Positions 1 through 64,000 of a DNA stretch of 64,000 nucleotides are shown here, piece after piece. The DNA lies in contig NZ_FNPH01000004.1 in the NCBI RefSeq assembly GCF_900107255.1, positions 186,001-250,000 on the forward strand, read 5' to 3'. Made by a program: the position numbers and the translations under genes. Position 1 is the stretch's first letter. Every line of letters begins with the position of its first letter. Under the pieces are notes generated by a model. That model was not told the origin of the DNA. It was given only the letters and a program-made list of their open reading frames with translations, and did not search any database. Origin of the DNA: Micromonospora pattaloongensis (lineage in GTDB: Bacteria > Actinomycetota > Actinomycetes > Mycobacteriales > Micromonosporaceae).

Positions 1-258
1 CGGGTCGGCCCCGGCGCGATCTGGGCGGTCGGCAACGCCCCGACCGCGCTGTTCGAGCTGCTGCGCCTGGCCGGGGACGGCGCGCTGCGGCCGGCGCTCG
101 TGGTCGGCCTCCCGGTCGGCTACGTCGGCGCCGCCGAGTCCAAGGCCGCGCTGCGGGCCACGACCCTGCCCCAGCTGTCCAATGTCACCGCCCGCGGCGG
201 GTCGGCCGTCGCGGCGGCCGCCGTCAACGCCCTGCTGTATGGAGACCCGCTGTCATGA
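1..258 (+). CDS. cobH: precorrin-8X methylmutase, C-terminal part (CobH/CbiC)
   Basis: Open from the first base of the window, so the N terminus is missing; 85 residues and a TGA stop are visible. The motif VGNAPTAL and the following GLPVGYVGAAESK segment are characteristic of CobH/CbiC, which moves the methyl group from C-11 to C-12 of precorrin-8X to give hydrogenobyrinic (or cobyrinic) acid in B12 synthesis. Its stop overlaps the ATG of cbiX by four bases (ATGA), so the two are translationally coupled in one cobalamin operon entering from the left. Identification is firm for the visible part. Confidence 0.9.
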   Translation, partial: RVGPGAIWAVGNAPTALFELLRLAGDGALRPALVVGLPVGYVGAAESKAALRATTLPQLSNVTARGGSAVAAAAVNALLYGDPLS

Positions 259-1127
259 CCACACCATTGTTGATCGCGGGACACGGCACCGCGGACGCCG
301 ACGGCGCCGAGGAGTTCCGGCGATTCGTCGCCCGGGTCGCGGCCCGGCACGACGCGCCGGTCGCCGGCGGGTTCATCGAGCTGTCACCGCCGCCGCTCGG
401 CGAGGCCGTCGCCGATCTCGTCGCGGCCGGGGCGCGGCGGATCGCGGCGGTGCCGCTGATGCTGGTCGCGGCCGGGCACGCCAAGGGCGACATCCCGGCC
501 GCGCTGGCCCGCGAGCGGGTCCGGCACGCCGGGCTGAGCATCGCGTACGGGCGTCCGCTCGGGCCGCACCCGACGATCCTCGGCCTGCTCCGCGAGCGTC
601 TGGCGGCGCTGGCCCCGCACGCCGACACCACGGTGCTGCTGGTGGGGCGGGGCTCGACGGACCCCGACGCGAACGCCGACGTCGCGCGCGCGGCCCGGCT
701 GCTCGCCGAGACCACGCCGGTGGCCGGCGTCGAGTACGCGTTCGTCTCGCTGGCCGCCCCCGGTGTGCCCGCCGCGCTGGAGCGTTGCCGGCGGCTCGGG
801 GCGCGCCGGATCGCGGTGCTGCCGTACTTCCTCTTCACCGGGGTGCTGCCGCGCCGGGTGGCGGCGCAGTCGCGGGCCTGGGCGGCGGAGGCGGGCGTGC
901 CGGTCGAGGTGGCGGAGGTGATCGGCGACTGCGACGGCCTCGCTGAGCTGGTGCTGGAGCGCTGGGCGGAGGCGACGCGGGGGGACGCGCGGGCCAACTG
1001 CGACGCGTGCCTCTATCGCGTCGCGCTGCCCGGTCACGAGCACCGTCTGGGCGCGCCGCAGCTGCCGCACCACCACCCCGATGAGCCGGGCCACCAACAC
1101 CACCATCACCACGCCCACGGGCACTAG
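255..1127 (+). CDS. cbiX: sirohydrochlorin chelatase, CbiX-type, with His-rich tail
   Basis: 290 aa. Starts with the CbiX/CbiK-like motif LLIAGHGTADADG, whose His is the metal-binding residue of this family, and has two repeated halves (about 1-120 and 125-245), as in long CbiX proteins that insert cobalt (or Fe/Ni in relatives) into sirohydrochlorin. The C terminus (about 260-290) is a histidine-rich tail with a run of five His, typical of a metal-holding extension in CbiX. A NCDACLYR segment near residue 255 adds two cysteines. Coupled by ATGA overlap to cobH and followed by a strong hairpin, so it is the last gene of the operon. Confidence 0.88.
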   Translation: MTTPLLIAGHGTADADGAEEFRRFVARVAARHDAPVAGGFIELSPPPLGEAVADLVAAGARRIAAVPLMLVAAGHAKGDIPAALARERVRHAGLSIAYGRPLGPHPTILGLLRERLAALAPHADTTVLLVGRGSTDPDANADVARAARLLAETTPVAGVEYAFVSLAAPGVPAALERCRRLGARRIAVLPYFLFTGVLPRRVAAQSRAWAAEAGVPVEVAEVIGDCDGLAELVLERWAEATRGDARANCDACLYRVALPGHEHRLGAPQLPHHHPDEPGHQHHHHHAHGH

Positions 1128-1162
1128 GGCAGGGGCCGTTCCGCTGCGGACGGCCCCTGCCC
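1127..1162. terminator. bidirectional hairpin terminator after cbiX
   Basis: A perfect 13-bp inverted repeat (arms 1127-1139 and 1150-1162, loop of 10) begins at the last base of the cbiX stop and sits between the converging cbiX and lipase genes. There is no clear U-tract, as is common for GC-rich actinobacterial terminators. Confidence 0.75.
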
Positions 1163-1175
1163 GGTCCGGGCCGGC

Positions 1176-1850
1176 TCAGTCGAGCCAGTCGATCACCTGG
1201 TTGCCCACGCCGCCGTCGGTGAGGAACGCGAGGTGGTTGACGCAGCCGACGTCGGTGTTCACGGCGCCGCTGACCAGAGTGCTCCGGTACGGGATGATCA
1301 CGCCGTCGCAGGCGGAGTACCAGGTGCGGTAGGTCACCGCGCCGGGGGTCTCGTCGCCGGAGTTGAGCTGCTGGAGGAACGCCGAGTTCGGCGCCATCTG
1401 CTGACACGAGGTGAACAGCAGGCACGCGTACGCCGCGGTCGTGCCGTGGTTGGCGCCGGCCAGTGAGCCCCACTGGTCCACTGCGGCCGTGCCGCCGAGA
1501 TTCTTCAGGTAGTAGCGGGTGACCAGCCCGCCCATCGAGTGGTTGACCAGGTCCACCCTGCTGGCGCCGGTGCGGGCCCGGACTCCGTCGACGTAGGACC
1601 TGAGCTGGCCGGCCGAGGTGATCAGCGACTGGTTGACGTCGTACTCGAAGGTGTAGACCCGCGAGGCGGGGTAGCCGGCCGCGAGGGCGCGCGCCGCCAT
1701 CGGGATCCAGACCAGGCCGTTGCTGGCGTAGCCGTGAACGAAGACGACCGGGTCGCGCGGCGCGGCCGCCCGGGCGGGCGTGGAGGGGAGCAGGACCGAG
1801 GCCGCGACGACGAGGAACCCGGTGACGGCGACGAGAACGGAGCGGCGCAT
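1176..1850 (-). CDS. secreted alpha/beta-hydrolase lipase (LipA/LipB class 2 type)
   Basis: 224 aa. The ATG at 1850 is chosen because GGGAGG lies 4 bases upstream and the protein then begins with a classic Sec signal peptide (MRRS, hydrophobic stretch, ARAAA cleavage region at about 25-30). The mature enzyme has the oxyanion segment VVFVHGYASNG and the nucleophile elbow NHSMGG (Ser about residue 115). Candidate acid and His residues lie in the C-terminal third (NTDVGCVNHLAFL). This matches short actinobacterial extracellular triacylglycerol lipases/esterases. Four Cys suggest disulphides. Substrate is not predictable. It converges with cbiX and diverges from the LAL regulator. Confidence 0.85.
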   Translation of the reverse strand: MRRSVLVAVTGFLVVAASVLLPSTPARAAAPRDPVVFVHGYASNGLVWIPMAARALAAGYPASRVYTFEYDVNQSLITSAGQLRSYVDGVRARTGASRVDLVNHSMGGLVTRYYLKNLGGTAAVDQWGSLAGANHGTTAAYACLLFTSCQQMAPNSAFLQQLNSGDETPGAVTYRTWYSACDGVIIPYRSTLVSGAVNTDVGCVNHLAFLTDGGVGNQVIDWLD

Positions 1851-1946
1851 GAGACCTCCCTGGGGCGGTGCCAATCGAGGCACCGGCAGTCTCGAGCCGC
1901 GTCCTTCACCGAGGCATCGGCGAACTCGCCAGTTCCTAACAAGCAC

Positions 1947-1982
1947 TTTTTATTCTGGTTACCAGCGCGTAACTTAAGTACA
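1947..1982 (+). promoter_or_regulatory. candidate leaderless promoter with overlapping inverted repeat
   Basis: TAACTT at 1970-1975 lies six bases before the ATG at 1982, and TTTTTA at 1947-1952 is 17 bases upstream of it. No Shine-Dalgarno precedes the ATG, so the LAL mRNA may be leaderless. A small inverted repeat GTTAC-N6-GTAAC (1958-1973) overlaps the -10 and could be an operator. This is inference from spacing only. Confidence 0.35.
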
Positions 1983-4747
1983 TGAGGGCGGGGTCATGCC
2001 GCAGCCGCCCCGGGCTCTGCGGCCGGAGCGACGAGCAGGCCGAACTCGGTGCGCTGATCGCCGCGGCGCGCGCGGGTCGCAGTGGCTCGACGTTGCTGCT
2101 GGGCGATCCCGGACTGGGCAAGACCGCGCTGCTCGACGCCACGACCGCGATCGCCGCCGACTTCCTCGTGCTGCGCACGAGCGGCGTCGAGTCCGAGACC
2201 GCGATCCCGTTCGGTGGCCTGCACCGGCTGCTGCGGCCGGTAGCGCACCGGCGGTCTACGCTGCCGCCGTCCCAGGTGGCGCCGCTGGAGGCGGCGCTGG
2301 GGCTCGGCGGCGCCGTTGACGCCGACCGGTTCCTGCTCTGCGCGGCGGTGCTCAGCCTCCTCTGCGAACTGGCCCGTGACGTGCCCGTGCTGTGCCGGGT
2401 CGACGACGCGCACTGGCTGGACCAGCCGTCGCTGGACGCTCTGGCGTTCGCGGCGCGGCGGCTCGACGCCGAGGGGGTCGTGCTGCTGTTCGCCGCGCGC
2501 GAGCAACACGGCGAACACGACGCACCGCTACTGCCCGGCATCCCCGCGCTCCGGCTGTCCCCGCTGGACGCGGTCGCGAGCGGCGAACTCGTCGCCGCGC
2601 TCGCCGGCGACCAGCTGCCGGAGCCGGTCCGCGACAGGGTGCTGCGCACCGCGGCCGGCAATCCGCAGGCCCTGGTCGAGCTCGTCGAGACCGCCGCCGC
2701 CCGAGGTGCCGGGGCGACCGGTCCGGTCACGCTCCCCGCGGGCAGCGCGCTGCTGCGCGCCCACCGCGCCCTCGTCGCACGGCTGCCCGCGGCGACCCAA
2801 CGGCTCCTGCTGCTGGTCGCCGCGGACGACGAGGTCGATGTGGACACGCTGGTGCGCGCCGCGGCGACCGAGGGGCTCGACGTGTCGGCGCTGGAACCGG
2901 CGGAGCGTGCCGGGCTGCTGCACATGCGGGGGGACGTCGTCCGGCTCCGCTCGCCGCTGATCGGGTCCGCCATCTACCAGGGCGCGCCGCTGGCGCGCCG
3001 GCGGGCCGTGCACGCCGCGCTCGCCCGGGCGCTCACCGACGACGTCCACCGCGTCCGGCGGGCCTGGCACCGGGCGATGGCGGCGTCGGGGCCGGATGAC
3101 GGGCTCGCCGACGAGCTGTGCCGGGCCGCCGCCGTCGCCCGCCGCCGCGGCGACTACCCCGCCTCCTGCCTCGCGTTCGAGCGCGCGGCGCAGCTGCGCA
3201 CGAGCGGCGACGCGAAGGCGCGGGACCTGATCGCGGGGGCCGGTGACGCGCGGCTCGCCGGCGACACCGACCGGGCCCGCGCGCTGCTGCGGGCCGCGCT
3301 GCCGCTCGCGACCAGCGCCCCGACGCGGGGGCGGGCCGAGCTGCTCCGCGGCGATCTGGAGCTGCGCGACGGCGACGCGCTCGAGGCGCGTCGCACGCTG
3401 CTGGAGGCGGCGGAGACGCTGGCGCCGCACGACCGTCGGCTGGCGGTCCGGGCGCTGATGCGGGCGGGGCAGGCCAGCTCGTTCGCTGGTGACCTGGCGG
3501 CGTACGCGGGGATCGCCCGCCGGGCCGCGCGGTTACGCCGCCCGGACGACCCGCCGCGGCTCACGCTGATCTTCGACTACTTCGCCGGCACGGTCGCCGC
3601 GTCCCGGGGCGACCACCGGACCGCTCGCGCGGCGTTCGGCCGGGTCGTGCGGGTCGGCCGCGAGCTCGACGAGTCGTCGGCGTTGACCTGGGCGAGCGTC
3701 GCGGCGCTGCTGTACGGCGACGCGATGGGCGCGCGGACGCTGGCGGCCCGCGCGGTGGCGATGGCGCGGGCCCGGGGCGGCATCGCGTCGCTGCCGCAGG
3801 CGTTGGCGGCCCTGGTCTACGCGGAGCTGTGCACGGCCCAGTACCTCTCAGCGCTGCCGAACGCGGTGGAGGGGCTGCGGTTGGCCGAACAGACCGGGCA
3901 GCGCAACTGCGCCACCGAGCACCTGGCCGCGCTGGCCCTGCTCGCCGCCGTGGCGGGCGACGAGCAGACCTGTCGGAGCCGGGCGCGCGCGGCCGGCACC
4001 CGCGCCACCGCGCACGGTCTGGGGCTGGCCGCGTCGTTGACCGTCTGGGCCGAGGCGTTCCTGGACCAGAGCCGGGGGGACTCGTCGGCCGCCGCGCTGC
4101 GGCTGCGGACGCTGGCCCGGCCGGGAGCCGGTCCGACGCACTTCGTGGTGCGGGTGCTGACCGTCCCGCACTTCGTGGAGGCGGCGGTCCGCAGCGGCAA
4201 CGCGGCGGCCGCGCGCCGGGCGCTGGTGGGGTTCGACGCGTTCGCGCGGGCCAGCGGGTACGGGGAGTGGTTGGCGTTGTCGGCGCGCTCGCACGCGTTG
4301 CTCGCCGACGGGGAGGACGCCGCCCGGGAGTACTTCCGGGAGGCGCTGCGGCTGCACGCCACCGGCCACTCCGACTTCGAGCGGGCCCGCACCGAGCTGC
4401 TGTACGGCAACGCGCTGCGCCGGCGGCGCCGGCCGGCGCGGGCGCGCGAGCACCTGCACAGCGCGCTGGAGACGTTCGAGCGTTTCGGCGCGCGGCTCTG
4501 GTGCGACCAGACCCGCGCGGAGTTGCGGGCCACCGGCGAGGCGGTGCCTCCGGTGGCCCAGCCGGTGGCCAAGCAGCTCACGCCGCAGCAGCTGCAGATC
4601 GCGCGCTTCGTGGCGGAGGGGAAGACGAATCGGGAGGTGGCGGCGCAGCTGTTCGTCAGTCCGCGCACCGTGGACCACCACCTGCGCAACATCTTCACGC
4701 GGCTCGGGATCCGCTCCCGCCTCGAGCTCGTGCGGATGCTGGGGTAG
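1982..4747 (+). CDS. LAL-family LuxR transcriptional regulator (large ATP-binding)
   Basis: 921 aa, normal for LAL (MalT-like) regulators. The N terminus has CGRSDEQAEL followed by a Walker A motif GDPGLGKTALL (about residue 40) and a Walker B-like VLCRVDDAHWLDQ (about 137-148) in an AAA/STAND ATPase module. The middle (about 350-820) is alanine/arginine-rich helical repeat, probably TPR-like. The C terminus has a LuxR helix-turn-helix (about 855-920) with LTPQQLQIARFVAEGKTNRE and VSPRTVDHHLRNIFTRLGI. Such proteins are ATP-dependent, ligand-responsive activators. The start lacks a visible ribosome-binding site, and a slightly shorter protein is possible. The target is unknown; it diverges from the lipase gene. 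Confidence 0.9.
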   Translation: MRAGSCRSRPGLCGRSDEQAELGALIAAARAGRSGSTLLLGDPGLGKTALLDATTAIAADFLVLRTSGVESETAIPFGGLHRLLRPVAHRRSTLPPSQVAPLEAALGLGGAVDADRFLLCAAVLSLLCELARDVPVLCRVDDAHWLDQPSLDALAFAARRLDAEGVVLLFAAREQHGEHDAPLLPGIPALRLSPLDAVASGELVAALAGDQLPEPVRDRVLRTAAGNPQALVELVETAAARGAGATGPVTLPAGSALLRAHRALVARLPAATQRLLLLVAADDEVDVDTLVRAAATEGLDVSALEPAERAGLLHMRGDVVRLRSPLIGSAIYQGAPLARRRAVHAALARALTDDVHRVRRAWHRAMAASGPDDGLADELCRAAAVARRRGDYPASCLAFERAAQLRTSGDAKARDLIAGAGDARLAGDTDRARALLRAALPLATSAPTRGRAELLRGDLELRDGDALEARRTLLEAAETLAPHDRRLAVRALMRAGQASSFAGDLAAYAGIARRAARLRRPDDPPRLTLIFDYFAGTVAASRGDHRTARAAFGRVVRVGRELDESSALTWASVAALLYGDAMGARTLAARAVAMARARGGIASLPQALAALVYAELCTAQYLSALPNAVEGLRLAEQTGQRNCATEHLAALALLAAVAGDEQTCRSRARAAGTRATAHGLGLAASLTVWAEAFLDQSRGDSSAAALRLRTLARPGAGPTHFVVRVLTVPHFVEAAVRSGNAAAARRALVGFDAFARASGYGEWLALSARSHALLADGEDAAREYFREALRLHATGHSDFERARTELLYGNALRRRRRPARAREHLHSALETFERFGARLWCDQTRAELRATGEAVPPVAQPVAKQLTPQQLQIARFVAEGKTNREVAAQLFVSPRTVDHHLRNIFTRLGIRSRLELVRMLG

Positions 4748-4770
4748 CGGGCGCGGCCGCGGTGCGCGCG

Positions 4771-4804
4771 GAGATGGCCAGGCCGCGGTGGGCCTGGCCA
4801 TCTC
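4771..4804. terminator. bidirectional hairpin terminator
   Basis: A perfect 14-bp inverted repeat (arms 4771-4784 and 4791-4804, loop of 6) between the converging LAL regulator and DUF4142 genes. Confidence 0.8.
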
Positions 4805-4824
4805 CGGCGCCGCGCCGGTCGGCG

Positions 4825-5535
4825 TCAGCTCTGATCCGGTTGCGGCTCGGCCGTCGTGCCCGGTTCGGTCGTCGACGTCCCGCCGGGACCGCCGGTGCCG
4901 CCTCCGCCGGGCCCGGGCGTCCCGGTCCCGCCGGGCGTCCCGCTCCCGCCCGGGCCGGGGGTGCCGGTGCCCGGGCCGCCGCTGACGCCGGGCGACGGCG
5001 TGCCCGACGTGGACAGTCCGAGGCTCTGCGCGAGCGCCCGGAGCGCGTCGTGGTGCGACCGGATGACCGGTTCCGCGTCCTGCGCCACCCGCTTGGCGTC
5101 CGGGTCCGAGCCCTGGGACAGCTCCGTCTGGATCAGCTGCATCGTCTGCTCGTGCCAGCTGAGGTTGATCGAGACGAACATCCGGTCGAAGTCCGGGCCG
5201 TTGACGGCCTGCAGCCGGGTCAGCGCCGACTGCTGGTCGGCGGTCGGCGAGCCGGGCAGCGTCACGTTGAGCTTCGAGGCGGTCTGTTGCAGCGACTGGT
5301 CCAGGCGGGTGTGGTCGCTGACCAACCGGGAGCCCACGTCCTTCACCTGCTGGTTCGCGTTCTTCTGCTGCGTCAGGTTCCCCTTCGAGATCTCGGCCAT
5401 GTTCGCCTGATGGGCCGCCTGCAGGAACGACGTATCCTGTGCCGACGGCGCGGCGACCGCGTGCGCGGCCGTGCCGGGCACCAGGGCCAGCGCCACGAGC
5501 CCGGCGACGAGCGCGCCGCGTTTGATGCGTGCCAT
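4825..5535 (-). CDS. secreted DUF4142 protein with Gly/Pro/Thr-rich tail
   Basis: 236 aa from the ATG at 5535, preceded by a GGGGGAGAG ribosome-binding site. A signal peptide (MARIKRG, hydrophobic core, AHAVAAP) is followed by a DUF4142 domain (about 38-185) with the family pattern TSFLQAAHQANMAEI and VSDHTRLDQSLQ. DUF4142 is a ferritin-like four-helix fold of unknown function, often exported. The last 50 residues are low-complexity Gly/Pro/Thr, like a cell-wall spacer. A paralogue with a Pro-rich tail lies at 55356-56012. Confidence 0.85.
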   Translation of the reverse strand: MARIKRGALVAGLVALALVPGTAAHAVAAPSAQDTSFLQAAHQANMAEISKGNLTQQKNANQQVKDVGSRLVSDHTRLDQSLQQTASKLNVTLPGSPTADQQSALTRLQAVNGPDFDRMFVSINLSWHEQTMQLIQTELSQGSDPDAKRVAQDAEPVIRSHHDALRALAQSLGLSTSGTPSPGVSGGPGTGTPGPGGSGTPGGTGTPGPGGGGTGGPGGTSTTEPGTTAEPQPDQS

Positions 5536-5777
5536 CTCTCCCCCTCTTCTCGTGCGGACAGGTGGCCGGGTACCCCACCGATGCGTGCCCATGCCACCCG
5601 GTGACGGCCGCGCCGCTCGGCTCAGCGCGGGCACCGTCCGCCGAATCGGGCCTCGCTCGACTCGCGCGATCGGCGCGGTCGGGTTAAGTTCCGACCAAGT
5701 GGAAGAAGCGCAACGTGGCGGACATTTCACGCGGGTTGGGCCGATCCACTTACCACAGACAAGGAAGGTGCCCGCCC

Positions 5778-7211
5778 GTGCTCTCCGCGCTCGACCCCCA
5801 GCACACCGTCGCCCCGGCCGGGTACAGCCGCTGGCTGATCCCGCCGGCCGCGTTGTCGGTGCACCTGTGCATCGGCCAGGCGTACGCGACGAGCGTCTAC
5901 AAGAACTCCCTCATCGCGCACTTCGACACCAGCCAGACGGCGATCGGGGTCATCTTCAGCATCGCGATCGTGATGCTCGGGCTCTCGGCGGCGGTCGGTG
6001 GCACGTGGGTGGAGGCGAACGGGCCGCGCAAGGCGATGTTCGTCTCGGCCTGCTTCTGGACGGCCGGCTTCCTGGTCGGCGCGCTCGGCATCGCCACCCG
6101 GCAGCTCTGGCTGCTCTACCTCGGATACGGCTTCCTCGGCGGCATCGGGCTCGGCATCGGTTACATCTCGCCGGTCTCCACGTTGATCAAGTGGTTCCCG
6201 GACCGCCCTGGCCTCGCCACCGGCCTGGCCATCATGGGCTTCGGCGGCGGCGCGATGGTCGCCAGTCCACTGTCGCGCCAGCTGCTCTCGTTGTACGACC
6301 CCACCTACGACCCGGGTAACGCCGGTTCCGTGGCGTCCAGCGGGGCTCTCGTCGGGCTCTTCCTCACGCTCGGCATCGGCTACTTCGTGATCATGATGTT
6401 CGGCGTGGTCAACGTGCGGGTTCCCGCGCCCGGCTGGCGGCCGGCCGGCTTCGATCCCGCCACGGTCACGGCGAAGCCGATGGTGACCACGGCGCAGGTC
6501 TCCGCGGCGAACGCCATCAGAACGCGCTCGTTCTGGCTGCTGTGGATCGTGCTGTTCTGCAACGTGACCGCCGGCATCGGCATCCTGGAACAGGCCGCGC
6601 CGATGATCCAGGACTTCTTCCGGGACAACGGCGCCTCGGCCGTGACGGCCGCCGCCGCGGGCGGCTTCGTGGGCCTGCTCTCGCTGTTCAACATGGCGGG
6701 CCGGTTCGTCTGGTCGTCCACCTCGGACATCATCGGCCGCAAGCCGATCTACGTGCTCTACCTCGGGCTCGGCATGGTGCTCTACACCCTGCTCGCGCTG
6801 GTCGGACACACGGCCACCGCGCTGTTCGTGCTGATCGCCTGCGTGATCCTGTCCTTCTACGGTGGCGGATTCGCCACCATCCCCGCGTACCTGCGGGACC
6901 TGTTCGGCACCTATCAGGTGGGCGCGATCCACGGCCGGCTGCTCACCGCCTGGTCCGCCGCGGGGGTCGCCGGGCCGCTGATCGTGAACGGGGTGCTCGA
7001 CGCGCAGGGCGAACCGGGGACCCTGACCGCGGCCTCCTACCGTCCGGCGCTGTTCACCATGGTCGGCGTGCTGGCCCTCGGTTTCCTCACCAACCTGCTC
7101 GTGCGGCCGATCCCGGAACGCTTCCACGAGCCGCGGGCCGCCGCGGCGCCGACACCCGAACCCGACACCGCGACCGCGGCGGTCGCGACCGAAGGAGGCA
7201 GCAACCGATGA
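5778..7211 (+). CDS. OFA-family MFS transporter (oxalate/formate antiporter-like)
   Basis: 477 aa. The GTG at 5778 is preferred over an upstream ATG because AAGGAAGG lies nine bases before it. About 12 transmembrane segments; family signatures include SRWLIPPAALSVHLCIGQAY near the N terminus and DIIGRKPIY in the central loop. OFA members exchange oxalate, formate or other small carboxylates; the substrate here is not fixed by sequence. Its stop overlaps the ATG of a 40-residue one-helix protein. A paralogue at 39620-41173 next to the formate dehydrogenase genes carries that small protein as a C-terminal fusion. Inverted TCCACTT/AAGTGGA copies at 5697-5703 and 5745-5751 precede the gene. Confidence 0.88.
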   Translation: MLSALDPQHTVAPAGYSRWLIPPAALSVHLCIGQAYATSVYKNSLIAHFDTSQTAIGVIFSIAIVMLGLSAAVGGTWVEANGPRKAMFVSACFWTAGFLVGALGIATRQLWLLYLGYGFLGGIGLGIGYISPVSTLIKWFPDRPGLATGLAIMGFGGGAMVASPLSRQLLSLYDPTYDPGNAGSVASSGALVGLFLTLGIGYFVIMMFGVVNVRVPAPGWRPAGFDPATVTAKPMVTTAQVSAANAIRTRSFWLLWIVLFCNVTAGIGILEQAAPMIQDFFRDNGASAVTAAAAGGFVGLLSLFNMAGRFVWSSTSDIIGRKPIYVLYLGLGMVLYTLLALVGHTATALFVLIACVILSFYGGGFATIPAYLRDLFGTYQVGAIHGRLLTAWSAAGVAGPLIVNGVLDAQGEPGTLTAASYRPALFTMVGVLALGFLTNLLVRPIPERFHEPRAAAAPTPEPDTATAAVATEGGSNR

Positions 7212-7330
7212 GCGACCGGTCCGGAAAGCAGACCGCCCGGCTGTGGGTGTCGTGGCTGCTGGTCGCCGCGCTGCTCGGCTATGGCGTCGTCCAGACGGCG
7301 ATCACCGCGGCGAAGCTCTTCGCCGGCTGA
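7208..7330 (+). CDS. MFS transporter small subunit (single-helix partner of OFA antiporter)
   Basis: 40 aa, starting at an ATG that overlaps the transporter stop (ATGA at 7208-7211), so made with it by coupling. It has one predicted transmembrane helix (WLLVAALLGYGVVQTAITAAK). The sequence from QTARLW to the end is nearly identical to the last 35 residues of the fused transporter at 39620-41173, which gives strong Rosetta-stone evidence that it is a functional partner of the MFS protein, probably packing on it in the membrane. Its exact role (stability, gating or assembly) is not known. Confidence 0.85.
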   Translation: MSDRSGKQTARLWVSWLLVAALLGYGVVQTAITAAKLFAG

Positions 7331-7466
7331 GGCGTTCCCACGCTGAGGCTTCCCACGCTGTGGGCAATGCGGTCCGCGGCCTAACCTTCCCTACCACAGT
7401 GCCGATATCACGCCCAGACGACCCCCGTTCAGGGGTGCCGGGAGGCGGAAGGAGGCGGTGGGGAAG

Positions 7467-9119
7467 ATGGCCGCGGACAAAACATCGGTCGAGATCACCA
7501 TCGACCGGAACCGGTTCGTCGGTTGGTTGGCCGACCGGCGTACGAGCACCAAGACGTCGATCGCCGTGGTGGTGGTCATGCTCGTCGCGGTCGGCGCGAC
7601 CGCGTTCTCGCTGATGCGGATGGCGGGAATCAACGACGACCTCAAGACGATGAAGGACCACCACGTCGAGCAGGCGCGGCTGCTGAACGAGCTGAGCGGT
7701 GGGTTCGGCACCATGTTCCGGGGCCTGTTCCTCGCCTCGGGCAGCAGCGGTGACCCCACGTACCAGCCGGAGGGGCGCAAGAACCTCGAGGAGGCCGACG
7801 CCCAGGTCAAGCAGGCCCTCGCCCGGTACCGCGAACTGGAGTCGGACGGCGGCGAGGCGGTGAACCCGGCGCTGAACGCCTTCGAGAAGGCGTGGAGCGC
7901 CCACACCACGCTGCGCGACGTGTTCGTCCTGCGCAAGCAGCCGCCGGCCGGCTTCGTCATGCCCACGCCCGACAAGATCGGTCCGATGTTCGTCGCCGCC
8001 GAGCAGGAGATGCACGCGGCGATGGACCAGCTGAAGAAGACCGAGGAGGAGGAGGCCGACGCGCTGGCCGCGGCCGCGTCCGACGAGTACGCGCAGGCGC
8101 GCCTCGTGACCATCGCGGTGCTCGTGCTCGGGCTGCTGCTCGCCGGCGCGCTGGACGTCTGGGTGGCCGTCAACTTCCGCCGTCAGCTCGCCAGCGTCGG
8201 CGGCGCGCTCGACGCCGTCGCCGACGGCGACCTGACGCGCCGGGCCGAGGTGCGCTCGCGCGACGAGCTCGGCCGGATGGCCGCCGCGGTCAACCGGGCG
8301 AGCGCGGGCATCCGGGCGACGGTCGAGACGCTCGGGATCGGCGCCCGCACGCTGGGCGCGAACACCGAGAAGCTGGGCGCGGTGGCCGCGCGGATCGGAT
8401 CCAGCGCACAGGAGGCCGCCGCCCAGGCGAACGTGGTCGCGGACGCCGCGGGTGACGTGTCGCGCAACGTGCAGACGGTGGCCGCCGGCGCGGAGGAGAT
8501 GGGCGCGTCGATCCGCGAGATCGCGCAGAACGCCAACGAGGCCGCGCGGGTCGCCTCCGACGCGGTGGGCGTCGCGGAGTCGACGAACCGTACGGTCTCG
8601 ACGCTCGGTGAGTCGTCGATGGAGATCGGTAACGTGGTCAAGGTGATCACGTCGATCGCCGAGCAGACGAACCTGCTGGCGTTGAACGCGACGATCGAGG
8701 CGGCGCGCGCCGGGGAGGCCGGTAAGGGCTTCGCGGTGGTGGCCAGCGAGGTCAAGGACCTGGCGCAGGAGACGGCGCGGGCGACCGAGGACATCTCCCG
8801 GCGGGTGGAGGCGATCCAGTCCGACACGTCGAACGCGGTGGCCGCGATCGGTGAGATCAGCAAGATCATCGCGAAGATCAACGACTACCAGGTGACGATC
8901 GCCTCGGCGGTGGAGGAGCAGACCGCGACCACCGGCGAGATGAGCCGCAGCGTCGGCGACGCGGCACAGGGCAGCGGCGACATCGCCACCAACATCGCCG
9001 GGGTCGCCGCCGCGGCCAAGGCCACCACCGACACGCTGGTCGAGGCGGGACAGACGACCGCGGAGCTGGCGGCGCTCGCGACGCAGCTGCAGGACGCGGT
9101 GGGACGCTTCCGCGTCTGA
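7467..9119 (+). CDS. methyl-accepting chemotaxis protein (4HB-type sensor)
   Basis: About 550 aa. The ATG at 7467 is used; a GTG at 7458 in frame is possible. A short cytoplasmic start is followed by TM1 (about 32-53), a mostly helical extracytoplasmic region resembling the 4HB_MCP bundle (about 55-210), TM2 (about 213-235) and a HAMP domain. A long cytoplasmic coiled coil follows, with the signalling tip [19 protein letters not shown] (about 400-420) and [17 protein letters not shown]. No C-terminal pentapeptide for CheR/CheB is seen. No che genes are in the window; a second receptor with a Cache sensor is at 56163-57704. The ligand is unknown. Confidence 0.9.
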
Positions 9120-9136
9120 CACGTCACACCGATCAC

Positions 9137-9168
9137 GACGGCCGCCCCGGTTTTCCGGGGCGGCCGTC
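9137..9168. terminator. strong hairpin terminator
   Basis: A perfect 14-bp inverted repeat (9137-9150 and 9155-9168) with a TTTT loop lies between the converging chemoreceptor and VOC genes. Confidence 0.85.
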
Positions 9169-9174
9169 GGCGTG

Positions 9175-9702
9175 TCAGCCGGCGCGGTCGATCAGTTCCG
9201 CACCCTCGAAGACGCCGAGCTCCTCGCGGTACAGCTCGATGCCGACCCCGTTGGGATCGCGCAGGTAGAGGCTGTCCTCGACCCCGCGGTCCGGGCCGAG
9301 GTACTCCACGCCGTTGGCGTCGAGCTTCGCCTTCGCCTCGGCGAAGCGTTCCGCCGACACGGAGATGGCGATGTGCTGCACCGCGCCGATGGTCTCCAGG
9401 TACGGCTGGTGGTCGTGGCCGGGGAAGTCGAAGAAGCCGAGCAGGTTGCGGTTGCCGACGTCGAAGAAGAAGTGGCTCGAGCCGGCGTAGTCCCGGTTCT
9501 CCACCAGCTCGACGAGGGGGAAGCCGAGGAAGTCCTGGTAGAAGCGGATGGTCTCGGCCACGTCGCGGCAGACCAGCGCGACGTGGTGCACGCCGCGCCC
9601 GATGGTGGCGGGGCGCCGGCCGACCGGCCGCAGATGGGTGTCGCGCAGAGAATCGCGGCGGGCGCGGATCGCGGCGAGATCCGCGCCTTCGGGCTGTGGC
9701 AT
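9175..9702 (-). CDS. VOC/glyoxalase-fold protein
   Basis: 175 aa. A single vicinal-oxygen-chelate domain (about 36-160) with the opening GVHHVALVCRDVAETIRFYQD, a central QHIAISV and the closing LRDPNGVGIELYRE. These supply the His and Glu metal ligands expected in this superfamily (His about 39, His about 109, Glu about 157). Members include dioxygenases, glyoxalase I and resistance proteins, and nothing here selects among them. The 35-residue N-terminal extension is charged. Monocistronic, between a terminator and the divergent helD region. Confidence 0.8.
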   Translation of the reverse strand: MPQPEGADLAAIRARRDSLRDTHLRPVGRRPATIGRGVHHVALVCRDVAETIRFYQDFLGFPLVELVENRDYAGSSHFFFDVGNRNLLGFFDFPGHDHQPYLETIGAVQHIAISVSAERFAEAKAKLDANGVEYLGPDRGVEDSLYLRDPNGVGIELYREELGVFEGAELIDRAG

Positions 9703-9864
9703 GACGATCTTTCCTCTCCGACGGGTGTGACCGATGCTAGGCCCGTTCTGCGAGGACGGCTCGGGAAAGCCTCCCCTCTTCCCGGGGGAGGAGGGGAGGC
9801 GCCGTGACGCCGAACGCGTCCGGCGGGGGCGGAGGATGCGCTATCGTCGACGTTTTGAGCGCAT

Positions 9865-9893
9865 AAAAAAAGAACCGCTGAATCAGCGGCTCT
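9865..9893 (-). terminator. intrinsic terminator immediately downstream of the antisense promoter
   Basis: Read on the minus strand, AGAGCCGCT-GATTC-AGCGGTTCT (9893-9871) forms a 9-bp stem (one G-U pair) with a 5-base loop, directly followed by six T residues (9870-9865). This is a textbook rho-independent terminator, unusual here because most terminators in the window lack a U-tract. With the promoter at 9929-9900 it defines a transcription unit of only about 30 nt. On the plus strand the hairpin lies in the helD leader but has no U-tract. Confidence 0.7.
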
Positions 9894-9899
9894 GTTGAG

Positions 9900-9929
9900 A
9901 TATTAGCAGCTAGGGAGTCGCATTGTCAA
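9900..9929 (-). promoter_or_regulatory. near-consensus sigma-70 promoter, antisense to the helD start
   Basis: On the minus strand TTGACA (9929-9924) and TAATAT (9905-9900) are separated by 18 bases. The -35 hexamer is a perfect match and the -10 is one base off TATAAT. Such a match is rare in this GC-rich window. The -35 overlaps the TTG start codon of helD (9923-9925). Predicted transcription would start near 9893, at the first base of the terminator hairpin described next. Confidence 0.65.
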
Positions 9930-12244
9930 CCTCCGCGGGGCATCCGGACGAAATCCGGACCGACGAGCTCGACCGCGAGCAGGAGTACGTGGGGACGCTC
10001 TACGGACGCCTCGACGACCTGCGTGAACACGCTGCCCAGCGGCTGAGCCGGGCGCTGCGCGAGACCGGCGGCACCCTGCAGGACCGTTCCCAGCGGGAGA
10101 GCGCGGTCGCGCTCTACTCCGAGCAGCTGGCCCAGTTCAGCGCCGTCGAGCAGGGGCTCTGCTTCGGCCGGCTCGACTTCCACGCCGCGGCGCCGCGCTA
10201 CGTCGGCCGCATCGGCCTCTTCCGCGACGGCGACCACCAGCCGCTGCTGCTCGACTGGCGTGCCCCGGCGGCCCGCCCGTTCTACCTGGCGACCGCGGCC
10301 TCCCCCGAGGGCGTGGCGCGGCGGCGCTACATCCGCACCCGGGACCGCAAGGTCGTCGGGCTGGACGACGAGGTGCTCGACCTCGCGGCGGCCCGGGACA
10401 CCCACGCCGGGCCGGCCGGCGAGGCGGCGCTGCTGGCCGCGATCGGTGCGACGCGTACGGGCCGGATGCGCGACATCGTCGAGACGATCCAGGCCGAGCA
10501 GGACCGGGTGATCCGCGCCGACCTGGACGGCGTCCTCGTCGTGCAGGGCGGACCCGGCACCGGCAAGACCGCTGTCGCGCTGCACCGCGCCGCGTACCTG
10601 CTCTACACCCACCGCCGGGAGCTCTCCGCCCGGGGCGTGCTGATCGTCGGCCCGAACCCGACGTTCCTGCGCTACATCTCGCAGGTGCTGCCGTCGCTGG
10701 CCGAGACCGGCGTGCTGCTGCGCACCCTCGGCGACCTGTTCCCCGGCGTCACCGCGCGGGCGGACGAGCCGGCCGGCGCCGCCGAGATCAAGGGCCGGCT
10801 GGCGATGACCGAGGTGTTGGCCGCGGCGATCCGGGACCGGCAGCGGGTGCCCGACGAGCCGCTGGAGATCGTCGTCGAACGGGACACCCTGGTGCTCGAC
10901 CCGGAGACCATCCGCGCGGCGCGCGCCTCGGCCCGCCGCTCCGGCAAGCTGCACAACCTGGCCCGGCCGATCTTCGACACCGAGATCGTGCACGCCCTCG
11001 CCCGGCAGGTCGCCGACCGTATCGGCGCCGACCCGCTCGGCGGGGAGAACCTGCTCGACGAGGCCGACCTGGCGGAGATCCGCCGGGAGCTGCGCGCGGA
11101 GCCCGAGGTCCAGGCGGTGCTGGACTGGCTGTGGCCGATCCTCACCCCGCAGCGGCTGGTCGGCAGCCTGCTGGTCTCGGCCGACCGGCTCGCCGCGGCC
11201 GCGCCCCAGCTCACCGACGCCGAGCGGGCGCTGCTGCTGCGCGGCCCGGAGCACGGCTGGACCCCGGCGGACGTGCCGCTGCTCGACGAGGCCGCCGAGC
11301 TGCTCGGCGAGGACGACCGGGCCGCGGCGGCGCGCCAACAGCGCGAACGCCGGGCCCTCGCCGAGTACGCCGAGGGCGCCCTGGAGATCCTGACGGGCTC
11401 CCGCTCCATCGACGTCGAGGACGAGGACGACCCCGAGATCCTGAGCGCCACCGACCTGCTCACCGCCGGCCGCCTCGGCGAACGGCACGAGGAGGAGGAC
11501 CGCCGCACCACCGCGGAGCGGGCCGCCGCCGATCGCCGCTGGGCGTTCGGGCACGTCATCGTCGACGAGGCGCAGGAGCTCTCGCCGATGGCGTGGCGGC
11601 TGCTGATGCGGCGCTCGCCCAGCCGGTCGATGACGGTCGCCGGGGACGTGGCCCAGACCGGGGACCTCTCCGGGGCGTCGTCGTGGGCGCAGGTGCTCGC
11701 GCCGTACGTGGCGGATCGGTGGCGGCTGGTGGAGCTGGAGGTCAACTACCGGACGCCCGCGGAGATCATGGCGGTGGCGGCCGGCGTGCTCGCCGGGATC
11801 GACCCGTCGCTGAAGCCGCCGCGCTCGGTGCGCGAGACCGGCGTCGCGCCGTGGACGTTCCGGGTGCCGCCGCAGCGGCTCGCCGACGAGCTCGCCGGAC
11901 GGGTCCGGCGGGAACTCGCGGAGGTGGGGGAGGGGCGGCTCGGCGTGATCGTCCCGACGGGCCGGCTCGACGCGCTCGCCCGGGCGGTCGTCGACGCGGC
12001 GCCGGAGGCGGCGGTGGGCGCGCAGCCGGAGCTGGAGAGCCCGGTCGTGGTGCTGACCGTACGGCAGGCCAAGGGGCTGGAGTTCGACTCGGTGCTGGTG
12101 GTCGATCCGGAGGGGATCGCCGCGGAGTCGCCGCGCGGGCAGAGCGACCTCTACGTCGCGCTCACCCGCGCCACGCAGCGCCTCGGCGTGCTGCACCCCG
12201 GTCCGCTGCCGCCCGCCCTGTCGGGGCTGGACCAGTCGTCCTGA
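9923..12244 (+). CDS. helD: HelD-like RNA polymerase recycling ATPase (UvrD/Rep-type)
   Basis: 773 aa, starting at TTG 9923 with AGGGAG five bases upstream. The N terminus (about 10-75) is a charged helical region, as expected for the HelD coiled-coil arm. It is followed by a superfamily-1 helicase core split by insertions: Walker A VVQGGPGTGKTAVALHRAAY (about 208-227), Walker B HVIVDEAQELSPMAWRLLMR (about 545), motif VNYRTPAEI (about 610) and the C-terminal VALTRATQRLGVLHPG. HelD proteins bind RNA polymerase and strip it from nucleic acid; some actinobacterial members protect against rifamycins. The leader contains an unusual antisense promoter-terminator pair that may control it. Confidence 0.9.
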   Translation: MSTSAGHPDEIRTDELDREQEYVGTLYGRLDDLREHAAQRLSRALRETGGTLQDRSQRESAVALYSEQLAQFSAVEQGLCFGRLDFHAAAPRYVGRIGLFRDGDHQPLLLDWRAPAARPFYLATAASPEGVARRRYIRTRDRKVVGLDDEVLDLAAARDTHAGPAGEAALLAAIGATRTGRMRDIVETIQAEQDRVIRADLDGVLVVQGGPGTGKTAVALHRAAYLLYTHRRELSARGVLIVGPNPTFLRYISQVLPSLAETGVLLRTLGDLFPGVTARADEPAGAAEIKGRLAMTEVLAAAIRDRQRVPDEPLEIVVERDTLVLDPETIRAARASARRSGKLHNLARPIFDTEIVHALARQVADRIGADPLGGENLLDEADLAEIRRELRAEPEVQAVLDWLWPILTPQRLVGSLLVSADRLAAAAPQLTDAERALLLRGPEHGWTPADVPLLDEAAELLGEDDRAAAARQQRERRALAEYAEGALEILTGSRSIDVEDEDDPEILSATDLLTAGRLGERHEEEDRRTTAERAAADRRWAFGHVIVDEAQELSPMAWRLLMRRSPSRSMTVAGDVAQTGDLSGASSWAQVLAPYVADRWRLVELEVNYRTPAEIMAVAAGVLAGIDPSLKPPRSVRETGVAPWTFRVPPQRLADELAGRVRRELAEVGEGRLGVIVPTGRLDALARAVVDAAPEAAVGAQPELESPVVVLTVRQAKGLEFDSVLVVDPEGIAAESPRGQSDLYVALTRATQRLGVLHPGPLPPALSGLDQSS

Positions 12245-12246
12245 TC

Positions 12247-12276
12247 ACCGACGCCAGCGGACGCGCCGGCGTCGGT
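12247..12276. terminator. hairpin terminator between helD and response regulator
   Basis: A 9-bp inverted repeat, ACCGACGCC (12247-12255) and GGCGTCGGT (12268-12276), lies between convergent genes. Confidence 0.65.
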
Positions 12277-12302
12277 GGCGGCGGCGCGGCCGGTGGCGGA
12301 CG

Positions 12303-12974
12303 TCAGTGCACGGGCAGCAGCCAGGTGCCGGTCTCCGGGCTGACCAGGCCGCACCGCACCGCCGTCGTCGCGGCCTCGACGCGGGAGTGCGCGTCCATCT
12401 TCGTCAGCACCCGTTGGATGTGACAGCGCGCGGTGGCCGGCGTGACGCCGAGGGTGCGGGCGATCTGCCGCGTGTCGTGCCCGCCGACCAACGCGCTCAG
12501 CGTCTGCCGCTCGCGTGGGGTCAGGAACGCGGCCAGCCGGCGGACCTCCTCGTCCGAGGCCGCGGTGGCCGGTCGGGCGGGCGGCGGCGCGGCGTCGGTC
12601 GGGAACACCCGTTCACCGGCGTGCACCCGGTGGAGCAGCTGCACCATCTCCCGCGTCAGGCAGCGCTTGTTCGCCACCCCCGCCACCCGCGCCCGGCGCG
12701 CGGCCGTGACGAGGTCGACGTCGACGCGGCCGGTGAGCAGGACGATCCGGGTCTCGGGCCCGCGCCGCTGGAGCTCGGGCAGACGCGGCAGGACCGAGTG
12801 CGGACCGAACATCACGTCGAGCAGGCACACCTCCACCGGCTCGCGGCGCAGCACGGTCACGGCCGCGTCGGGGTCGTGCGCCACGCCCACGACGCGCATC
12901 CCGGCCGCGCCCAGCAGCTCGGCGAGCGACTCGGCGAAGACCGGATGGTCGTCGCAGATCAGCACGCGGATCAC
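12303..12974 (-). CDS. NarL/LuxR-type response regulator
   Basis: 223 aa from a GTG at 12974 that overlaps the stop of the upstream kinase by four bases (GTGA). The receiver domain (1-120) has the acidic pair in VLICDDHPVFAESL and the phospho-acceptor Asp in VCLLDVMFGPHS (about residue 55). The usual C-terminal Lys is present in VANKRCLTREMV. The LuxR HTH (about 150-215) reads LTPRERQTLSALVGGHDTRQ then VTPATARCHIQRVL. Partner of the adjacent soluble kinase. Confidence 0.88.
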   Translation of the reverse strand: MIRVLICDDHPVFAESLAELLGAAGMRVVGVAHDPDAAVTVLRREPVEVCLLDVMFGPHSVLPRLPELQRRGPETRIVLLTGRVDVDLVTAARRARVAGVANKRCLTREMVQLLHRVHAGERVFPTDAAPPPARPATAASDEEVRRLAAFLTPRERQTLSALVGGHDTRQIARTLGVTPATARCHIQRVLTKMDAHSRVEAATTAVRCGLVSPETGTWLLPVH

Positions 12975-13690
12975 GCCGACAGCCCTTCGACGTACTGCTG
13001 CTCGGCCGGCGGCGCGATGGGCAACCGGAGTCGGACACAGCCGCCGCCGAGCCCGCCGCACCGGATCTCCAGACCGCCGCCCGCGCCGGCCGTCAGCTCC
13101 CGGACGATGTCGAGGCCGCGCGCGTCCGGTCGGGGCCGCGTCGTGCCGAAGCCGGGGCCGTCGTCCTCGACCTGGGTGACCGCGCCGCCCGCCTCGGCGC
13201 CGATCCACACCCGCACCGTGCCGGTCGGCCCGGCCGCGCGGACCGCGTTCTGCAGCAGGTTGCGCAGCACCCGCCAGAACGCGAGCCGGTCGGTGACGGC
13301 GGTCAGTTCCTCGGCGCGGAACTCGATCAGGGTGCTGTGGGAGCGCCGGATGGTCTCGACCACCTCGGCCGCCACCAGGTCCAGCCGGGTGTGCCCGGGA
13401 CGGGGCCGGGGGCGCGGATCCGTCGGCGCGAGCACGCACTCCTCGTACGCCCGCTGCAGCCGCCCGAGCCATCGAAGCTCGCTCAGGATCAGCAGCGCAC
13501 GCTCCCTGCTGTCGGCGCCGACGTCCGGCGCGGTGCTCAGCAGCGTCGCGAGCAGCGAGATGGTTCCCAGCTCGTGATGGATGTCGTGACTGAGTTGGCG
13601 GCACCGCGACCAGGTGGGGTCGCGATGCGCGTTGTCGATCTCCGACCGGGCCGCCGGCACGGGCGCCCGACCGCTTCTCACCTCGTCCAC
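12971..13690 (-). CDS. soluble histidine kinase
   Basis: 239 aa using the GTG at 13690, seven bases after a GGGAGG site; the frame stays open further upstream but without a better start. There is no transmembrane segment or sensor domain. The probable H-box is CRQLSHDIHHELGTISLLA (about 45-63), followed by an HATPase_c domain with N-box VLRNLLQNAVRAAG and G1-box VEDDGPGFG. Coupled by GTGA overlap to its response regulator. With no obvious input module, the signal may come from a partner protein. It lies 213 bp downstream of the glycopolymer operon on the same strand, so read-through is possible. Confidence 0.82.
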   Translation of the reverse strand: MDEVRSGRAPVPAARSEIDNAHRDPTWSRCRQLSHDIHHELGTISLLATLLSTAPDVGADSRERALLILSELRWLGRLQRAYEECVLAPTDPRPRPRPGHTRLDLVAAEVVETIRRSHSTLIEFRAEELTAVTDRLAFWRVLRNLLQNAVRAAGPTGTVRVWIGAEAGGAVTQVEDDGPGFGTTRPRPDARGLDIVRELTAGAGGGLEIRCGGLGGGCVRLRLPIAPPAEQQYVEGLSA

Positions 13691-13903
13691 GTCGGCACCT
13701 CCCGGGTTCGTCAGCACCAGGAGTAACTGGGCACGTCGTGACGTCGGGTTCACCTGAAACGTCGGGCTTGGCGGCCATTCGTCGTACTCGTGCCATGTCC
13801 CGCGCCGCCACCGCGCACCGGCGCCCGGCGTGGTACCGCCGGCGGTGCTGCGGCGGGCGGCCGCGACCACCGTCGACGCCGCACCGCCGCGCGCACCACC
13901 GCC

Positions 13904-14143
13904 TCAGGCGAGGTCGATGAAGCGCTGCAGCACGATGACGACGAAGACGAACAGCAGCGGTGCGATGACGGCGTCGAGCAGGCGGCGCGCCGGGCGGTGG
14001 CGGGAGCGGAGCTCGGCCTGCAGGAGCACCCTGCCGACCAGCGCCGCGAGCAGCACGGCGAAGACGACGACCCCGATCCATGGCGGCACCGTCGCTGCGG
14101 CCTGCCGGACCGCCTCCCAGCCCGGAAACGCGGTCGGCCTCAC
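13904..14143 (-). CDS. small two-helix membrane protein
   Basis: 79 aa from a GTG at 14143 that overlaps the preceding stop (GTGA) and has GGAGG just upstream. Two hydrophobic helices (about 20-42 and 58-76) flank a basic loop (ELRSRHRPARR). No known family recognised. It is the last gene of the glycopolymer operon, so it is probably an inner-membrane accessory of that system. Confidence 0.6.
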   Translation of the reverse strand: MRPTAFPGWEAVRQAAATVPPWIGVVVFAVLLAALVGRVLLQAELRSRHRPARRLLDAVIAPLLFVFVVIVLQRFIDLA

Positions 14144-14619
14144 CAACGCCTCCGGGGGGAGGGCAGGCGCACGGTCCACCCGCGATCGCGGCCGAGCTCG
14201 ACCGACGCCGCGAGCGACGCGATCACGACGAGCACGGCGAGCCCCCACGCCGGCGACCACCACCCCAATTGGAGCAGGACCTCCGCTACCAGAATGCCGA
14301 GCGCGAGGCTCAGCGCGACGGCGACGATCAGCTCCGTGAGGCGGTCCCGCAGCCGCACCAACCGCACGCAGGCCAGCCCGGGAACCACCGCCAGGTAGGT
14401 GAGCACGGGCACGGCCCGTACCGCCGCCGGCGCGTCGAACAGCACGAAGCCGAGCACGATGGCGCCCGACAGCAGCACCAGCAGCGGCGGGCGGGCGAGC
14501 CGCTGCCCTGCGGCGCGCCGACCGGTGGCGGCCGCGGCGCGCACCGCCTCCGGCGGCACGGACTCCCGGTCCGGCCGCGCGAGCCTCCGGTCGACCGCGC
14601 GCTCAGCGATTTCCACCAC
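14140..14619 (-). CDS. membrane protein of the glycopolymer operon
   Basis: 159 aa from a GTG at 14619 (GGGAG six bases upstream), overlapping the end of the previous gene by 17 bases. About four hydrophobic segments: LLVLLSGAIVLGFVLF, VLTYLAVVPGLACV, LIVAVALSLALGILVAEVLL and LAVLVVIASLAASVEL. The VLTYLAVVPGLACVRL region resembles the N-terminal segment of DUF1616-like or glycosyltransferase-associated membrane proteins, but I cannot assign it. Position implies a role with the polytopic protein encoded just upstream. Confidence 0.65.
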   Translation of the reverse strand: MVEIAERAVDRRLARPDRESVPPEAVRAAAATGRRAAGQRLARPPLLVLLSGAIVLGFVLFDAPAAVRAVPVLTYLAVVPGLACVRLVRLRDRLTELIVAVALSLALGILVAEVLLQLGWWSPAWGLAVLVVIASLAASVELGRDRGWTVRLPSPRRRW

Positions 14620-16441
14620 GGATTTCTCCCTTCTTCGTCAGTACGTAGACCCGGGCGTCGGCGTTGGCGTAGACCTGCCGGAAACGGCCGGACCCGATCA
14701 CCTGCTGCTCCAGCGCGCTGCCCCATCCCGGCGGCTTGCCGAGGAACGACTCCCCGAACACGTACTGACCCCTGGACAGGATCAGGAAGGCGCTGGGGTT
14801 GGCCCGCAGCTCGTCCTCGACCGCGGACACGGCCACCGGCCGGTCGTCGTCGCTGACCGTGGAATACCGGTACCGCTCCACGTGCCGCGACCGCCACGGC
14901 ACGTTGGAGGTCGCGGCGACGAACGAGGTGCCGGCCGGCGCGTGCGCGTACAGCCAGTCCACGGCCGCCAGATCACCGCGGCGGACCTGCTCGAAGCTCT
15001 CGTTGCCGTAGCGGGCGATGAAGAAGGCGCCGGTGAGCGCGGCGCTCAGCACGACCGCCATGAGCATGACGAGCGCGCGGCGCGGCCGCCGGACGGGCGC
15101 CAGGTGAGCGGCGACCAGCACCGCCATGAAGGGCAGCGCGAAGGAGTAGACGCGCAGCAGGATCTCCCCGCCGTAGCTCTGCATGCTCAACAGCAGGAAC
15201 GGTGCGCCGGCGAGTGCCACCAGCGCCGGGTCGTTGTCGCCGGCGCGCATCCGCCGCCACGCCCCCAGGGCCGCCAGCCCCCACACGGCGGCCGCCAACT
15301 CGACCCGGAACAGCACGACGATCTGATGCGTCGCGTCGCCCTGCACGCGCTCGACCGCGCCGCTGTTGAGCACCCCCAGGACGTTGCCCAGCGAGCCGAA
15401 GATCTCGTCGAGGTGGCCGGACCAGTACGGGACGGTGAAGTAGCTGAGGTGACCGACGACCATGACGCCGAGCAGAACCGGCAGCGCGCGCACCCGGCAC
15501 TGCCGGACCAGCACGAGCAACGCCACGGACATCGCTATCGCCACCGGGGTGAGCTGGTGGCTGGCGGTGCTGGCGGCGAAGACCACGACGACCACCACCA
15601 TCAACCCGAGCAGGGAGGTGACGCCGTACGGATTTCCGGACGACGCGGACAGCAGCGGCGGTGCGGGAAGCCGGATCATCCGGGACAGCCGGTCGCGCAG
15701 CGGCCGGTGCGCGTGCCGGTGCGCGTGGTCGAACGCGCGCGGCCGGAACCACACCAGCAGCACCGTCAACAGGACCAGGTAGAACAGGTAGTTCAGCGCC
15801 TGCGGCCCGAAGTAGTCCTGCCCCACCCAGTTGGCCGGCACGAACAGCCACACGGCGAGCCACGCGGTGCGCACGTCCGACGACGTCGCCCGGGCCAGCC
15901 GGAACACCGCGGCGACGTAGAGCAGGTTGAACGCGACCGGCGCCCAGCCGAGCAGCGGCATCGCGTCCGGCATTCCCGCGGCCCGTGTCGCCATGGCGAC
16001 CAGGGCGAAGAATCCCGGCCAGCTGAACCGGGCATCGAGCTGCGGCAGCGTCTCGCCGGTGCGCGCGATGTAGTCGGCGAAGCCGACGTGCAGCCAGCCC
16101 GGCAACAGTCGGGGCAGCGGTTCGATGATCGGCGCGGCGCCGAAGAGCAGGACGACCAGCACGACGACGTGCGCCGCGAGCAGCGCGCGCGGGGCGCCGC
16201 CGCGGCGGAACACGGCGACGACGAACCCGACCGTGAGCGCGGCGAGCGCGGCGTAGAGCCGCGGCGGAAGCGCGGAGACGAGCCCCAGCGGCCCGATCTC
16301 CGTGACCCGGGCGGCCGTCAGCGCCTGGATGCCGGTGGCGAGCACGACCGGGGGCACGGACCACGCCGCCACCGCGGCGATGCGGCCGCGGCTCGGCCAT
16401 CGGAGTTCGGCGAGCCGGTGTGCGACAGCCGTGCTGCTCAT
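14603..16441 (-). CDS. polytopic membrane protein, polymerase/glycosyltransferase-like
   Basis: 612 aa, start ATG 16441 overlapping the flippase stop (ATGA). About 12 transmembrane helices span residues 20-460, with an aromatic extracytoplasmic loop (FADYIARTGETLPQLDARF, then FVPANWVGQDYFGPQALNY). A soluble C-terminal domain follows (about 475-612). The architecture resembles GT-C glycosyltransferases or Wzy-type polymerases acting on lipid-linked sugars outside the membrane. An acidic residue in the first large loop (GFADYIAR) could be catalytic. No family is assigned with certainty; the context between a Wzx-like flippase and small membrane proteins supports polymer assembly. Confidence 0.7.
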   Translation of the reverse strand: MSSTAVAHRLAELRWPSRGRIAAVAAWSVPPVVLATGIQALTAARVTEIGPLGLVSALPPRLYAALAALTVGFVVAVFRRGGAPRALLAAHVVVLVVLLFGAAPIIEPLPRLLPGWLHVGFADYIARTGETLPQLDARFSWPGFFALVAMATRAAGMPDAMPLLGWAPVAFNLLYVAAVFRLARATSSDVRTAWLAVWLFVPANWVGQDYFGPQALNYLFYLVLLTVLLVWFRPRAFDHAHRHAHRPLRDRLSRMIRLPAPPLLSASSGNPYGVTSLLGLMVVVVVVFAASTASHQLTPVAIAMSVALLVLVRQCRVRALPVLLGVMVVGHLSYFTVPYWSGHLDEIFGSLGNVLGVLNSGAVERVQGDATHQIVVLFRVELAAAVWGLAALGAWRRMRAGDNDPALVALAGAPFLLLSMQSYGGEILLRVYSFALPFMAVLVAAHLAPVRRPRRALVMLMAVVLSAALTGAFFIARYGNESFEQVRRGDLAAVDWLYAHAPAGTSFVAATSNVPWRSRHVERYRYSTVSDDDRPVAVSAVEDELRANPSAFLILSRGQYVFGESFLGKPPGWGSALEQQVIGSGRFRQVYANADARVYVLTKKGEIRGGNR

Positions 16442-17769
16442 GACGCCCTCCTGACGAGTCGCCGCAGCGACGGCAGGATCGCCGCGGCGACGATGAGCTG
16501 TCCGGTGAGGTAGGCGACCCCGACGCCGGTCACTCCGAGACCGCCCATCGCGAGCACGGAGAGGGAGACGACCAGGGCGCTCGCCGCGGCGTGGACAGCG
16601 ATGACGCGCCCGACGCTGCGCCGCACCCGGCAGACGGCGACGAACACGACGACGACCAGCTTGGGCAGCACCGCGAGCGCGAACAGCCGGACGACGGCCG
16701 GGCCGTCGGCGGCGTACCGGGTGCCGAAGAGCGCCAGCAGCAGCGGCGCCAGCGCGCACAGCGCGACGACCGCGGGCGCGAACAGGACGAAGCCGCGGCG
16801 CAGCACCGTCCGGGTGTATGCCGCGAGTCGCGACTCGTCGGCCGCGGCTTCGACGGTGAGCGACGTTCCGAAGTGGTACGCGATCAGCTCGAGCGAGGTG
16901 CCGAGCAGCCAGCCGATGTAGAACACCGCGTTGGCCTCGGCGCCCAGTCGCGCGGTCACGATGATCGGCAGCGCGTTCGTGCCGGCCTGCATGAACAGGA
17001 ATCCGAGGTAGTCCATCGCCACGAACCGGGCCAGCATGCGGCGGGCGGGCAGCCCGACCGTGCCGCGCCGCGCGCCCAGCCGCGGCAGCAGCCGGCGGAA
17101 CACCAGCACGTTGATCGGCACGAGGGCGGCGACGACCGCGAGGTTCCACGACGCGAAGATCCCCACCCCGGGCAGCGCGCCGGCCAGCAGCACCAGCAGC
17201 ACGAGCTTGAGAATCCCGACGGCCGTGTTCTCGACCGGCACCCACAGCGCGCCGCGGGCCGCGGTGAGCACGCTGTCCTGGAGCGTGAACACACCCCACG
17301 CGGCGACGCACAGCGCGAAGGCCAGCGCGAGCGCCGGGGTGCGGGTCAGGAAGCCCAGCCCCTCGGCGACGGCGGGCCCGAGGAGCAGGAAGCACCCGCT
17401 CAGCACGAGCGCCACGGTGCAGCTCGCGCCGTACGCGTAGGCGACCACCCGACGGCCGCGCGCCCCGGCGCCGGGCAGGAAGCGGGCGAGCGTGCCGTTG
17501 AGGTTGAGCTGGGACAGGTTGCTCAGGAACATCATCGTCGAGATCAGGGCGGCGCCGGTGCCCACCTCGCGCGCCGGGTAGAGCCGCGCCGCGAGCGCCC
17601 AGTAACCCATGCCGAGCGCCGAACTGACGACAGTGTTGACCATCAACGCGTAGACGTTGGTGTTCAGCGGTTCGCGCAGGTGCTCACGCAGCCGCGCCAC
17701 GCCGGTGGACCCGCTGCCGCCGTACGAGACGACGGCCGGCCCGGCGTCCGGCCAGCGGTGCGCGCTCAT
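16438..17769 (-). CDS. Wzx-like flippase (oligosaccharide/MATE superfamily)
   Basis: 443 aa, ATG 17769 overlapping the deacetylase stop by ATGA. It has 12 or so hydrophobic helices with the N-terminal pattern NTNVYALMVNTVVSSALGMG and ARLYPAREVGTGAALIS, typical of polysaccharide-biosynthesis export proteins of the MOP superfamily. Predicted job: flip lipid-linked glycan units made by the glycosyltransferases encoded upstream in the same operon to the outer face of the membrane. No soluble domains. Confidence 0.82.
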   Translation of the reverse strand: MSAHRWPDAGPAVVSYGGSGSTGVARLREHLREPLNTNVYALMVNTVVSSALGMGYWALAARLYPAREVGTGAALISTMMFLSNLSQLNLNGTLARFLPGAGARGRRVVAYAYGASCTVALVLSGCFLLLGPAVAEGLGFLTRTPALALAFALCVAAWGVFTLQDSVLTAARGALWVPVENTAVGILKLVLLVLLAGALPGVGIFASWNLAVVAALVPINVLVFRRLLPRLGARRGTVGLPARRMLARFVAMDYLGFLFMQAGTNALPIIVTARLGAEANAVFYIGWLLGTSLELIAYHFGTSLTVEAAADESRLAAYTRTVLRRGFVLFAPAVVALCALAPLLLALFGTRYAADGPAVVRLFALAVLPKLVVVVFVAVCRVRRSVGRVIAVHAAASALVVSLSVLAMGGLGVTGVGVAYLTGQLIVAAAILPSLRRLVRRAS

Positions 17770-18587
17770 CCGGCGGCCCGCCCGGCGCCGGCCCGTGCGA
17801 GCCCGACGTACCGCCGCGCGCGCCGGTACGCCCGCCAGCCCCGCGTGCGCAGCTGCTCGCCGCGCCAGGCCAGCGGCCAGCCCCGCCCGTCGAGCAGCGC
17901 CTCGATCGTCGCCGTCCCGGCGTCGCGCTCGACCAGCACGCGCGCGATGGCGAACGGATCGTCCGCGCCGTGGCTGAGCGCGTTCTTCACCGCGCAGGCG
18001 GAGGTGTAGCCGGCGGCGCGCACGGCCCGGCGCACCGCGGCGCTGCTGTAGCCGTACGGGTACGCGAACGACGACACCCGCTCGCCCAGCGCGTCCTCGA
18101 GCGCCAGCCGGCTCAGCGTGATCTCCTGCGGCAGCTCACCGCGGGCGAGACAGTCCAGCGCCCGGTGCGTGTGGCTGTGCGAGCCGATCTCCACCCCGCC
18201 GGCGCGCAGCTCCGCCACGGCGTCCCAGTCGAGGAACGGGTCGCTGCGCCGGGTCCGCGGCGACCCGATCCGCGACGTGATGACATACGCGGTCGCCGTG
18301 AGGCCGTACCGGCGGAGCACCGGCAGGGCGGTCTCGGCGAGGTCGGCGAAGCCGTCGTCGAAGGTGACGAGCACCGGCCGCGGTGGCGGTGGCGCCTCCC
18401 CGCGCAGCATCGCGGCGTACGCGGTCACCGTCAACGGCGTGCGGCCCCGCTGGGCGAGCAGCGCCATCTGCTCGTCGAAGTCGCCCGGCGACACCGACCA
18501 GCGCAGCGTTCCGTCGCGGGGTTCGTCGCTGATGCTGTGGTACCCGAGCACGGGCACGACGGCGCGCGGGCGTCCGGGAGCGGTCAT
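17766..18587 (-). CDS. polysaccharide deacetylase (NodB/CE4)
   Basis: 273 aa from ATG 18587, which overlaps the dual glycosyltransferase stop (ATGA). Motifs are intact: PVLVTFDDGFADLAE (catalytic base and metal Asp), GGVEIGSHSHTHRALD (metal His pair) and SFAYPYGYSS. There is no signal peptide, so it either acts in the cytoplasm or is exported otherwise. CE4 enzymes remove N- or O-acetyl groups from amino sugars. Within the operon it would tailor the glycan before or during flipping. The C-terminal 30 residues are basic and Arg/Ala-rich. Confidence 0.85.
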   Translation of the reverse strand: MTAPGRPRAVVPVLGYHSISDEPRDGTLRWSVSPGDFDEQMALLAQRGRTPLTVTAYAAMLRGEAPPPPRPVLVTFDDGFADLAETALPVLRRYGLTATAYVITSRIGSPRTRRSDPFLDWDAVAELRAGGVEIGSHSHTHRALDCLARGELPQEITLSRLALEDALGERVSSFAYPYGYSSAAVRRAVRAAGYTSACAVKNALSHGADDPFAIARVLVERDAGTATIEALLDGRGWPLAWRGEQLRTRGWRAYRRARRYVGLARAGAGRAAG

Positions 18588-20944
18588 CGGCCGGTCCCTC
18601 CCGCGCGCGCCGACCAGGCCGCCGCCGCGTAGTGCAGCGGGCCGAGCGCCATCCCGCAGAGCTCCAGCGCCGTCAACGACGCCGGGTAGTCGCGCCGCTT
18701 GCCGCCGTTCTTGTCCGACCCGGGACGCAGCGCGTAGCCGATCCCGCGGGGCAACCGCCCGAGCAGGTCCCGGCGTCCGGCGCGATCCGTGACCAGGTGC
18801 TTCGCCACCACCGCGCTCAGCCCGACGCCGTAGTGGTACATCGAGCGGCGCAGCGCGCGCACCTCCCGCCGGTGCGTGTGCCACACGATGGCGGCCGGCT
18901 CGTAGACCAGCGCCCGGCCGCCGAGGACCACCCGCAGCAGCACGTCGATGTCCTCACCCGTGCGCAGCAGCGGATCGAAGCCGCCCAGCCGGCGCAGCGC
19001 GTCGGTCCGGAAGGCCATGTTCGCCCCCGAACCGTAGGCGCCCGGCAGGTACGGGTAGAGCGACCGGCGGGTGGCGGGGACCCGCTCGACCGTCCCGGCC
19101 ACGACCGTGTCGTATCCGTGCCGGTCGAACCTGCGCCGCCGACACCCCTTGCCGAACCCGCCGTACTGCTCCAGCCAGATCTGCGCGGGCGTCTCCAGCT
19201 CGCGCGCGAGCACCTGTCCGGTCACGGCGACGACGTCGGCGTCGGTGAAGCCGGCGACGAGCTTCGACAGCCACCGCCGGTCCACCGTCACGTCGTCGTC
19301 GGCGAAGGCCACGATCTCCCCGCGCGCCTCGGCCAGCCCGCGGTTACGCGCATGGCTCACCCCGGCCCGCGGCTCGGCGGTGTAGCGCAGTCGCGGATGG
19401 TGGGCGCGGCGCTCGGCGACGAGCCGCGCCGTCGACGCGATCCGCGGCGCGTTGTCCACCACCACGGTCTCGTAGTGCGGATGGTCCTGCCCGGCGAGGG
19501 AGTCGAGGGCGCGGCCGAGCAGTCGGGTGTTCCCGCAGGTCGGCACGATGACGCTGACGAACGGGGCGGGCCCGGCGCGGTCGCTGTCGAAGACGCAGGG
19601 CGCCGCCGGGGCCAGCGGCCCGGTGTCCAACCGGTGGACCGGCCGCAGGCCGTCCGCGCGCAGGTGCTCGGCCAGCTCCTTCGACAGCCGTTGCGCGATC
19701 GCCGCGGCGTGCGCCGGGGCGCCCAGCCCACCCGGTGGCAGCCCGATGTCCAGCAGGCCGAGCGGCTGCCCGTGCAGCCGGACGAACACGTGCGCCGCGT
19801 CGTACCGCGTCCCGTCCGGGCCGCCGTCGGGTACGTCGGGGACGCCTTCGGAGAGCTCCACCGTGACCACCCGCGCCGGCGGCGGCCCCGCGCGGCGGCG
19901 CGGCCGCGGGACCGTGGCGGTGGCGTCGGAGGCCCGCAGCGCGAGCGCGGAGGCGTAGCCGGAGGCGGTGAGCAGCAGGCCGGCCACGATCGCCGCCGCC
20001 CGCAGCAGGCCGGCGCCGTCGCCCGCGCGGATCTCCCGCAGCCCCCGGCGTACGCCGGCCGGCAGCGCCCGGCGGGTGTAGTCGCGCTCCGCGGACAGCC
20101 CGGAGGCGGCGCCGACCAGGCGCGCCACGACCGCCTTGGACCGTCCCTCGCCGAAGCAGCGGCGGCGGAAGTAGCGCCACGTGGCCCGGTCGGCCGTGAC
20201 CCGGTGCCGCACGCGCGCCGCCGGGTCGTAGAGCACGACGCCGTCCGGGTGCCGTTGCCGCATCCGGATGCACAGCTCCGTCTCCTCGCAGCCGACCGGG
20301 GTGCGACCGATCCGGCCGAGCGCGGGGTCGAAGCCGTCGATGCGGTCGAGGACCGAACGGCGGAAGGACATGTTGCAGCCGATGACGTTGCGCACCGGGG
20401 CGACCCGGACCGGTTGGCCGGTGAAGCTGCACCCGACCACCCAGTCGAACTCGGGGGGCAGCCATCGCGGCCGCCGGCCCTCCCACGCGGGGACGGCCCG
20501 GCCGCCCACCGCGAGCACCCGCGGGTCGTCGTAGTGCGACACCAGGCGCGCCAGCCAGTCCGGCTCCGCCGCGGCGTCGTCATCCAGGAACGCGACGATG
20601 TCGCCGCGGGCGTGCGCGACACCGGTGTTGCGGGCCCCGGACAGGCCGCGCGGGCCGGTGCTCGACACGACGACGGCCTCGGGAAAGGCCGCCGTCGCGC
20701 GGTCGAACAGCGCGGGGTTGTGGTCGACGACCACGACGAGTTGATCCGCCGGCACCCGCTGCGCGCGCACGGAGTCGACCGCGCGCACGATCTCCGTCCA
20801 GCGCCGTTCGGTGTAGACGCAGATGATGACGGTGACGCTCGGCGCCGCCCGGCGGTCGTCCGGAACGACGGCGGGTACGGCCGCCGCCTCAGATGTTGAC
20901 GAGCACCCGCTCGACGTTGCCGCGAAGCCACCGTGGGCTGTCAT
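18584..20944 (-). CDS. tandem two-domain family 2 glycosyltransferase
   Basis: 786 aa, twice the usual GT2 length. The first GT-A domain (about 35-290) has TVIICVYTERRW, the DXD-like FLDDDAAAE and GGFDPALG-like acceptor region with CEETELCIRM. The second (about 480-740) has VSVIVPTCGNTRLLGRALDS, the DXD-like AFADDDVTVDRRW and GFDPLLRTGEDIDVLLR. The linker (about 300-470) contains one weakly hydrophobic segment. Start ATG 20944 has GAGGGGG upstream. The 3' end overlaps the deacetylase by four bases and the 5' end overlaps the kinase-like gene by 56. Two sugar transfers by one protein are likely. Confidence 0.85.
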   Translation of the reverse strand: MTAHGGFAATSSGCSSTSEAAAVPAVVPDDRRAAPSVTVIICVYTERRWTEIVRAVDSVRAQRVPADQLVVVVDHNPALFDRATAAFPEAVVVSSTGPRGLSGARNTGVAHARGDIVAFLDDDAAAEPDWLARLVSHYDDPRVLAVGGRAVPAWEGRRPRWLPPEFDWVVGCSFTGQPVRVAPVRNVIGCNMSFRRSVLDRIDGFDPALGRIGRTPVGCEETELCIRMRQRHPDGVVLYDPAARVRHRVTADRATWRYFRRRCFGEGRSKAVVARLVGAASGLSAERDYTRRALPAGVRRGLREIRAGDGAGLLRAAAIVAGLLLTASGYASALALRASDATATVPRPRRRAGPPPARVVTVELSEGVPDVPDGGPDGTRYDAAHVFVRLHGQPLGLLDIGLPPGGLGAPAHAAAIAQRLSKELAEHLRADGLRPVHRLDTGPLAPAAPCVFDSDRAGPAPFVSVIVPTCGNTRLLGRALDSLAGQDHPHYETVVVDNAPRIASTARLVAERRAHHPRLRYTAEPRAGVSHARNRGLAEARGEIVAFADDDVTVDRRWLSKLVAGFTDADVVAVTGQVLARELETPAQIWLEQYGGFGKGCRRRRFDRHGYDTVVAGTVERVPATRRSLYPYLPGAYGSGANMAFRTDALRRLGGFDPLLRTGEDIDVLLRVVLGGRALVYEPAAIVWHTHRREVRALRRSMYHYGVGLSAVVAKHLVTDRAGRRDLLGRLPRGIGYALRPGSDKNGGKRRDYPASLTALELCGMALGPLHYAAAAWSARAGGTGR

Positions 20945-21929
20945 GGTCCCCCTCCGAATCGATGAAGAGCTGAATGTGGCGCAGCCAGTAGAGAAGTACG
21001 GCCGATCGCGGCGGGATGCCGTCCAGCCAGCCGGCGGCCTCGGCGTCGGGCACGGCCAGCGCCTCGCCGAGACCCCGGCGCAGGGCGTGCACGACGACGT
21101 CGCCGAGCTCGTCGCCGCGCGTCAGCCGGCGGGCGAAGACGTGCAGGTGCAGCAGATCGTGCAGCGGCAGTTCGCGCGCGCCGGCGCGGTCCCAGTCCAC
21201 GACCCCGGTGACGTCGGCGCGTGGCCGGCCCGCGAGCAGGTTGCCGGGCCAGAAGTCGCCGTGGATCCAGGACGTGCGCACGGTGCGGCCGGCGAGCGCG
21301 GCCACCAGCTCGCGCCGGGTGCGCCGTACCGCGTCGAGCAGCGGCCGGTGACCGGGTCGGGTCGCCGCGAACGCGGCGAGTCGGCGCAGCGGCGCCCCCA
21401 CCCACGCCTCGATCGCGGCGTCGTCGACCGGGGTCGGTTCGCCGGTGCCGTGGTGCAGGTCGCGGATGACCCGCGTGGCGGAGCGCAGCAGAGCCGACCG
21501 GCGGGTGCGCCGGAGCATCGCGTTGTCCGCCGGCGTTCCCGGCAGCGCCTCCTCGACCCAGTAGCGGCGCCCGTCGGCCTCGCCCTGCCCCAGACACCGC
21601 GGCAGCACCGGCCGCAAATGGGACAGCCGCGGATCGGCCCGCAGCGTGGTGAGCACCCGGGCCTGTCGCCGCAGCCCCGCCTCGCCCTCGGCCGTCCACG
21701 GCACCTTGACCACGTAACGCCGGCCGGGGCCGGTGACGGTGACGACGAGGACCGCCGTGCTGGTGAAGACGGCCCGTTCGGCCCGCCGGCCCCCCACGGG
21801 TGGGGCCCCGGCGACCTCGGCCACCAGCCGCGGCGCGATCGCCGCGGCCCAGGCCCGCTCGCGCCGGCGCCGCCAGCCGGCGGCGCGGTCGCGCAGCACC
21901 GGCAGGGCGAGCGCCACCGCGGCTCTCAC
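20889..21929 (-). CDS. APH-fold phosphotransferase
   Basis: 346 aa from GTG 21929, overlapping the preceding stop by GTGA. It has the aminoglycoside/choline-kinase fold: an ATP-lysine strand RYVVKVPW, the catalytic loop TSWIHGDFWPGNLLAG (HGDxxxxN, about residues 242-253) and the metal motif GVVDWDRAG. In a glycan operon it more plausibly phosphorylates a sugar, polyol or choline-like substituent than an antibiotic. The long 56-bp overlap with the next gene implies tight co-expression. Confidence 0.75.
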   Translation of the reverse strand: MRAAVALALPVLRDRAAGWRRRRERAWAAAIAPRLVAEVAGAPPVGGRRAERAVFTSTAVLVVTVTGPGRRYVVKVPWTAEGEAGLRRQARVLTTLRADPRLSHLRPVLPRCLGQGEADGRRYWVEEALPGTPADNAMLRRTRRSALLRSATRVIRDLHHGTGEPTPVDDAAIEAWVGAPLRRLAAFAATRPGHRPLLDAVRRTRRELVAALAGRTVRTSWIHGDFWPGNLLAGRPRADVTGVVDWDRAGARELPLHDLLHLHVFARRLTRGDELGDVVVHALRRGLGEALAVPDAEAAGWLDGIPPRSAVLLYWLRHIQLFIDSEGDHDSPRWLRGNVERVLVNI

Positions 21930-23254
21930 CGCGCCGCCCGTTCCACGTAGTGCCGCCAGATCCGGGTGAGCGCGTCGGCGAGCACCACCTCCCGCGGCCG
22001 GTGCGCGTCCAGGCGCTCGAGGTGCGGGACCCGCCGTTGCAGGAGCCGGAAATGGGCCCGCTCCGCTTCGAGGTGCGCGGGGTCGTACTCACCCGACCGG
22101 CGGTGCATCACCGCGCCCGGCACGTCCAGCAGCAGGACCACGTCCGGCGCCGGGCACAGACGGCTGAGCAGCAGGAAGTACGGCCGTTTGAGCCACCGCA
22201 GCGACCCGCGCGGCGGCAGCAGCGCGTCGTAGACGTACCGGTCGAACACCACGGTGCGGCCGAGCGCCCGGTGCCGGAGCGCCCCGAGATAGCGGCGCCA
22301 CACCACGAAGGGGCGCGCCAGGACGCGCAGCGCCTGCCCGGCGGCGCTGCGCGGCGCGCCGGTGGACGACCACAGCCCCATGTAGACGCGGCGCACCGGG
22401 AAGTAGGACGCGGATTCGAGCCCCGCGGCCAGCGTGGACTTGCCGGCGCCGTCCGGTCCGATCAGCGCCACGCTCGCACCCCGCCGCGACCATGCCTGCA
22501 GCGGCCGTTCGACGACCCGCAGCGCGGAGGAGACGACGGCGCGGCGGGCGGCCGTCCCGGGGTGGGTGAGCCACCACCCGGCGAGGAACCGGCGGCGCAG
22601 CGCGGGCAGCGCCGACCACCGCCCGGCCCGCGCGTGCGCGAGCAGCGTGGCCGGCGACGCCAGCGGCGGCATCGCCCGCACGAGCGGGCTGGTCAGCGAC
22701 GCCGCGGGCGCGAGGTGCCCGAGACGGTCGACGTGGTGCCGGGCAAACGCGCGCTTGTCGAGCAGGCAGTGCAGCAGCAGCGCCCAGAACTCGTCCTCCG
22801 GCGCCAGCGTCCACGCCCCGTTCGCGCGGTGGCGTCGGGCGAGGCAGTGTGCGGCGGCGCCGGTGCGCACCTCGAAGTTCCGGCCGTACGCGAGCTCGGT
22901 CACCAGGTCCAGCTCGACCCACGTCGCGGTGGCGGCGTCGAGGCCGAGGAAGAACCGGTGCGTTCCCCGACCGTGGGATCGCAGCCGGACCAGGCCGCAC
23001 GCCTCGATCGCGGTCACCGCGCGCGGCAGGTCGGCGGGCGCGACCAGCAGGTCCACGTCGTCCCGTGCGGCGCGTGGTGTGACGCCGTCGCGCAGCAGGC
23101 ACCACCGGATGTCGGCGGCGTCCAGGCCGGCCAGCACGGCCCGCGCGAGCGGCGGGCGCCCGTGGCCCGGGTCGGGGTCGGGCCGGTGGTCGAAGGGTTC
23201 GCCGGCGGCAGCGGCGCCGCCGGGGACGTACGGCGGCGGGGTTCGGGAGCCCAT
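21926..23254 (-). CDS. nucleotidyltransferase-like / thymidylate-kinase-like fusion
   Basis: 442 aa. The N-terminal half (about 40-210) resembles nucleotidyltransferase-fold proteins (RDDVDLLV acidic pair near 67, then a helical region). The C-terminal half (about 260-440) has a P-loop ASVALIGPDGAGKSTLAAGL and FDRYVYDALL, as in thymidylate kinase-like NTPases. Such pairs occur in surface polysaccharide clusters, but their reactions are undefined. ATG 23254 has GGGAG six bases upstream. The final TGA overlaps the APH-like start; three bases separate it from the FemAB-like gene. Confidence 0.7.
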   Translation of the reverse strand: MGSRTPPPYVPGGAAAAGEPFDHRPDPDPGHGRPPLARAVLAGLDAADIRWCLLRDGVTPRAARDDVDLLVAPADLPRAVTAIEACGLVRLRSHGRGTHRFFLGLDAATATWVELDLVTELAYGRNFEVRTGAAAHCLARRHRANGAWTLAPEDEFWALLLHCLLDKRAFARHHVDRLGHLAPAASLTSPLVRAMPPLASPATLLAHARAGRWSALPALRRRFLAGWWLTHPGTAARRAVVSSALRVVERPLQAWSRRGASVALIGPDGAGKSTLAAGLESASYFPVRRVYMGLWSSTGAPRSAAGQALRVLARPFVVWRRYLGALRHRALGRTVVFDRYVYDALLPPRGSLRWLKRPYFLLLSRLCPAPDVVLLLDVPGAVMHRRSGEYDPAHLEAERAHFRLLQRRVPHLERLDAHRPREVVLADALTRIWRHYVERAAR

Positions 23255-23257
23255 GCG

Positions 23258-24358
23258 CTACTCCCGTCCCCGGCGCCGTCGCAGCGCCGCGCTGACCCGG
23301 CGTCGGGTGCGGTCGGTCAGGGCGGTGATCGGCACCGGTTCCAGCCGGTAACTGGCGTAGTGCTCCTCGACGGCGCCGAAGCGGCTCTTGAAGAGCGCCA
23401 ACGGGGAGCCGGGTGCGGAGTCGCCCATGTGGTACGCCGTGCATCCGGCGGCGGCCGCGTCCTCGATGGCGGTGCGGTGCAGCAGGTAGTTGGCGTAGCT
23501 GCGGCCGGCCGCGTCCTCGTCCATCGCGCCGCGCCAGTAGGCCGCGACCGCCGGCCCGAACAGCACGATGATCGCCGCGACCGGACGTCCGTCCACCCGC
23601 GCCACGTAGGTCCGGCACCGCGGGCCGCACACCGCGGCGACGGTCGGCAGTTTGCGGGTCGGCTCCCGTCGCGCGGCGCGCCGCCGTGCGAAGGCGAGCG
23701 GCACCCCTTCCCGGCGCGCCCACCGGTCGACGGACCTGGCGTACAGCTCCTGGAAGACCGGCAGCAGCCGGCCGGTGTCGTCGCGCTGCACGACGACACC
23801 GGCGCGCTCGGCGCGGCGGACCCGGGTGCGGGTGTCGCCGCGGAACCGCTTCCGCCAGACCTCGTCGAAGCCGCCGGCGAGGGACAGCGTCTGGGCCATG
23901 AGCGGCCGGCGCAGCGCCCGGCGTGGCCGGGCCGCGTCCCAGGACGGGCCCGTCGCCGGGTCGGGGCGCACCGAGACCCGCAGCGCGTGCCGGTCGGCGA
24001 GATCGGCGAAGACCATCCGCGCGTCGTCGGGTCGGACCTCGCCGCCCTCGCCGAGCAGACCCGCCGGCCCCCACCCGGTGGGCCCCGAGGATTCCGTCCA
24101 GAGCACCCCGGGCAGCACCGCGCGGCGGACGAGCGGCAGCACCAGCCGGCGCCCGTCGGCGGTTTCGTAGAGCCGCGAGGCGTTGCGGTAGCCGCCGACG
24201 GCGCAGACGCAGTCGAGCCATTCGGGTGTCTGGGTCGGCAGGGCGCGCGGGGCGGAGGCGAGTACCTCCGCCCACGCGCCCGCCGGCGCCGGGCTGGTCA
24301 CAATGAACGGTCGGCCGGCGGCGACCTGCCGCGGACGCGGCGCGAGTGTCGTGCTCAC
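23258..24358 (-). CDS. FemAB/GNAT-type acyl- or aminoacyltransferase
   Basis: 366 aa from GTG 24358, overlapping the stop of the secreted-protein gene (GTGA). Two GNAT-like halves. The second (about 180-340) includes FRGDTRTRVRRAERAGVVV, VARVDGRPVAAIIVLF and an YANYLLHRTAIEDAAAAG to GDSAPGSPLALFKSRFGA segment, the pattern of Acetyltransf_6/FemAB-like proteins in exopolysaccharide clusters. Likely decorates the glycan or its carrier with an acyl or aminoacyl group. No signal peptide or transmembrane segment. Confidence 0.78.
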   Translation of the reverse strand: MSTTLAPRPRQVAAGRPFIVTSPAPAGAWAEVLASAPRALPTQTPEWLDCVCAVGGYRNASRLYETADGRRLVLPLVRRAVLPGVLWTESSGPTGWGPAGLLGEGGEVRPDDARMVFADLADRHALRVSVRPDPATGPSWDAARPRRALRRPLMAQTLSLAGGFDEVWRKRFRGDTRTRVRRAERAGVVVQRDDTGRLLPVFQELYARSVDRWARREGVPLAFARRRAARREPTRKLPTVAAVCGPRCRTYVARVDGRPVAAIIVLFGPAVAAYWRGAMDEDAAGRSYANYLLHRTAIEDAAAAGCTAYHMGDSAPGSPLALFKSRFGAVEEHYASYRLEPVPITALTDRTRRRVSAALRRRRGRE

Positions 24359-25659
24359 GGGCGCGGCGCGACGTCGGCGTGCCAGTAGCGCTGGGTGACG
24401 TCGTTGCTCGCCAGAATGACCAGCCCCGACGCCTTGCTGACGCTCTGCTTCGTCGACGTCACGTGGTTGAGGTTCGGTGACGCGACGTCCCGGATCACCG
24501 GGGTGCCGCGTCCGGTCGGGAACGCGATCCGGTTCATCGGGGAACTCTTCTTGAAGATCGTTCCCGCGACGCCCGAGTACGGACAACCGCGGTCGGGCGC
24601 GGTCAGGAACACGTGCAGCATCTGCCGGGCGGCGTCGAGGATCAGCACCGGCTGTGTGTGGCAATCGGCGATGCGTCCGACCGTGGCCCTGGTCCACGCC
24701 CCGGTTTTCGGGTTGCGGGCCAGCAGCAGGATCTGCGGCGCCGACGCCGGTGAGGTGCGGTCGTTGAGGCTGGTCTTGACGACCGCGAAGAGGCGCCCGC
24801 CCGGACCGGACTGCAGCGAGCGCAGACTGATGTGGTCGTCCGCGTAGCCCGTACCCTTGACCGCCGTGCTCCGGACGCTCCACTTCGTCCGCGCGGCCGC
24901 GTCGTTGTGCAGGGCGAAGTAGACCGCCGACTCGCGCTGGTTGCTCCACATCACACCGATCCGACCGTCCCGCATGGTGACGACCGCCGAGATGTCGTCG
25001 CTGGACACCGTGGTCGCGCCTCGGGCCGGGATGACGAACGGGGTGCCCCATCGAGCGGTGCCGGGGAGCGTGGAGTTGACGTAGATCTTTGATCCCTGGG
25101 CCCATGTCGCCCAGAGCACCCCCTTGGTGTCCCGGTCGATGGTCAGCGTCTCGCTGGAGTAGTTGTTGATCTGCGTGGGGAAGCCGGCGTCGCGGGTGTA
25201 CCTCTTGGTGCTGCGGTTGTAGCTGTATCGGAACAGCCGCGCGGGGTTGCCTGCGGTGGCCTCCGCCGACGAGCCCGCCCGCACGCGCGAGGCGACGTAG
25301 AGCCGGCTGCCGTCCCAGAGGGTGTCGGCCCGCGTCTTCGGCCGGGGGTCGAGGACGGTGCCGGTGTCGCGCCACCGCTGTGTGCGCCGGTCGAGCCGGT
25401 AGATGTGGTGCGTCTCGCTCGCGGTGTGGAACATCGACGCCCACCAGAAGCCGTCGTTCCACCACAGCTTGCTCTCCGCTTTCTCCGCGGTCGCCGCCGG
25501 ACCGTCGCCCGACGTCGACGGTCCGGCGTAGCCGACCTTCCCGGCCGCGGCCTCGGACGGCGGGCTGAGCGGTCCGGGCAGCGGCGTGACGGTGAGCAGC
25601 GCGCCGAGTGGCGCGGCGAGCAGGAGCCGGAGATGCTTCCTGCGCAGGTGGGTCTTCAT
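24355..25659 (-). CDS. secreted protein, probable beta-propeller, unknown function
   Basis: 434 aa. The ATG at 25659 shares a base with the preceding TGA. A signal peptide (MKTHLRRKHLRLLLAAPLGA and a Pro/Ser-rich cleavage region to about residue 35) precedes repeated blade-like stretches: ESKLWWNDGFWWASMFHTAS, TLWDGSRLYVASRV, GVLWATWAQGSKIYV, GRIGVMWSNQRESAVYF and HVFLTAPDRGCPYSGV. The regular W/Y beta-strands suggest a six- or seven-bladed propeller of sialidase/BNR type, but no catalytic signature is clear. It may be a glycan hydrolase, lectin or scaffold for the polymer made by this operon. Confidence 0.7.
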   Translation of the reverse strand: MKTHLRRKHLRLLLAAPLGALLTVTPLPGPLSPPSEAAAGKVGYAGPSTSGDGPAATAEKAESKLWWNDGFWWASMFHTASETHHIYRLDRRTQRWRDTGTVLDPRPKTRADTLWDGSRLYVASRVRAGSSAEATAGNPARLFRYSYNRSTKRYTRDAGFPTQINNYSSETLTIDRDTKGVLWATWAQGSKIYVNSTLPGTARWGTPFVIPARGATTVSSDDISAVVTMRDGRIGVMWSNQRESAVYFALHNDAAARTKWSVRSTAVKGTGYADDHISLRSLQSGPGGRLFAVVKTSLNDRTSPASAPQILLLARNPKTGAWTRATVGRIADCHTQPVLILDAARQMLHVFLTAPDRGCPYSGVAGTIFKKSSPMNRIAFPTGRGTPVIRDVASPNLNHVTSTKQSVSKASGLVILASNDVTQRYWHADVAPRP

Positions 25660-26621
25660 CACAGGGTCCCTTCGCTCAGCGCCTCGCGGGGCGCGCCACC
25701 GCCGGGTGATTGGGCGGCCGCCGGCCGCCACAGCTGGAGGACGCGCTGGTCGATCGGATCGACGACCGGTCGGGGACGGCGGACGAAACGCTCCCGGAGC
25801 AGCGTGCGGAGCACGCGCTTGCCGTCGCGGAACGCGTGCAGGTTCGAGGTGCCGCAGCGGCGCGGCAGCTCGTTGCTCGGCACCTCGGCGATGCGCAGGT
25901 CCGCCTTGAGGGCGTGCACGACGAGTTCCGTCTCGATTTCGAAGCCGTGCGAGGTGAGCGCCAGCGCCGGCAGGCACTCGCGGCGCACCGAGCAGTAGCC
26001 GTAGCACAGGTCGGTGAAGTGGACGAGGAACATCGTGTTGGTCATCCGGACGAGGAGCTGGTTGCCGAGCTTCCGGATCAGCGTCAGGTCGCTCGATCCG
26101 CCGCCGGCCAGGAACCGCGAGCCCTTCACGAAGTCGTAGCCGTTGAGCAGCGGCGTGACGAAGCGGTCGATCTCACTCGGCTCCATGCTGCCGTCCGCGT
26201 CGATCATCACCACGAGATCGCAGCTCGCGGCGCCGAACGCGACCCGTACCGCGTCGCCCTTGCCGCGGTAGCGCTGGGGCACCACGACGAGGTCCGGGCG
26301 GACGGCGCGCGCCACCTCCACGGTGCGGTCCGAGGAGTGCCCGTCGACGAGGATTACCTCGTCGACGATCGACGGCATCCGCTCGAGCACCCAGCCGATG
26401 TTGTGCTCCTCGTTCATCGCCGGGATGACCACGCTCACCGTCTGCCGGCGCGGGTGACCGTTCACCGGGAAGTCGTCCCTGCCCGCGCGTCGCTCGCGCG
26501 TCCGCAGCAGGCTCACCGACCCCCGCCCCTCGTGTCCGGCGGCGGCGCCGCTGTCGTGCGTGGGGGAGAGCGGGCTGACGATGGCGGCGTGGTTGTCGAC
26601 GTCCTGCGGCAGGCTTGTCAC
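25659..26621 (-). CDS. DPM1-like family 2 glycosyltransferase, first gene of the operon
   Basis: 320 aa from the GTG at 26621, with GGAGGC five bases upstream. The GT2 domain (about 62-240) shows VSVVIPAMNEEHNIGWVLER, ILVDGHSSDRTVEVA, a DADGS metal motif (MIDADGSMEPSE) and GSRFLAGGGSSDLTLIRKLGN, the pattern of dolichyl/polyprenyl-phosphate mannosyltransferases. It likely loads the first sugar on a polyprenyl carrier. No C-terminal membrane helices. The ribosome-binding site is folded into a perfect hairpin. The N-terminal 55 residues are not conserved-looking. Confidence 0.85.
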   Translation of the reverse strand: MTSLPQDVDNHAAIVSPLSPTHDSGAAAGHEGRGSVSLLRTRERRAGRDDFPVNGHPRRQTVSVVIPAMNEEHNIGWVLERMPSIVDEVILVDGHSSDRTVEVARAVRPDLVVVPQRYRGKGDAVRVAFGAASCDLVVMIDADGSMEPSEIDRFVTPLLNGYDFVKGSRFLAGGGSSDLTLIRKLGNQLLVRMTNTMFLVHFTDLCYGYCSVRRECLPALALTSHGFEIETELVVHALKADLRIAEVPSNELPRRCGTSNLHAFRDGKRVLRTLLRERFVRRPRPVVDPIDQRVLQLWRPAAAQSPGGGAPREALSEGTL

Positions 26622-26625
26622 GCCT

Positions 26626-26647
26626 GCCTCCGTCCGTTGACGGAGGC
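26626..26647 (-). promoter_or_regulatory. ribosome-binding-site-sequestering hairpin of the glycopolymer operon
   Basis: On the minus strand GCCTCCGTC (26647-26639), loop AACG, and GACGGAGGC (26634-26626) form a perfect 9-bp GC-rich hairpin. Its 3' arm contains the GGAGG Shine-Dalgarno for the GTG at 26621. A second hairpin (GCGGAT/ATCCGC, 26657-26676) lies just upstream. The arrangement would hold translation of the first gene off unless melted. Confidence 0.6.
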
Positions 26648-27118
26648 GCGATCGATGCGGATATCCATCCATCCGCAGGTCCCCATTGTGTCAGTAATGG
26701 GAATTGAAATGACCTTCACCAAGCTTCCCTTCCCGAACGGACTTCTGCCTTTACCTCGACCGCATCCGTTGATGAATTCGCCCCACCATTTCCTTGTTTC
26801 TGGTAATGCCGCGGACCGCACCGAAACGGCTCCGTCCGCGTTGTCGAAATCCGCTGCCCGTGCGGGCAACTGCGGCCGACGGCGCAGGTTACGGCCGTAT
26901 GCGGGCGTTGGCGCGAACCCTTTCGCGGCGGCTGACGATGACTCGCGACATACATTCGCAGACACGCGGGTCCGAGCGTCCATATGCAACGGGAACGGCT
27001 CCGTTCCAGGCTGACTCAGCAAACGAATTGCGGTGAACAGAAGGTTAACGACAAGGGGGACGCGGGAAATCTCCCGATCGCCGCAGCCGCGGCTACGCCG
27101 TTTGCATGACGCGGCGCC
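26648..27118. other. intergenic region upstream of the glycopolymer operon
   Basis: About 470 bp without a convincing gene, less GC-rich than its flanks. It must hold the minus-strand promoter for the 11-gene operon, but I could not pick a confident -10/-35 pair. It contains a GGAACGG-CT-CCGTTCC inverted repeat at 26992-27007, a possible operator, and the leader hairpin at 26657-26676. Confidence 0.5.
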
Positions 27119-27826
27119 TCACCGGCGCGTCCCGCGTACGCCGTGTCGCAGCGCCAACGCCACCGACTCGAGCGTGGAGTGCACGCCGAGCTTGGCGAGG
27201 ATGTTCTGGGTGTGACTGCGCACCGTGTTGGTCGAGACGCGCAGCTGCCGGGCGATCCGGGGACGGTCCAGCCCGTCCACCATGCACTGCAGCACCTCAC
27301 GCTCCCGCGCCGTCAACACCGCGAGCGGGTCGGTTCCGGGACCTCCACCGAGCAGCTCGGGCAGCACCCGGCCGAGCAGCTCGGGCGGGAGCCACGCCTC
27401 GCCGCGGTGGACGCCGCGGATCGCCCGGACCAGCTCCGCCGACCCCACGGTCTTGGGAAGCCAGCCCCGTGCCCCGCACCGCAGCGCGGCGACCACCGCG
27501 TCCACGGCCGTCACCTCGGTGAGCAGCACCACCCCGCTGCGCGGCGACACCTCGCGCACGTGCTCGACCAGCGGCAGCGCGCCCCCGTCGCCGAAGGCCA
27601 TGTCCAGCACGACGACGTCGGGACGGTCCCGGACGAGCCGGGCGCGGGCCTGCGCGACGGTGTAGGCCACGGCGACCGGCCGCAGGTCCGGCTCGCGGGA
27701 CAGCCGGAGCTGTAGCGCCTCGGCGAAGAGCGCGTGATCGTCGGCAAGGAGCATCGAGACGCCGTCGGACCCCGGTCCCGACCGGCGCGTCCCGGATAGG
27801 TCAGCGCTCAGGTCGTCGACGCCCAT
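27119..27826 (-). CDS. NarL/LuxR-type response regulator (orphan)
   Basis: 235 aa from ATG 27826. Receiver domain (about 22-140) with MLLADDHALFAEALQLR, phospho-acceptor Asp in VVVLDMAFGDGG (about 74) and Lys in GWLPKTVGSAELV. The LuxR HTH (about 165-230) reads LTAREREVLQCMVDGLDRPR then VSTNTVRSHTQNILAKLGVHS. No kinase gene is adjacent. It sits upstream of the glycopolymer operon on the same strand, about 500 bp away, making it a candidate regulator of it. The first 20 residues may be a misplaced start. Confidence 0.85.
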   Translation of the reverse strand: MGVDDLSADLSGTRRSGPGSDGVSMLLADDHALFAEALQLRLSREPDLRPVAVAYTVAQARARLVRDRPDVVVLDMAFGDGGALPLVEHVREVSPRSGVVLLTEVTAVDAVVAALRCGARGWLPKTVGSAELVRAIRGVHRGEAWLPPELLGRVLPELLGGGPGTDPLAVLTAREREVLQCMVDGLDRPRIARQLRVSTNTVRSHTQNILAKLGVHSTLESVALALRHGVRGTRR

Positions 27827-27996
27827 GCGAATGGGTTACCCGCCCACCGGCCGCCTCCGCCGGCCGTCGCGCCGAACAGGGATGGTCGGACGACCGGGTT
27901 ACGGACAAGGGGCGACGGCGCGCGGGAACGCGCGTGAGGCGAGGGGTCATCCCACGGCGGCGCGTCGGCCGGCCGCCGTGGGAGTGCGCCGGTGGA

Positions 27997-29488
<1,492 letters not shown>

Positions 29489-29574
29489 GAGGCGGGCGCC
29501 TCGACGTCGGAGGCGCGTGGCGACCGCCTGCGGTCGTACCCCGCGCGGCTCCCGCTCATGTCGCGACGCGTCCG

Positions 29575-30312
29575 CTACTCGGGCGACCGAACGTCCATGG
29601 CCGCGGCCTCCTGCGGGGTCGGCGCGGTGCCGCCGAGGTGTGCCGGCTGCCACCAGCCGTCCTCGGGTCCGGCCGGCCGGTCCGGGTACTCCCGCTGTGC
29701 CCGGTCGAGCAGCGCGGAGAGCCGTTCCCGCAGCGCGTCGGTGACCGCGTCGTGGTCGCGGGTGGCGGCCGGCGCGAGTGGCTCGCCGGTCAGGACGGTG
29801 ATCGGCAGGTGTCGGCGGGTCAGGGTGCGCGGGCGACCCTTGGTCCAGAGCCGCTGCGTGCCCCAGACCGTCATGGGGATCAGCGGTACCTTGGCGGCGG
29901 CGGCCAGCCGCGCGGCGCCGCTCTTGAGCTCCTTGATGGTGAACGAGCGGCTGATGGTCGCCTCGGGAAAGACTCCGACGACCTCCCCGCGGCGCAGCGC
30001 GGCGAGCGCCTCACGGTAGGAGGCGAGCCCGGCGCTGCGGTCGACCGGGATGTGGTGCATGCCGCGCATCAGCGGCCCGGAGATCGGGTGCGCGAAGACC
30101 TCCTGCTTGGCCATGAACCGCACCAGCCGCCGCGCCGGCTGCGCCCCGAGGCCGCAGAAGATGAAGTCGAGGTAGCTGACGTGGTTGCAGGCGATGACGG
30201 CGCCGCCGGATGCGGGGATGTGCTCCGCCCCCTCCACCCGGATCCGCAGGTCGAGCAGTCGGAACATGGCCTTGGCCGCGGCGATCACGGGCGGATACAC
30301 GATCTCTGACAT
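29575..30312 (-). CDS. PlsC-family 1-acylglycerol-3-phosphate acyltransferase
   Basis: 245 aa from ATG 30312. The acyltransferase motif ACNHVSYLDFIF (NHX4D, about residues 42-50), the glycerol-phosphate-binding VGVFPEATIS (about 112-121) and VPLIPMTVWG identify a PlsC-like membrane-associated enzyme. It uses acyl-CoA or acyl-ACP to make phosphatidic acid or acylate a related lipid. The first 30 residues include an amphipathic helix. The gene is isolated, with 240 bp downstream to gdhA. Confidence 0.88.
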   Translation of the reverse strand: MSEIVYPPVIAAAKAMFRLLDLRIRVEGAEHIPASGGAVIACNHVSYLDFIFCGLGAQPARRLVRFMAKQEVFAHPISGPLMRGMHHIPVDRSAGLASYREALAALRRGEVVGVFPEATISRSFTIKELKSGAARLAAAAKVPLIPMTVWGTQRLWTKGRPRTLTRRHLPITVLTGEPLAPAATRDHDAVTDALRERLSALLDRAQREYPDRPAGPEDGWWQPAHLGGTAPTPQEAAAMDVRSPE

Positions 30313-30410
30313 GCGCCAACGGTAGCGTTACCGACCTGTAGGCAATCGTCCCGGTTGATGCCGGACCGCAGCGCCGACCCGGGTACGCCGCGCCGCCCGT
30401 CCGGCCGCGC

Positions 30411-30566
30411 TCACTCGTACGGCAGGTCGTCGTCGTCCTGGTCGCCGCCGATCTCGTCGGCCCCGGCGTCGACGGCGGTCCCGTCGTCGTCGTCGTCCTC
30501 GCCCGACGTCGTGTCCATGTCCGGGCCGCCGGCGGCGTCCCCGGCGCCCTCGTCCTCGTCGCTCAC
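30411..30566 (-). CDS. small acidic protein, unknown
   Basis: 51 aa from a GTG at 30566 (weak GGGG upstream). Highly acidic, with two runs of Asp (GEDDDDDGTA and DQDDDDLPYE) and few hydrophobics, so probably disordered. I recognise no domain. Its reality rests on the in-frame start, the skewed composition and the gene-sized gap it fills between plsC and the divergent ispH fusion. Confidence 0.45.
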   Translation of the reverse strand: MSDEDEGAGDAAGGPDMDTTSGEDDDDDGTAVDAGADEIGGDQDDDDLPYE

Positions 30567-30743
30567 CGCCCCATCATGCGGCTTCCGGCCGTCGCCCCAC
30601 CCGTGATTGCCGCACCCCACCGGGCCCGTGGCCCGGTCGGCCGGGCAACTCCGTCGGGTCGGTCGGATTACCGCCGCCGGATGCGGGGAAAGCCCGGCGC
30701 GGACCTGGCAGCTCCCCTCGACCGCGAAACAGGAGGGGCTCGC

Positions 30744-32258
30744 GTGGCGATGACCGAGGAGTGGGTGCTGCTGGCGCCGCGGCGGGCGGAGGCGCGCACG
30801 CTGCGACGCGGGCTGCCCGTCGGCGCGCCGTTGCGCCGCGCGGGCGTGGGACCCGCGCGCGCCACGCACGCTGCGGCGCGCCACCGCGGGGCGGCGGTCC
30901 TCGCCGTGGCCGGGGTCGCGGTCGGCCTGAGCCCGGCGTTGCGCCCCGGTGACCTGGTGGTCGCGACCGAGGTACGCCTCGACGGCGTCCCGACGGACAC
31001 CGTCGCCTGTCCGGCCGCGCCGCTGATCGCCGCCGAGCTGCGCCGTCGCGGTCTGAAAGTCCACATCGGACCGATCGTGACGGTCGGTCGCCCCGCCGAC
31101 GGTCCGACCCGGGACCGCCTCGCGGCCACCGGCGCGCTCGCCGTGGACACCGAGTCGGCGGTGCTGCTCGCGGCGGCCCGACGGCCGGTCGCCTGCGTAC
31201 GCGTGATCGGGCACCCCCGGCCGCGATCGGCGCTCACCCGGCTCGCCGCGTTCCCGGTCCCACCGCCGCTGCGGGCGGTCGGGCCGGCGCTGGCCGAATG
31301 GGCGGCGGCGTGCACCGTACGTCAGGTGCTGCTGGCCACGCCCCGCTCGTTCTGTGCCGGCGTCGAGCGGGCGATCGCCGTGCTGGACCGGACCCTGGCC
31401 GGCGCCGACAATGCGGTCTACGTGCACAGGCCGATCGCCCACGACGGGCACCTCCTCGCCGACCTGCGTCGGCGCGGTGCGGTCTTCGTCGACGACCCGG
31501 CCGAGATCCCCGACGGCGCGCCGACCGTTTTCGCCGCGCACGGCGTACCGCCCGCGGTCCGGGCCGACGCGCTCCGGCGCGGCCTGCCGGTGGTCGACGC
31601 GACCTGCCCCCTGGTCGCGCGCCTGCACGACGAGGCGCGACGCGCGGCCGGACGCGGGGACACGGTGCTGCTGGTCGGGCACGCCGGACACGCGGAGACC
31701 GAGGGCATCCTCGGCCAGGATCCGGACCGGATCACGGTGGTGGAGAGCGCCCAGGACGCCGAGCGGGTCGAGGTCACCGACCCCGAGGGGGTCTCGTACC
31801 TGCTGCAGACCACGCTCGCGCTGGACGACGTGCGGGACGTGGTGGCGGTGCTGCGGCGGCGGTTCCCGGCCCTCACCGGGCCGGCCCCCGACCAGGTCTG
31901 CTATGCGGCCACCCATCGCCGGGCGGCGCTGCGGGCGGTCGCCGCGCACGCCGATGTGGTGCTGGTGTTCGGTTCCGCCGACTCGTCGGACTCGCGCCGC
32001 CTGGTCGAGGTCGCGCTCCGCGGCGGCACCCCGGCGTACCTGGTCGAGGACGTCGGGGCGGTGGAACTGCGCTGGCTGTCCGGGGTGCGCACCGTCGGGA
32101 TGACCGCGGGGGTGTCGGCGCCGCCCCGACTGGTCGACGAGGCGGTGGTGGCGCTGTCAGGGCTCGGCGCGCGGGTGCGCGAGGTCGGCGGGGCGGTGAC
32201 GGACCGGCCGTCGACCGCCCGCCCCGACCCGGCCGACCCGCCCCGAATCTCCGCGTGA
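30744..32258 (+). CDS. ispH: nucleoside-phosphorylase-like / IspH fusion protein
   Basis: 504 aa from GTG 30744, seven bases after AGGAGG. The N-terminal part (about 1-185) looks like a purine-nucleoside-phosphorylase superfamily module (AVAGVAVGLSPALRPGDLVVATEV and ALAVDTESAVLLAA), similar to HpnG-type proteins. The C-terminal part (about 192-490) is 4-hydroxy-3-methylbut-2-enyl diphosphate reductase: FeS Cys in PRSFCAGVERAI, VFAAHGVPP, DATCPLV and QVCYAATHRR, plus the substrate loop GSADSSDSRRL. In the MEP pathway IspH makes IPP and DMAPP. HpnG links would suggest hopanoid or other isoprenoid use. Some canonical residues differ (DSSDS for NSSNS), so it may be a specialised paralogue. Confidence 0.85.
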   Translation: MAMTEEWVLLAPRRAEARTLRRGLPVGAPLRRAGVGPARATHAAARHRGAAVLAVAGVAVGLSPALRPGDLVVATEVRLDGVPTDTVACPAAPLIAAELRRRGLKVHIGPIVTVGRPADGPTRDRLAATGALAVDTESAVLLAAARRPVACVRVIGHPRPRSALTRLAAFPVPPPLRAVGPALAEWAAACTVRQVLLATPRSFCAGVERAIAVLDRTLAGADNAVYVHRPIAHDGHLLADLRRRGAVFVDDPAEIPDGAPTVFAAHGVPPAVRADALRRGLPVVDATCPLVARLHDEARRAAGRGDTVLLVGHAGHAETEGILGQDPDRITVVESAQDAERVEVTDPEGVSYLLQTTLALDDVRDVVAVLRRRFPALTGPAPDQVCYAATHRRAALRAVAAHADVVLVFGSADSSDSRRLVEVALRGGTPAYLVEDVGAVELRWLSGVRTVGMTAGVSAPPRLVDEAVVALSGLGARVREVGGAVTDRPSTARPDPADPPRISA

Positions 32259-32296
32259 CGTCAGCCCACGCCGTGACCATGACGGTCCGGCGACGG

Positions 32297-32356
32297 CGCC
32301 CGATGTCCCGCGGCCGTCAGACCGCCCGCCCGATGTCCCGCGGCCGTCAGACCGCC
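32297..32356. repeat. perfect 30-bp tandem duplication at the 3' end of the MOSC gene
   Basis: The 30-base unit at 32297-32326 is repeated exactly at 32327-32356. The second copy contains the MOSC stop codon (32347-32349) and its last codons; the first copy lies just downstream of the stop. Confidence 0.9.
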
Positions 32357-33165
32357 GCGATGTCGTCGTCCACGCGGACCCGTCCCGGCGTGACGACGGC
32401 GGCGTAGACGCCGAAGCAGGTCGCCCGGCCGAACGGGGCGATCTCGGCCCGGTGGTAGCGGGCCAGGGTGCGCAGCAGCCCGTCCGGCGCCGCCCCGCCG
32501 TGGTCCAGCCCCGGCACGGCGCACCGCGGCGTCGGCAGCGTCACCTCGACGACCACCTCGGGCCCGATCCGCAGCCGCTGGCCGGGACGGGGGTCGGCGG
32601 GCAGCTCGGCGACGATGTTGGGACGGAACCGCCGGGGGTCGACGGCCGCGCCGTGCCGTCCGCTCAGCGCGGCCAGGGCGGCCGTGGTGATCAGGTGGAC
32701 GGTGCCTCCGTCGAAGAAGCGGCCGGCCGCGGGCGTCGGCAGCGCGGTCCGCGTCGCGGTGCCGGGGATCGCGTTGGTCACCCAGTCGGGAATCATGCCC
32801 GGCTCCTGGGGCCACCACCGGTGCAGCACCGGCTGCGGCGGCACGGTGCGGGTGAGCGTCACGGGGCGGCCGAGCCATTGCGACAATGCCCCGTTCGCCT
32901 CCGGGCTGCCGGCCGCGGTGTCCGCGACGTCGGGCACGCAGACGGTGACCTCGTCGGCCAGCGCGTTCACCCGGGCCGTCACGTCCAGCAGCCGCCCCCA
33001 GGGGCGCGGCCGTTTCGCGCTGACGATCACCCCGTCGTCGTCCAGCAGCGCCCAGATCCGGTCGCCGACCAGCCCGTCGGTGCCGACCTGCGCCGTGCGC
33101 AGCGCCTCGCCCCCGGCCGACTTCACGGGGTAGCGGTGCAGCGCGCCCACCCGGCCGACGGTCAC
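32347..33165 (-). CDS. MOSC-domain protein (molybdenum-cofactor sulfurase C-terminal type)
   Basis: 272 aa from GTG 33165, which overlaps the stop of the upstream deacetylase-like gene (GTGA). The N-terminal MOSC_N-like beta barrel starts VGALHRYPVKSAGGE with GLVGDRIWALLDDDG. The MOSC domain (about 120-265) has RFRPNIVAELP and, near the end, PTPRCAVPGLDH with the conserved Cys thought to carry sulphide or bind the cofactor. Related proteins include mARC-type amidoxime reductases. It lies just upstream of the molybdopterin formate dehydrogenase on the other strand, which may be coincidental. Confidence 0.85.
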   Translation of the reverse strand: MTVGRVGALHRYPVKSAGGEALRTAQVGTDGLVGDRIWALLDDDGVIVSAKRPRPWGRLLDVTARVNALADEVTVCVPDVADTAAGSPEANGALSQWLGRPVTLTRTVPPQPVLHRWWPQEPGMIPDWVTNAIPGTATRTALPTPAAGRFFDGGTVHLITTAALAALSGRHGAAVDPRRFRPNIVAELPADPRPGQRLRIGPEVVVEVTLPTPRCAVPGLDHGGAAPDGLLRTLARYHRAEIAPFGRATCFGVYAAVVTPGRVRVDDDIAAV

Positions 33166-33926
33166 GTCATCAGCTCGCGCATCGTCACCGCGCGCAGGCC
33201 GCGCCCGCGCAACTGCTCCAGCAGCGCCGGCATCGCCGCCACGGTGCCGGGGCGGCCGCAGTGCAGGCTGACGATCGACCCGTTGCGCACCGCCGCCCCG
33301 ACGGTGCGCGCGATCGCCGCCGGGCCGGGGTCGGTCTGGTCCAGCGAGTCCACGTCGTACGACAGGCAGGTCGGGTAGCCGGCACGGCGCGCCTGCGCCC
33401 GGATCCGCTCGGTGGCGTGCCGCGTCTGGGACGGCCGGAACCAGGTCCCGATCGACCCCGTCAGCTGCCGCAGCTGCCCGGCACAGGCGGTGATCTCGGC
33501 GAGCACGCCGGGCCCGTCCAGACGGGCCAGATCCCGGTGGTGCTGCGTGTGATTGCCGAGTTCGTGCCCGCCGTCGAGGACGCGTCGCGCCATCGAAGGC
33601 TGTTCGGCCAGCCAGGTGCCGACCGCGAGCACGGTCGCGTGCGCGCCGCCCCGCTCCAACTCGCCGAGCAGTGCTCGCACCAGAGCCGCGTCGCCCTGCC
33701 CGTGGAAGGTCAACGCCACGGCGCGGCGGTCTCGGGGCCCGTGGGACAGTTCCGCCGGCAACGGCGCGGACGGTCCGGATGGGGCGGTGCCCGGTCCGGA
33801 CGGGGTGGCGGCGCCCGACCGCGCCGGGCCGCCGTCGGGGGCGACGTGCCAGCCGTCGCAGCCCGCGGCCGGCAGTGCGCCGAGGGCGCAGGCGGCGGCC
33901 GCGCGCAGGGTCGCTCGACGGTCCAT
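33162..33926 (-). CDS. polysaccharide-deacetylase-like lipoprotein with altered catalytic motif
   Basis: 254 aa from ATG 33926. A lipoprotein signal (MDRRATLRAAAACALGALPAAGC, with lipobox Cys near residue 23) and a Pro/Gly/Ser linker precede a NodB-like domain (about 65-250). The metal-binding GGHELGNHTQHHRDL is kept. However, the canonical T-F-D-D-G-P catalytic and metal motif reads TFHGQG (AVALTFHGQGDAAL), so both Asp residues are lost. The rest of the fold (TWFRPSQTRHATER, SLHCG) is present. It may be a non-catalytic glycan-binding lipoprotein or use altered chemistry. Coupled to the MOSC gene by GTGA. Confidence 0.75.
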   Translation of the reverse strand: MDRRATLRAAAACALGALPAAGCDGWHVAPDGGPARSGAATPSGPGTAPSGPSAPLPAELSHGPRDRRAVALTFHGQGDAALVRALLGELERGGAHATVLAVGTWLAEQPSMARRVLDGGHELGNHTQHHRDLARLDGPGVLAEITACAGQLRQLTGSIGTWFRPSQTRHATERIRAQARRAGYPTCLSYDVDSLDQTDPGPAAIARTVGAAVRNGSIVSLHCGRPGTVAAMPALLEQLRGRGLRAVTMRELMT

Positions 33927-34033
33927 CACGGCCGAGCCTAGTGGCGGGGCCCACCGATCGAGACGAAATCGACATGCCGGGGCGGAGCGCTGCGAACGCC
34001 GCCCCCGTGATCTATGGTCGAAGCGTCTTGTCC

Positions 34034-34067
34034 GAGCGTCGTCGGTAGGCGAGCGTCGTCGGTAGGG
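34034..34067. repeat. 17-bp tandem repeat in the fdh leader
   Basis: Two copies of GAGCGTCGTCGGTAGG plus one base (34034-34050 and 34051-34067) directly precede the fdh start; the second copy runs into the AGGGAGG ribosome-binding site (34064-34070). Confidence 0.85.
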
Positions 34068-34077
34068 AGGTGACCGC

Positions 34078-37000
34078 GTGGGTGTCCGCACCTGGATCGA
34101 GGGCTGGCCCGTCTACCGCCAGCTGACCGGCACCGACCCGCTGGGCCGGGGCGCGGCCGCGATGTCCGCGCGCTCCGAGCGGCTCCAGCCGCGCACCGAG
34201 ACCGCCGACTCGATGGCCCGCTCGGTCTGCCCGTACTGCGCGGTCGGGTGTGGCCAGCGCGTCTACGTCAAGGACGGCCGGATCAGCCAGATCGAGGGCG
34301 ACCCGGACAGCCCGATCTCGCGCGGCCGGCTCTGCCCCAAGGGCTCCGCCAGCAAGAACCTGGTCACCAGCGAGCTGCGGCAGACGACGGTGCTCTACCG
34401 GCGGCCGTACGCGACCGACTGGGAAGAGCTCGACCTCGACACGGCGATGGACATGATCGCCGACCGCTACCTCGCCGCCCGCGACGCCACGTGGGAGGAC
34501 GTCGACGACGAGGGACGCCCGCTCAACCGCACCCTCGGCATCTCCAGCCTCGGTGGCGCGACGCTGGACAACGAGGAGAACTACCTCATCAAGAAGCTGT
34601 TCACCGCGTCGGGGGCGCTGCAGATCGAGAATCAGGCCCGCATTTGACACTCCGCCACCGTCCCCGGTCTGGGGACCAGCTTCGGGCGCGGCGGGGCCAC
34701 CAACCCGCAACAGGACCTGCAGAACGCTGACTGCATCATCATCCAGGGCTCCAACATGGCCGAGTGCCATCCGGTGGGCTACCAGTGGGTGATGGAGGCC
34801 AAGCGGCGCGGGGCCAAGGTCTTCCACATCGATCCGCGCTTCACCCGCACCAGCGCGACCGTCGACACGTACGTGCCGATCCGGGCGGGCTCCGACATCG
34901 CCTTCCTGGGCGGCATCGTCAACTACATCCTGGAGAACGAGCTCGACTTCCGGGAGTACGTGGTCGCGTACACCAACGCCGCCACGATCGTGAGCGACGA
35001 CTTCCAGGACACCGAGGACCTGGACGGGCTCTTCTCCGGCTACGACCCGGAGACCGGCACGTACGACCCGACGAGCTGGCAGTACGACGGTCACCTCCCG
35101 CACGGGCAGATGAACGACACGCCCGTGCAGCGCGAGACCGCCGCGGCGCTGCAGCACGAGTCGCACGGGCCGCCGATTCCGCCGGACGCGCCGCGCGACG
35201 AGACGCTGCAGAATCCGCGCTGCGTCTACCAGCTGCTCAAGCGGCACTACTCGCGCTACACCCCGGAGGTGGTGGAGCGGGTCTGCGGCATCCCGCGGGA
35301 GAAGTTCGAGGAGGTGGCGCGCGCCTGGACGGAGAACTCCGGCCGGGAGCGGACCACCACGCTGGTCTACTCCGTCGGCTGGACGCAGCACAGTGTCGGC
35401 GTGCAGTACATCCGCACCGGCGCGATCATCCAGCTGCTGCTGGGCAACGTCGGCCGCCCCGGCGGCGGTGTGCTGGCGCTGCGCGGTCACGCCAGCATCC
35501 AGGGTTCGACCGACATCCCGACGCTGTTCAACCTGCTCCCCGGCTACCTGCCGATGCCGCACCACGCCAACCACCCGACCTTCGACGACTGGGTGGGCTC
35601 GATCGCGCACCCGTCGCAGAAGGGTTTCTGGGGCAACGCGCGGGCGTACGCGGCGAGCCTGCTCAAGGCGTACTGGGGCGACGCGGCGACGCCGGAGAAC
35701 GACTTCTGCTACGGCTACATGCCGCGGCTGACCGGCGACCACGGCACGTACCAGCAGGTGCTGTCCATGATCGACGGCAAGATCAAGGGCTATTTCCTGC
35801 TCGGCCAGAACCCGGCGGTGGGCTCGGCGCACGGCCGGGCGCAGCGCCTCGGGATGGCCAACCTCGACTGGCTGGTCGTGCGCGACCTGTTCCTCATCGA
35901 GAGCGCCACGTTCTGGAAGAACAGCCCGGAGGTGGAGACCGGCGAGATCGTGCCGGAGGAGTGCCGCACCGAGGTGTTCTTCATGCCGGCGGCGTCCCAT
36001 GTCGAGAAGGAGGGCACGTTCACCCAGACGCAGCGGCTGCTGCAGTGGCGGGAGAAGGCGGTCGAGCCGCCGGGCGACGCCCGCTCCGAACTCTGGTTCT
36101 TCTACCACCTCGGGCGCCGCATCCGCGAGAAGCTCGCCGGCTCCACGCTGCGCCGCGACCGGGCCCTGCTCGACCTGGCGTGGGACTACCCGCTGCACGG
36201 CCCCGAGCAGGAGCCGGACGCCGAGGCGGTGCTGCGCGAGATCAACGGCTATGACGTGGCGACGGGCCGGCCGGTGTCGCACTTCACCGAGTTGAAGGAC
36301 GACGGCTCCACCGTCGGCGGCTGCTGGATCTACAGTGGCGTGTTCGCCGACGGGGTCAACCAGGCCGCCCGGCGCAAGCCGCACACGGAGCAGAGCTGGG
36401 TCGCCCCGGAATGGGGCTGGGCCTGGCCGGCCAACCGGCGCATCCTCTACAACCGCGCCTCCGCCGACCCCGAGGGGCGGCCGTGGAGCGAACGCAAGGC
36501 CTACATCTCGTGGGACCCCGACAAGGGGGAGTGGACCGGGCCGGACGTGCCGGACTTCGAGCGGACCAAGGCGCCGTCGTACCGGCCGCCGGAGGGCGCG
36601 ACGGGGGTGGCGGCGCTCGCCGGCAACGACCCGTTCATCATGCAGGGCGACGGGAAGGGCTGGCTGTACGTGCCGTCCGGGCTGGTGGACGGCCCGATGC
36701 CGACGCACTACGAGCCCGCCGAGTCGCCGGTGCGCAACCCGCTCTACGGCCAGCAGGCCAACCCGACCCGCAAGGTCTACCGCCGGCCCGAGAACCCGAT
36801 CAACCCGAGCCCGCCGGAGCCGCACAGCGACGTGTTCCCGTACATCTTCACGGTCGCCCGGCTGACCGAGCACCACACGGCGGGCGGGATGAGCCGGATG
36901 CTGCGTTACCTGTCGGAGCTGCAGCCGGAGATGTTCGTGGAGGTGTCGCCGGAGCTGGCGGCGGAGCGCGGCCTGGAGCACCTCGGCTGGGCGCACGTGA

Positions 37001-37374
37001 TCACGGCGCGGGCCGCGGTCGAGGCGCGGGTCATGGTGACCGACCGGATGGCTCCGCTGCGGATCGAGGACCGGGTGATCCACCAGGTCTGGCTGCCCTA
37101 CCACTGGGGCAGCGAGGGCTACTCGACGGGCGAGTCGGCCAACGACCTGTTCGGCATCACGCTCGACCCGAACACGTTGATCCAGGAGAGCAAGGTCGGC
37201 ACCTGTGACGTCCGGCCGGGGCGGCGGCCGCGCGGCCCGGCGTACCTGGAGTACATCGTGGACTACGGGCGGCGGGCCGGGCTCACGCCGGACCACCACC
37301 CGCCGATCGTCACCACGGACGCCGTGAACGCGGCGCGGGGGAACGCCAAGCGTTCGACGAAGAAAGAGGACTGA
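34078..37374 (+). CDS. fdhA: formate dehydrogenase alpha subunit, selenocysteine-containing
   Basis: 1098 aa when the in-frame TGA at 34645-34647 is read as selenocysteine (residue 190). GTG 34078 has AGGGAGG seven bases upstream. The N-terminal [4Fe-4S] motif is CPYCAVGCGQRVYV with the fourth Cys in GRLCPKG. The Sec site reads NQARI-U-HSATVPGLGTS, as in FDH-N/FdhF, where Sec ligates Mo/W and the next His takes part in catalysis. The rest is a complete bis-MGD oxidoreductase: IIIQGSNMAECHPVG, a C-terminal dinucleotide-binding domain, and ESKVGTCDVRPGRRP. No Tat signal, so the active site is cytoplasmic. A SECIS-like hairpin follows the TGA. Co-transcribed with the FeS and NrfD-type subunit genes. 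Oxidises formate to CO2. Confidence 0.96.
34645..34680 (+). promoter_or_regulatory. SECIS-like selenocysteine insertion element
   Basis: Immediately after the TGA codon (34645-34647), GTCCCC (34660-34665), loop GGTCT (34666-34670) and GGGGAC (34671-34676) form a perfect hairpin. The GGUCU loop begins 18 bases after the UGA, the same distance and the same loop as I recall for Escherichia coli fdhF, where the loop is recognised by SelB. selB is present at 48895-50649. Confidence 0.85.
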
Positions 37375-37376
37375 CC

Positions 37377-38426
37377 GTGGTCAGCGCGGAGAGCCTGTTC
37401 GGGCCGATCGACCCCGCACCCGACGCAGGCTACGTCGACGCCCCGCCGCGGATGGGGTTCTTCACCGACACCAGCGTCTGCATCGGGTGCAAGGCGTGCG
37501 AGGTGGCGTGCAAGGAGTGGAACCTGGTGCCGGACCACGGCCTGGACCTGCTCGGCATGTCGTACGACAACACCGGGGCGCTGACGGCCAACTCGTGGCG
37601 GCACGTGGCCTTCATCGAGCAGCCGCGCCCGCTCGGCGCGGAGTCGCCGGCGTTGGCCGGCACCGCGACCGGCCCGTCGGGCAGCGCGCACCTGGCCGAG
37701 AGGGCCTCGACGCCGCCGGGCGTGCCCAACACCGATCCCGGCCTGCCGCCGGCGCCGCACCCTGGGCCGGCCGCCGCCATGGCGGCCAGCCCCGAGTTCC
37801 TCGGCATGCCCGGCACCGACCTGCCCGGCCGCCAGGAGCGTGCCGGGCAGCGCACCGACCTGCGCTGGCTGATGATGTCGGACGTCTGTAAGCACTGCAC
37901 CCACGCCGCGTGCCTGGACGTCTGCCCGACCGGCTCGCTGTTCCGCACCGAGTTCGGCACGGTGGTGGTGCAGGAGGACATCTGCAACGGCTGCGGATAC
38001 TGCATCTCGGCCTGCCCGTACGGCGTGATCGACCAGCGCAAGGGCGACGGCCGGGCGTGGAAGTGCACGCTCTGCTACGACCGCCTCCGCGACAACCGCG
38101 TTCCGGCGTGCGCCCAGGCGTGCCCGACCGAATCGATCCAGTACGGCCCGCTCGACGAGCTGCGGGAGCGCGCCCAGCGGCGGGTGGAGCGCCTGCACGC
38201 CGACGGGGTGCCGGAGGCCCGGCTCTACGGGCACGACGAGAACGACGGCGTCGGTGGTGACGGGGCGTTCTTCCTGCTCCTCGACGAGCCCGAGGTCTAC
38301 GGCCTGCCGCCGGACCCGATCGTCACCACCCGCGACCTGCCGGACATGTGGCGGCGCGCCGGGCTGGCGGCGCTGGCCATGGCCGGCGCGGCCGTCGCCG
38401 CGTTCGTGGGGCGGCGGTCGGCATGA
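37377..38426 (+). CDS. fdhB: formate dehydrogenase beta subunit, four [4Fe-4S] clusters
   Basis: 349 aa from GTG 37377, two bases after the fdhA stop. Cys motifs for four clusters: CIGCKACEVACKEWN (about 35-49), CKHCTHAACLDVCPTG (about 172), CNGCGYCISACPYG (about 203) and CTLCYDR with CAQACPTE. It passes electrons from FdhA to the membrane subunit. A poorly conserved Pro/Ala-rich insert lies at about 85-160. The C terminus has one hydrophobic helix (AGLAALAMAGAAVAAFVG), a membrane anchor. Its stop overlaps the next ATG (ATGA). Confidence 0.93.
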   Translation: MVSAESLFGPIDPAPDAGYVDAPPRMGFFTDTSVCIGCKACEVACKEWNLVPDHGLDLLGMSYDNTGALTANSWRHVAFIEQPRPLGAESPALAGTATGPSGSAHLAERASTPPGVPNTDPGLPPAPHPGPAAAMAASPEFLGMPGTDLPGRQERAGQRTDLRWLMMSDVCKHCTHAACLDVCPTGSLFRTEFGTVVVQEDICNGCGYCISACPYGVIDQRKGDGRAWKCTLCYDRLRDNRVPACAQACPTESIQYGPLDELRERAQRRVERLHADGVPEARLYGHDENDGVGGDGAFFLLLDEPEVYGLPPDPIVTTRDLPDMWRRAGLAALAMAGAAVAAFVGRRSA

Positions 38427-39571
38427 GCGACGGCGATGCGATGGGGGAGCGGTTCCGCGAGTTCCAGCGGCAGCTCGCGGAGCGCGGCGATCCGGCCGGG
38501 CCCGCCGCCGGGCAGCCGGCGTCCCGCACCGAGCGGGGCGTGCGCGAGCCGGGCAGCCGCGACTGGGCGCCGCAGACGCAGCGGGCGCGCCCCGGCGACC
38601 GGGGCCGGCGCAACCGCGAGGCGATCAACGTCCCGCCGGCCGAGTTCAGCTCCTACTACGGTCGGCCGATCCTCAAGCCGCCGGTGTGGAAGCACGACAT
38701 CGCGGCGTACCTGTTCACCGGTGGGCTCGCCGCGGGCAGCTCGCTGATCGCGGCCGGCGCCGACCTGACCGGGCGGCCCACGCTGCGCCGCGCGGCCCGG
38801 ATCACCTCGCTGGGCGCGGTCGTCGCCAGCACGTACTTCCTGATCAACGACCTGGGGAAGCCCGCGCGCTTCCACCACATGCTGCGGGTGGCGAAGCCGA
38901 CCTCGCCGATGTCGATCGGCACCTGGATCCTCAGCGCGTTCGGGCCGGCCGCAGGCGTGGCCGCGGTCGCCGAGCTGGGCCCGCTGCTCCCGGAACGCGG
39001 CGTGCTCGGGCTGGCGCGCCGGGTGTCGTCCCCGGCCGGCCGGATCGCGGGGCTCGCCGCGGCGGCGACGGCGCCGGCGCTGGCGACCTACACCGGGGTG
39101 CTGCTCGCCGACACCGCCGTGCCCTCCTGGCACGACGCCTACCCGGATCTGCCGTTCCTCTTCGCCGGCAGCGCCCTGGTGGGCGCGAGCGGCGCAGCGT
39201 TGATCGCGGCGCCGCCGACCGAGACCGGCCCGGTACACCGCCTCGCGGTGGCCGGGGCGGCGATGGAACTGGTCGCCGAGCGACGCATCGAGCACGGCAT
39301 GGGGCTGAGCAGCGAGCCCTACCAGCAGGGCCTCGGCGGGAGGCTGACCCGGCTGAGTCGCGCACTGCTGCTCGGCGGCGTCGCCGGGGCCCTGGTCGGC
39401 CGGCGCAGCCGGCTGCTCTCGATGCTCTCCGGCGCGGCGCTGGTCGGCTCCTCGCTGGCCACCCGGTTCGGGGTCTTCCACGCCGGGGTCGACTCGGCGA
39501 AGGACCCGAAGTACACGGTGGTGCCGCAGCGGGAGCGCCTGGAACGCAAGGGCTCCGCGCCCGGTGCGTGA
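38423..39571 (+). CDS. NrfD/PsrC-type membrane subunit of formate dehydrogenase
   Basis: 382 aa from ATG 38423 (ATGA overlap with fdhB). A hydrophilic N-terminal region of about 85 residues is followed by about eight transmembrane helices (from HDIAAYLFTGGLAAGSSLIA on), typical of NrfD quinol-interacting subunits. It replaces the cytochrome-b gamma subunit of FDH-N. Conserved-looking residues include NDLGKPARFHHMLRV and KPTSPMSIGTWILS. Predicted to deliver formate electrons to the menaquinone pool. A strong hairpin follows the gene. Confidence 0.88.
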   Translation: MSDGDAMGERFREFQRQLAERGDPAGPAAGQPASRTERGVREPGSRDWAPQTQRARPGDRGRRNREAINVPPAEFSSYYGRPILKPPVWKHDIAAYLFTGGLAAGSSLIAAGADLTGRPTLRRAARITSLGAVVASTYFLINDLGKPARFHHMLRVAKPTSPMSIGTWILSAFGPAAGVAAVAELGPLLPERGVLGLARRVSSPAGRIAGLAAAATAPALATYTGVLLADTAVPSWHDAYPDLPFLFAGSALVGASGAALIAAPPTETGPVHRLAVAGAAMELVAERRIEHGMGLSSEPYQQGLGGRLTRLSRALLLGGVAGALVGRRSRLLSMLSGAALVGSSLATRFGVFHAGVDSAKDPKYTVVPQRERLERKGSAPGA

Positions 39572-39573
39572 AG

Positions 39574-39603
39574 CCCCGGCCGGTGCGGTTGCTCCGGCCG
39601 GGG
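39574..39603. terminator. bidirectional hairpin terminator after the fdh operon
   Basis: A perfect 10-bp inverted repeat, CCCCGGCCGG (39574-39583) and CCGGCCGGGG (39594-39603), sits between the converging nrfD-type and OFA transporter genes. Confidence 0.8.
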
Positions 39604-39619
39604 ACCGCGCGGGCGCGGG

Positions 39620-41173
39620 TCAGCCGCCGAACAGCTTCGCCGCGGTGATGGCGGTCTGCACGACGCCGTAGCCGAGTAGCAGGGTGACCAGGATCCAGGA
39701 GATCCACAGCCGGGCGGTCTGCGGTCCGGGCGGCGTCGCCGGCTGGCTTTCCGGCCGCAGCGCGACGGGGTCGGTCTTCTCCGCGGGCGCCTTCGGGTCC
39801 ACGCCGCCGGTTCCCGGTTCGTGGAAGCGCTCCGGGATCCGGGTCACCAGCAGGTTCGCGATGAACCCGACGGCCAGGATCGCGACCATGGTGAACAGCG
39901 CGGGCCGGTATGCGGCCGCGCTCAGCGTGCCGGGCTTGCCCTGGGTGTCGAGCACCCCGTTGACGATCAACGGCCCGGCGACCCCCGCCGCGGACCAGGC
40001 GGTCAGCACCCGGCCATGGATGGCGCCGACCTGGTACGTGCCGTACAGGTCCCGCAGGTAGGCGGGCAGGGTGGCGAAGCCACCACCGTAGAACGAGATG
40101 ATCGCGCAGGCGAGCACCACGAAGAACGCCGTGGAGTGGCGCCCGATCAGCGCGAGCAGGGCGTAGAGCACGATGCCGAGACCGAGGTAGAGCATGTAGA
40201 TCGGCTTGCGGCCGATGATGTCCGAGGTCGACGACCAGACGAACCGGCCGGCCATGTTGAACAGCGACAGCACGCCCACGAAGCCGGCCGCTGCCGAGAT
40301 CGAGATCGGGGACACCCCGTCCCGGAAGAAGTCCTGGATCATCGGTGCGGCCTGCTCGAGGATGCCGATGCCCGCGGTGACGTTGCAGAACAGCACGATC
40401 CACAGCATCCAGAACGAGCGGGTCTTGATGGCGTTCGCCGCGGAGACGCTCGCCGTGGTGATCAGGGCTCGCTCGCCGACGCGGGTGGGGTCGAAGCCGG
40501 CCGGGCGCCACCCGGGCGGAGGGACCCGCACGTTGAACACGCCGAGCATCATGATCAGGAAGTACGCGATGCCGAGCGTCACGAAGAGCCGAACGAGGGC
40601 GCCACCCGAGGCCACGGCCCCGCCGTGCGCCGGGTCGTAGCCGGGGTCGTACAGCGAGAGCAGCTGGCGCGAGACCGGACTGGCGAGCATCGCGCCGCCG
40701 CCGAACCCCATGATCGCCATGCCGGTCGCCAGGCCGGGCCGGTCGGGGAACCATTTGATCAGCGTGGAGACCGGGGAGATGTAGCCGATGCCCAGTCCGA
40801 TCCCGCCGATGACGCCGTACCCGAGGTAGAGCAGCCAGAGCTGTTTGGTGGCGATACCGAGCGACCCGATCAGGAACCCGGCCGCCCAGAAACAGGCCGA
40901 GGTGAACATCGTCTTGCGGGGCCCGCTCCGCTCGGCCCAGGTGCCGCCGACCGCGGCGGAGAGCCCGAGCATCCCGATCGCGATGCTGAAGATCACCCCG
41001 ATCGCCGTCTGGCTGACCCCGAAGTGCGCGATGAGGGAGTTCTTGTAGACGCTGGTCGCGTAGACCTGTCCGATGCACAGGTGCACCGCGAGCGCCGCCG
41101 GTGGAATGAGCCAGCGGCTGTATCCGGGGGGAGCGGTGGTGTGCCGTGGGTCGAGCATCGACAACAAGGGCAA
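39620..41173 (-). CDS. OFA-family MFS transporter fused to its small subunit
   Basis: 517 aa. The start is taken as TTG 41173, seven bases after GGAGGT; an ATG at 41158 is the alternative. The 12-helix body is very close to the transporter at 5778-7211 (SRWLIPPAALAVHLCIGQ, DIIGRKPIYMLYLGLG). After a 35-residue polar linker it ends with QTARLWISWILVTLLLGYGV and the rest of the small-subunit helix, which is a separate gene beside the other copy. Lying next to formate dehydrogenase, it most plausibly carries formate (or exchanges it with oxalate). Converges with the fdh operon. Confidence 0.88.
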   Translation of the reverse strand: MPLLSMLDPRHTTAPPGYSRWLIPPAALAVHLCIGQVYATSVYKNSLIAHFGVSQTAIGVIFSIAIGMLGLSAAVGGTWAERSGPRKTMFTSACFWAAGFLIGSLGIATKQLWLLYLGYGVIGGIGLGIGYISPVSTLIKWFPDRPGLATGMAIMGFGGGAMLASPVSRQLLSLYDPGYDPAHGGAVASGGALVRLFVTLGIAYFLIMMLGVFNVRVPPPGWRPAGFDPTRVGERALITTASVSAANAIKTRSFWMLWIVLFCNVTAGIGILEQAAPMIQDFFRDGVSPISISAAAGFVGVLSLFNMAGRFVWSSTSDIIGRKPIYMLYLGLGIVLYALLALIGRHSTAFFVVLACAIISFYGGGFATLPAYLRDLYGTYQVGAIHGRVLTAWSAAGVAGPLIVNGVLDTQGKPGTLSAAAYRPALFTMVAILAVGFIANLLVTRIPERFHEPGTGGVDPKAPAEKTDPVALRPESQPATPPGPQTARLWISWILVTLLLGYGVVQTAITAAKLFGG

Positions 41174-41311
41174 CGTCCGCACCTCCTGCGCTGAGTGGGT
41201 GATCGGCGGCGGGCGGCCTCCGCCGACGAGGGCAGGCACGTGCGGGTACCCGGATCGGACGCGATCATCCGCGCCTCGGGCGGAGCGGGTGGGGGCGGCG
41301 CCCGGCAGTCG

Positions 41312-41349
41312 GCCGGGATCAGCGGGTGCGGCCGGGATCAGCGGGTGCG
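41312..41349. repeat. 19-bp tandem repeat downstream of selD
   Basis: GCCGGGATCAGCGGGTGCG occurs exactly twice in tandem (41312-41330 and 41331-41349) in the gap between selD and the OFA transporter. No function is evident. Confidence 0.85.
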
Positions 41350-41363
41350 GCTGGGGAAAGCGG

Positions 41364-42383
41364 TCAGCGGACCACGAGCGTGACGCCGTCGGCGCGGGCG
41401 GGCACCAGCTCGCCGATCACCGGATGCCCGGGCACCTCGCCGGCGACCAGCAGCCCGCCGGAGGTCTGCGCATCGGCGAGCAGCAGCAGCTCGTCCTCGG
41501 ACACCCCGGTGGTGTCGGCGTGCGGGCGCACCCAGTCCAGGTTGCGCCGGGTGCCGCCGCTGACGTACCCGGCGGCGAGCGCTGCGCGCGCCCCGTCGAG
41601 GTACGGCACGGCCGCCGCGTCGATCCGCGCGGTGACGCCGCTGGCCCGCGCCAGCTTGTGCAGATGGCCCAGGAGACCGAACCCGGTCACGTCGGTGGCG
41701 CAGGCCGCGCCGGCGGCGACCGCGGCGGCCGACGCGTCCCGGTTGAGCGTGGTCATCGCCGCCACGGCCTGCGGGAACGTCTCGCCGGTCGCCTTGTGGC
41801 GGCTGTTCAGCACGCCGATGCCGAGCGGCTTGGTCAGGGTCAGGGGCAGCCCCGCTCGGCCGGCGTCGTTACGCATGATCCGCTGCGGGTCGGCGATGCC
41901 GGTCACCGCCATGCCGTACTTCGGCTCCGGGTCGTCCACGCTGTGCCCGCCCGCCACGTGGCAGCCCGCCTCGCGGGCCACGTCCAGCCCGCCGCGCAGC
42001 ACCTCGGCCGCCAGCTCCAGCGGCAACACCTCGCGGGGCCAGGCCAGCAGATTGACCGCGACCACCGGGGTACCGCCCATCGCGTACACGTCGGAGAGGG
42101 CGTTCGCGGCGGCGATGCGCCCCCAGTCGTACGCGTCGTCGACGACCGGGGTGAAGAAGTCCGCGGTCGCCACCACCGCCGTACCGGACTCGAGCCGGAC
42201 CACCGCGGCGTCGTCACCGTCGTCGAGCCCCACGAGCAGCTCGCCCGGGCCCTGCGGCGCGGCGGTGCCGACCAGGCCGGCCACCACCGTCTCCAGCTCG
42301 CCCGGCGGAATCTTGCAGGCGCACCCGCCGCCGTGCGCGTACTGCGTGAGCCGGAGCCGCTGAGTGGTCGTCACACCGGCCAC
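41364..42383 (-). CDS. selD: selenophosphate synthetase (selenide, water dikinase)
   Basis: 339 aa. The catalytic N-terminal motif reads GGGCACKIPP, with Cys (not Sec) at about residue 21 and the essential Lys three residues on. ATP/Mg residues follow in VGLDDGDDAAVV and VATADFFTPVVDD, then GRIAAANALSDVYAMGG and GGHSVDDPEPKYGMAVTG. It makes selenophosphate from selenide and ATP, the Se donor for SelA. The GTG at 42383 is used, but a GTG at 42374 is equally possible, as no good ribosome-binding site is seen. Confidence 0.95.
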   Translation of the reverse strand: MAGVTTTQRLRLTQYAHGGGCACKIPPGELETVVAGLVGTAAPQGPGELLVGLDDGDDAAVVRLESGTAVVATADFFTPVVDDAYDWGRIAAANALSDVYAMGGTPVVAVNLLAWPREVLPLELAAEVLRGGLDVAREAGCHVAGGHSVDDPEPKYGMAVTGIADPQRIMRNDAGRAGLPLTLTKPLGIGVLNSRHKATGETFPQAVAAMTTLNRDASAAAVAAGAACATDVTGFGLLGHLHKLARASGVTARIDAAAVPYLDGARAALAAGYVSGGTRRNLDWVRPHADTTGVSEDELLLLADAQTSGGLLVAGEVPGHPVIGELVPARADGVTLVVR

Positions 42384-42408
42384 TCTGACACGGCAGTGGG
42401 AAAGGTCG

Positions 42409-44481
42409 CTAGGCGGGCGCGCCGGGATCGCGTGTGGTCAGGTTCTCAGTGGAGGCGTTCAGGTGCGCCGGGTCGGACCGGGACCGGCGCAGCGAGGATT
42501 TCCGCTTCGCCTCGTACATCGCGCTGTCCGCGCGGTGCAGGACGTCCTCGCAGTCCTGCCCCGCGGTGAACAGGGCAGTGCCGATGCTCGCGCGTACCGG
42601 TGTGCTCGTGTCGCCGAGCAGAACCGGCTCCCGGAAGGCGGCCATCACCCGGTCGGTCAGCAGGGTCAGCTCGGCCGCCCCGCGGACGTCCTTCGCGAGC
42701 ACCACGAACTCGTCCCCGGCGAGCCGGGCCAGCAGGTCCCCGCCGCGGATGGACGCGGAGAGCCGCTCGGCGACGACGGTCAACAGTCGGTCACCGGCGG
42801 CGTGCCCCAGGGTGTCGTTGACCGACTTGAACCCGTCGAGGTCGATGAAGAGCAGCGCACCGTCGCCGGTGACGGCCTCCTCCAGCGCGGTCATGAAGGC
42901 CCTGCGGTTCGGTATCCCGGTCAGCGGGTCCCGGTGCGCCTGTCGCCAGGTCTGCTCCAGCAGTTCGAGGCCGTGCAGTACGGTCGCCGCCTGGTTCGCG
43001 GCGCCGGCGATGTCGACGGCGAACCGCTGGCCCCGGGCGAGCCCGTGTGGACCGTCGAAGCTGGCCACGATCATCCCGTATCGGCGGTGGGGCAGGGCGA
43101 TGCCGACGATGACCATCGAATCCAGCTCGAACATGTCGAGCACCGCGCGGATGAAGGGATCTTCCGTGCTCCGGTCGTGAAGCTGAGGCACCTCCGGCTG
43201 CTCCAGAATCCGGGTCAGGTAGTCGGTATCGGCCGAGGTCACCGTGAACGCGTTCAACCTGTCCGCGAACTCCGGCGGCCAGCCCACGTGGGCGGTAATC
43301 CGCATCGCGCCGTCGTTGTCGAGCAGCAGGACGCTGGCGCGTTCGGCGGACATGATCGCGTGCGCCGCCTTGACCGTGACGTCCGCGACCTCCTCGCGGG
43401 ACTGGGCCCGGGTCAGGGCGCTGGACAGCGCCAAGAGGTTCTCGGCGGTGCGCTGGCGGGCCGCCGCCGTGGTCACCGCGCTGAGGGTGTCGAGCGTGAC
43501 GGCCGCCAGGTTGGCGTAGGCGTCGAGGAGTTTCGGGTCCGAGTCGAAGAAGTTGTCACCGAAGGCGATCAGGTGACCGTAGTCGTGCTGGGCGGAGGCA
43601 ATCCGGGCGGTCAGCTGCCCAGTGGCCCGCAGCCCGGTGACCGGCCCGCGGGTGTAGCTGGCCACCTCGGCCTCCGACAGGCCGAAGCTGTGCACCTGGA
43701 TCGGCTCGTCGGCGGAGGGGCGCGCCATGAGCAGGAACGCGTGGGCGTTGACCGCGTACCCCGCGCCGTCGGCGACGGTGGCCAGCGCCAGCGCCGGATC
43801 GCGGGCGGCGACCAACGCCGCGACGGTGTTCTGCAGTTGTTCGAGTTGACCGAGCATGGCGGTCTCCAGCGCGCCGTCCCGGCGGGTGCCGCGCAGCCAT
43901 GGCAACCACCGCGCGCGGGGCTGTTGCCATTTCACCTCGTACCGGCAGGTCGCGGCGCCGCGCACCTGGCAGGAGGTGTGGTTCACGGCCGCCGGCGGGA
44001 GGTCGAACACCACCGGAGACTGGATCAACAGTCCGCGCGTGTAGTCGCAGTCGAAGCGGTTGGGCGGGTAGCCGTCGTGGAGGCGGTACTCGACGGATGC
44101 CCGCCCCGAGGTCACCCGCAGGGTGCGGAGGTCGGCAACGGAGCTGAACTTCGCCCCCGCCTTGGCGACCATTCGCAGCAATCTCGCGGGGCCACCGGCC
44201 AGGGAGAGCGCGAGCCGATCGGCCGTGCCCACGCTGTGCTCGAGGACCGCCTCGGCGATTCGGAGTGCCACCCGGTCATCGCCGAGGACGTGTGCCGCCG
44301 CCGTGAACAGCGAAATCTTGGTGTCGTACGACCACCATCGGCGTTTGTCCAGATAGGCGTCGGTGTCGCGGGATCCGCCGGCCAACTCCAGCACGCGCCG
44401 GACAGCCTGCTCCCCGCCCTGCTCCCGTACGTGGCGCACGATGGCGTGGACCGTGACCCCAGACGTCTCCCGTGGCTCCAT
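42409..44481 (-). CDS. GGDEF diguanylate cyclase with sensor and GAF-like domains
   Basis: 690 aa from ATG 44481, just after GGAGGAGAC. The N-terminal 200 residues form a sensor-like domain (HSVGTADRLALSLAGG to SCQVRGAATCRYEVKW) resembling V4R/heme-NO-binding-associated modules of signalling proteins. One or two GAF-like regions follow (about 215-510), then a GGDEF domain (about 520-675) with DPLTGIPNRRAF, FIDLDGFKSVNDTLGHAAGD and the active-site loop LAGDEF. AGDEF differs from GGDEF by one Gly but is compatible with activity. There is no EAL domain and no clear I-site. It predicts c-di-GMP synthesis in response to a ligand or redox cue. Confidence 0.8.
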   Translation of the reverse strand: MEPRETSGVTVHAIVRHVREQGGEQAVRRVLELAGGSRDTDAYLDKRRWWSYDTKISLFTAAAHVLGDDRVALRIAEAVLEHSVGTADRLALSLAGGPARLLRMVAKAGAKFSSVADLRTLRVTSGRASVEYRLHDGYPPNRFDCDYTRGLLIQSPVVFDLPPAAVNHTSCQVRGAATCRYEVKWQQPRARWLPWLRGTRRDGALETAMLGQLEQLQNTVAALVAARDPALALATVADGAGYAVNAHAFLLMARPSADEPIQVHSFGLSEAEVASYTRGPVTGLRATGQLTARIASAQHDYGHLIAFGDNFFDSDPKLLDAYANLAAVTLDTLSAVTTAAARQRTAENLLALSSALTRAQSREEVADVTVKAAHAIMSAERASVLLLDNDGAMRITAHVGWPPEFADRLNAFTVTSADTDYLTRILEQPEVPQLHDRSTEDPFIRAVLDMFELDSMVIVGIALPHRRYGMIVASFDGPHGLARGQRFAVDIAGAANQAATVLHGLELLEQTWRQAHRDPLTGIPNRRAFMTALEEAVTGDGALLFIDLDGFKSVNDTLGHAAGDRLLTVVAERLSASIRGGDLLARLAGDEFVVLAKDVRGAAELTLLTDRVMAAFREPVLLGDTSTPVRASIGTALFTAGQDCEDVLHRADSAMYEAKRKSSLRRSRSDPAHLNASTENLTTRDPGAPA

Positions 44482-44623
44482 GTCTCCTCCGCACGGCCCA
44501 TCGTCCGTCCGCGCCGGGACGTGAGGCTTGTCCGGTAGCGGCTCCACCTACCGGACGGCGCCGCGCCCACGGGTTGCCGCGCCGACGGGTCCACCCGATT
44601 GCCGGGTGAACCCGTCCAGTTCC

Positions 44624-44677
44624 TTGACACCCCCTGTGCAGGCCGAAAAAATGCTTTCACTACATGATTAGTGAAAG
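44624..44677 (+). promoter_or_regulatory. promoter and YtrA-type operator of the GntR-ABC cassette
   Basis: TTGACA (44624-44629) is followed at 17 bases by AAAAAT (44647-44652), then directly by the perfect inverted repeat CTTTCACTA-CATGAT-TAGTGAAAG (44654-44677). The repeat sits at the predicted transcription start, nine bases before the GTG of the GntR gene, as expected for autoregulation by a YtrA-family repressor. Confidence 0.65.
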
Positions 44678-44685
44678 AGTGTTGG

Positions 44686-45063
44686 GTGATCGAGTTCCGG
44701 ATCGACCGTCGCTCGGGCGTGGCGACGTACCTGCAGCTGGTGCAGCAGACCAAGCACGCCCTACGACTCGGGCTGCTGATGCCGGGTGATCGCCTACCGA
44801 CCGCCAAGGAGGTCGTAGCCGCCACCGCGATCAACCCAAACACCGTGCTCAAGGCTTACCGGGAGCTGGAGCGGGAGGGGCTCGTCGAGCCCCGCCCGGG
44901 GTTGGGGACGTTCGTACGCCGGTCGCTGGCCAGGCCAGGCGCCGCCGAGGATGCCCCGCTTCGGAGCCGCCTGGACGGGTGGATGGCCGAGGCGCGCGCC
45001 GCGGGCCTGGAGCGGGAAGACGTCGAAGCGTTGTTCAAGGCCGTCCTGGACACACACTACTGA
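44686..45063 (+). CDS. YtrA-subfamily GntR transcriptional regulator
   Basis: 125 aa from the GTG at 44686 (AAAGAG six bases upstream). A GTG at 44671 lies inside the operator and is less likely. The winged HTH (about 5-75) reads VIEFRIDRRSGVATYLQLVQ, LPTAKEVVAATAINPNTVLK and YRELEREGLVEPRPGLGTFV. The short helical C-terminal region (about 85-125) and the ABC transporter genes that follow are typical of YtrA regulators, which repress their own ABC operon until a cell-envelope stress or peptide signal appears. Confidence 0.9.
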   Translation: MIEFRIDRRSGVATYLQLVQQTKHALRLGLLMPGDRLPTAKEVVAATAINPNTVLKAYRELEREGLVEPRPGLGTFVRRSLARPGAAEDAPLRSRLDGWMAEARAAGLEREDVEALFKAVLDTHY

Positions 45064-45080
45064 CACGAGGGAGTGGGTTC

Positions 45081-45986
45081 TTGACCACGACAACACGGGA
45101 CGCCGCGCTCGAAGCGGTGGGGCTAGGCAAGCGGTACCGGCGTGGCTGGGCGTTGCGCGACTGCACATTCGAGCTGCCGACCGGTCGGGTGTCGGCGCTC
45201 GTGGGGCCCAACGGGGCGGGTAAGAGCACGCTGATGGCGCTGTCGACCGGCCTGCTGCGTCCCACCTCCGGCGTCATCCGGGTACTGGGCAAGGAACCGG
45301 GCGGCGGCGGCACCCACCAGGAGCTCGCGTTCCTGGCCCAGGACAAGCCGCTGTATCGCCGATTCACCGTGGACGAGGTGCTCCGGGCGGGTCAGGCCCT
45401 GAACCCTGGATGGGACCACGCGTACGCACATCGGCTGGTACGCGAGGCGGGGGTCAACCTCGACGCGCGCGTCGGCACGCTCTCCGGTGGGCAGCGGACG
45501 AGGGTCGCCCTGGCGGTCGCCCTCGGCCGCCGGCCGCAGCTGCTGATGCTCGACGAGCCGCTGGCCGACCTGGATCCGCTGGCGAGAGAGGAGGTGATGC
45601 AGACGGTGATGGCGGAGGTCGCCGAGACAGGGATGACCGTCCTGCTCTCCTCGCACGTGCTGGCCGACATGGAGGGTGTCTGCGACCACCTGATCCTGCT
45701 CGCTGCCGGCCGGGTCCATCTGGTCGGCGACGTCGAGGACCTCATCGCCGACCACCGCCTGATGATCGGACCTCGCCGTCCTGCCGGGCACGGACTGCGA
45801 CCGGAGTCGGTCGTCGAGGCCCGCGCCACCGGGCGTCAGGAAACCGTGCTGGTCCGCGACGGCGGGTGGCACGGGGCGACCGGCTGGGAGCTGCACGAAC
45901 CAACCCTGGAGGAACTCGCCATGGCATATCTGCGCTCCGCGTCGCCGCAGCGACCGGCCCGAACCCGACAGGAGACGGTCGCATGA
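45081..45986 (+). CDS. ABC transporter ATP-binding protein
   Basis: 301 aa from TTG 45081, with GAGGGAG seven bases upstream. Complete NBD: Walker A VGPNGAGKSTLMAL (about residue 42), signature TLSGGQRTRVALA (about 140), Walker B LLMLDEPLADLDP (about 160) and the His switch LLSSHVLADMEG. The C-terminal 70 residues form the accessory domain seen in drug/peptide exporters. It energises the permease encoded next, which it overlaps by four bases. Likely role is export or membrane-stress defence. Confidence 0.92.
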   Translation: MTTTTRDAALEAVGLGKRYRRGWALRDCTFELPTGRVSALVGPNGAGKSTLMALSTGLLRPTSGVIRVLGKEPGGGGTHQELAFLAQDKPLYRRFTVDEVLRAGQALNPGWDHAYAHRLVREAGVNLDARVGTLSGGQRTRVALAVALGRRPQLLMLDEPLADLDPLAREEVMQTVMAEVAETGMTVLLSSHVLADMEGVCDHLILLAAGRVHLVGDVEDLIADHRLMIGPRRPAGHGLRPESVVEARATGRQETVLVRDGGWHGATGWELHEPTLEELAMAYLRSASPQRPARTRQETVA

Positions 45987-46954
45987 CGTGGGTGGCTTGG
46001 CGTCAGCAGCGCCCGCAGGTTCTGGCCAGCCTCGCCGTCATCGCTGCGGTGGCCGGGGTGGTGGTCTTCTTCCGCTTCGACGCGATGTCCTACATGCGGG
46101 ACAACGGCATCACCGGATGCCTGCGTGTCGACGAGGGCCGTTGCGAATCGGCCGCGATGAACGCCTTCAGCGACGAGTACACGTCGTACGTGTCGGTGAT
46201 TCCGCTGGTCCTGCTCTGCCTCCCGGTGCTGCTCGGGATGTTCGCCGGCGCGCCGCTGTTCGCCAGGGAGTTCGAGCACGGCACCCACATCTTCACGTTG
46301 ACCCAGTCGGTCGGGCGCACCCGCTGGTGGGCGACCAAATCGACGATCGCCGGCGTGCCGGTGGTGGTCGGGACGCTCGTCCTCGGTCTGGTCGCCACCT
46401 GGGGCCTGCGGCCGCTGAGCTACGTGGCGCACGGCCGGATGGTCACGCCCGGCTTCGAGACGCAGGGTCTGGTGCTTGCCGCCTACACTCTCGTGGCCTT
46501 CGCCGTGGGCGCGACGGCAGGGTTGCTCGCTCGCAACACCGTCGTCGCGATGGCCAGCACGATCGGGCTCTACCTGGTGCTGCTGGTGGGAGTCTCGGCC
46601 CTCGCCCGGCCGCACTACCTCGATCCGGTGGAAAACCGCGGGACGGTGGCCGAGGGAGCGGCGATCGGATCACAGAGCGGCCGGAGCCTGGTGCCCGACG
46701 ACGCTTGGCGGGTCGACTCCAGCTACTTCGACCCGTCCGGCCAAAAGGTCTCCTTCGACCCGTCCTCCTGCCGCAGCGCGGACAACAGCATCGAAAACTG
46801 CCTCACCCGGCAGAACATCGCGAGCCTGAGTGCCCGCTTCCACCCGGACAACCAGTTCTGGGGATTCCAGCTCATCGAGAGCGTCGTCTTCCTGGTCATC
46901 GCCGCGGCTCTGCTCGGCACCGGGGTGTGGGCGCTGCTGCGCCGCCTGCTGTGA
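45983..46954 (+). CDS. ABC transporter permease (ABC-2-like)
   Basis: 323 aa from ATG 45983 (ATGA overlap with the ATPase gene). Six hydrophobic segments: TM1 at about 15-32; a large extracytoplasmic loop with paired Cys (GCLRVDEGRCES); VIPLVLLCLPVLLGMFAGAP; two central segments around VPVVVGTLVLGLVATWG and AAYTLVAFAVGATAGLLA; VAMASTIGLYLVLLVGV; a second extracytoplasmic domain with CRSADNSIENC; and a final helix before ALLRRLL. Typical of YtrA-linked permeases. Substrate unknown. Confidence 0.85.
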   Translation: MTWVAWRQQRPQVLASLAVIAAVAGVVVFFRFDAMSYMRDNGITGCLRVDEGRCESAAMNAFSDEYTSYVSVIPLVLLCLPVLLGMFAGAPLFAREFEHGTHIFTLTQSVGRTRWWATKSTIAGVPVVVGTLVLGLVATWGLRPLSYVAHGRMVTPGFETQGLVLAAYTLVAFAVGATAGLLARNTVVAMASTIGLYLVLLVGVSALARPHYLDPVENRGTVAEGAAIGSQSGRSLVPDDAWRVDSSYFDPSGQKVSFDPSSCRSADNSIENCLTRQNIASLSARFHPDNQFWGFQLIESVVFLVIAAALLGTGVWALLRRLL

Positions 46955-46955
46955 C

Positions 46956-47203
46956 GACGGTGAAGTCGAACTGGGTGACCGGGTCGTGGTGGTTGCCGAC
47001 CACGATCACGTCGTCGCGGTCATCCGGTTCCAGGGACCCCGGTACCGGCCGGCCTGCCACCAACGGACAGGCCAGGTCGCGCAGGCCGCTCCCTCGAACG
47101 CCTGCATCCGGCCGAAGGTCGGGAACTGGCGCTCGTTGGTGGCCAGCCAGGCGCGCTGACGTGGGTTTTTCGGGGTCGGCTCAGGGCCTCGGTTGTTGGT
47201 CAT
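46956..47203 (-). pseudogene. frameshifted remnant of a TAP-type serine hydrolase (S33, TAP_C region)
   Basis: Read on the minus strand, ERQFPTFGRMQAFEGAACAT followed by WPVRWWQAGRYRGPWNR closely resembles the C-terminal TAP domain of actinobacterial tripeptidyl-aminopeptidase-like hydrolases (the C-x-x-WP and Y-x-GPWN pattern). Near 47006 the frame is lost at a TGA, and the expected continuation VIVVGNHHDPVTQFDF appears one frame over. The catalytic Ser domain is absent and the remnant stops where the ABC permease gene ends. Decayed fragment of a once larger gene. Confidence 0.65.
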
Positions 47204-47388
47204 CGCGGGACGGTTCGCACCTCGTGGAGAACGGCAAGCATCGGGTCGGCTCGAGCCAAAAGCTGTGGGGAACAGCGGAGAACCGTGGATGGTGATCCAC
47301 CAACGGCCGGGCAAGCGCCGGTTGATGTTGATAGGGTGGCTGGCAATGGCTTCTTAGCCTGCAACATTTTCGCAGGTCAGAGGCGGTT

Positions 47389-47481
47389 GGAGGCGTTCAG
47401 GCGGCTGGTGCCCCTCCCGGTCTTCAAAACCGGTGTGGCCCGGGATCCGGACCAGGCGGGTTCGATTCCCGTCCGCCTCCG
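47389..47481 (+). tRNA. selC: tRNA-Sec (anticodon UCA)
   Basis: 93 nt with the hallmarks of bacterial selenocysteine tRNA: long acceptor (GGAGGCG at 47389-47395 pairing with CGCCTCC at 47474-47480), anticodon stem CCGGT/ACCGG with loop CTTCAAA and anticodon TCA (47424-47426), a long variable arm (TGGCCCGG/CCGGACCA, one mismatch), and a T arm GCGGG-TTCGATT-CCCGT. The eighth acceptor pair is T-C, a mismatch. The discriminator is G (47481) and CCA is not encoded. It lies 98 bp upstream of selA in the same orientation. Confidence 0.93.
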
Positions 47482-47579
47482 CTGGGCGACAGTGGAACCT
47501 TCCGCCGGCACGCGCGGCGGGAGGGTCCGTCGGCACGGGTGGCGGCGGGTTCCGCCGGCACGGCGGTGGAAGGTGAGGC

Positions 47580-48893
<1,314 letters not shown>

Positions 48894-48894
48894 C

Positions 48895-50649
48895 GTGCAC
48901 GTCGTCGCCACCGCCGGCCATGTCGACCACGGCAAATCGACGCTGGTGCGCGCGCTGACCGGGATGGAGCCGGACCGCTGGGCCGAGGAACGGCGGCGGG
49001 GCATGACCATCGACCTCGGCTTCGCCTGGACCACGCTGCCCACCGGGGAGGCGGTGGCGTTCGTTGACGTTCCCGGGCACGAGCGGTTCGTGCCGAACAT
49101 GCTCACCGGGGTCGGCCCGGTGCCGGCCGCGCTCATCGTGGTGGCCGCCGACGGTGGTTGGATGCCGCAGTCCGCCGAGCATCTCGCCGCCCTCGACGCG
49201 CTCGACGTCCGGCACGGGCTGCTCGCGGTGACCCGTGCGGACCTGGCCGATCCCGCCGCCGCCGCGGAACGCGCACAGGCCGAGATCGCCAAGACGTCGC
49301 TGGGCGACGTCGAGGTGGTGACCGTCAGCGGCGCCACCGGCCGCGGCCTGCCCGAGCTGCGCGCCGCCCTGCACCGGCTCGTGGCGCGGCTGCCCGCGCC
49401 GCGGTCCGAGGCGCCGGTGCGGCTCTGGGTGGACCGTTGCTTCACCATCCGCGGCAGCGGCACGGTGGTGACCGGCACGCTCGGCGCCGGGCGGCTCGCG
49501 GTCGGCGACGAGCTGGAGCTGGCCGGCGCCGGGCGCACGGTGCGGGTGCGCGGGCTGCAGTCGCTGGGCCGCAGCGTCGAGGCGGCGCCCGCGGTGGCGC
49601 GGGTCGCGGTCAACCTGCGCGGCGTCGAACGCGACCAGGTACGCCGCGGCGACGCGCTGCTGAGCCCCGGTCATTTCCAGACCACCGAGCTGATCGACGT
49701 CCGGCTGCACGGCGACCCGGTCGCCGAGCTGCCGGCGGCGGTGATGCTGCACGTCGGGTCCGCGGCGGTCACCGCGCGGGTGCGTCCGCTCGGCGTCGAC
49801 ACCGCCCGGCTCCGGCTGTCCCGACCGCTGCCGCTGCGCGTCGGCGACCGCGCGCTGCTGCGTGACCCGGGACGGCACCACGTCGCCGGCGGTGTGACCG
49901 TGCTCGACGTCGTACCGCCGCCGCTGTCGCGGCGCGGGGCGGCCGCGAACCGGGCGGTCATCCTCGCCGGGATGGACGGCCGCCCGGACGAGCGCGACGA
50001 GCTGCGCCGGCGCGGGCTGATGCGCCGCGGCGAGCTGACCCGGATGGGGGTGCCCGTGACGACCGCGCCGGTGGCCGGCGACTGGCTCGCCGACCCGGAT
50101 CACTGGCGCGAGCTGCGCCGCCGGCTGGTCGCCGAGGTGACCCGGCACGCCCGCGATCAGCCGCTGGCGGCCGGCGCCCCGGTCGAGGCGCTGCGGCACG
50201 CGCTGGGGCTGCCGGACCGCGCGCTCGTGGAGGCGCTGGTCGCGGCGCCGCTGATCACCCGGGCCGGACGGGTCTCCGTCGCCGGTGCCGCCGGCGGGCT
50301 CCCCGAGTCGGTGGCCCGCGCCGTCGAGCGGGTTCGCGTCCATCTCACCGAGCGCCCGTTCCACGCCCCGGAGGCGGCCCGGCTCGCGGAGCTCGGACTC
50401 GGCCCGCGTGAGATCGGCGCGGCCGTGCGCGCGGGGGCGCTGCTGCGGGTCGCCGACGGCGTCGTGCTGCTGCCCGGCGCGCCCGACGAGGCGGTGCGGG
50501 TGCTGGCCCGGCTGCCGCAGCCGTTTACGCTCAGCCAGGCCCGGCAGGCGCTGGACACGACCCGGCGGGTGGCCGTGCCGCTGCTGGAGCTTCTCGATCG
50601 GCGCGGCGCCACCCGCCGCGGCGACGACGCCACCCGCACCGTCGCGTAG
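48895..50649 (+). CDS. selB: selenocysteine-specific elongation factor SelB
   Basis: 584 aa from GTG 48895, directly after selA. The GTPase domain begins VVATAGHVDHGKSTLVRALT (P-loop), with FVDVPGHERFVPNML (G3) and a G4-like TRAD. EF-Tu-like domains 2 and 3 follow (about 175-370), then a C-terminal set of winged-helix modules (about 380-580) that in SelB bind the SECIS hairpin (final helix region QARQALDTTRRVAVPLLELL). It delivers Sec-tRNA(Sec) to the fdhA UGA. Confidence 0.95.
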   Translation: MHVVATAGHVDHGKSTLVRALTGMEPDRWAEERRRGMTIDLGFAWTTLPTGEAVAFVDVPGHERFVPNMLTGVGPVPAALIVVAADGGWMPQSAEHLAALDALDVRHGLLAVTRADLADPAAAAERAQAEIAKTSLGDVEVVTVSGATGRGLPELRAALHRLVARLPAPRSEAPVRLWVDRCFTIRGSGTVVTGTLGAGRLAVGDELELAGAGRTVRVRGLQSLGRSVEAAPAVARVAVNLRGVERDQVRRGDALLSPGHFQTTELIDVRLHGDPVAELPAAVMLHVGSAAVTARVRPLGVDTARLRLSRPLPLRVGDRALLRDPGRHHVAGGVTVLDVVPPPLSRRGAAANRAVILAGMDGRPDERDELRRRGLMRRGELTRMGVPVTTAPVAGDWLADPDHWRELRRRLVAEVTRHARDQPLAAGAPVEALRHALGLPDRALVEALVAAPLITRAGRVSVAGAAGGLPESVARAVERVRVHLTERPFHAPEAARLAELGLGPREIGAAVRAGALLRVADGVVLLPGAPDEAVRVLARLPQPFTLSQARQALDTTRRVAVPLLELLDRRGATRRGDDATRTVA

Positions 50650-50652
50650 GGA

Positions 50653-50697
50653 CGCCGTCTGTCGCATTCAGCGCAGGAAGGTGCCTTCCTGACGGCG
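50653..50697. terminator. nested hairpin terminator after selB
   Basis: An outer 7-bp stem CGCCGTC/GACGGCG (50653-50659, 50691-50697) encloses an inner CAGGAAGG-TG-CCTTCCTG hairpin (50674-50691), between converging selB and GAF genes. The two stems share G50691, so one pair must open. Confidence 0.65.
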
Positions 50698-50702
50698 GTT
50701 CG

Positions 50703-51494
50703 TTAGCGCCGCACGTACGCGGCGAGCCCGCCGAGCGCCTCGTCGGCCACGAACACCGACGGCACCTGCAGGATCACCTCCTCGGCGTGCGCGGTGCACG
50801 CCCAGGCCGAATCGCCCCACGAGTCGGCGACCTTGAGCTCCGCCGGCTTCGCGCATGGCCGTCGGCCGCCCAGCTCGCACGCGCTCGGGTGCTCCCGCGC
50901 GCTCGCCGCGGCGGCGGCGACCCGCATCTGCTCGGCGAGGCGCGCCGCGCGTTCGGCCCGCTCGTCGGCCTCGGCGCGCAGCTCCCGTTCGGCGCGCACC
51001 GCCCGGATCGCCGACAGCCGCAGCTCCAGCTGCTGCATCACCACGGCGGCGAGCTCGGAGAGGACGGCGGCCTGTGCGGGCGTGACCTCGCGGGGCTCGC
51101 TGTCGATGACGTTGACCGTGCCCAGCCGGTGCCCGTCGCGGGTCGTGATCGGCGCCGCGGCGTAGAACCGCAGACCCAGCGCGCCCCGCACCAGCGGATG
51201 ATCGATGGTACGGGGGTCGACCGCGGCGTCGTTGACCACGTACGGGCCGTCCTGCAGGACCGCCGACGCGCACAGCCCCGGCTCGACGCCGATCTGGCTG
51301 ACCCCGTCCAGCCCTTCACAGGCGGCGAACCACACCCGGTCGGCGTCCACGATGGTCACGGTGGCGATCGGGGTCCCGAAGACCGTCGCCGCGATCCGCG
51401 CGACCGGGTCGAAGGCGCCGTCCCGGGGGGTGTCGAGGATCTCGTACCGGCGTACCGCCGCGAGCCGGTCCTCGCCCACCACGTCGGTGCTCAT
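50703..51494 (-). CDS. GAF-domain signalling protein with C-terminal Cys/His motif
   Basis: 263 aa from ATG 51494 with GAGGGG upstream. The GAF domain (about 12-155) shows RRYEILDTPRDGAFD, VTIVDADRVWF and GTVNVIDSEPREVTPAQ. A coiled-coil (about 160-200, Ala/Glu/Arg-rich) and a C-terminal module (about 205-263) follow. That module has spaced Cys/His (ACELGGRRPC and WACTAHAEE), possibly a small metal site. There is no output enzyme, so it may modulate a partner. Lies next to, and diverges from, the GGDEF-EAL gene, suggesting a c-di-GMP connection. Confidence 0.75.
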   Translation of the reverse strand: MSTDVVGEDRLAAVRRYEILDTPRDGAFDPVARIAATVFGTPIATVTIVDADRVWFAACEGLDGVSQIGVEPGLCASAVLQDGPYVVNDAAVDPRTIDHPLVRGALGLRFYAAAPITTRDGHRLGTVNVIDSEPREVTPAQAAVLSELAAVVMQQLELRLSAIRAVRAERELRAEADERAERAARLAEQMRVAAAAASAREHPSACELGGRRPCAKPAELKVADSWGDSAWACTAHAEEVILQVPSVFVADEALGGLAAYVRR

Positions 51495-51638
51495 CTCGGT
51501 CCCCTCACTGCTGCCGTGTGTGTCCGGGCCGCCCGCGACCATACCCCTTTTTGATCAGCGTCACACCGCCGGCCGGCGTCGGGTGAACCCCTCAGCTCCG
51601 CGCGGACGCGACCGATCAGGCGAAACGGAGGTGTGCGT

Positions 51639-53930
51639 ATGGCGGGGACCGGACTGCGGGTCGCGGTGGTCGTCACCGTGGGCGCCGCCGCGCAGGCCGC
51701 CGCGCACTGGCTGCCGACCCGGATCGGGAACATCACCGTCGGGGTGCTGCTGACCGCCATCGCGGGTTACGCCGCGCTCGGCTACGGGCGGCAGGCGCGG
51801 GTCGCGCGCGGACGCGAGCGGGTCGGTCGGGCCCTCGCCGCGCTCTCCCTGGGCGCATGGACGCTCCAGCTCGCCCTCTACGTGGCGGCCGACACCGCCG
51901 GCGTCGTCCCGTCCGCCTGGTTCGACCTCGTCGCCGGTCTGCTGGCGCTCTGCGCCGCTCCCGCGGCGCTGCTGCTCCTCTCGCCGGCCGCCGCCGGCGC
52001 GGCCGTGCGCCTGCGCCGCTTCATCGACGGCGCGATGATCTTCGGTGCGCTGTTCTTCGTCGCCTGGCACCTGGTCATCGAGCGCGCGGTCGCGTCGGCG
52101 GACCCGCGGCTGGTCGGGCTCATCCTGCTGGTGCCGGCGCTGGAGCTCGGCACCGCCGCGATCGCCATCGTTCTGCTGTCCCGCAGCGTGCCACGCGGGT
52201 CGCAGGCGCTGACGTTCCTCGCCGTCGCGATGCTGCTGTTCGCGATGAGCACGTTGGTGGATCTCTACAACCGGGGGGAGGGGCGCTCGTCGTACGCGTG
52301 GGGCGGCGCGGCGGGTTTCGTCGTCGCCACCATGCTCGCCGCCCTCGCCAGCCGGTACCCCCTGCCGCCGCCGAGCTCCATCGAGGACCAGTACGGCGGC
52401 CCGTGGGCGCTGCTGCCGTTCGCCCCCGTGGCGATCGGGTTCGGCCTGGCGGTCGGGGTGCTGACCACCACCGGCACGCTGCCGGCGGTGCTGCTCTGGG
52501 TGTTGCTCGGCACCGGGGGCATCGTCATCGTCCGGCAGTACCTGAGCCTGCGGACGAACCAGACGCTCCTGCGTGACCTGGGCGAGCAGCGGGAACGGCT
52601 GGAGTACCAGGCGTACCACGACGCGCTGACCGGGCTGGCCAACCGCACCAAGTTCATCGCCCGGGCGTCCGACGCGCTCGCCACCGCCCGCGACGACGCC
52701 GCGACCGGGGTGATTCTGTTCGACCTTGACGGCTTCAAGGACGTCAACGACACGCTGGGCCACGCGGCCGGCGACGAGCTGCTGACCGCGGTGGCGGACC
52801 GGCTGCGCGCCGGCGTCCGCGACAACGGCCTGGTGGCGCGGCTCGGCGGCGACGAGTTCGTCGTACTCCTGACCGAGCTGGCGGATCCGGCGGAGGCCGA
52901 TGCCACCGCGGCGGCCATCCTGGGGGAGCTCGCGGTGCCGCTGCCGGCCGCCGGCCGGCCGCTCGCCGTGCACGCCAGCGCGGGGCTCGCGGTCGCGCGC
53001 GGACGATCCGAGGACGTCGACACGCTGCTGAGCCACGCCGATCTCGCGCTCTACCAGGCGAAGGCGGACGGCAAGGGCCGGCTGTGCCGGTTCGACCCGG
53101 CGCTGCACGCGGCGGACTTCGACCGCCGGCAGCGGGAGACGGAGCTGCGGCAGGCGCTGCCGCGCGGCGAGTTCGAGCTGTACTACCAGCCGATCGTCGC
53201 GCTCGACGGGGAAGTGATCGTCGGCGTGGAGGCGCTGCTGCGCTGGCGGCATCCGCGGCTCGGTGTGCTCGCTCCGCCGGCGTTCCTGGACCTCGCGGAG
53301 TCGATCGGTCTGCTGCCGGAGCTCGGCGCCTGGGTGTTGCGCGAGGCGTGCGCGCGGGGCGTGGGGTGGGAGCGGACGCGCCCCGGGTTCGAGCTGAACG
53401 TGAACCTGTCGGCCAGCCAGCTGACCGATCCGGATCTGGTCGCCCGGGTGCGGGACACGCTCGCCGAGACCGGATTCCCGGCCCGGCTGCTGACGCTGGA
53501 GCTCACCGAGACGGTCGTGCTGACCGACGTGCCCGGCGCCGCCCGGGTCCTGGCGGCGCTGCGGGAGCTCGGCGTGCGCATCGCGCTCGACGACTTCGGC
53601 ACCGGCTACTCCTCGCTCAACCACCTCGCGGTGCTCCCGGTCGACTCCCTCAAGATCGACAAATCGTTCGTGCAGGCCATGACCGGCGCCGGCGGCGGGA
53701 CCGTCGCCCGGGCCGTGCTGCAGATCGCCCGCACCTTCGGGCTGTCGCCGGTCGCCGAGGGCGTGGAGGACGCCGCGCAGGCCCGGCAGCTGCGGGAGCT
53801 GAACTGCCCACAGGCCCAGGGCTACCACTTCGCCCGGCCGATGCCGGCGGCGCAACTCGGCGCGCTGCTGTCCACGGCATCCGCCGGCAACCCCGACGAG
53901 TGGATCCTCGGCCTCCGACCGGGCGCCTGA
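51639..53930 (+). CDS. membrane-bound GGDEF-EAL protein (c-di-GMP turnover)
   Basis: 763 aa from ATG 51639, seven bases after GGAGG. Nine or ten hydrophobic helices (about 1-305) form a membrane sensor. The GGDEF domain (about 325-485) has DALTGLANRTKF, FDLDGFKDVNDTLGHAAGD and an intact LGGDEF loop. No RxxD inhibitory site is seen. The EAL domain (about 500-745) keeps GVEALLRWRHP, NVNLSASQL, DDFGTGYSSLNHL, LKIDKSF and AEGVED, so phosphodiesterase activity is likely. Both activities are possible, with the net direction set by the signal. Confidence 0.9.
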   Translation: MAGTGLRVAVVVTVGAAAQAAAHWLPTRIGNITVGVLLTAIAGYAALGYGRQARVARGRERVGRALAALSLGAWTLQLALYVAADTAGVVPSAWFDLVAGLLALCAAPAALLLLSPAAAGAAVRLRRFIDGAMIFGALFFVAWHLVIERAVASADPRLVGLILLVPALELGTAAIAIVLLSRSVPRGSQALTFLAVAMLLFAMSTLVDLYNRGEGRSSYAWGGAAGFVVATMLAALASRYPLPPPSSIEDQYGGPWALLPFAPVAIGFGLAVGVLTTTGTLPAVLLWVLLGTGGIVIVRQYLSLRTNQTLLRDLGEQRERLEYQAYHDALTGLANRTKFIARASDALATARDDAATGVILFDLDGFKDVNDTLGHAAGDELLTAVADRLRAGVRDNGLVARLGGDEFVVLLTELADPAEADATAAAILGELAVPLPAAGRPLAVHASAGLAVARGRSEDVDTLLSHADLALYQAKADGKGRLCRFDPALHAADFDRRQRETELRQALPRGEFELYYQPIVALDGEVIVGVEALLRWRHPRLGVLAPPAFLDLAESIGLLPELGAWVLREACARGVGWERTRPGFELNVNLSASQLTDPDLVARVRDTLAETGFPARLLTLELTETVVLTDVPGAARVLAALRELGVRIALDDFGTGYSSLNHLAVLPVDSLKIDKSFVQAMTGAGGGTVARAVLQIARTFGLSPVAEGVEDAAQARQLRELNCPQAQGYHFARPMPAAQLGALLSTASAGNPDEWILGLRPGA

Positions 53931-53931
53931 C

Positions 53932-55359
53932 TCACGTCCGCCCGGCGCGGCGCCCCGCGACGATGTCGGCGACCGCCGCGGCGAGCGCGATCAGGACGAA
54001 GCCGATCGCGATCAGCAGGCCGTCCCGGAACGCCCGCGACCAGCCGCCCCGCGTCGCGGCGAGCACCGCGAAGAACGCGGAGCTGACCGCGGCGATGCCG
54101 AGCGCCGCGCCGATCCGCTGCGCGGTCTGCAACATGCCCGCCGCGCTGCCGGCCTGCGGCAGTGGCACCTCCGACAGCGTCAGCGTCTGGTTCGGGGTGA
54201 TCACGAGTCCGCTGCCGAGGCCGGCGAGCAGCAGCGGCGCGGCGGTCGCCAGCGGCGCGTCGTGGCCGGGCACGAAGTGCAGCGCGACGACCGTCGCGGC
54301 GAGCCCGGCGGTGACCACCACCAGCCCGACGGCGACCAGCGGGCGGCCGAACCGGTTGACGATCCGGCCGCCGAGCGCGGCGGCCAGCGCGGAGCCGACC
54401 GCGAACGGCGTGATCGCCAGGCCGGCCCCCAGCGCGCTGTAGCGCAGACCGTTCTGCAGGTAGACGCTGAAGATGAAGAAGATCGAGGTGAAGCCGGCGA
54501 AGTAGAGCAGCGCGATGACCGCGCCGAGGGTGTACGACCGCACGCGGAACAGGGACAGATCGAAGACCGGCTGCCCGCGGCGGGCGAACCGGCGTTCCCA
54601 CGCGGCGAACCCGGCGAGCGCCGCGACCCCGGCCGGCACCAGCAGCCACTTCACCGGCGTCTGCCACTGCCGCTGCTGTACCAGCGGCAACAGCAGGAGC
54701 ACCACCCCGAGGCCGAGCAGCAGCACGCCGACCGGGTCGAGGGTCTGCCGCCGTCGCCGGCCGTCCGGGTTCGGCGGGATCAGCCGCCACCCGAGCAGGA
54801 CGGCGGCGATGCCGACCGGGACGTTGACGTAGAACACCCAGCGCCAGCCCTCCTGCGCCCCGCCCAACTGGATCAGCATTCCGCCGAGCAGCGGTCCGAT
54901 CGCGGTGGAGATGCCGACGGTCGCGCCGAGCGCCCCGAACGGCCGGCCCCGTTCCGCGCCGGTGAACAGCTGCTGGATCAGGCCGTACACCTGGGGGCTG
55001 ACCACCCCGGCCGCGGCGCCCTGCACGAGCCGGGCGGCGATCAGCGCGCCGGGGGACCAGGCCAGCCCGGCGGCCGCGCTGGCCAGGGTGAACACGGCGA
55101 TCCCGACGACGAACGCCCCGCGCCGGCCGTGCGCGTCACCGAACCGCCCGGCGGGCACCAGCACCAGCCCGAAGGTCAGCGCGTACCCGGAGAGCACCCA
55201 TTGCAGCTCGCTGGCGTTCGCCTGCAGCGCAGCCTGCACAGAGGGGATCGCGACGTTGACGATGCTGACGTCCAGCAGGGTCATGAAGGTCGCCGAGATA
55301 CCCACCGCCACCCCCGGCCAGCGCCGCGCCACGCCGCCACGGTCGGCCGGACGGGTCAC
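53932..55359 (-). CDS. DHA2-family (EmrB/QacA) MFS drug exporter
   Basis: 475 aa, about 14 transmembrane helices. The GTG at 55359 overlaps the DUF4142 gene stop (GTGA). Motifs: TFMTLLDVSIVNVAIPSVQ in TM1 (with D-x-x-x-VNVALP-like signature), GRFGDAHGRRG (motif A) and GATVGISTAIGPLLGGMLIQ (motif C of drug/proton antiporters). Likely exports a hydrophobic or cationic compound. Coupling to an exported DUF4142 protein is unusual. Confidence 0.9.
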   Translation of the reverse strand: MTRPADRGGVARRWPGVAVGISATFMTLLDVSIVNVAIPSVQAALQANASELQWVLSGYALTFGLVLVPAGRFGDAHGRRGAFVVGIAVFTLASAAAGLAWSPGALIAARLVQGAAAGVVSPQVYGLIQQLFTGAERGRPFGALGATVGISTAIGPLLGGMLIQLGGAQEGWRWVFYVNVPVGIAAVLLGWRLIPPNPDGRRRRQTLDPVGVLLLGLGVVLLLLPLVQQRQWQTPVKWLLVPAGVAALAGFAAWERRFARRGQPVFDLSLFRVRSYTLGAVIALLYFAGFTSIFFIFSVYLQNGLRYSALGAGLAITPFAVGSALAAALGGRIVNRFGRPLVAVGLVVVTAGLAATVVALHFVPGHDAPLATAAPLLLAGLGSGLVITPNQTLTLSEVPLPQAGSAAGMLQTAQRIGAALGIAAVSSAFFAVLAATRGGWSRAFRDGLLIAIGFVLIALAAAVADIVAGRRAGRT

Positions 55360-56012
55360 CGCCGGGTCGGCCGGGGAGGTGGCGGTGTGGCGTCCGGCGG
55401 CGGTGGCGGTGTGGCGCCCGGCGGTGGCGGTGGCACGTCGGTCGGGCTCGTTGCGGGCGTCGCCGTGCTGCCGGTGGTCATGCCGAGGCTCTGCGCCAGG
55501 TCCCGCAGCGCGTCCTCGTGCGACTGGATGACCGGCAGCGACTGCTTGGCGACCCGCTTCGCGCGCGAGTCGGAGGAGCGGCTGGAAAGCTCCATCTCCG
55601 CCGACTGGCGCAACCGCAGGTGCTCCTCCTGTTGGGTGAGCACGAACTGCGCGTTGAACTCCGTACCCTCGGCGCCGCGCAACTTGTCGAGCGCGGCCTG
55701 CTGGGTCTCGGTCGGCGCGCCCGGCAGCGACACGCGCAGCCGCGACGCCGCCGTGCCCAGCTTCCGATCGAGGTCGCCGTGGTCGCCGACCAGCCGGATC
55801 CCGAAGTCCCGGATCGGCATGTTGGTCGCCTTCTGCTCCGCGAGCTTGCCGGCTTCGATCACCGCCAGGTGCCCCTGGTGCGCGGCGCGCAGGAACTGCC
55901 GGTCCTGCTCCGGCACGCCGTGCGGCGCGGCGGCCGCCGGCGTGGCCGTGCCGGGCAGCAGGGCGAGCGCCGCCAGGACGGCGCCGAACCCGGAAAGGGC
56001 TAGCCGAGACAT
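55356..56012 (-). CDS. secreted DUF4142 protein with Pro-rich tail
   Basis: 218 aa from ATG 56012 with AGGGGGA upstream. A signal peptide ends near ATPAAAAP (about residue 29). The DUF4142 domain (about 33-175) has [20 protein letters not shown] and [18 protein letters not shown], aligned with the protein at 4825-5535. The tail is [16 protein letters not shown]-like, a probable cell-wall spacer. Upstream partner of the DHA2 exporter gene by 4-bp overlap. Function of the domain is unknown. Confidence 0.85.
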
Positions 56013-56162
56013 CCGCGTCCCCCTGTGACTCGTCGGGGTGCGCGCTTACCCGACCCGCCGGCGGCTATGCCGGGCCGACCCGCCGTCAGGCCCGGTGTTT
56101 CTCCTCACGTCGGCTGCTCCGTTGCCGATCGGGTGCGTAATGAGCCCAAAGGAGGGTGCGAG

Positions 56163-57704
56163 ATGCGGCGGCTGTTGAACGTGGGAATCTTCGTCAAGCT
56201 GGCGGTCGTGGCGGGGGTGGCCATCGCCGGCCTGCTGGCCATGGGGGCGGCCCGGCTCGCCGAGGTCGCACCGATGGAGTTGGAGTCGCGGAAGGCGAAG
56301 GTCCGGGCGCTGGTGGAGAGCGCCACCTCGGTGATCGCCGGCTACCACGCGGCCACCCAGAACGGCACGATGACGACGGAGCAGGCGCAACGCGCGGCGT
56401 TGACCGCGCTCAAGGCGATGCGGTACGGCGCCGACGACTACTTCTTCGTCAACGACATGCACCCGGTGATGGTCATGCACCCCATGAAGCCGGAGCTCGA
56501 CGGCAAGGACCTCTCCACCAACGCCGATCCCAACGGCAAGCTGCTCTTCGTGGAGTTCGTGAAGGTGGTCCGCGCCGAGGGGGCGGGCTTCGTGGACTAC
56601 CAGTGGCCGAAACCCGGACACGACGCCCCGGTGGACAAGCTCACGTACGTCGCCGGCTTCGAGCCGTGGGGCTGGGTCGTCGGCACGGGCATCTACATCG
56701 ACGACATGCATGCCGCGATCGCCGCGCACGAGCGCGACGTGATGGTGCAGACCGGTGCCATCATGCTCGGCGTGGCCGTGGTGCTGGTGCTCGTCGGCCT
56801 GAGCATCACCCGCCCGGTGCGCTCGTTGACCCTGGCCACCCGGCGGCTCGCCGACGGCCAGCTCGACGTGGCGCTGCCGTCGCCCGGTCGCGGCGAGCTC
56901 GGCCGGATGAGCGCCGCGCTGGGCGTACTGCGCGACGGACTCGCCGAGCGGCAGGCGCTGGCCGAGGAGCGCGACCGCATGCGCGCCCAGGCCGAGGCGG
57001 AGAAGCGCCGGGCCGCCGACGACGTCGCCGACCGGTTGGAGGCCACGGTCGACACCGTGGCGGGCCGGCTGAAGGAGGCGGTCGAGGCGATGCAGCGCGG
57101 CGCGGCCGAGCTCGGCGACACCACCGGGCAGCTGGTCGGCACCGTACGCGAGATTTCGCACCTGGCCGGCGAGTCCTCCGACGTGGCGGGCCGCGCCGCC
57201 GCCGAGGCGACCGACGCCAGCGGCACGGTGAACGGGCTGACCACCGCCGCCGACACGATCGGCGGGGTGGTCGAGGTGATCCGCAAGGTCGCCGCCCAGA
57301 CGAACCTGTTGGCGCTGAACGCCACCATCGAGGCGGCCCGTGCCGGCGAGATCGGCAAGGGTTTCGCGGTGGTGGCCGGCGAGGTGAAGGAGCTCGCCCA
57401 GCAGAGTTCGCGGGCCACCGACGAGATCGCCCGGGAGATCGAGTCGATCCAGAGCACCTCGCAGGAGGCGGCGCGGGTCATGGACCGGATGGCGGACACC
57501 GTGGAGCGGCTCGGCAGCAGCACCCGGGAGGTCGCGGCCGCGATCGCCGGTGGCGACAGCGAGGGCGCGAGCGTGCGGGGCTCCGCCGAGGCGACGGGGC
57601 AGGTGGCGCACCGGATCCAGCAGCTCTCCGGCGAGCTGTCCGCGGAGGCCGACCGGCTGCGCGGCGACTTCGGCGTGCTGCTCAGTCAGCTCCGGCAGGG
57701 CTAG
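56163..57704 (+). CDS. methyl-accepting chemotaxis protein with single Cache sensor
   Basis: 513 aa from ATG 56163, preceded by AAAGGAGGG. TM1 is at about 9-28. An extracytoplasmic sCache_2-like domain (about 40-185) shows [34 protein letters not shown] and [22 protein letters not shown]2 is at about 197-217, then HAMP, and a signalling tip [20 protein letters not shown] with [16 protein letters not shown]. sCache_2 domains often bind small carboxylates. No pentapeptide tail. Confidence 0.92.
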
Positions 57705-57710
57705 CGCGGT

Positions 57711-57745
57711 GGCGGTGGCCGGCGCGGCGAGCGCCGACCACCGCC
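57711..57745. terminator. bidirectional hairpin terminator
   Basis: GGCGGTGG (57711-57718) pairs with CCACCGCC (57738-57745) around an inner GGCGC/GCGCC stem, between the converging chemoreceptor and nucleotidase genes. Confidence 0.7.
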
Positions 57746-57754
57746 GTCGTGGCG

Positions 57755-59545
57755 TCAGAAGACCGGCACGCCCTCGCGGACCAGCTTCCAGTTCGGCACG
57801 TAGAAGTCGGCCGGGTCGATGGCGCCCCTGGCCTGCGCCCAGTCGATGAGCAGCTGGCGGATCTCCTGCTGCTCGTTGTACACCTGCGTCTTCACGATGC
57901 CGGGGAACGCCCCGCCGCCGCTGCGCCGGTAGTTGTTCACCGCGACGACGAACTGCGCGGTGTCACCGACCGGCGCCCCGGTGTCCGGGTGCACCAGCCG
58001 GGTGATGCGCTGCCCGACCGGCTTGCTGATGTCGATGTCGTAGTCGAGCCCGGAGATGATGTCGTAGTTGTAGTCCGGCACGGCCGGGTCGCTGATCTGC
58101 GCCGGGTCGATCGGGGCGCCGGGGCCGAAGGTCCGGAAGTACTTCGCGGAGTACTCCAGGTACGCCTTCACTTCCGCGCCGCTGAGCACGACGGCCTCGA
58201 GGGTGTTGTCGAAGACGTACAGCCCGGCCACGTCGCGGATCTTCACCTCGCCGGCCGGGAAAACCGCGGTACGGCTGAACGGCGCGGCGACCGACAGCAC
58301 CGGCAGCTTCGCGTACTGCGTGCCGGCCAGCGCGGCGGTGACCGTGTCGGTCTGCACCTTGTTGATGAAGTCGAGGATCGGCGTGTCCTTGTAGCGGGAC
58401 TCCGCCGCGGACAGCTCCACCGTCGACGTCGCCACCACCTGGTTGACGTAGGCGACCGTCTTGGCGTGCTGCGCCCGCACCGCGGCCAGCACGGCCGGGT
58501 CCTCGACCACCGTGTTGGTGTTCAGCATCGACGCCCGCTTGCTGGTGATCTTCCAGCGGCCGTTCTCCCGCGCCAGCGTGAAGTCCATCCGGCTCAGCCG
58601 CTGGCCCCACTTCGACGGCTCGGTGAGCAGCACCTTGTCGCCGGTCGTGGTGTTGGTGACGAACTTCTCCACGATCTCCGCGTGGGCGTGGCCCATCAGG
58701 ATCGCGTCGATCCCCGGCACGCGCTCGGCGATGAGCGCCGACGGGTTCTCGTTGGGCAGTTCCGGGCCGTAGCTGGAGGTCCCGCTGTCGCCGCCGTGCG
58801 CGGAGACCAGCACGATGTCGGCGCCGAGACGCCGCATCACCGGCACCCACCTGGCCGCCGTCGAGACCATGTCCTCGAAGCGGAGCTTGCCCTCGACGTT
58901 GCCCTTGTCCCAGATCGCGACGCCGGGGTTGGTCAGGCCGAGGATGCCGACCCGCAGCGTCGGCGCCCCCTTGCCGAGCGACACCTTCTTCACGACGAAC
59001 GGCAGGAAGGCCGGGCGCCCGCTGGTCGCGTTGACGGCGTTGGCGGCCAGCGCCGGGAAACCGAGCTGCCGGATCCACAGGTTCAGCAGCGGCAGCCCGT
59101 AGTTGAATTCGTGGTTGCCCAGCGTCACGGCGTCGTAGTCGATGACGTTCATGGCCCGCGCCACCGGGTGCTTCTCCCCGGTGGTCGTGATCGGCTCCTG
59201 CTTGGCGTAGTAGGTCGCCAGCGGCGTGCCCTGGATGGTGTCGCCGGCGTCCAGCACCAGGGTCGCCCTGCCGCGCCGCTCGGCACGGATCTGGTTGACC
59301 AGCGTCGCCAGCTTCGCGATGCCGACATCGTTCTGCCGGCTGTCGTCGTACTCGGCGTCCTTGTAGTAGTCCCAGTTGTAGACGTTGCCGTGCGTGTCGG
59401 AAGTACCGAGCACGGTCAGGTCGTAGGTCTTCGGCTGGGCCGGCGCGTGAGCCCGCGCCGGGGCGGCGGCAACCAGAGGCGCGGCCGCGGCGGCAGCGGC
59501 GACGGCGAGGACCTGGCGCCGAGACGGGCCGGGGGGAGGTGTCAT
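57755..59545 (-). CDS. Tat-secreted bifunctional 5'-nucleotidase / 2',3'-cyclic phosphodiesterase
   Basis: 596 aa from ATG 59545, six bases after AAGGAAAGG. A twin-arginine signal (PSRRQVLAVAAAAAAAP) fits export of a folded metalloenzyme. The metallophosphatase domain (about 40-330) has TVLGTSDTHGNVY (D-x-H), LDAGDTIQGTPL, TLGNHEFNYG and the metal-His pair MGHAHAEI. The 5_nucleotid_C domain (about 370-560) ends with NNYRRSGGGAFPG. It dephosphorylates external nucleotides for phosphate and nucleoside salvage. Confidence 0.92.
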   Translation of the reverse strand: MTPPPGPSRRQVLAVAAAAAAAPLVAAAPARAHAPAQPKTYDLTVLGTSDTHGNVYNWDYYKDAEYDDSRQNDVGIAKLATLVNQIRAERRGRATLVLDAGDTIQGTPLATYYAKQEPITTTGEKHPVARAMNVIDYDAVTLGNHEFNYGLPLLNLWIRQLGFPALAANAVNATSGRPAFLPFVVKKVSLGKGAPTLRVGILGLTNPGVAIWDKGNVEGKLRFEDMVSTAARWVPVMRRLGADIVLVSAHGGDSGTSSYGPELPNENPSALIAERVPGIDAILMGHAHAEIVEKFVTNTTTGDKVLLTEPSKWGQRLSRMDFTLARENGRWKITSKRASMLNTNTVVEDPAVLAAVRAQHAKTVAYVNQVVATSTVELSAAESRYKDTPILDFINKVQTDTVTAALAGTQYAKLPVLSVAAPFSRTAVFPAGEVKIRDVAGLYVFDNTLEAVVLSGAEVKAYLEYSAKYFRTFGPGAPIDPAQISDPAVPDYNYDIISGLDYDIDISKPVGQRITRLVHPDTGAPVGDTAQFVVAVNNYRRSGGGAFPGIVKTQVYNEQQEIRQLLIDWAQARGAIDPADFYVPNWKLVREGVPVF

Positions 59546-59675
59546 GACGAGCCTTTCCTTGAGGTCGTGTGCGCCTCGTGAGCGACGAGCGCACCATAGC
59601 GGTCCGTCCCGCGCCGCCGGGAGATCACCTCGCGGTGTCACAGCTGCATCACGATATGCAGCTGGGTCGCTTCGC

Positions 59676-59884
59676 CGCGAGCTGGCCTGGCCCGTGGTGG
59701 GGTTCTCGCCGCGCAAGGCGGCGCTGACCGTCCATCTCATGGACGGCTTCGCCGGTCACGAGCGGCGCTCGCCCGGCCGGGCCCGCACTCCACCGGCAGG
59801 TCGTGCCGCTACCTCACGCGCCTCGACAAGGTCGATCTCGGCGTGCTGGAGGAGCTGATCGCGGCGTCGCTCGCTCGCCGCGCA
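59676..59884 (+). pseudogene. DUF1801 protein remnant, frameshifted and truncated
   Basis: Frame 59676 encodes RELAWPVVGFSPRKAALTVH followed by LMDGFAGHE, the hallmark core of DUF1801 proteins. The frame then fails near 59765-59785, and the expected continuation, GPHSTGRSCRYLTRLDKVDL then GVLEELIAAS, resumes one frame over. The N-terminal half of the domain is missing. Two consistent halves in different frames make decay the best explanation. Confidence 0.7.
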
Positions 59885-60177
59885 GCCGTGGCCTTCCGGC
59901 GATCGCCGGGCGAATTGTCTAATTTAGGCGGACAAGCGCCTTCCGCGTCGACGGAAATTTGTCATCCGGACGGGGTGGATCACCCAAGAATCCCGCACCA
60001 GGCTGTCTGGGGCGAATGTCTAAATGTCGTCTATACGTAGCGTATCTATGAAATGACGCTAAGCGATCATAGGCTGTGTTCGGGACTAAGCGGGAGAAAT
60101 TCGATGCGCGGCTCTGCGTCGACCTCTTCCGCTGCCGTTGCCACCTCAGGAGTTAACGACCGAAGGGGGGTGACGCA
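59885..60177. other. AT-richer intergenic region
   Basis: About 290 bp without a convincing gene, clearly lower in GC than the rest of the window. Contains a TTGTC/GACAA pair around 59916-59937, an ATACG-TAG-CGTAT inverted repeat (60033-60045) and the GGGGGG-containing ribosome-binding site for the small gene at 60178. It likely holds that gene's promoter. Confidence 0.5.
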
Positions 60178-60306
60178 ATGGAGAAGCCCGAACCATCCGA
60201 ATCCACGCGGTGGCAGAACGGGAACACCACGATCTATGCGTTGGCGGCCCTGCTCGGGGGACTCGCCGCCCTGATCACGGCGGTGAACGGTTGCGTGCCG
60301 ACGTGA
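60178..60306 (+). CDS. 42-residue single-helix membrane peptide
   Basis: 42 aa from ATG 60178, preceded by a strong AAGGGGGG site. The polar N terminus (MEKPEPSESTRWQNGNTT) leads into one hydrophobic helix (IYALAALLGGLAALITAV) and a short tail with one Cys (NGCVPT). No family recognised. The good ribosome-binding site and clean membrane-peptide composition support it as a real small gene. Confidence 0.55.
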   Translation: MEKPEPSESTRWQNGNTTIYALAALLGGLAALITAVNGCVPT

Positions 60307-60415
60307 TGGGGTGCGGCGGAACGCCGGCCCTCGGCTTCGGAGCCGACCGGGGGCGAGGGTTGGGCGCGCGCCGGTCGGCGGTGAACGTGAATGGCGGCAA
60401 TGCCGGCCGAATAAC

Positions 60416-60470
60416 GCATCCGCGGCACAGTGTGGATGCATCTGTTGTCGCTATAAGGACAACAGATGCA
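60416..60470 (+). promoter_or_regulatory. overlapping alternative hairpins upstream of the Excalibur gene
   Basis: TGCATCTGTTGTC (60437-60449) and GACAACAGATGCA (60458-60470) form a perfect 13-bp hairpin with loop GCTATAAG. GCATCC (60416-60421) can instead pair with GGATGC (60434-60439), which takes the foot of that stem. The two structures are mutually exclusive at the shared GC. Confidence 0.5.
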
Positions 60471-60647
60471 CCCGCACCCACGATCGGGTCTCCGATCATC
60501 GGTGATGGCGGTCCGTTCAGGTGGCGTGCGTCGATGCGTCGGTGAGGCCGGAGCGATGATCTGGTGACGGGAAAGAGCGACCCGCTCGCCGTGCGTGATC
60601 AGATCGGCGGATGTGGGCGCGCTGTTCCCATCGACAGAATTCCGCAA

Positions 60648-61319
60648 ATGAAGTATCCCGATGCCCAGGACCCTTGGCGGGGCCGGCAACCGGTCCCGCC
60701 CGCCCCCGCGGCGCCGTCGTACCCCGCTCCGCCGACGCCCACCGGCGGCTGGTGGAAGCGAATCCCCCCGGTACCGCGGGCGCTGCTGCTGCTCGCCGTG
60801 CCGCTGGTGCTCTGCTGCTGTGGCGGCTTCACCGCGATCGGCGTGTTCGGCGACGACCCCGCCGCGGAGTCGAAGGCTGATCCCTCCACAGTGGTCAGCG
60901 ATTCCGCTCGGCTCGTCGACTCCACTCCCACCGCCACCCCGTCGCCGAGCGGGTCGCCGACCCGCGCCCGGGCCGCCACCCCGACCCCGGCCGCCACCAC
61001 GACGTCGGCGGCGCCCCGCAGGACCACCAGCTCCCCGCGATCGGTCTACTACCGCAACTGCGACGCGGTGCGCGCGGCCGGGAAGGCGCCGCTGCGCCGG
61101 GGCGCGCCGGGCTACCGCGCCGGCCTGGACCGCGACGGCGACGGGGTCGCCTGCGAGCCGGATTCGGGGAACCGGCCGGCCGGCGGCGGCTCCACCGACA
61201 GCGTCCAGTACCGGAACTGCGCGGCGGTCCGGGCGGCCGGTGCCGCCCCCATTCGCCGCGGCGATCCGGGCTACGGCTCCCACCTCGATCGCGACGGCGA
61301 CGGCGTCGGCTGCGAGTGA
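60648..61319 (+). CDS. membrane-anchored Excalibur-repeat protein
   Basis: 223 aa from ATG 60648; a GTG at 60564 would add 28 residues. A Pro-rich cytoplasmic N terminus is followed by one transmembrane helix (RALLLLAVPLVLCCCGGFTA, about 42-61), a Ser/Thr/Pro linker and two Excalibur calcium-binding motifs: VYYRNCDAVRAAGKAPL to LDRDGDGVACE (about 130-165) and VQYRNCAAVRAAGAAPI to LDRDGDGVGCE (about 185-223). Each has the DxDxDG loop and paired Cys. Function is unknown; likely extracellular Ca-dependent. Terminator hairpin follows. Confidence 0.85.
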   Translation: MKYPDAQDPWRGRQPVPPAPAAPSYPAPPTPTGGWWKRIPPVPRALLLLAVPLVLCCCGGFTAIGVFGDDPAAESKADPSTVVSDSARLVDSTPTATPSPSGSPTRARAATPTPAATTTSAAPRRTTSSPRSVYYRNCDAVRAAGKAPLRRGAPGYRAGLDRDGDGVACEPDSGNRPAGGGSTDSVQYRNCAAVRAAGAAPIRRGDPGYGSHLDRDGDGVGCE

Positions 61320-61324
61320 CGCTA

Positions 61325-61367
61325 ACGGCCCTCGCCGCCGGGTCTGTACCCGGCAGGCGAGGGCCGT
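61325..61367. terminator. bidirectional hairpin terminator
   Basis: ACGGCCCTCGCC (61325-61336) and GGCGAGGGCCGT (61356-61367) form a 12-bp stem extended by GCCGGGT/ACCCGGC (61337-61343, 61348-61354) with a one-base bulge. Confidence 0.8.
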
Positions 61368-61391
61368 GCCAGCGGTCCCCCGATCGTCGTC

Positions 61392-61589
61392 CTACCGCTG
61401 TGCCACCTGCTGGGCGCGGCGTAGCGCCGCCGCCCGGGACCCCGCGAGCCGGTTCAGCTCCGCGCGTTGCGCCTCCGGCAGCAGCTCCGCGTGCCGGCGC
61501 AGCAGCGACTCGAAGGTGTTCGGCACCGCCACCTCGGCGGCGGCCAGGCCGAGCGTGCGCGCGGACAGGGTCAGTGCCTTCTTCGGCAT
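61392..61589 (-). CDS. small helical protein, unknown
   Basis: 65 aa from ATG 61589 with AAAGGGA upstream. The sequence starts MPKKALTLSARTLGLAAAEV and is followed by FESLLRRHAELLPEAQRAEL, amphipathic and basic at the end (AGSRAAALRRAQQVAQR). No cysteine or membrane segment. I do not recognise a family. Convergent with the Excalibur gene and divergent from the SARP regulator. Confidence 0.55.
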   Translation of the reverse strand: MPKKALTLSARTLGLAAAEVAVPNTFESLLRRHAELLPEAQRAELNRLAGSRAAALRRAQQVAQR

Positions 61590-61821
61590 GCTGTTCCCTT
61601 TCGGTAGGGGCGGCGACCACCGATGGGGACGGATCGCCGGGCGCCGGACGGAAGGTCCGCGGGTGTCCACCGCCGAGTCTCGACGGCGGCGACTGCCGAA
61701 TCCCTGCCGAATCCTTAACGCGCTGTTCGGCCGCGTGGGCCGTCGGGGCGGAACCCTGATGACTGACAGATGTACATGTATTACTTTCAGCTTCGTTGCT
61801 GGAGCGGGTTGTTGACGGTGC

Positions 61822-61849
61822 GGTGCCGCCGAAGCGGCGTGGCGGCACC
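61822..61849 (+). promoter_or_regulatory. leader hairpin of the SARP gene
   Basis: GGTGCCGCC (61822-61830) and GGCGGCACC (61841-61849) form a perfect 9-bp stem 33 bases before the SARP start. The whole 61590-61882 gap holds no other gene that I can support; a short AT-rich patch (61769-61793, with palindrome ATGTACAT) may contain the promoter. Confidence 0.4.
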
Positions 61850-61882
61850 AGGCCTCGACGGCGCGCCGGAAACGGGGTGTTC

Positions 61883-64000
61883 ATGGAGATTCGGGTACTG
61901 GGGCCCGTCGAGGTGTGGGCGGCGGGGCGGCAGGTGGAGATCGGGCCACCGCGCCAGCGCGCCGTGCTGGCCGCGATCGCGGTCGACGTCGGCCGGCCGG
62001 TCCTCGTCGACGATCTGGTCGATCGGATCTGGGGCGAGCACCCGCCGCAGCGCGCCCGGCACGCCCTGTACGTCTACATCGCCCGGCTCCGCCAGGCCCT
62101 GGCCGAGTCCGGCGGCCGTCTCGTGCGCCGGTCCGGCGGGTACCTGCTCGACGCCGACGCCGACCTCGTCGACCTCCACCGGTTCCGTTCGCTGCTGGCC
62201 GCCGCCCACGACCCGCGCCGTACGGACACCGACCGGTCCTCGCTGTCGCGGCGCGCCCTGACACTGTGGCGTGGCACACCGCTGGGTGACATCGGCGGCG
62301 ACTGGGCGGACCGCAGCCGCGAGGGCTGGCGGCAGCTGCGCCTCGACGCGGCGGTGACCTGGGCGCAGGCGGAGCTGCGGTTGGGCAACGCGGCAGCGGT
62401 GGTCGGCCCGCTGACCCAGTTGATCGACGAGTACCCGCTGGCCGAGCCGCTCGCCGTGGCGCTGATGCGGGCGTTGTACGCCAGCGGCAACGCCGCTCAG
62501 GCGCTGGAACACTACGCCGTGACCCGGCAGTCGCTGGTCGAGCAGCTCGGCGCCGACCCCGGACCGGAGCTGCGGGACGTGCACGCCATGATCCTGCGCG
62601 GGGGTGCGGCGGATCCGGCGCGCACGCCCCCGGCGGTGCCGACCGGCCCGGAGGCGCCCGCGCTGCTGCCGCCGGACGTACCGGGCTTCGCCGGTCGGGA
62701 CCGCGAGCTGGCGCTTCTCGACGAGGTCCTGGCCGGGGCGGGGGAGTACCCGACCGCGCTGCCGATCGTGGCGCTCTCCGGCACCGCGGGCGTCGGCAAG
62801 ACCACGCTCGCCGTGCACTGGGCGCACCGGGTCGCCGAGCGCTTCCCGGACGGGCAGCTCTACGTCAACCTGCGGGGGTTCGATCCGAGCGGCACGCCGC
62901 TGCCGCCGGCGGAAGCGGTGCGGGGATTCCTGGAGGCGTTGGCGGTGCCGCCCGACCGGGTCCCGGCCGGCCAGGAGGCGCGGGTGGGCCTCTACCGCAG
63001 TCTGCTCGCCGGCAGACGCGTCCTGGTCATCCTGGACAACGCCCGCGACGCCGAGCAGGTGCGTCCGCTGCTCCCCGGCGCCCCGGGATGCCTGGTGGTG
63101 GTGACCAGCCGTGACCAGCTCACCGGCCTGGTCGCGGTCGAGGGGGCCCGCCCGATCGCCCTGCAGCTGCTCAGCGCGACCGAATCGCGGCAGCTGCTCG
63201 TCCGCCGGCTCGGCGCGCGGTGCGCGGTCACCGAACCGGACGCCCTCGACGAGGTGATCACCCACTGCGCCCGGCTGCCGCTGGCGCTGGCCGTGGTGGC
63301 CGCGCGCGCCGCCACCCAGCCGCTGCTGCCGTTGAGTGGGCTCGCCCGCGAGCTGCGCGACGCCGCCGGCGGCCTCGACGCCTTCGACGGCGGGGATGCG
63401 AGCTGTGACGTCCGGAGCGTCTTCTCCTGGTCGTACCGGTCGCTGAGCCCGCGCGCCGCCCAGCTGTTCCGGCTGCTGGGGCTGCACCCCGGCGCGGAGA
63501 TCGCGGTACCGGCGGCCGCCAGCCTCGTCGGCGTGCCCGTGCCCGAGGTCGTCCCGGTCCTGGCCGAACTCACCCGCGCGCACCTCGTCAGCGCCTGCGC
63601 CGTCGGCCGGTACACCCTGCACGACCTGCTCCGCGCGTACGCGGCCGAACTCACCGTCGCGACCGACACCGCCGTCGCGCGGCACGCCGCGCTGCACCGG
63701 GTGCTCGATCATTACCTGCACACCGCGTACGGCGCCGCCCGGCTGCTGGAACCGCACCGGGAACCGATCACCCTGTGCCCGCCGCGGCCCGGCGTCGTCA
63801 CCGTGCCGATCACCGACCCCGGTGCCGCGCTGGCCTGGTTCGCGACCGAACACGGTGCGCTGACAGACGCCGTCGCGCGGGCGGCCGACGCCGATCTCGC
63901 CACCCACACCTGGCAGCTGGCCTGGAGCATCACCTCCTACTCGAACCGCCGCGGCCACTGGCACGACCAGGCCGTCGTGCACCGCGTCGCGCTCGACGCC
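61883..64000 (+). CDS. SARP/AfsR-family regulator with BTAD and NB-ARC domains (incomplete at window end)
   Basis: 706 residues are visible from ATG 61883; the gene runs off the window. An OmpR-type winged HTH (about 1-90: MEIRVLGPVEVWAAGRQVEI, then LVDDLVDRIWGEHPP) and a bacterial transcriptional activation domain (about 95-245, ending VTRQSLVEQLGADPGPELRD) are followed by an NB-ARC ATPase. That ATPase has P-loop SGTAGVGKTTLAVHWAHR (about 300) and Walker B VLVILDNARD, then an LPLALAVVAARAA (GLPL-like) motif. The start of a TPR-type region follows. AfsR-like proteins activate secondary metabolism, so a biosynthetic cluster may lie to the right. Confidence 0.92.
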   Translation, partial: MEIRVLGPVEVWAAGRQVEIGPPRQRAVLAAIAVDVGRPVLVDDLVDRIWGEHPPQRARHALYVYIARLRQALAESGGRLVRRSGGYLLDADADLVDLHRFRSLLAAAHDPRRTDTDRSSLSRRALTLWRGTPLGDIGGDWADRSREGWRQLRLDAAVTWAQAELRLGNAAAVVGPLTQLIDEYPLAEPLAVALMRALYASGNAAQALEHYAVTRQSLVEQLGADPGPELRDVHAMILRGGAADPARTPPAVPTGPEAPALLPPDVPGFAGRDRELALLDEVLAGAGEYPTALPIVALSGTAGVGKTTLAVHWAHRVAERFPDGQLYVNLRGFDPSGTPLPPAEAVRGFLEALAVPPDRVPAGQEARVGLYRSLLAGRRVLVILDNARDAEQVRPLLPGAPGCLVVVTSRDQLTGLVAVEGARPIALQLLSATESRQLLVRRLGARCAVTEPDALDEVITHCARLPLALAVVAARAATQPLLPLSGLARELRDAAGGLDAFDGGDASCDVRSVFSWSYRSLSPRAAQLFRLLGLHPGAEIAVPAAASLVGVPVPEVVPVLAELTRAHLVSACAVGRYTLHDLLRAYAAELTVATDTAVARHAALHRVLDHYLHTAYGAARLLEPHREPITLCPPRPGVVTVPITDPGAALAWFATEHGALTDAVARAADADLATHTWQLAWSITSYSNRRGHWHDQAVVHRVALDA

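Follow-up and report, generated by a model that had tools for sequence, protein, structure and literature searches.

A conserved antisense promoter-terminator unit at the helD start codon of Micromonospora pattaloongensis and its relatives, a probable convergent-promoter switch

Results and Discussion

In the 64,000-nucleotide stretch of Micromonospora pattaloongensis DNA analysed here (the window), comparison with orthologous loci showed that the start codon of helD accommodates the -35 of a predicted consensus antisense promoter, which faces a weak-looking sense promoter at a fixed distance with a terminator between the two. We have very high confidence, judging from the conserved sequence features, that this promoter-terminator architecture is real and conserved. 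Its function is read largely by analogy with helD of Bacillus subtilis: a convergent dual-promoter switch in which antisense interference at helD would be relieved by drug is the reading that we favor, with a probability of about 0.7. Repression of helD by convergent transcription is likely on this analogy and rifamycin sensing by the element is probable, so that the layout would probably keep helD off until polymerase is blocked.

Architecture of the helD start region

HelD relatives rescue RNA polymerase (RNAP) from rifampicin-type drugs, and HelD acts generally on stalled RNAP. The protein encoded in the window is homologous to M. smegmatis HelD/HelR, with an E value of 2e-186 against M. 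smegmatis HelD (PDB 6YXU), and its best NCBIfam matches were HelR_2 (786.6 bits) and HelD_MYCSM (719.7 bits), both under the curated cut-offs. The gene and the elements around its start are as follows.

9842..9847, plus strand: predicted sense helD -10, TATCGT (TATCTT in most relatives), at a position fixed relative to the antisense -10
9865..9871, minus strand: T-run of the putative antisense intrinsic terminator (an A-run on the plus strand), with TTTTTT at 9870-9865
9865..9893, minus strand: predicted antisense RNA of ~29-30 nt, its ends deduced from the antisense -10 and the terminator
9871..9893, minus strand: putative terminator hairpin AGAGCCGCTG-ATT-CAGCGGTTCT, 10 pairs, one of them G-U, forming the 5' end of the antisense RNA
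9900..9905, minus strand: antisense -10, TAATAT, extended by TGC just upstream, assigned from sequence; TANNNT is kept in 60 of 80 named relatives
9912..9917, plus strand: helD Shine-Dalgarno sequence AGGGAG, within the antisense promoter spacer; relatives have an equivalent one
9923..12244, plus strand: helD, a class II HelD/HelR-type RNA polymerase recycling factor of 773 aa (NCBIfam and PDB matches)
9924..9929, minus strand: antisense -35, TTGACA, which falls within the helD start TTG-TCA-A

The minus-strand promoter TTGACA-N18-TAATAT described in the first-pass annotation was recovered at 9929-9924 and 9905-9900, with an 18-nt spacer that ends in TGC at its 3' side, and the overlap of its -35 with the TTG start codon also held, as the complement of TTGACA lies inside TTG-TCA-A. 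The hairpin and the run of six T residues likewise stood, although 10 pairs were counted in the stem rather than the 9 first given. On the minus strand the hairpin begins six nt beyond the -10. The predicted 30-nt antisense RNA folds at -15.6 kcal/mol (z = -5.2), a value equaled by 0 of 200 shuffled sequences, while the sense helD leader has no excess of structure over shuffles (z = 0.18).

The antisense promoter was the sole sigma-70-like promoter detected in the first 20 kb of the window (0.4 expected). A simple scan, which returned this 1 promoter against 0.4 expected and 4 terminators against 2.7 expected, is by itself compatible with chance; the conjunction of promoter and terminator excludes chance. 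When the genome was searched with the combined pattern TTGACAN{17,19}TANNNTN{22,42}TTTTT, with the reversed pattern as control, a single place in 5.35 Mb matched, namely the helD start, and the control had 0 matches there.

Conservation across actinobacteria

Upstream regions of HelD orthologues were gathered from the same family, order and class, the named ones coming from the GTDB collection, in which the closest matches place helD among Micromonosporaceae. The promoter-terminator pattern occurred in 75 of 151 family genomes, where most of the sites are helD starts by sequence, and 25 of the 30 family pattern sites that were fetched adjoin HelD. An antisense promoter was present in 60 of the 80 named helD relatives. 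Among the controls it turned up in 8 of 1600 shuffled windows, in 2 of these 80 windows when searched on the plus strand, and in 1 of 772 windows drawn from other parts of these loci. The full pair, promoter and terminator together, occurred in 20 of 20 Micromonospora and in 0 of the controls. The check for conservation of the pair upstream of other helD genes, one of those proposed in the first-pass annotation, was strongly positive. The remaining 20 of the 80, Saccharopolyspora and Dactylosporangium among them, had no recognizable antisense promoter.

Most of the Micromonosporaceae relatives carry the terminator besides the antisense promoter, and the complete unit was seen in Actinoplanes, Paractinoplanes, Couchioplanes, Virgisporangium, Planosporangium and some Actinokineospora and Kibdelosporangium, whereas Streptomyces, Frankia, Gandjariella and others have the antisense promoter without a recognizable T-run terminator. 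These sequence comparisons indicate that a large share of actinobacteria, namely Micromonosporaceae, several Pseudonocardiaceae, Frankia and, at one helD paralogue, Streptomyces, have an antisense promoter at helD, mostly at the same predicted spacing of ~40 bp.

The Streptomyces paralogue, which does not bear the rifamycin-associated element (RAE) (L103, L107, L109-L111, L118, L119, L315, L326-L328), starts with TTGTCAA and lacks a T-run terminator; its convergent -10s are 51-53 bp apart in four named loci, and a GC-rich palindrome is present in some leaders. A second helD copy in another genome (L137, genome G113) has a consensus-like sense TTGACA promoter facing an antisense TTGACA promoter around a long inverted repeat. 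A regulon extending beyond helD was considered and dropped, since the matches away from helD in family genomes, which precede a MarR gene, a LacI-type gene and others, are about as frequent as matches to reversed-pattern controls. In one genome a promoter-terminator match covers the ATG-TCA start of a MarR-family gene (L177, G045:C1:3734048-3734103), and this may be chance or a transferred switch.

The coding sequence itself appears to bear the mark of the promoter. [ATG]TGTCAA together with a Shine-Dalgarno sequence was kept at the start in 41 of the 54 family orthologues that reach it. All 23 element-bearing genes examined start with TTG, and 22 of them continue with TCA, even though TCA makes up 2.2% of their other Ser codons; these 23 genes were anchored on TGTC, so that 41/54 is the less biased count. 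Retention of TCA and of TGTCAA at this position argues that the helD coding start is probably constrained by the antisense -35. One relative (L016, genome G003) starts with TTGTCG, which changes the antisense -35 to TCGACA; it has no good antisense -10, and the hairpin persists. On its sequence it is predicted to be a natural mutant with constitutive helD expression.

The sense promoter and convergent spacing

The sense promoter proposed in the first-pass annotation (TTGAGC at 9855-9860, CTGAAT at 9878-9883) was abandoned for lack of conservation; the conserved sense -10 is TATCGT at 9842-9847, with no good -35 and a predicted start site at ~9854. The convergent orientation originally described is thereby retained, but the sense promoter does not lie inside the hairpin, and the two predicted start sites, taken at ~7 nt beyond each -10, are ~40 bp apart. 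In a search that allowed gaps of 46-60 bp between the two -10s, 53 named relatives had both in register, with a median gap of 52 bp (IQR 51-53). A convergent promoter pair ahead of a rifampicin-protection gene is thus seen across the named set (antisense in 60 of 80, both in register in 53), and the predicted spacing of ~40 bp agrees with the ~39 bp at which two facing polymerases just fit. The sense -35 matched consensus at a mean of 3.0 of 6 positions versus 2.3 in shuffles, while the antisense -35 is perfect and its -10 extended; the combination of a perfect antisense -35 with a poor sense -35 fits what is expected of a strong-antisense/weak-sense pair.

The hairpin as an antisense terminator

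MAFFT alignment followed by RNAalifold yielded no consensus structure, as the stems differ in position and the loops in length; stems were instead detected sequence by sequence, with shuffles, arm swaps and strand-bias counts. The mean stem score was 19.1 against 11.5 in shuffles. The 5' arms were distinct in 24 of 26 cases, and arms swapped between species paired at 53%; the stem sequence thus drifts widely while compensatory changes keep the pairing. Across 82 distinct stem-loops, with the T-run excluded, 19 positions were G-U on the minus strand versus 4 only on the plus strand (p = 0.003), or 15 versus 4 by distinct context (p = 0.02). The 8 nt after the hairpin contained on average 6.0 T on the minus strand and 0.8 on the plus strand in the same 82 stem-loops, at sites selected for a minus-strand T-run and with related sequences that are not wholly independent. 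A drifting stem with a minus-strand bias in G-U pairs and T-run makes it most likely that the hairpin acts in the antisense RNA, where it would serve as an intrinsic terminator, rather than in the sense leader or as a sequence-specific operator.

Proposed mechanism and comparison with known systems

At B. subtilis helD and pps, a strong antisense promoter was shown experimentally to repress a slow facing sense promoter, and sub-inhibitory rifampicin relieves the repression by jamming the busy antisense promoter (PMC12802891, NAR 2026). For B. subtilis helD, a mutant antisense -10 led to higher sense activity and to loss of rifampicin induction; induction was likewise lost with rpoB H482Y, the response running through binding of the drug by RNAP. 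The start sites there are 39 bp apart and shortening by 17 bp abolished regulation; the antisense RNA is ~90 nt, long enough to pass the sense promoter (PMC12802891).

The Micromonospora element would work as a convergent dual-promoter switch of the same kind. In normal growth RNAP would fire repeatedly from the antisense promoter and make an RNA of ~30 nt, and the front edge of the terminating antisense polymerase would cover the sense start site and -10, leaving helD mostly off. The antisense RNA should not reach the sense start, stopping ~10 nt away from it; what interferes would then be the footprint or pausing of the elongating or terminating polymerase, and the terminator may both prolong the stay of RNAP near the sense promoter and keep antisense transcription out of the neighboring gene. 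If a rifamycin or similar inhibitor blocked some of the RNAP in initiation, the busier antisense promoter would jam first, interference would end, and free RNAP would leave the weak sense promoter and transcribe helD, whose product would then rescue RNAP. The idea in the first-pass annotation that antisense transcription occludes helD until RNAP is inhibited is carried over, as the mechanism it shares by analogy with B. subtilis helD and pps, with the position of the sense promoter revised.

The B. subtilis PhelD/Panti-helD pair and the present element have in common the helD gene, facing promoters, a dominant antisense promoter (here predicted from sequence), a start-site spacing of 39 bp there and ~40 bp predicted here, a long antisense spacer (19 or 18 there, 18 here) and a short terminated antisense RNA (here predicted). 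Unlike the B. subtilis system, the present one serves a class II actinobacterial HelD and builds the antisense -35 into the start codon, and it has its terminator between the two promoters, before the sense start is reached, whereas the B. subtilis RNA is long enough to extend beyond the sense promoter. Regulatory interference between opposed promoters also underlies the scbA-scbR model of S. coelicolor (PMC3134472), an instance of general convergent interference; here, by comparison, the antisense unit should stop after ~30 nt between the promoters and serve one gene.

Relation to the RAE and alternative explanations

Actinobacterial rifampicin-protection genes, helD included, are said to carry the RAE instead of convergent promoters (PMC12802891), and the RAE has been described ~20 bp downstream of the P1 start (PMC10719064). 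We read its sequence from mycobacterial- and Streptomyces-type HelR loci, the genus identities being inferred: GGGGCTTGCGGCAAGGCCC or a close variant is frequent in HelR_2-type (Mycobacterium-like) and HelR-type (Streptomyces-like) loci. Like the present element, the RAE of Streptomyces and mycobacterial helR and of other rifamycin-resistance genes is a cis element in the 5' leader with a palindrome downstream of the sense promoter, and on this likeness the inverted repeat could be an operator for a rifamycin-responsive protein, a form of RAE. We regard this as very improbable. The core CTTGCNGCAAG of the conserved 19-bp RAE palindrome was found 0 times in the window and 0 times in the upstream regions of helD here (L001) and its 80 named relatives, yet it is visible in many RAE-type HelR leaders; moreover, the RAE is a conserved sequence of the GGGGCTTGCGGCAAGGCCC type, whereas the repeat here has diverged in its arms and is strand-specific in its T-run and G-U bias, which fits an antisense terminator. 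Membership of the helD element in the RAE was rejected on the absence of the core, and from its distribution the RAE and the convergent-promoter element appear to serve different HelD lineages. In helR leaders (L219-L248, L189-L218) TTGCNG can be read on either strand of the RAE palindrome, which is preceded at ~10 bp by a conserved TATA-like block and followed by a CANAAT block, and from these sequences the RAE may hold back-to-back -35s of sense and antisense promoters rather than an operator only.

Two other explanations turn on what the antisense promoter makes. It could drive the VOC (glyoxalase-like) gene at 9702-9175, the next gene downstream on the same strand in the window, through a leader attenuator; this is hardly credible and was rejected, the element being conserved where the fetched flanks (≤1.5 kb) of the 80 named relatives and of the family pattern loci contain no VOC homologue. 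Regulation by the ~30-nt RNA itself, through pairing with the helD 5' leader instead of through the act of transcription, would suit its perfect positional complementarity to that leader and the conservation of the hairpin as antisense RNA, but is quite improbable, as the RNA falls short of the Shine-Dalgarno sequence and start codon and is locked in its stable hairpin, and as the Streptomyces convergent promoters persist without a recognizable T-run terminator. It is unlikely, though credible, that the promoters interfere but report general initiation capacity (free RNAP, sigma factor, DNA state or other inhibitors) and not rifamycins: the layout senses blocked initiation in principle, HelD acts on stalled RNAP in general, and in S. 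venezuelae rifampicin is reported to induce just one of the five helD genes, the one with the RAE (PMC8655204), while the B. subtilis counterpart answers rifampicin through drug binding by RNAP, as its loss in rpoB H482Y demonstrates. Provided that S. venezuelae has the convergent-promoter paralogue, its result may count against drug sensing by that Streptomyces gene, and it makes a drug response of the Streptomyces convergent pair doubtful.

Significance

The sole published account that we found of this type of alarm, that of B. subtilis (PMC12802891), assigns actinobacterial helD to the RAE. The drug-relieved convergent switch favored here would belong to that known kind, and what appears new, from sequence and analogy, is an actinobacterial variant distinct from the RAE. 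We offer more tentatively, at rather less than even odds, the broader proposal of a protein-free actinobacterial sensor of RNAP status apart from the RAE, in which a ~65-bp promoter-terminator unit whose -35 sits in the start codon would park RNAP on the sense promoter in each round and report any block of initiation, by rifamycins or otherwise, the same convergent layout having arisen or persisted in two phyla. The helD element would be a compact sensor that needs no protein, and would give a handle on how antibiotic-producing actinobacteria sense inhibitors of RNAP.
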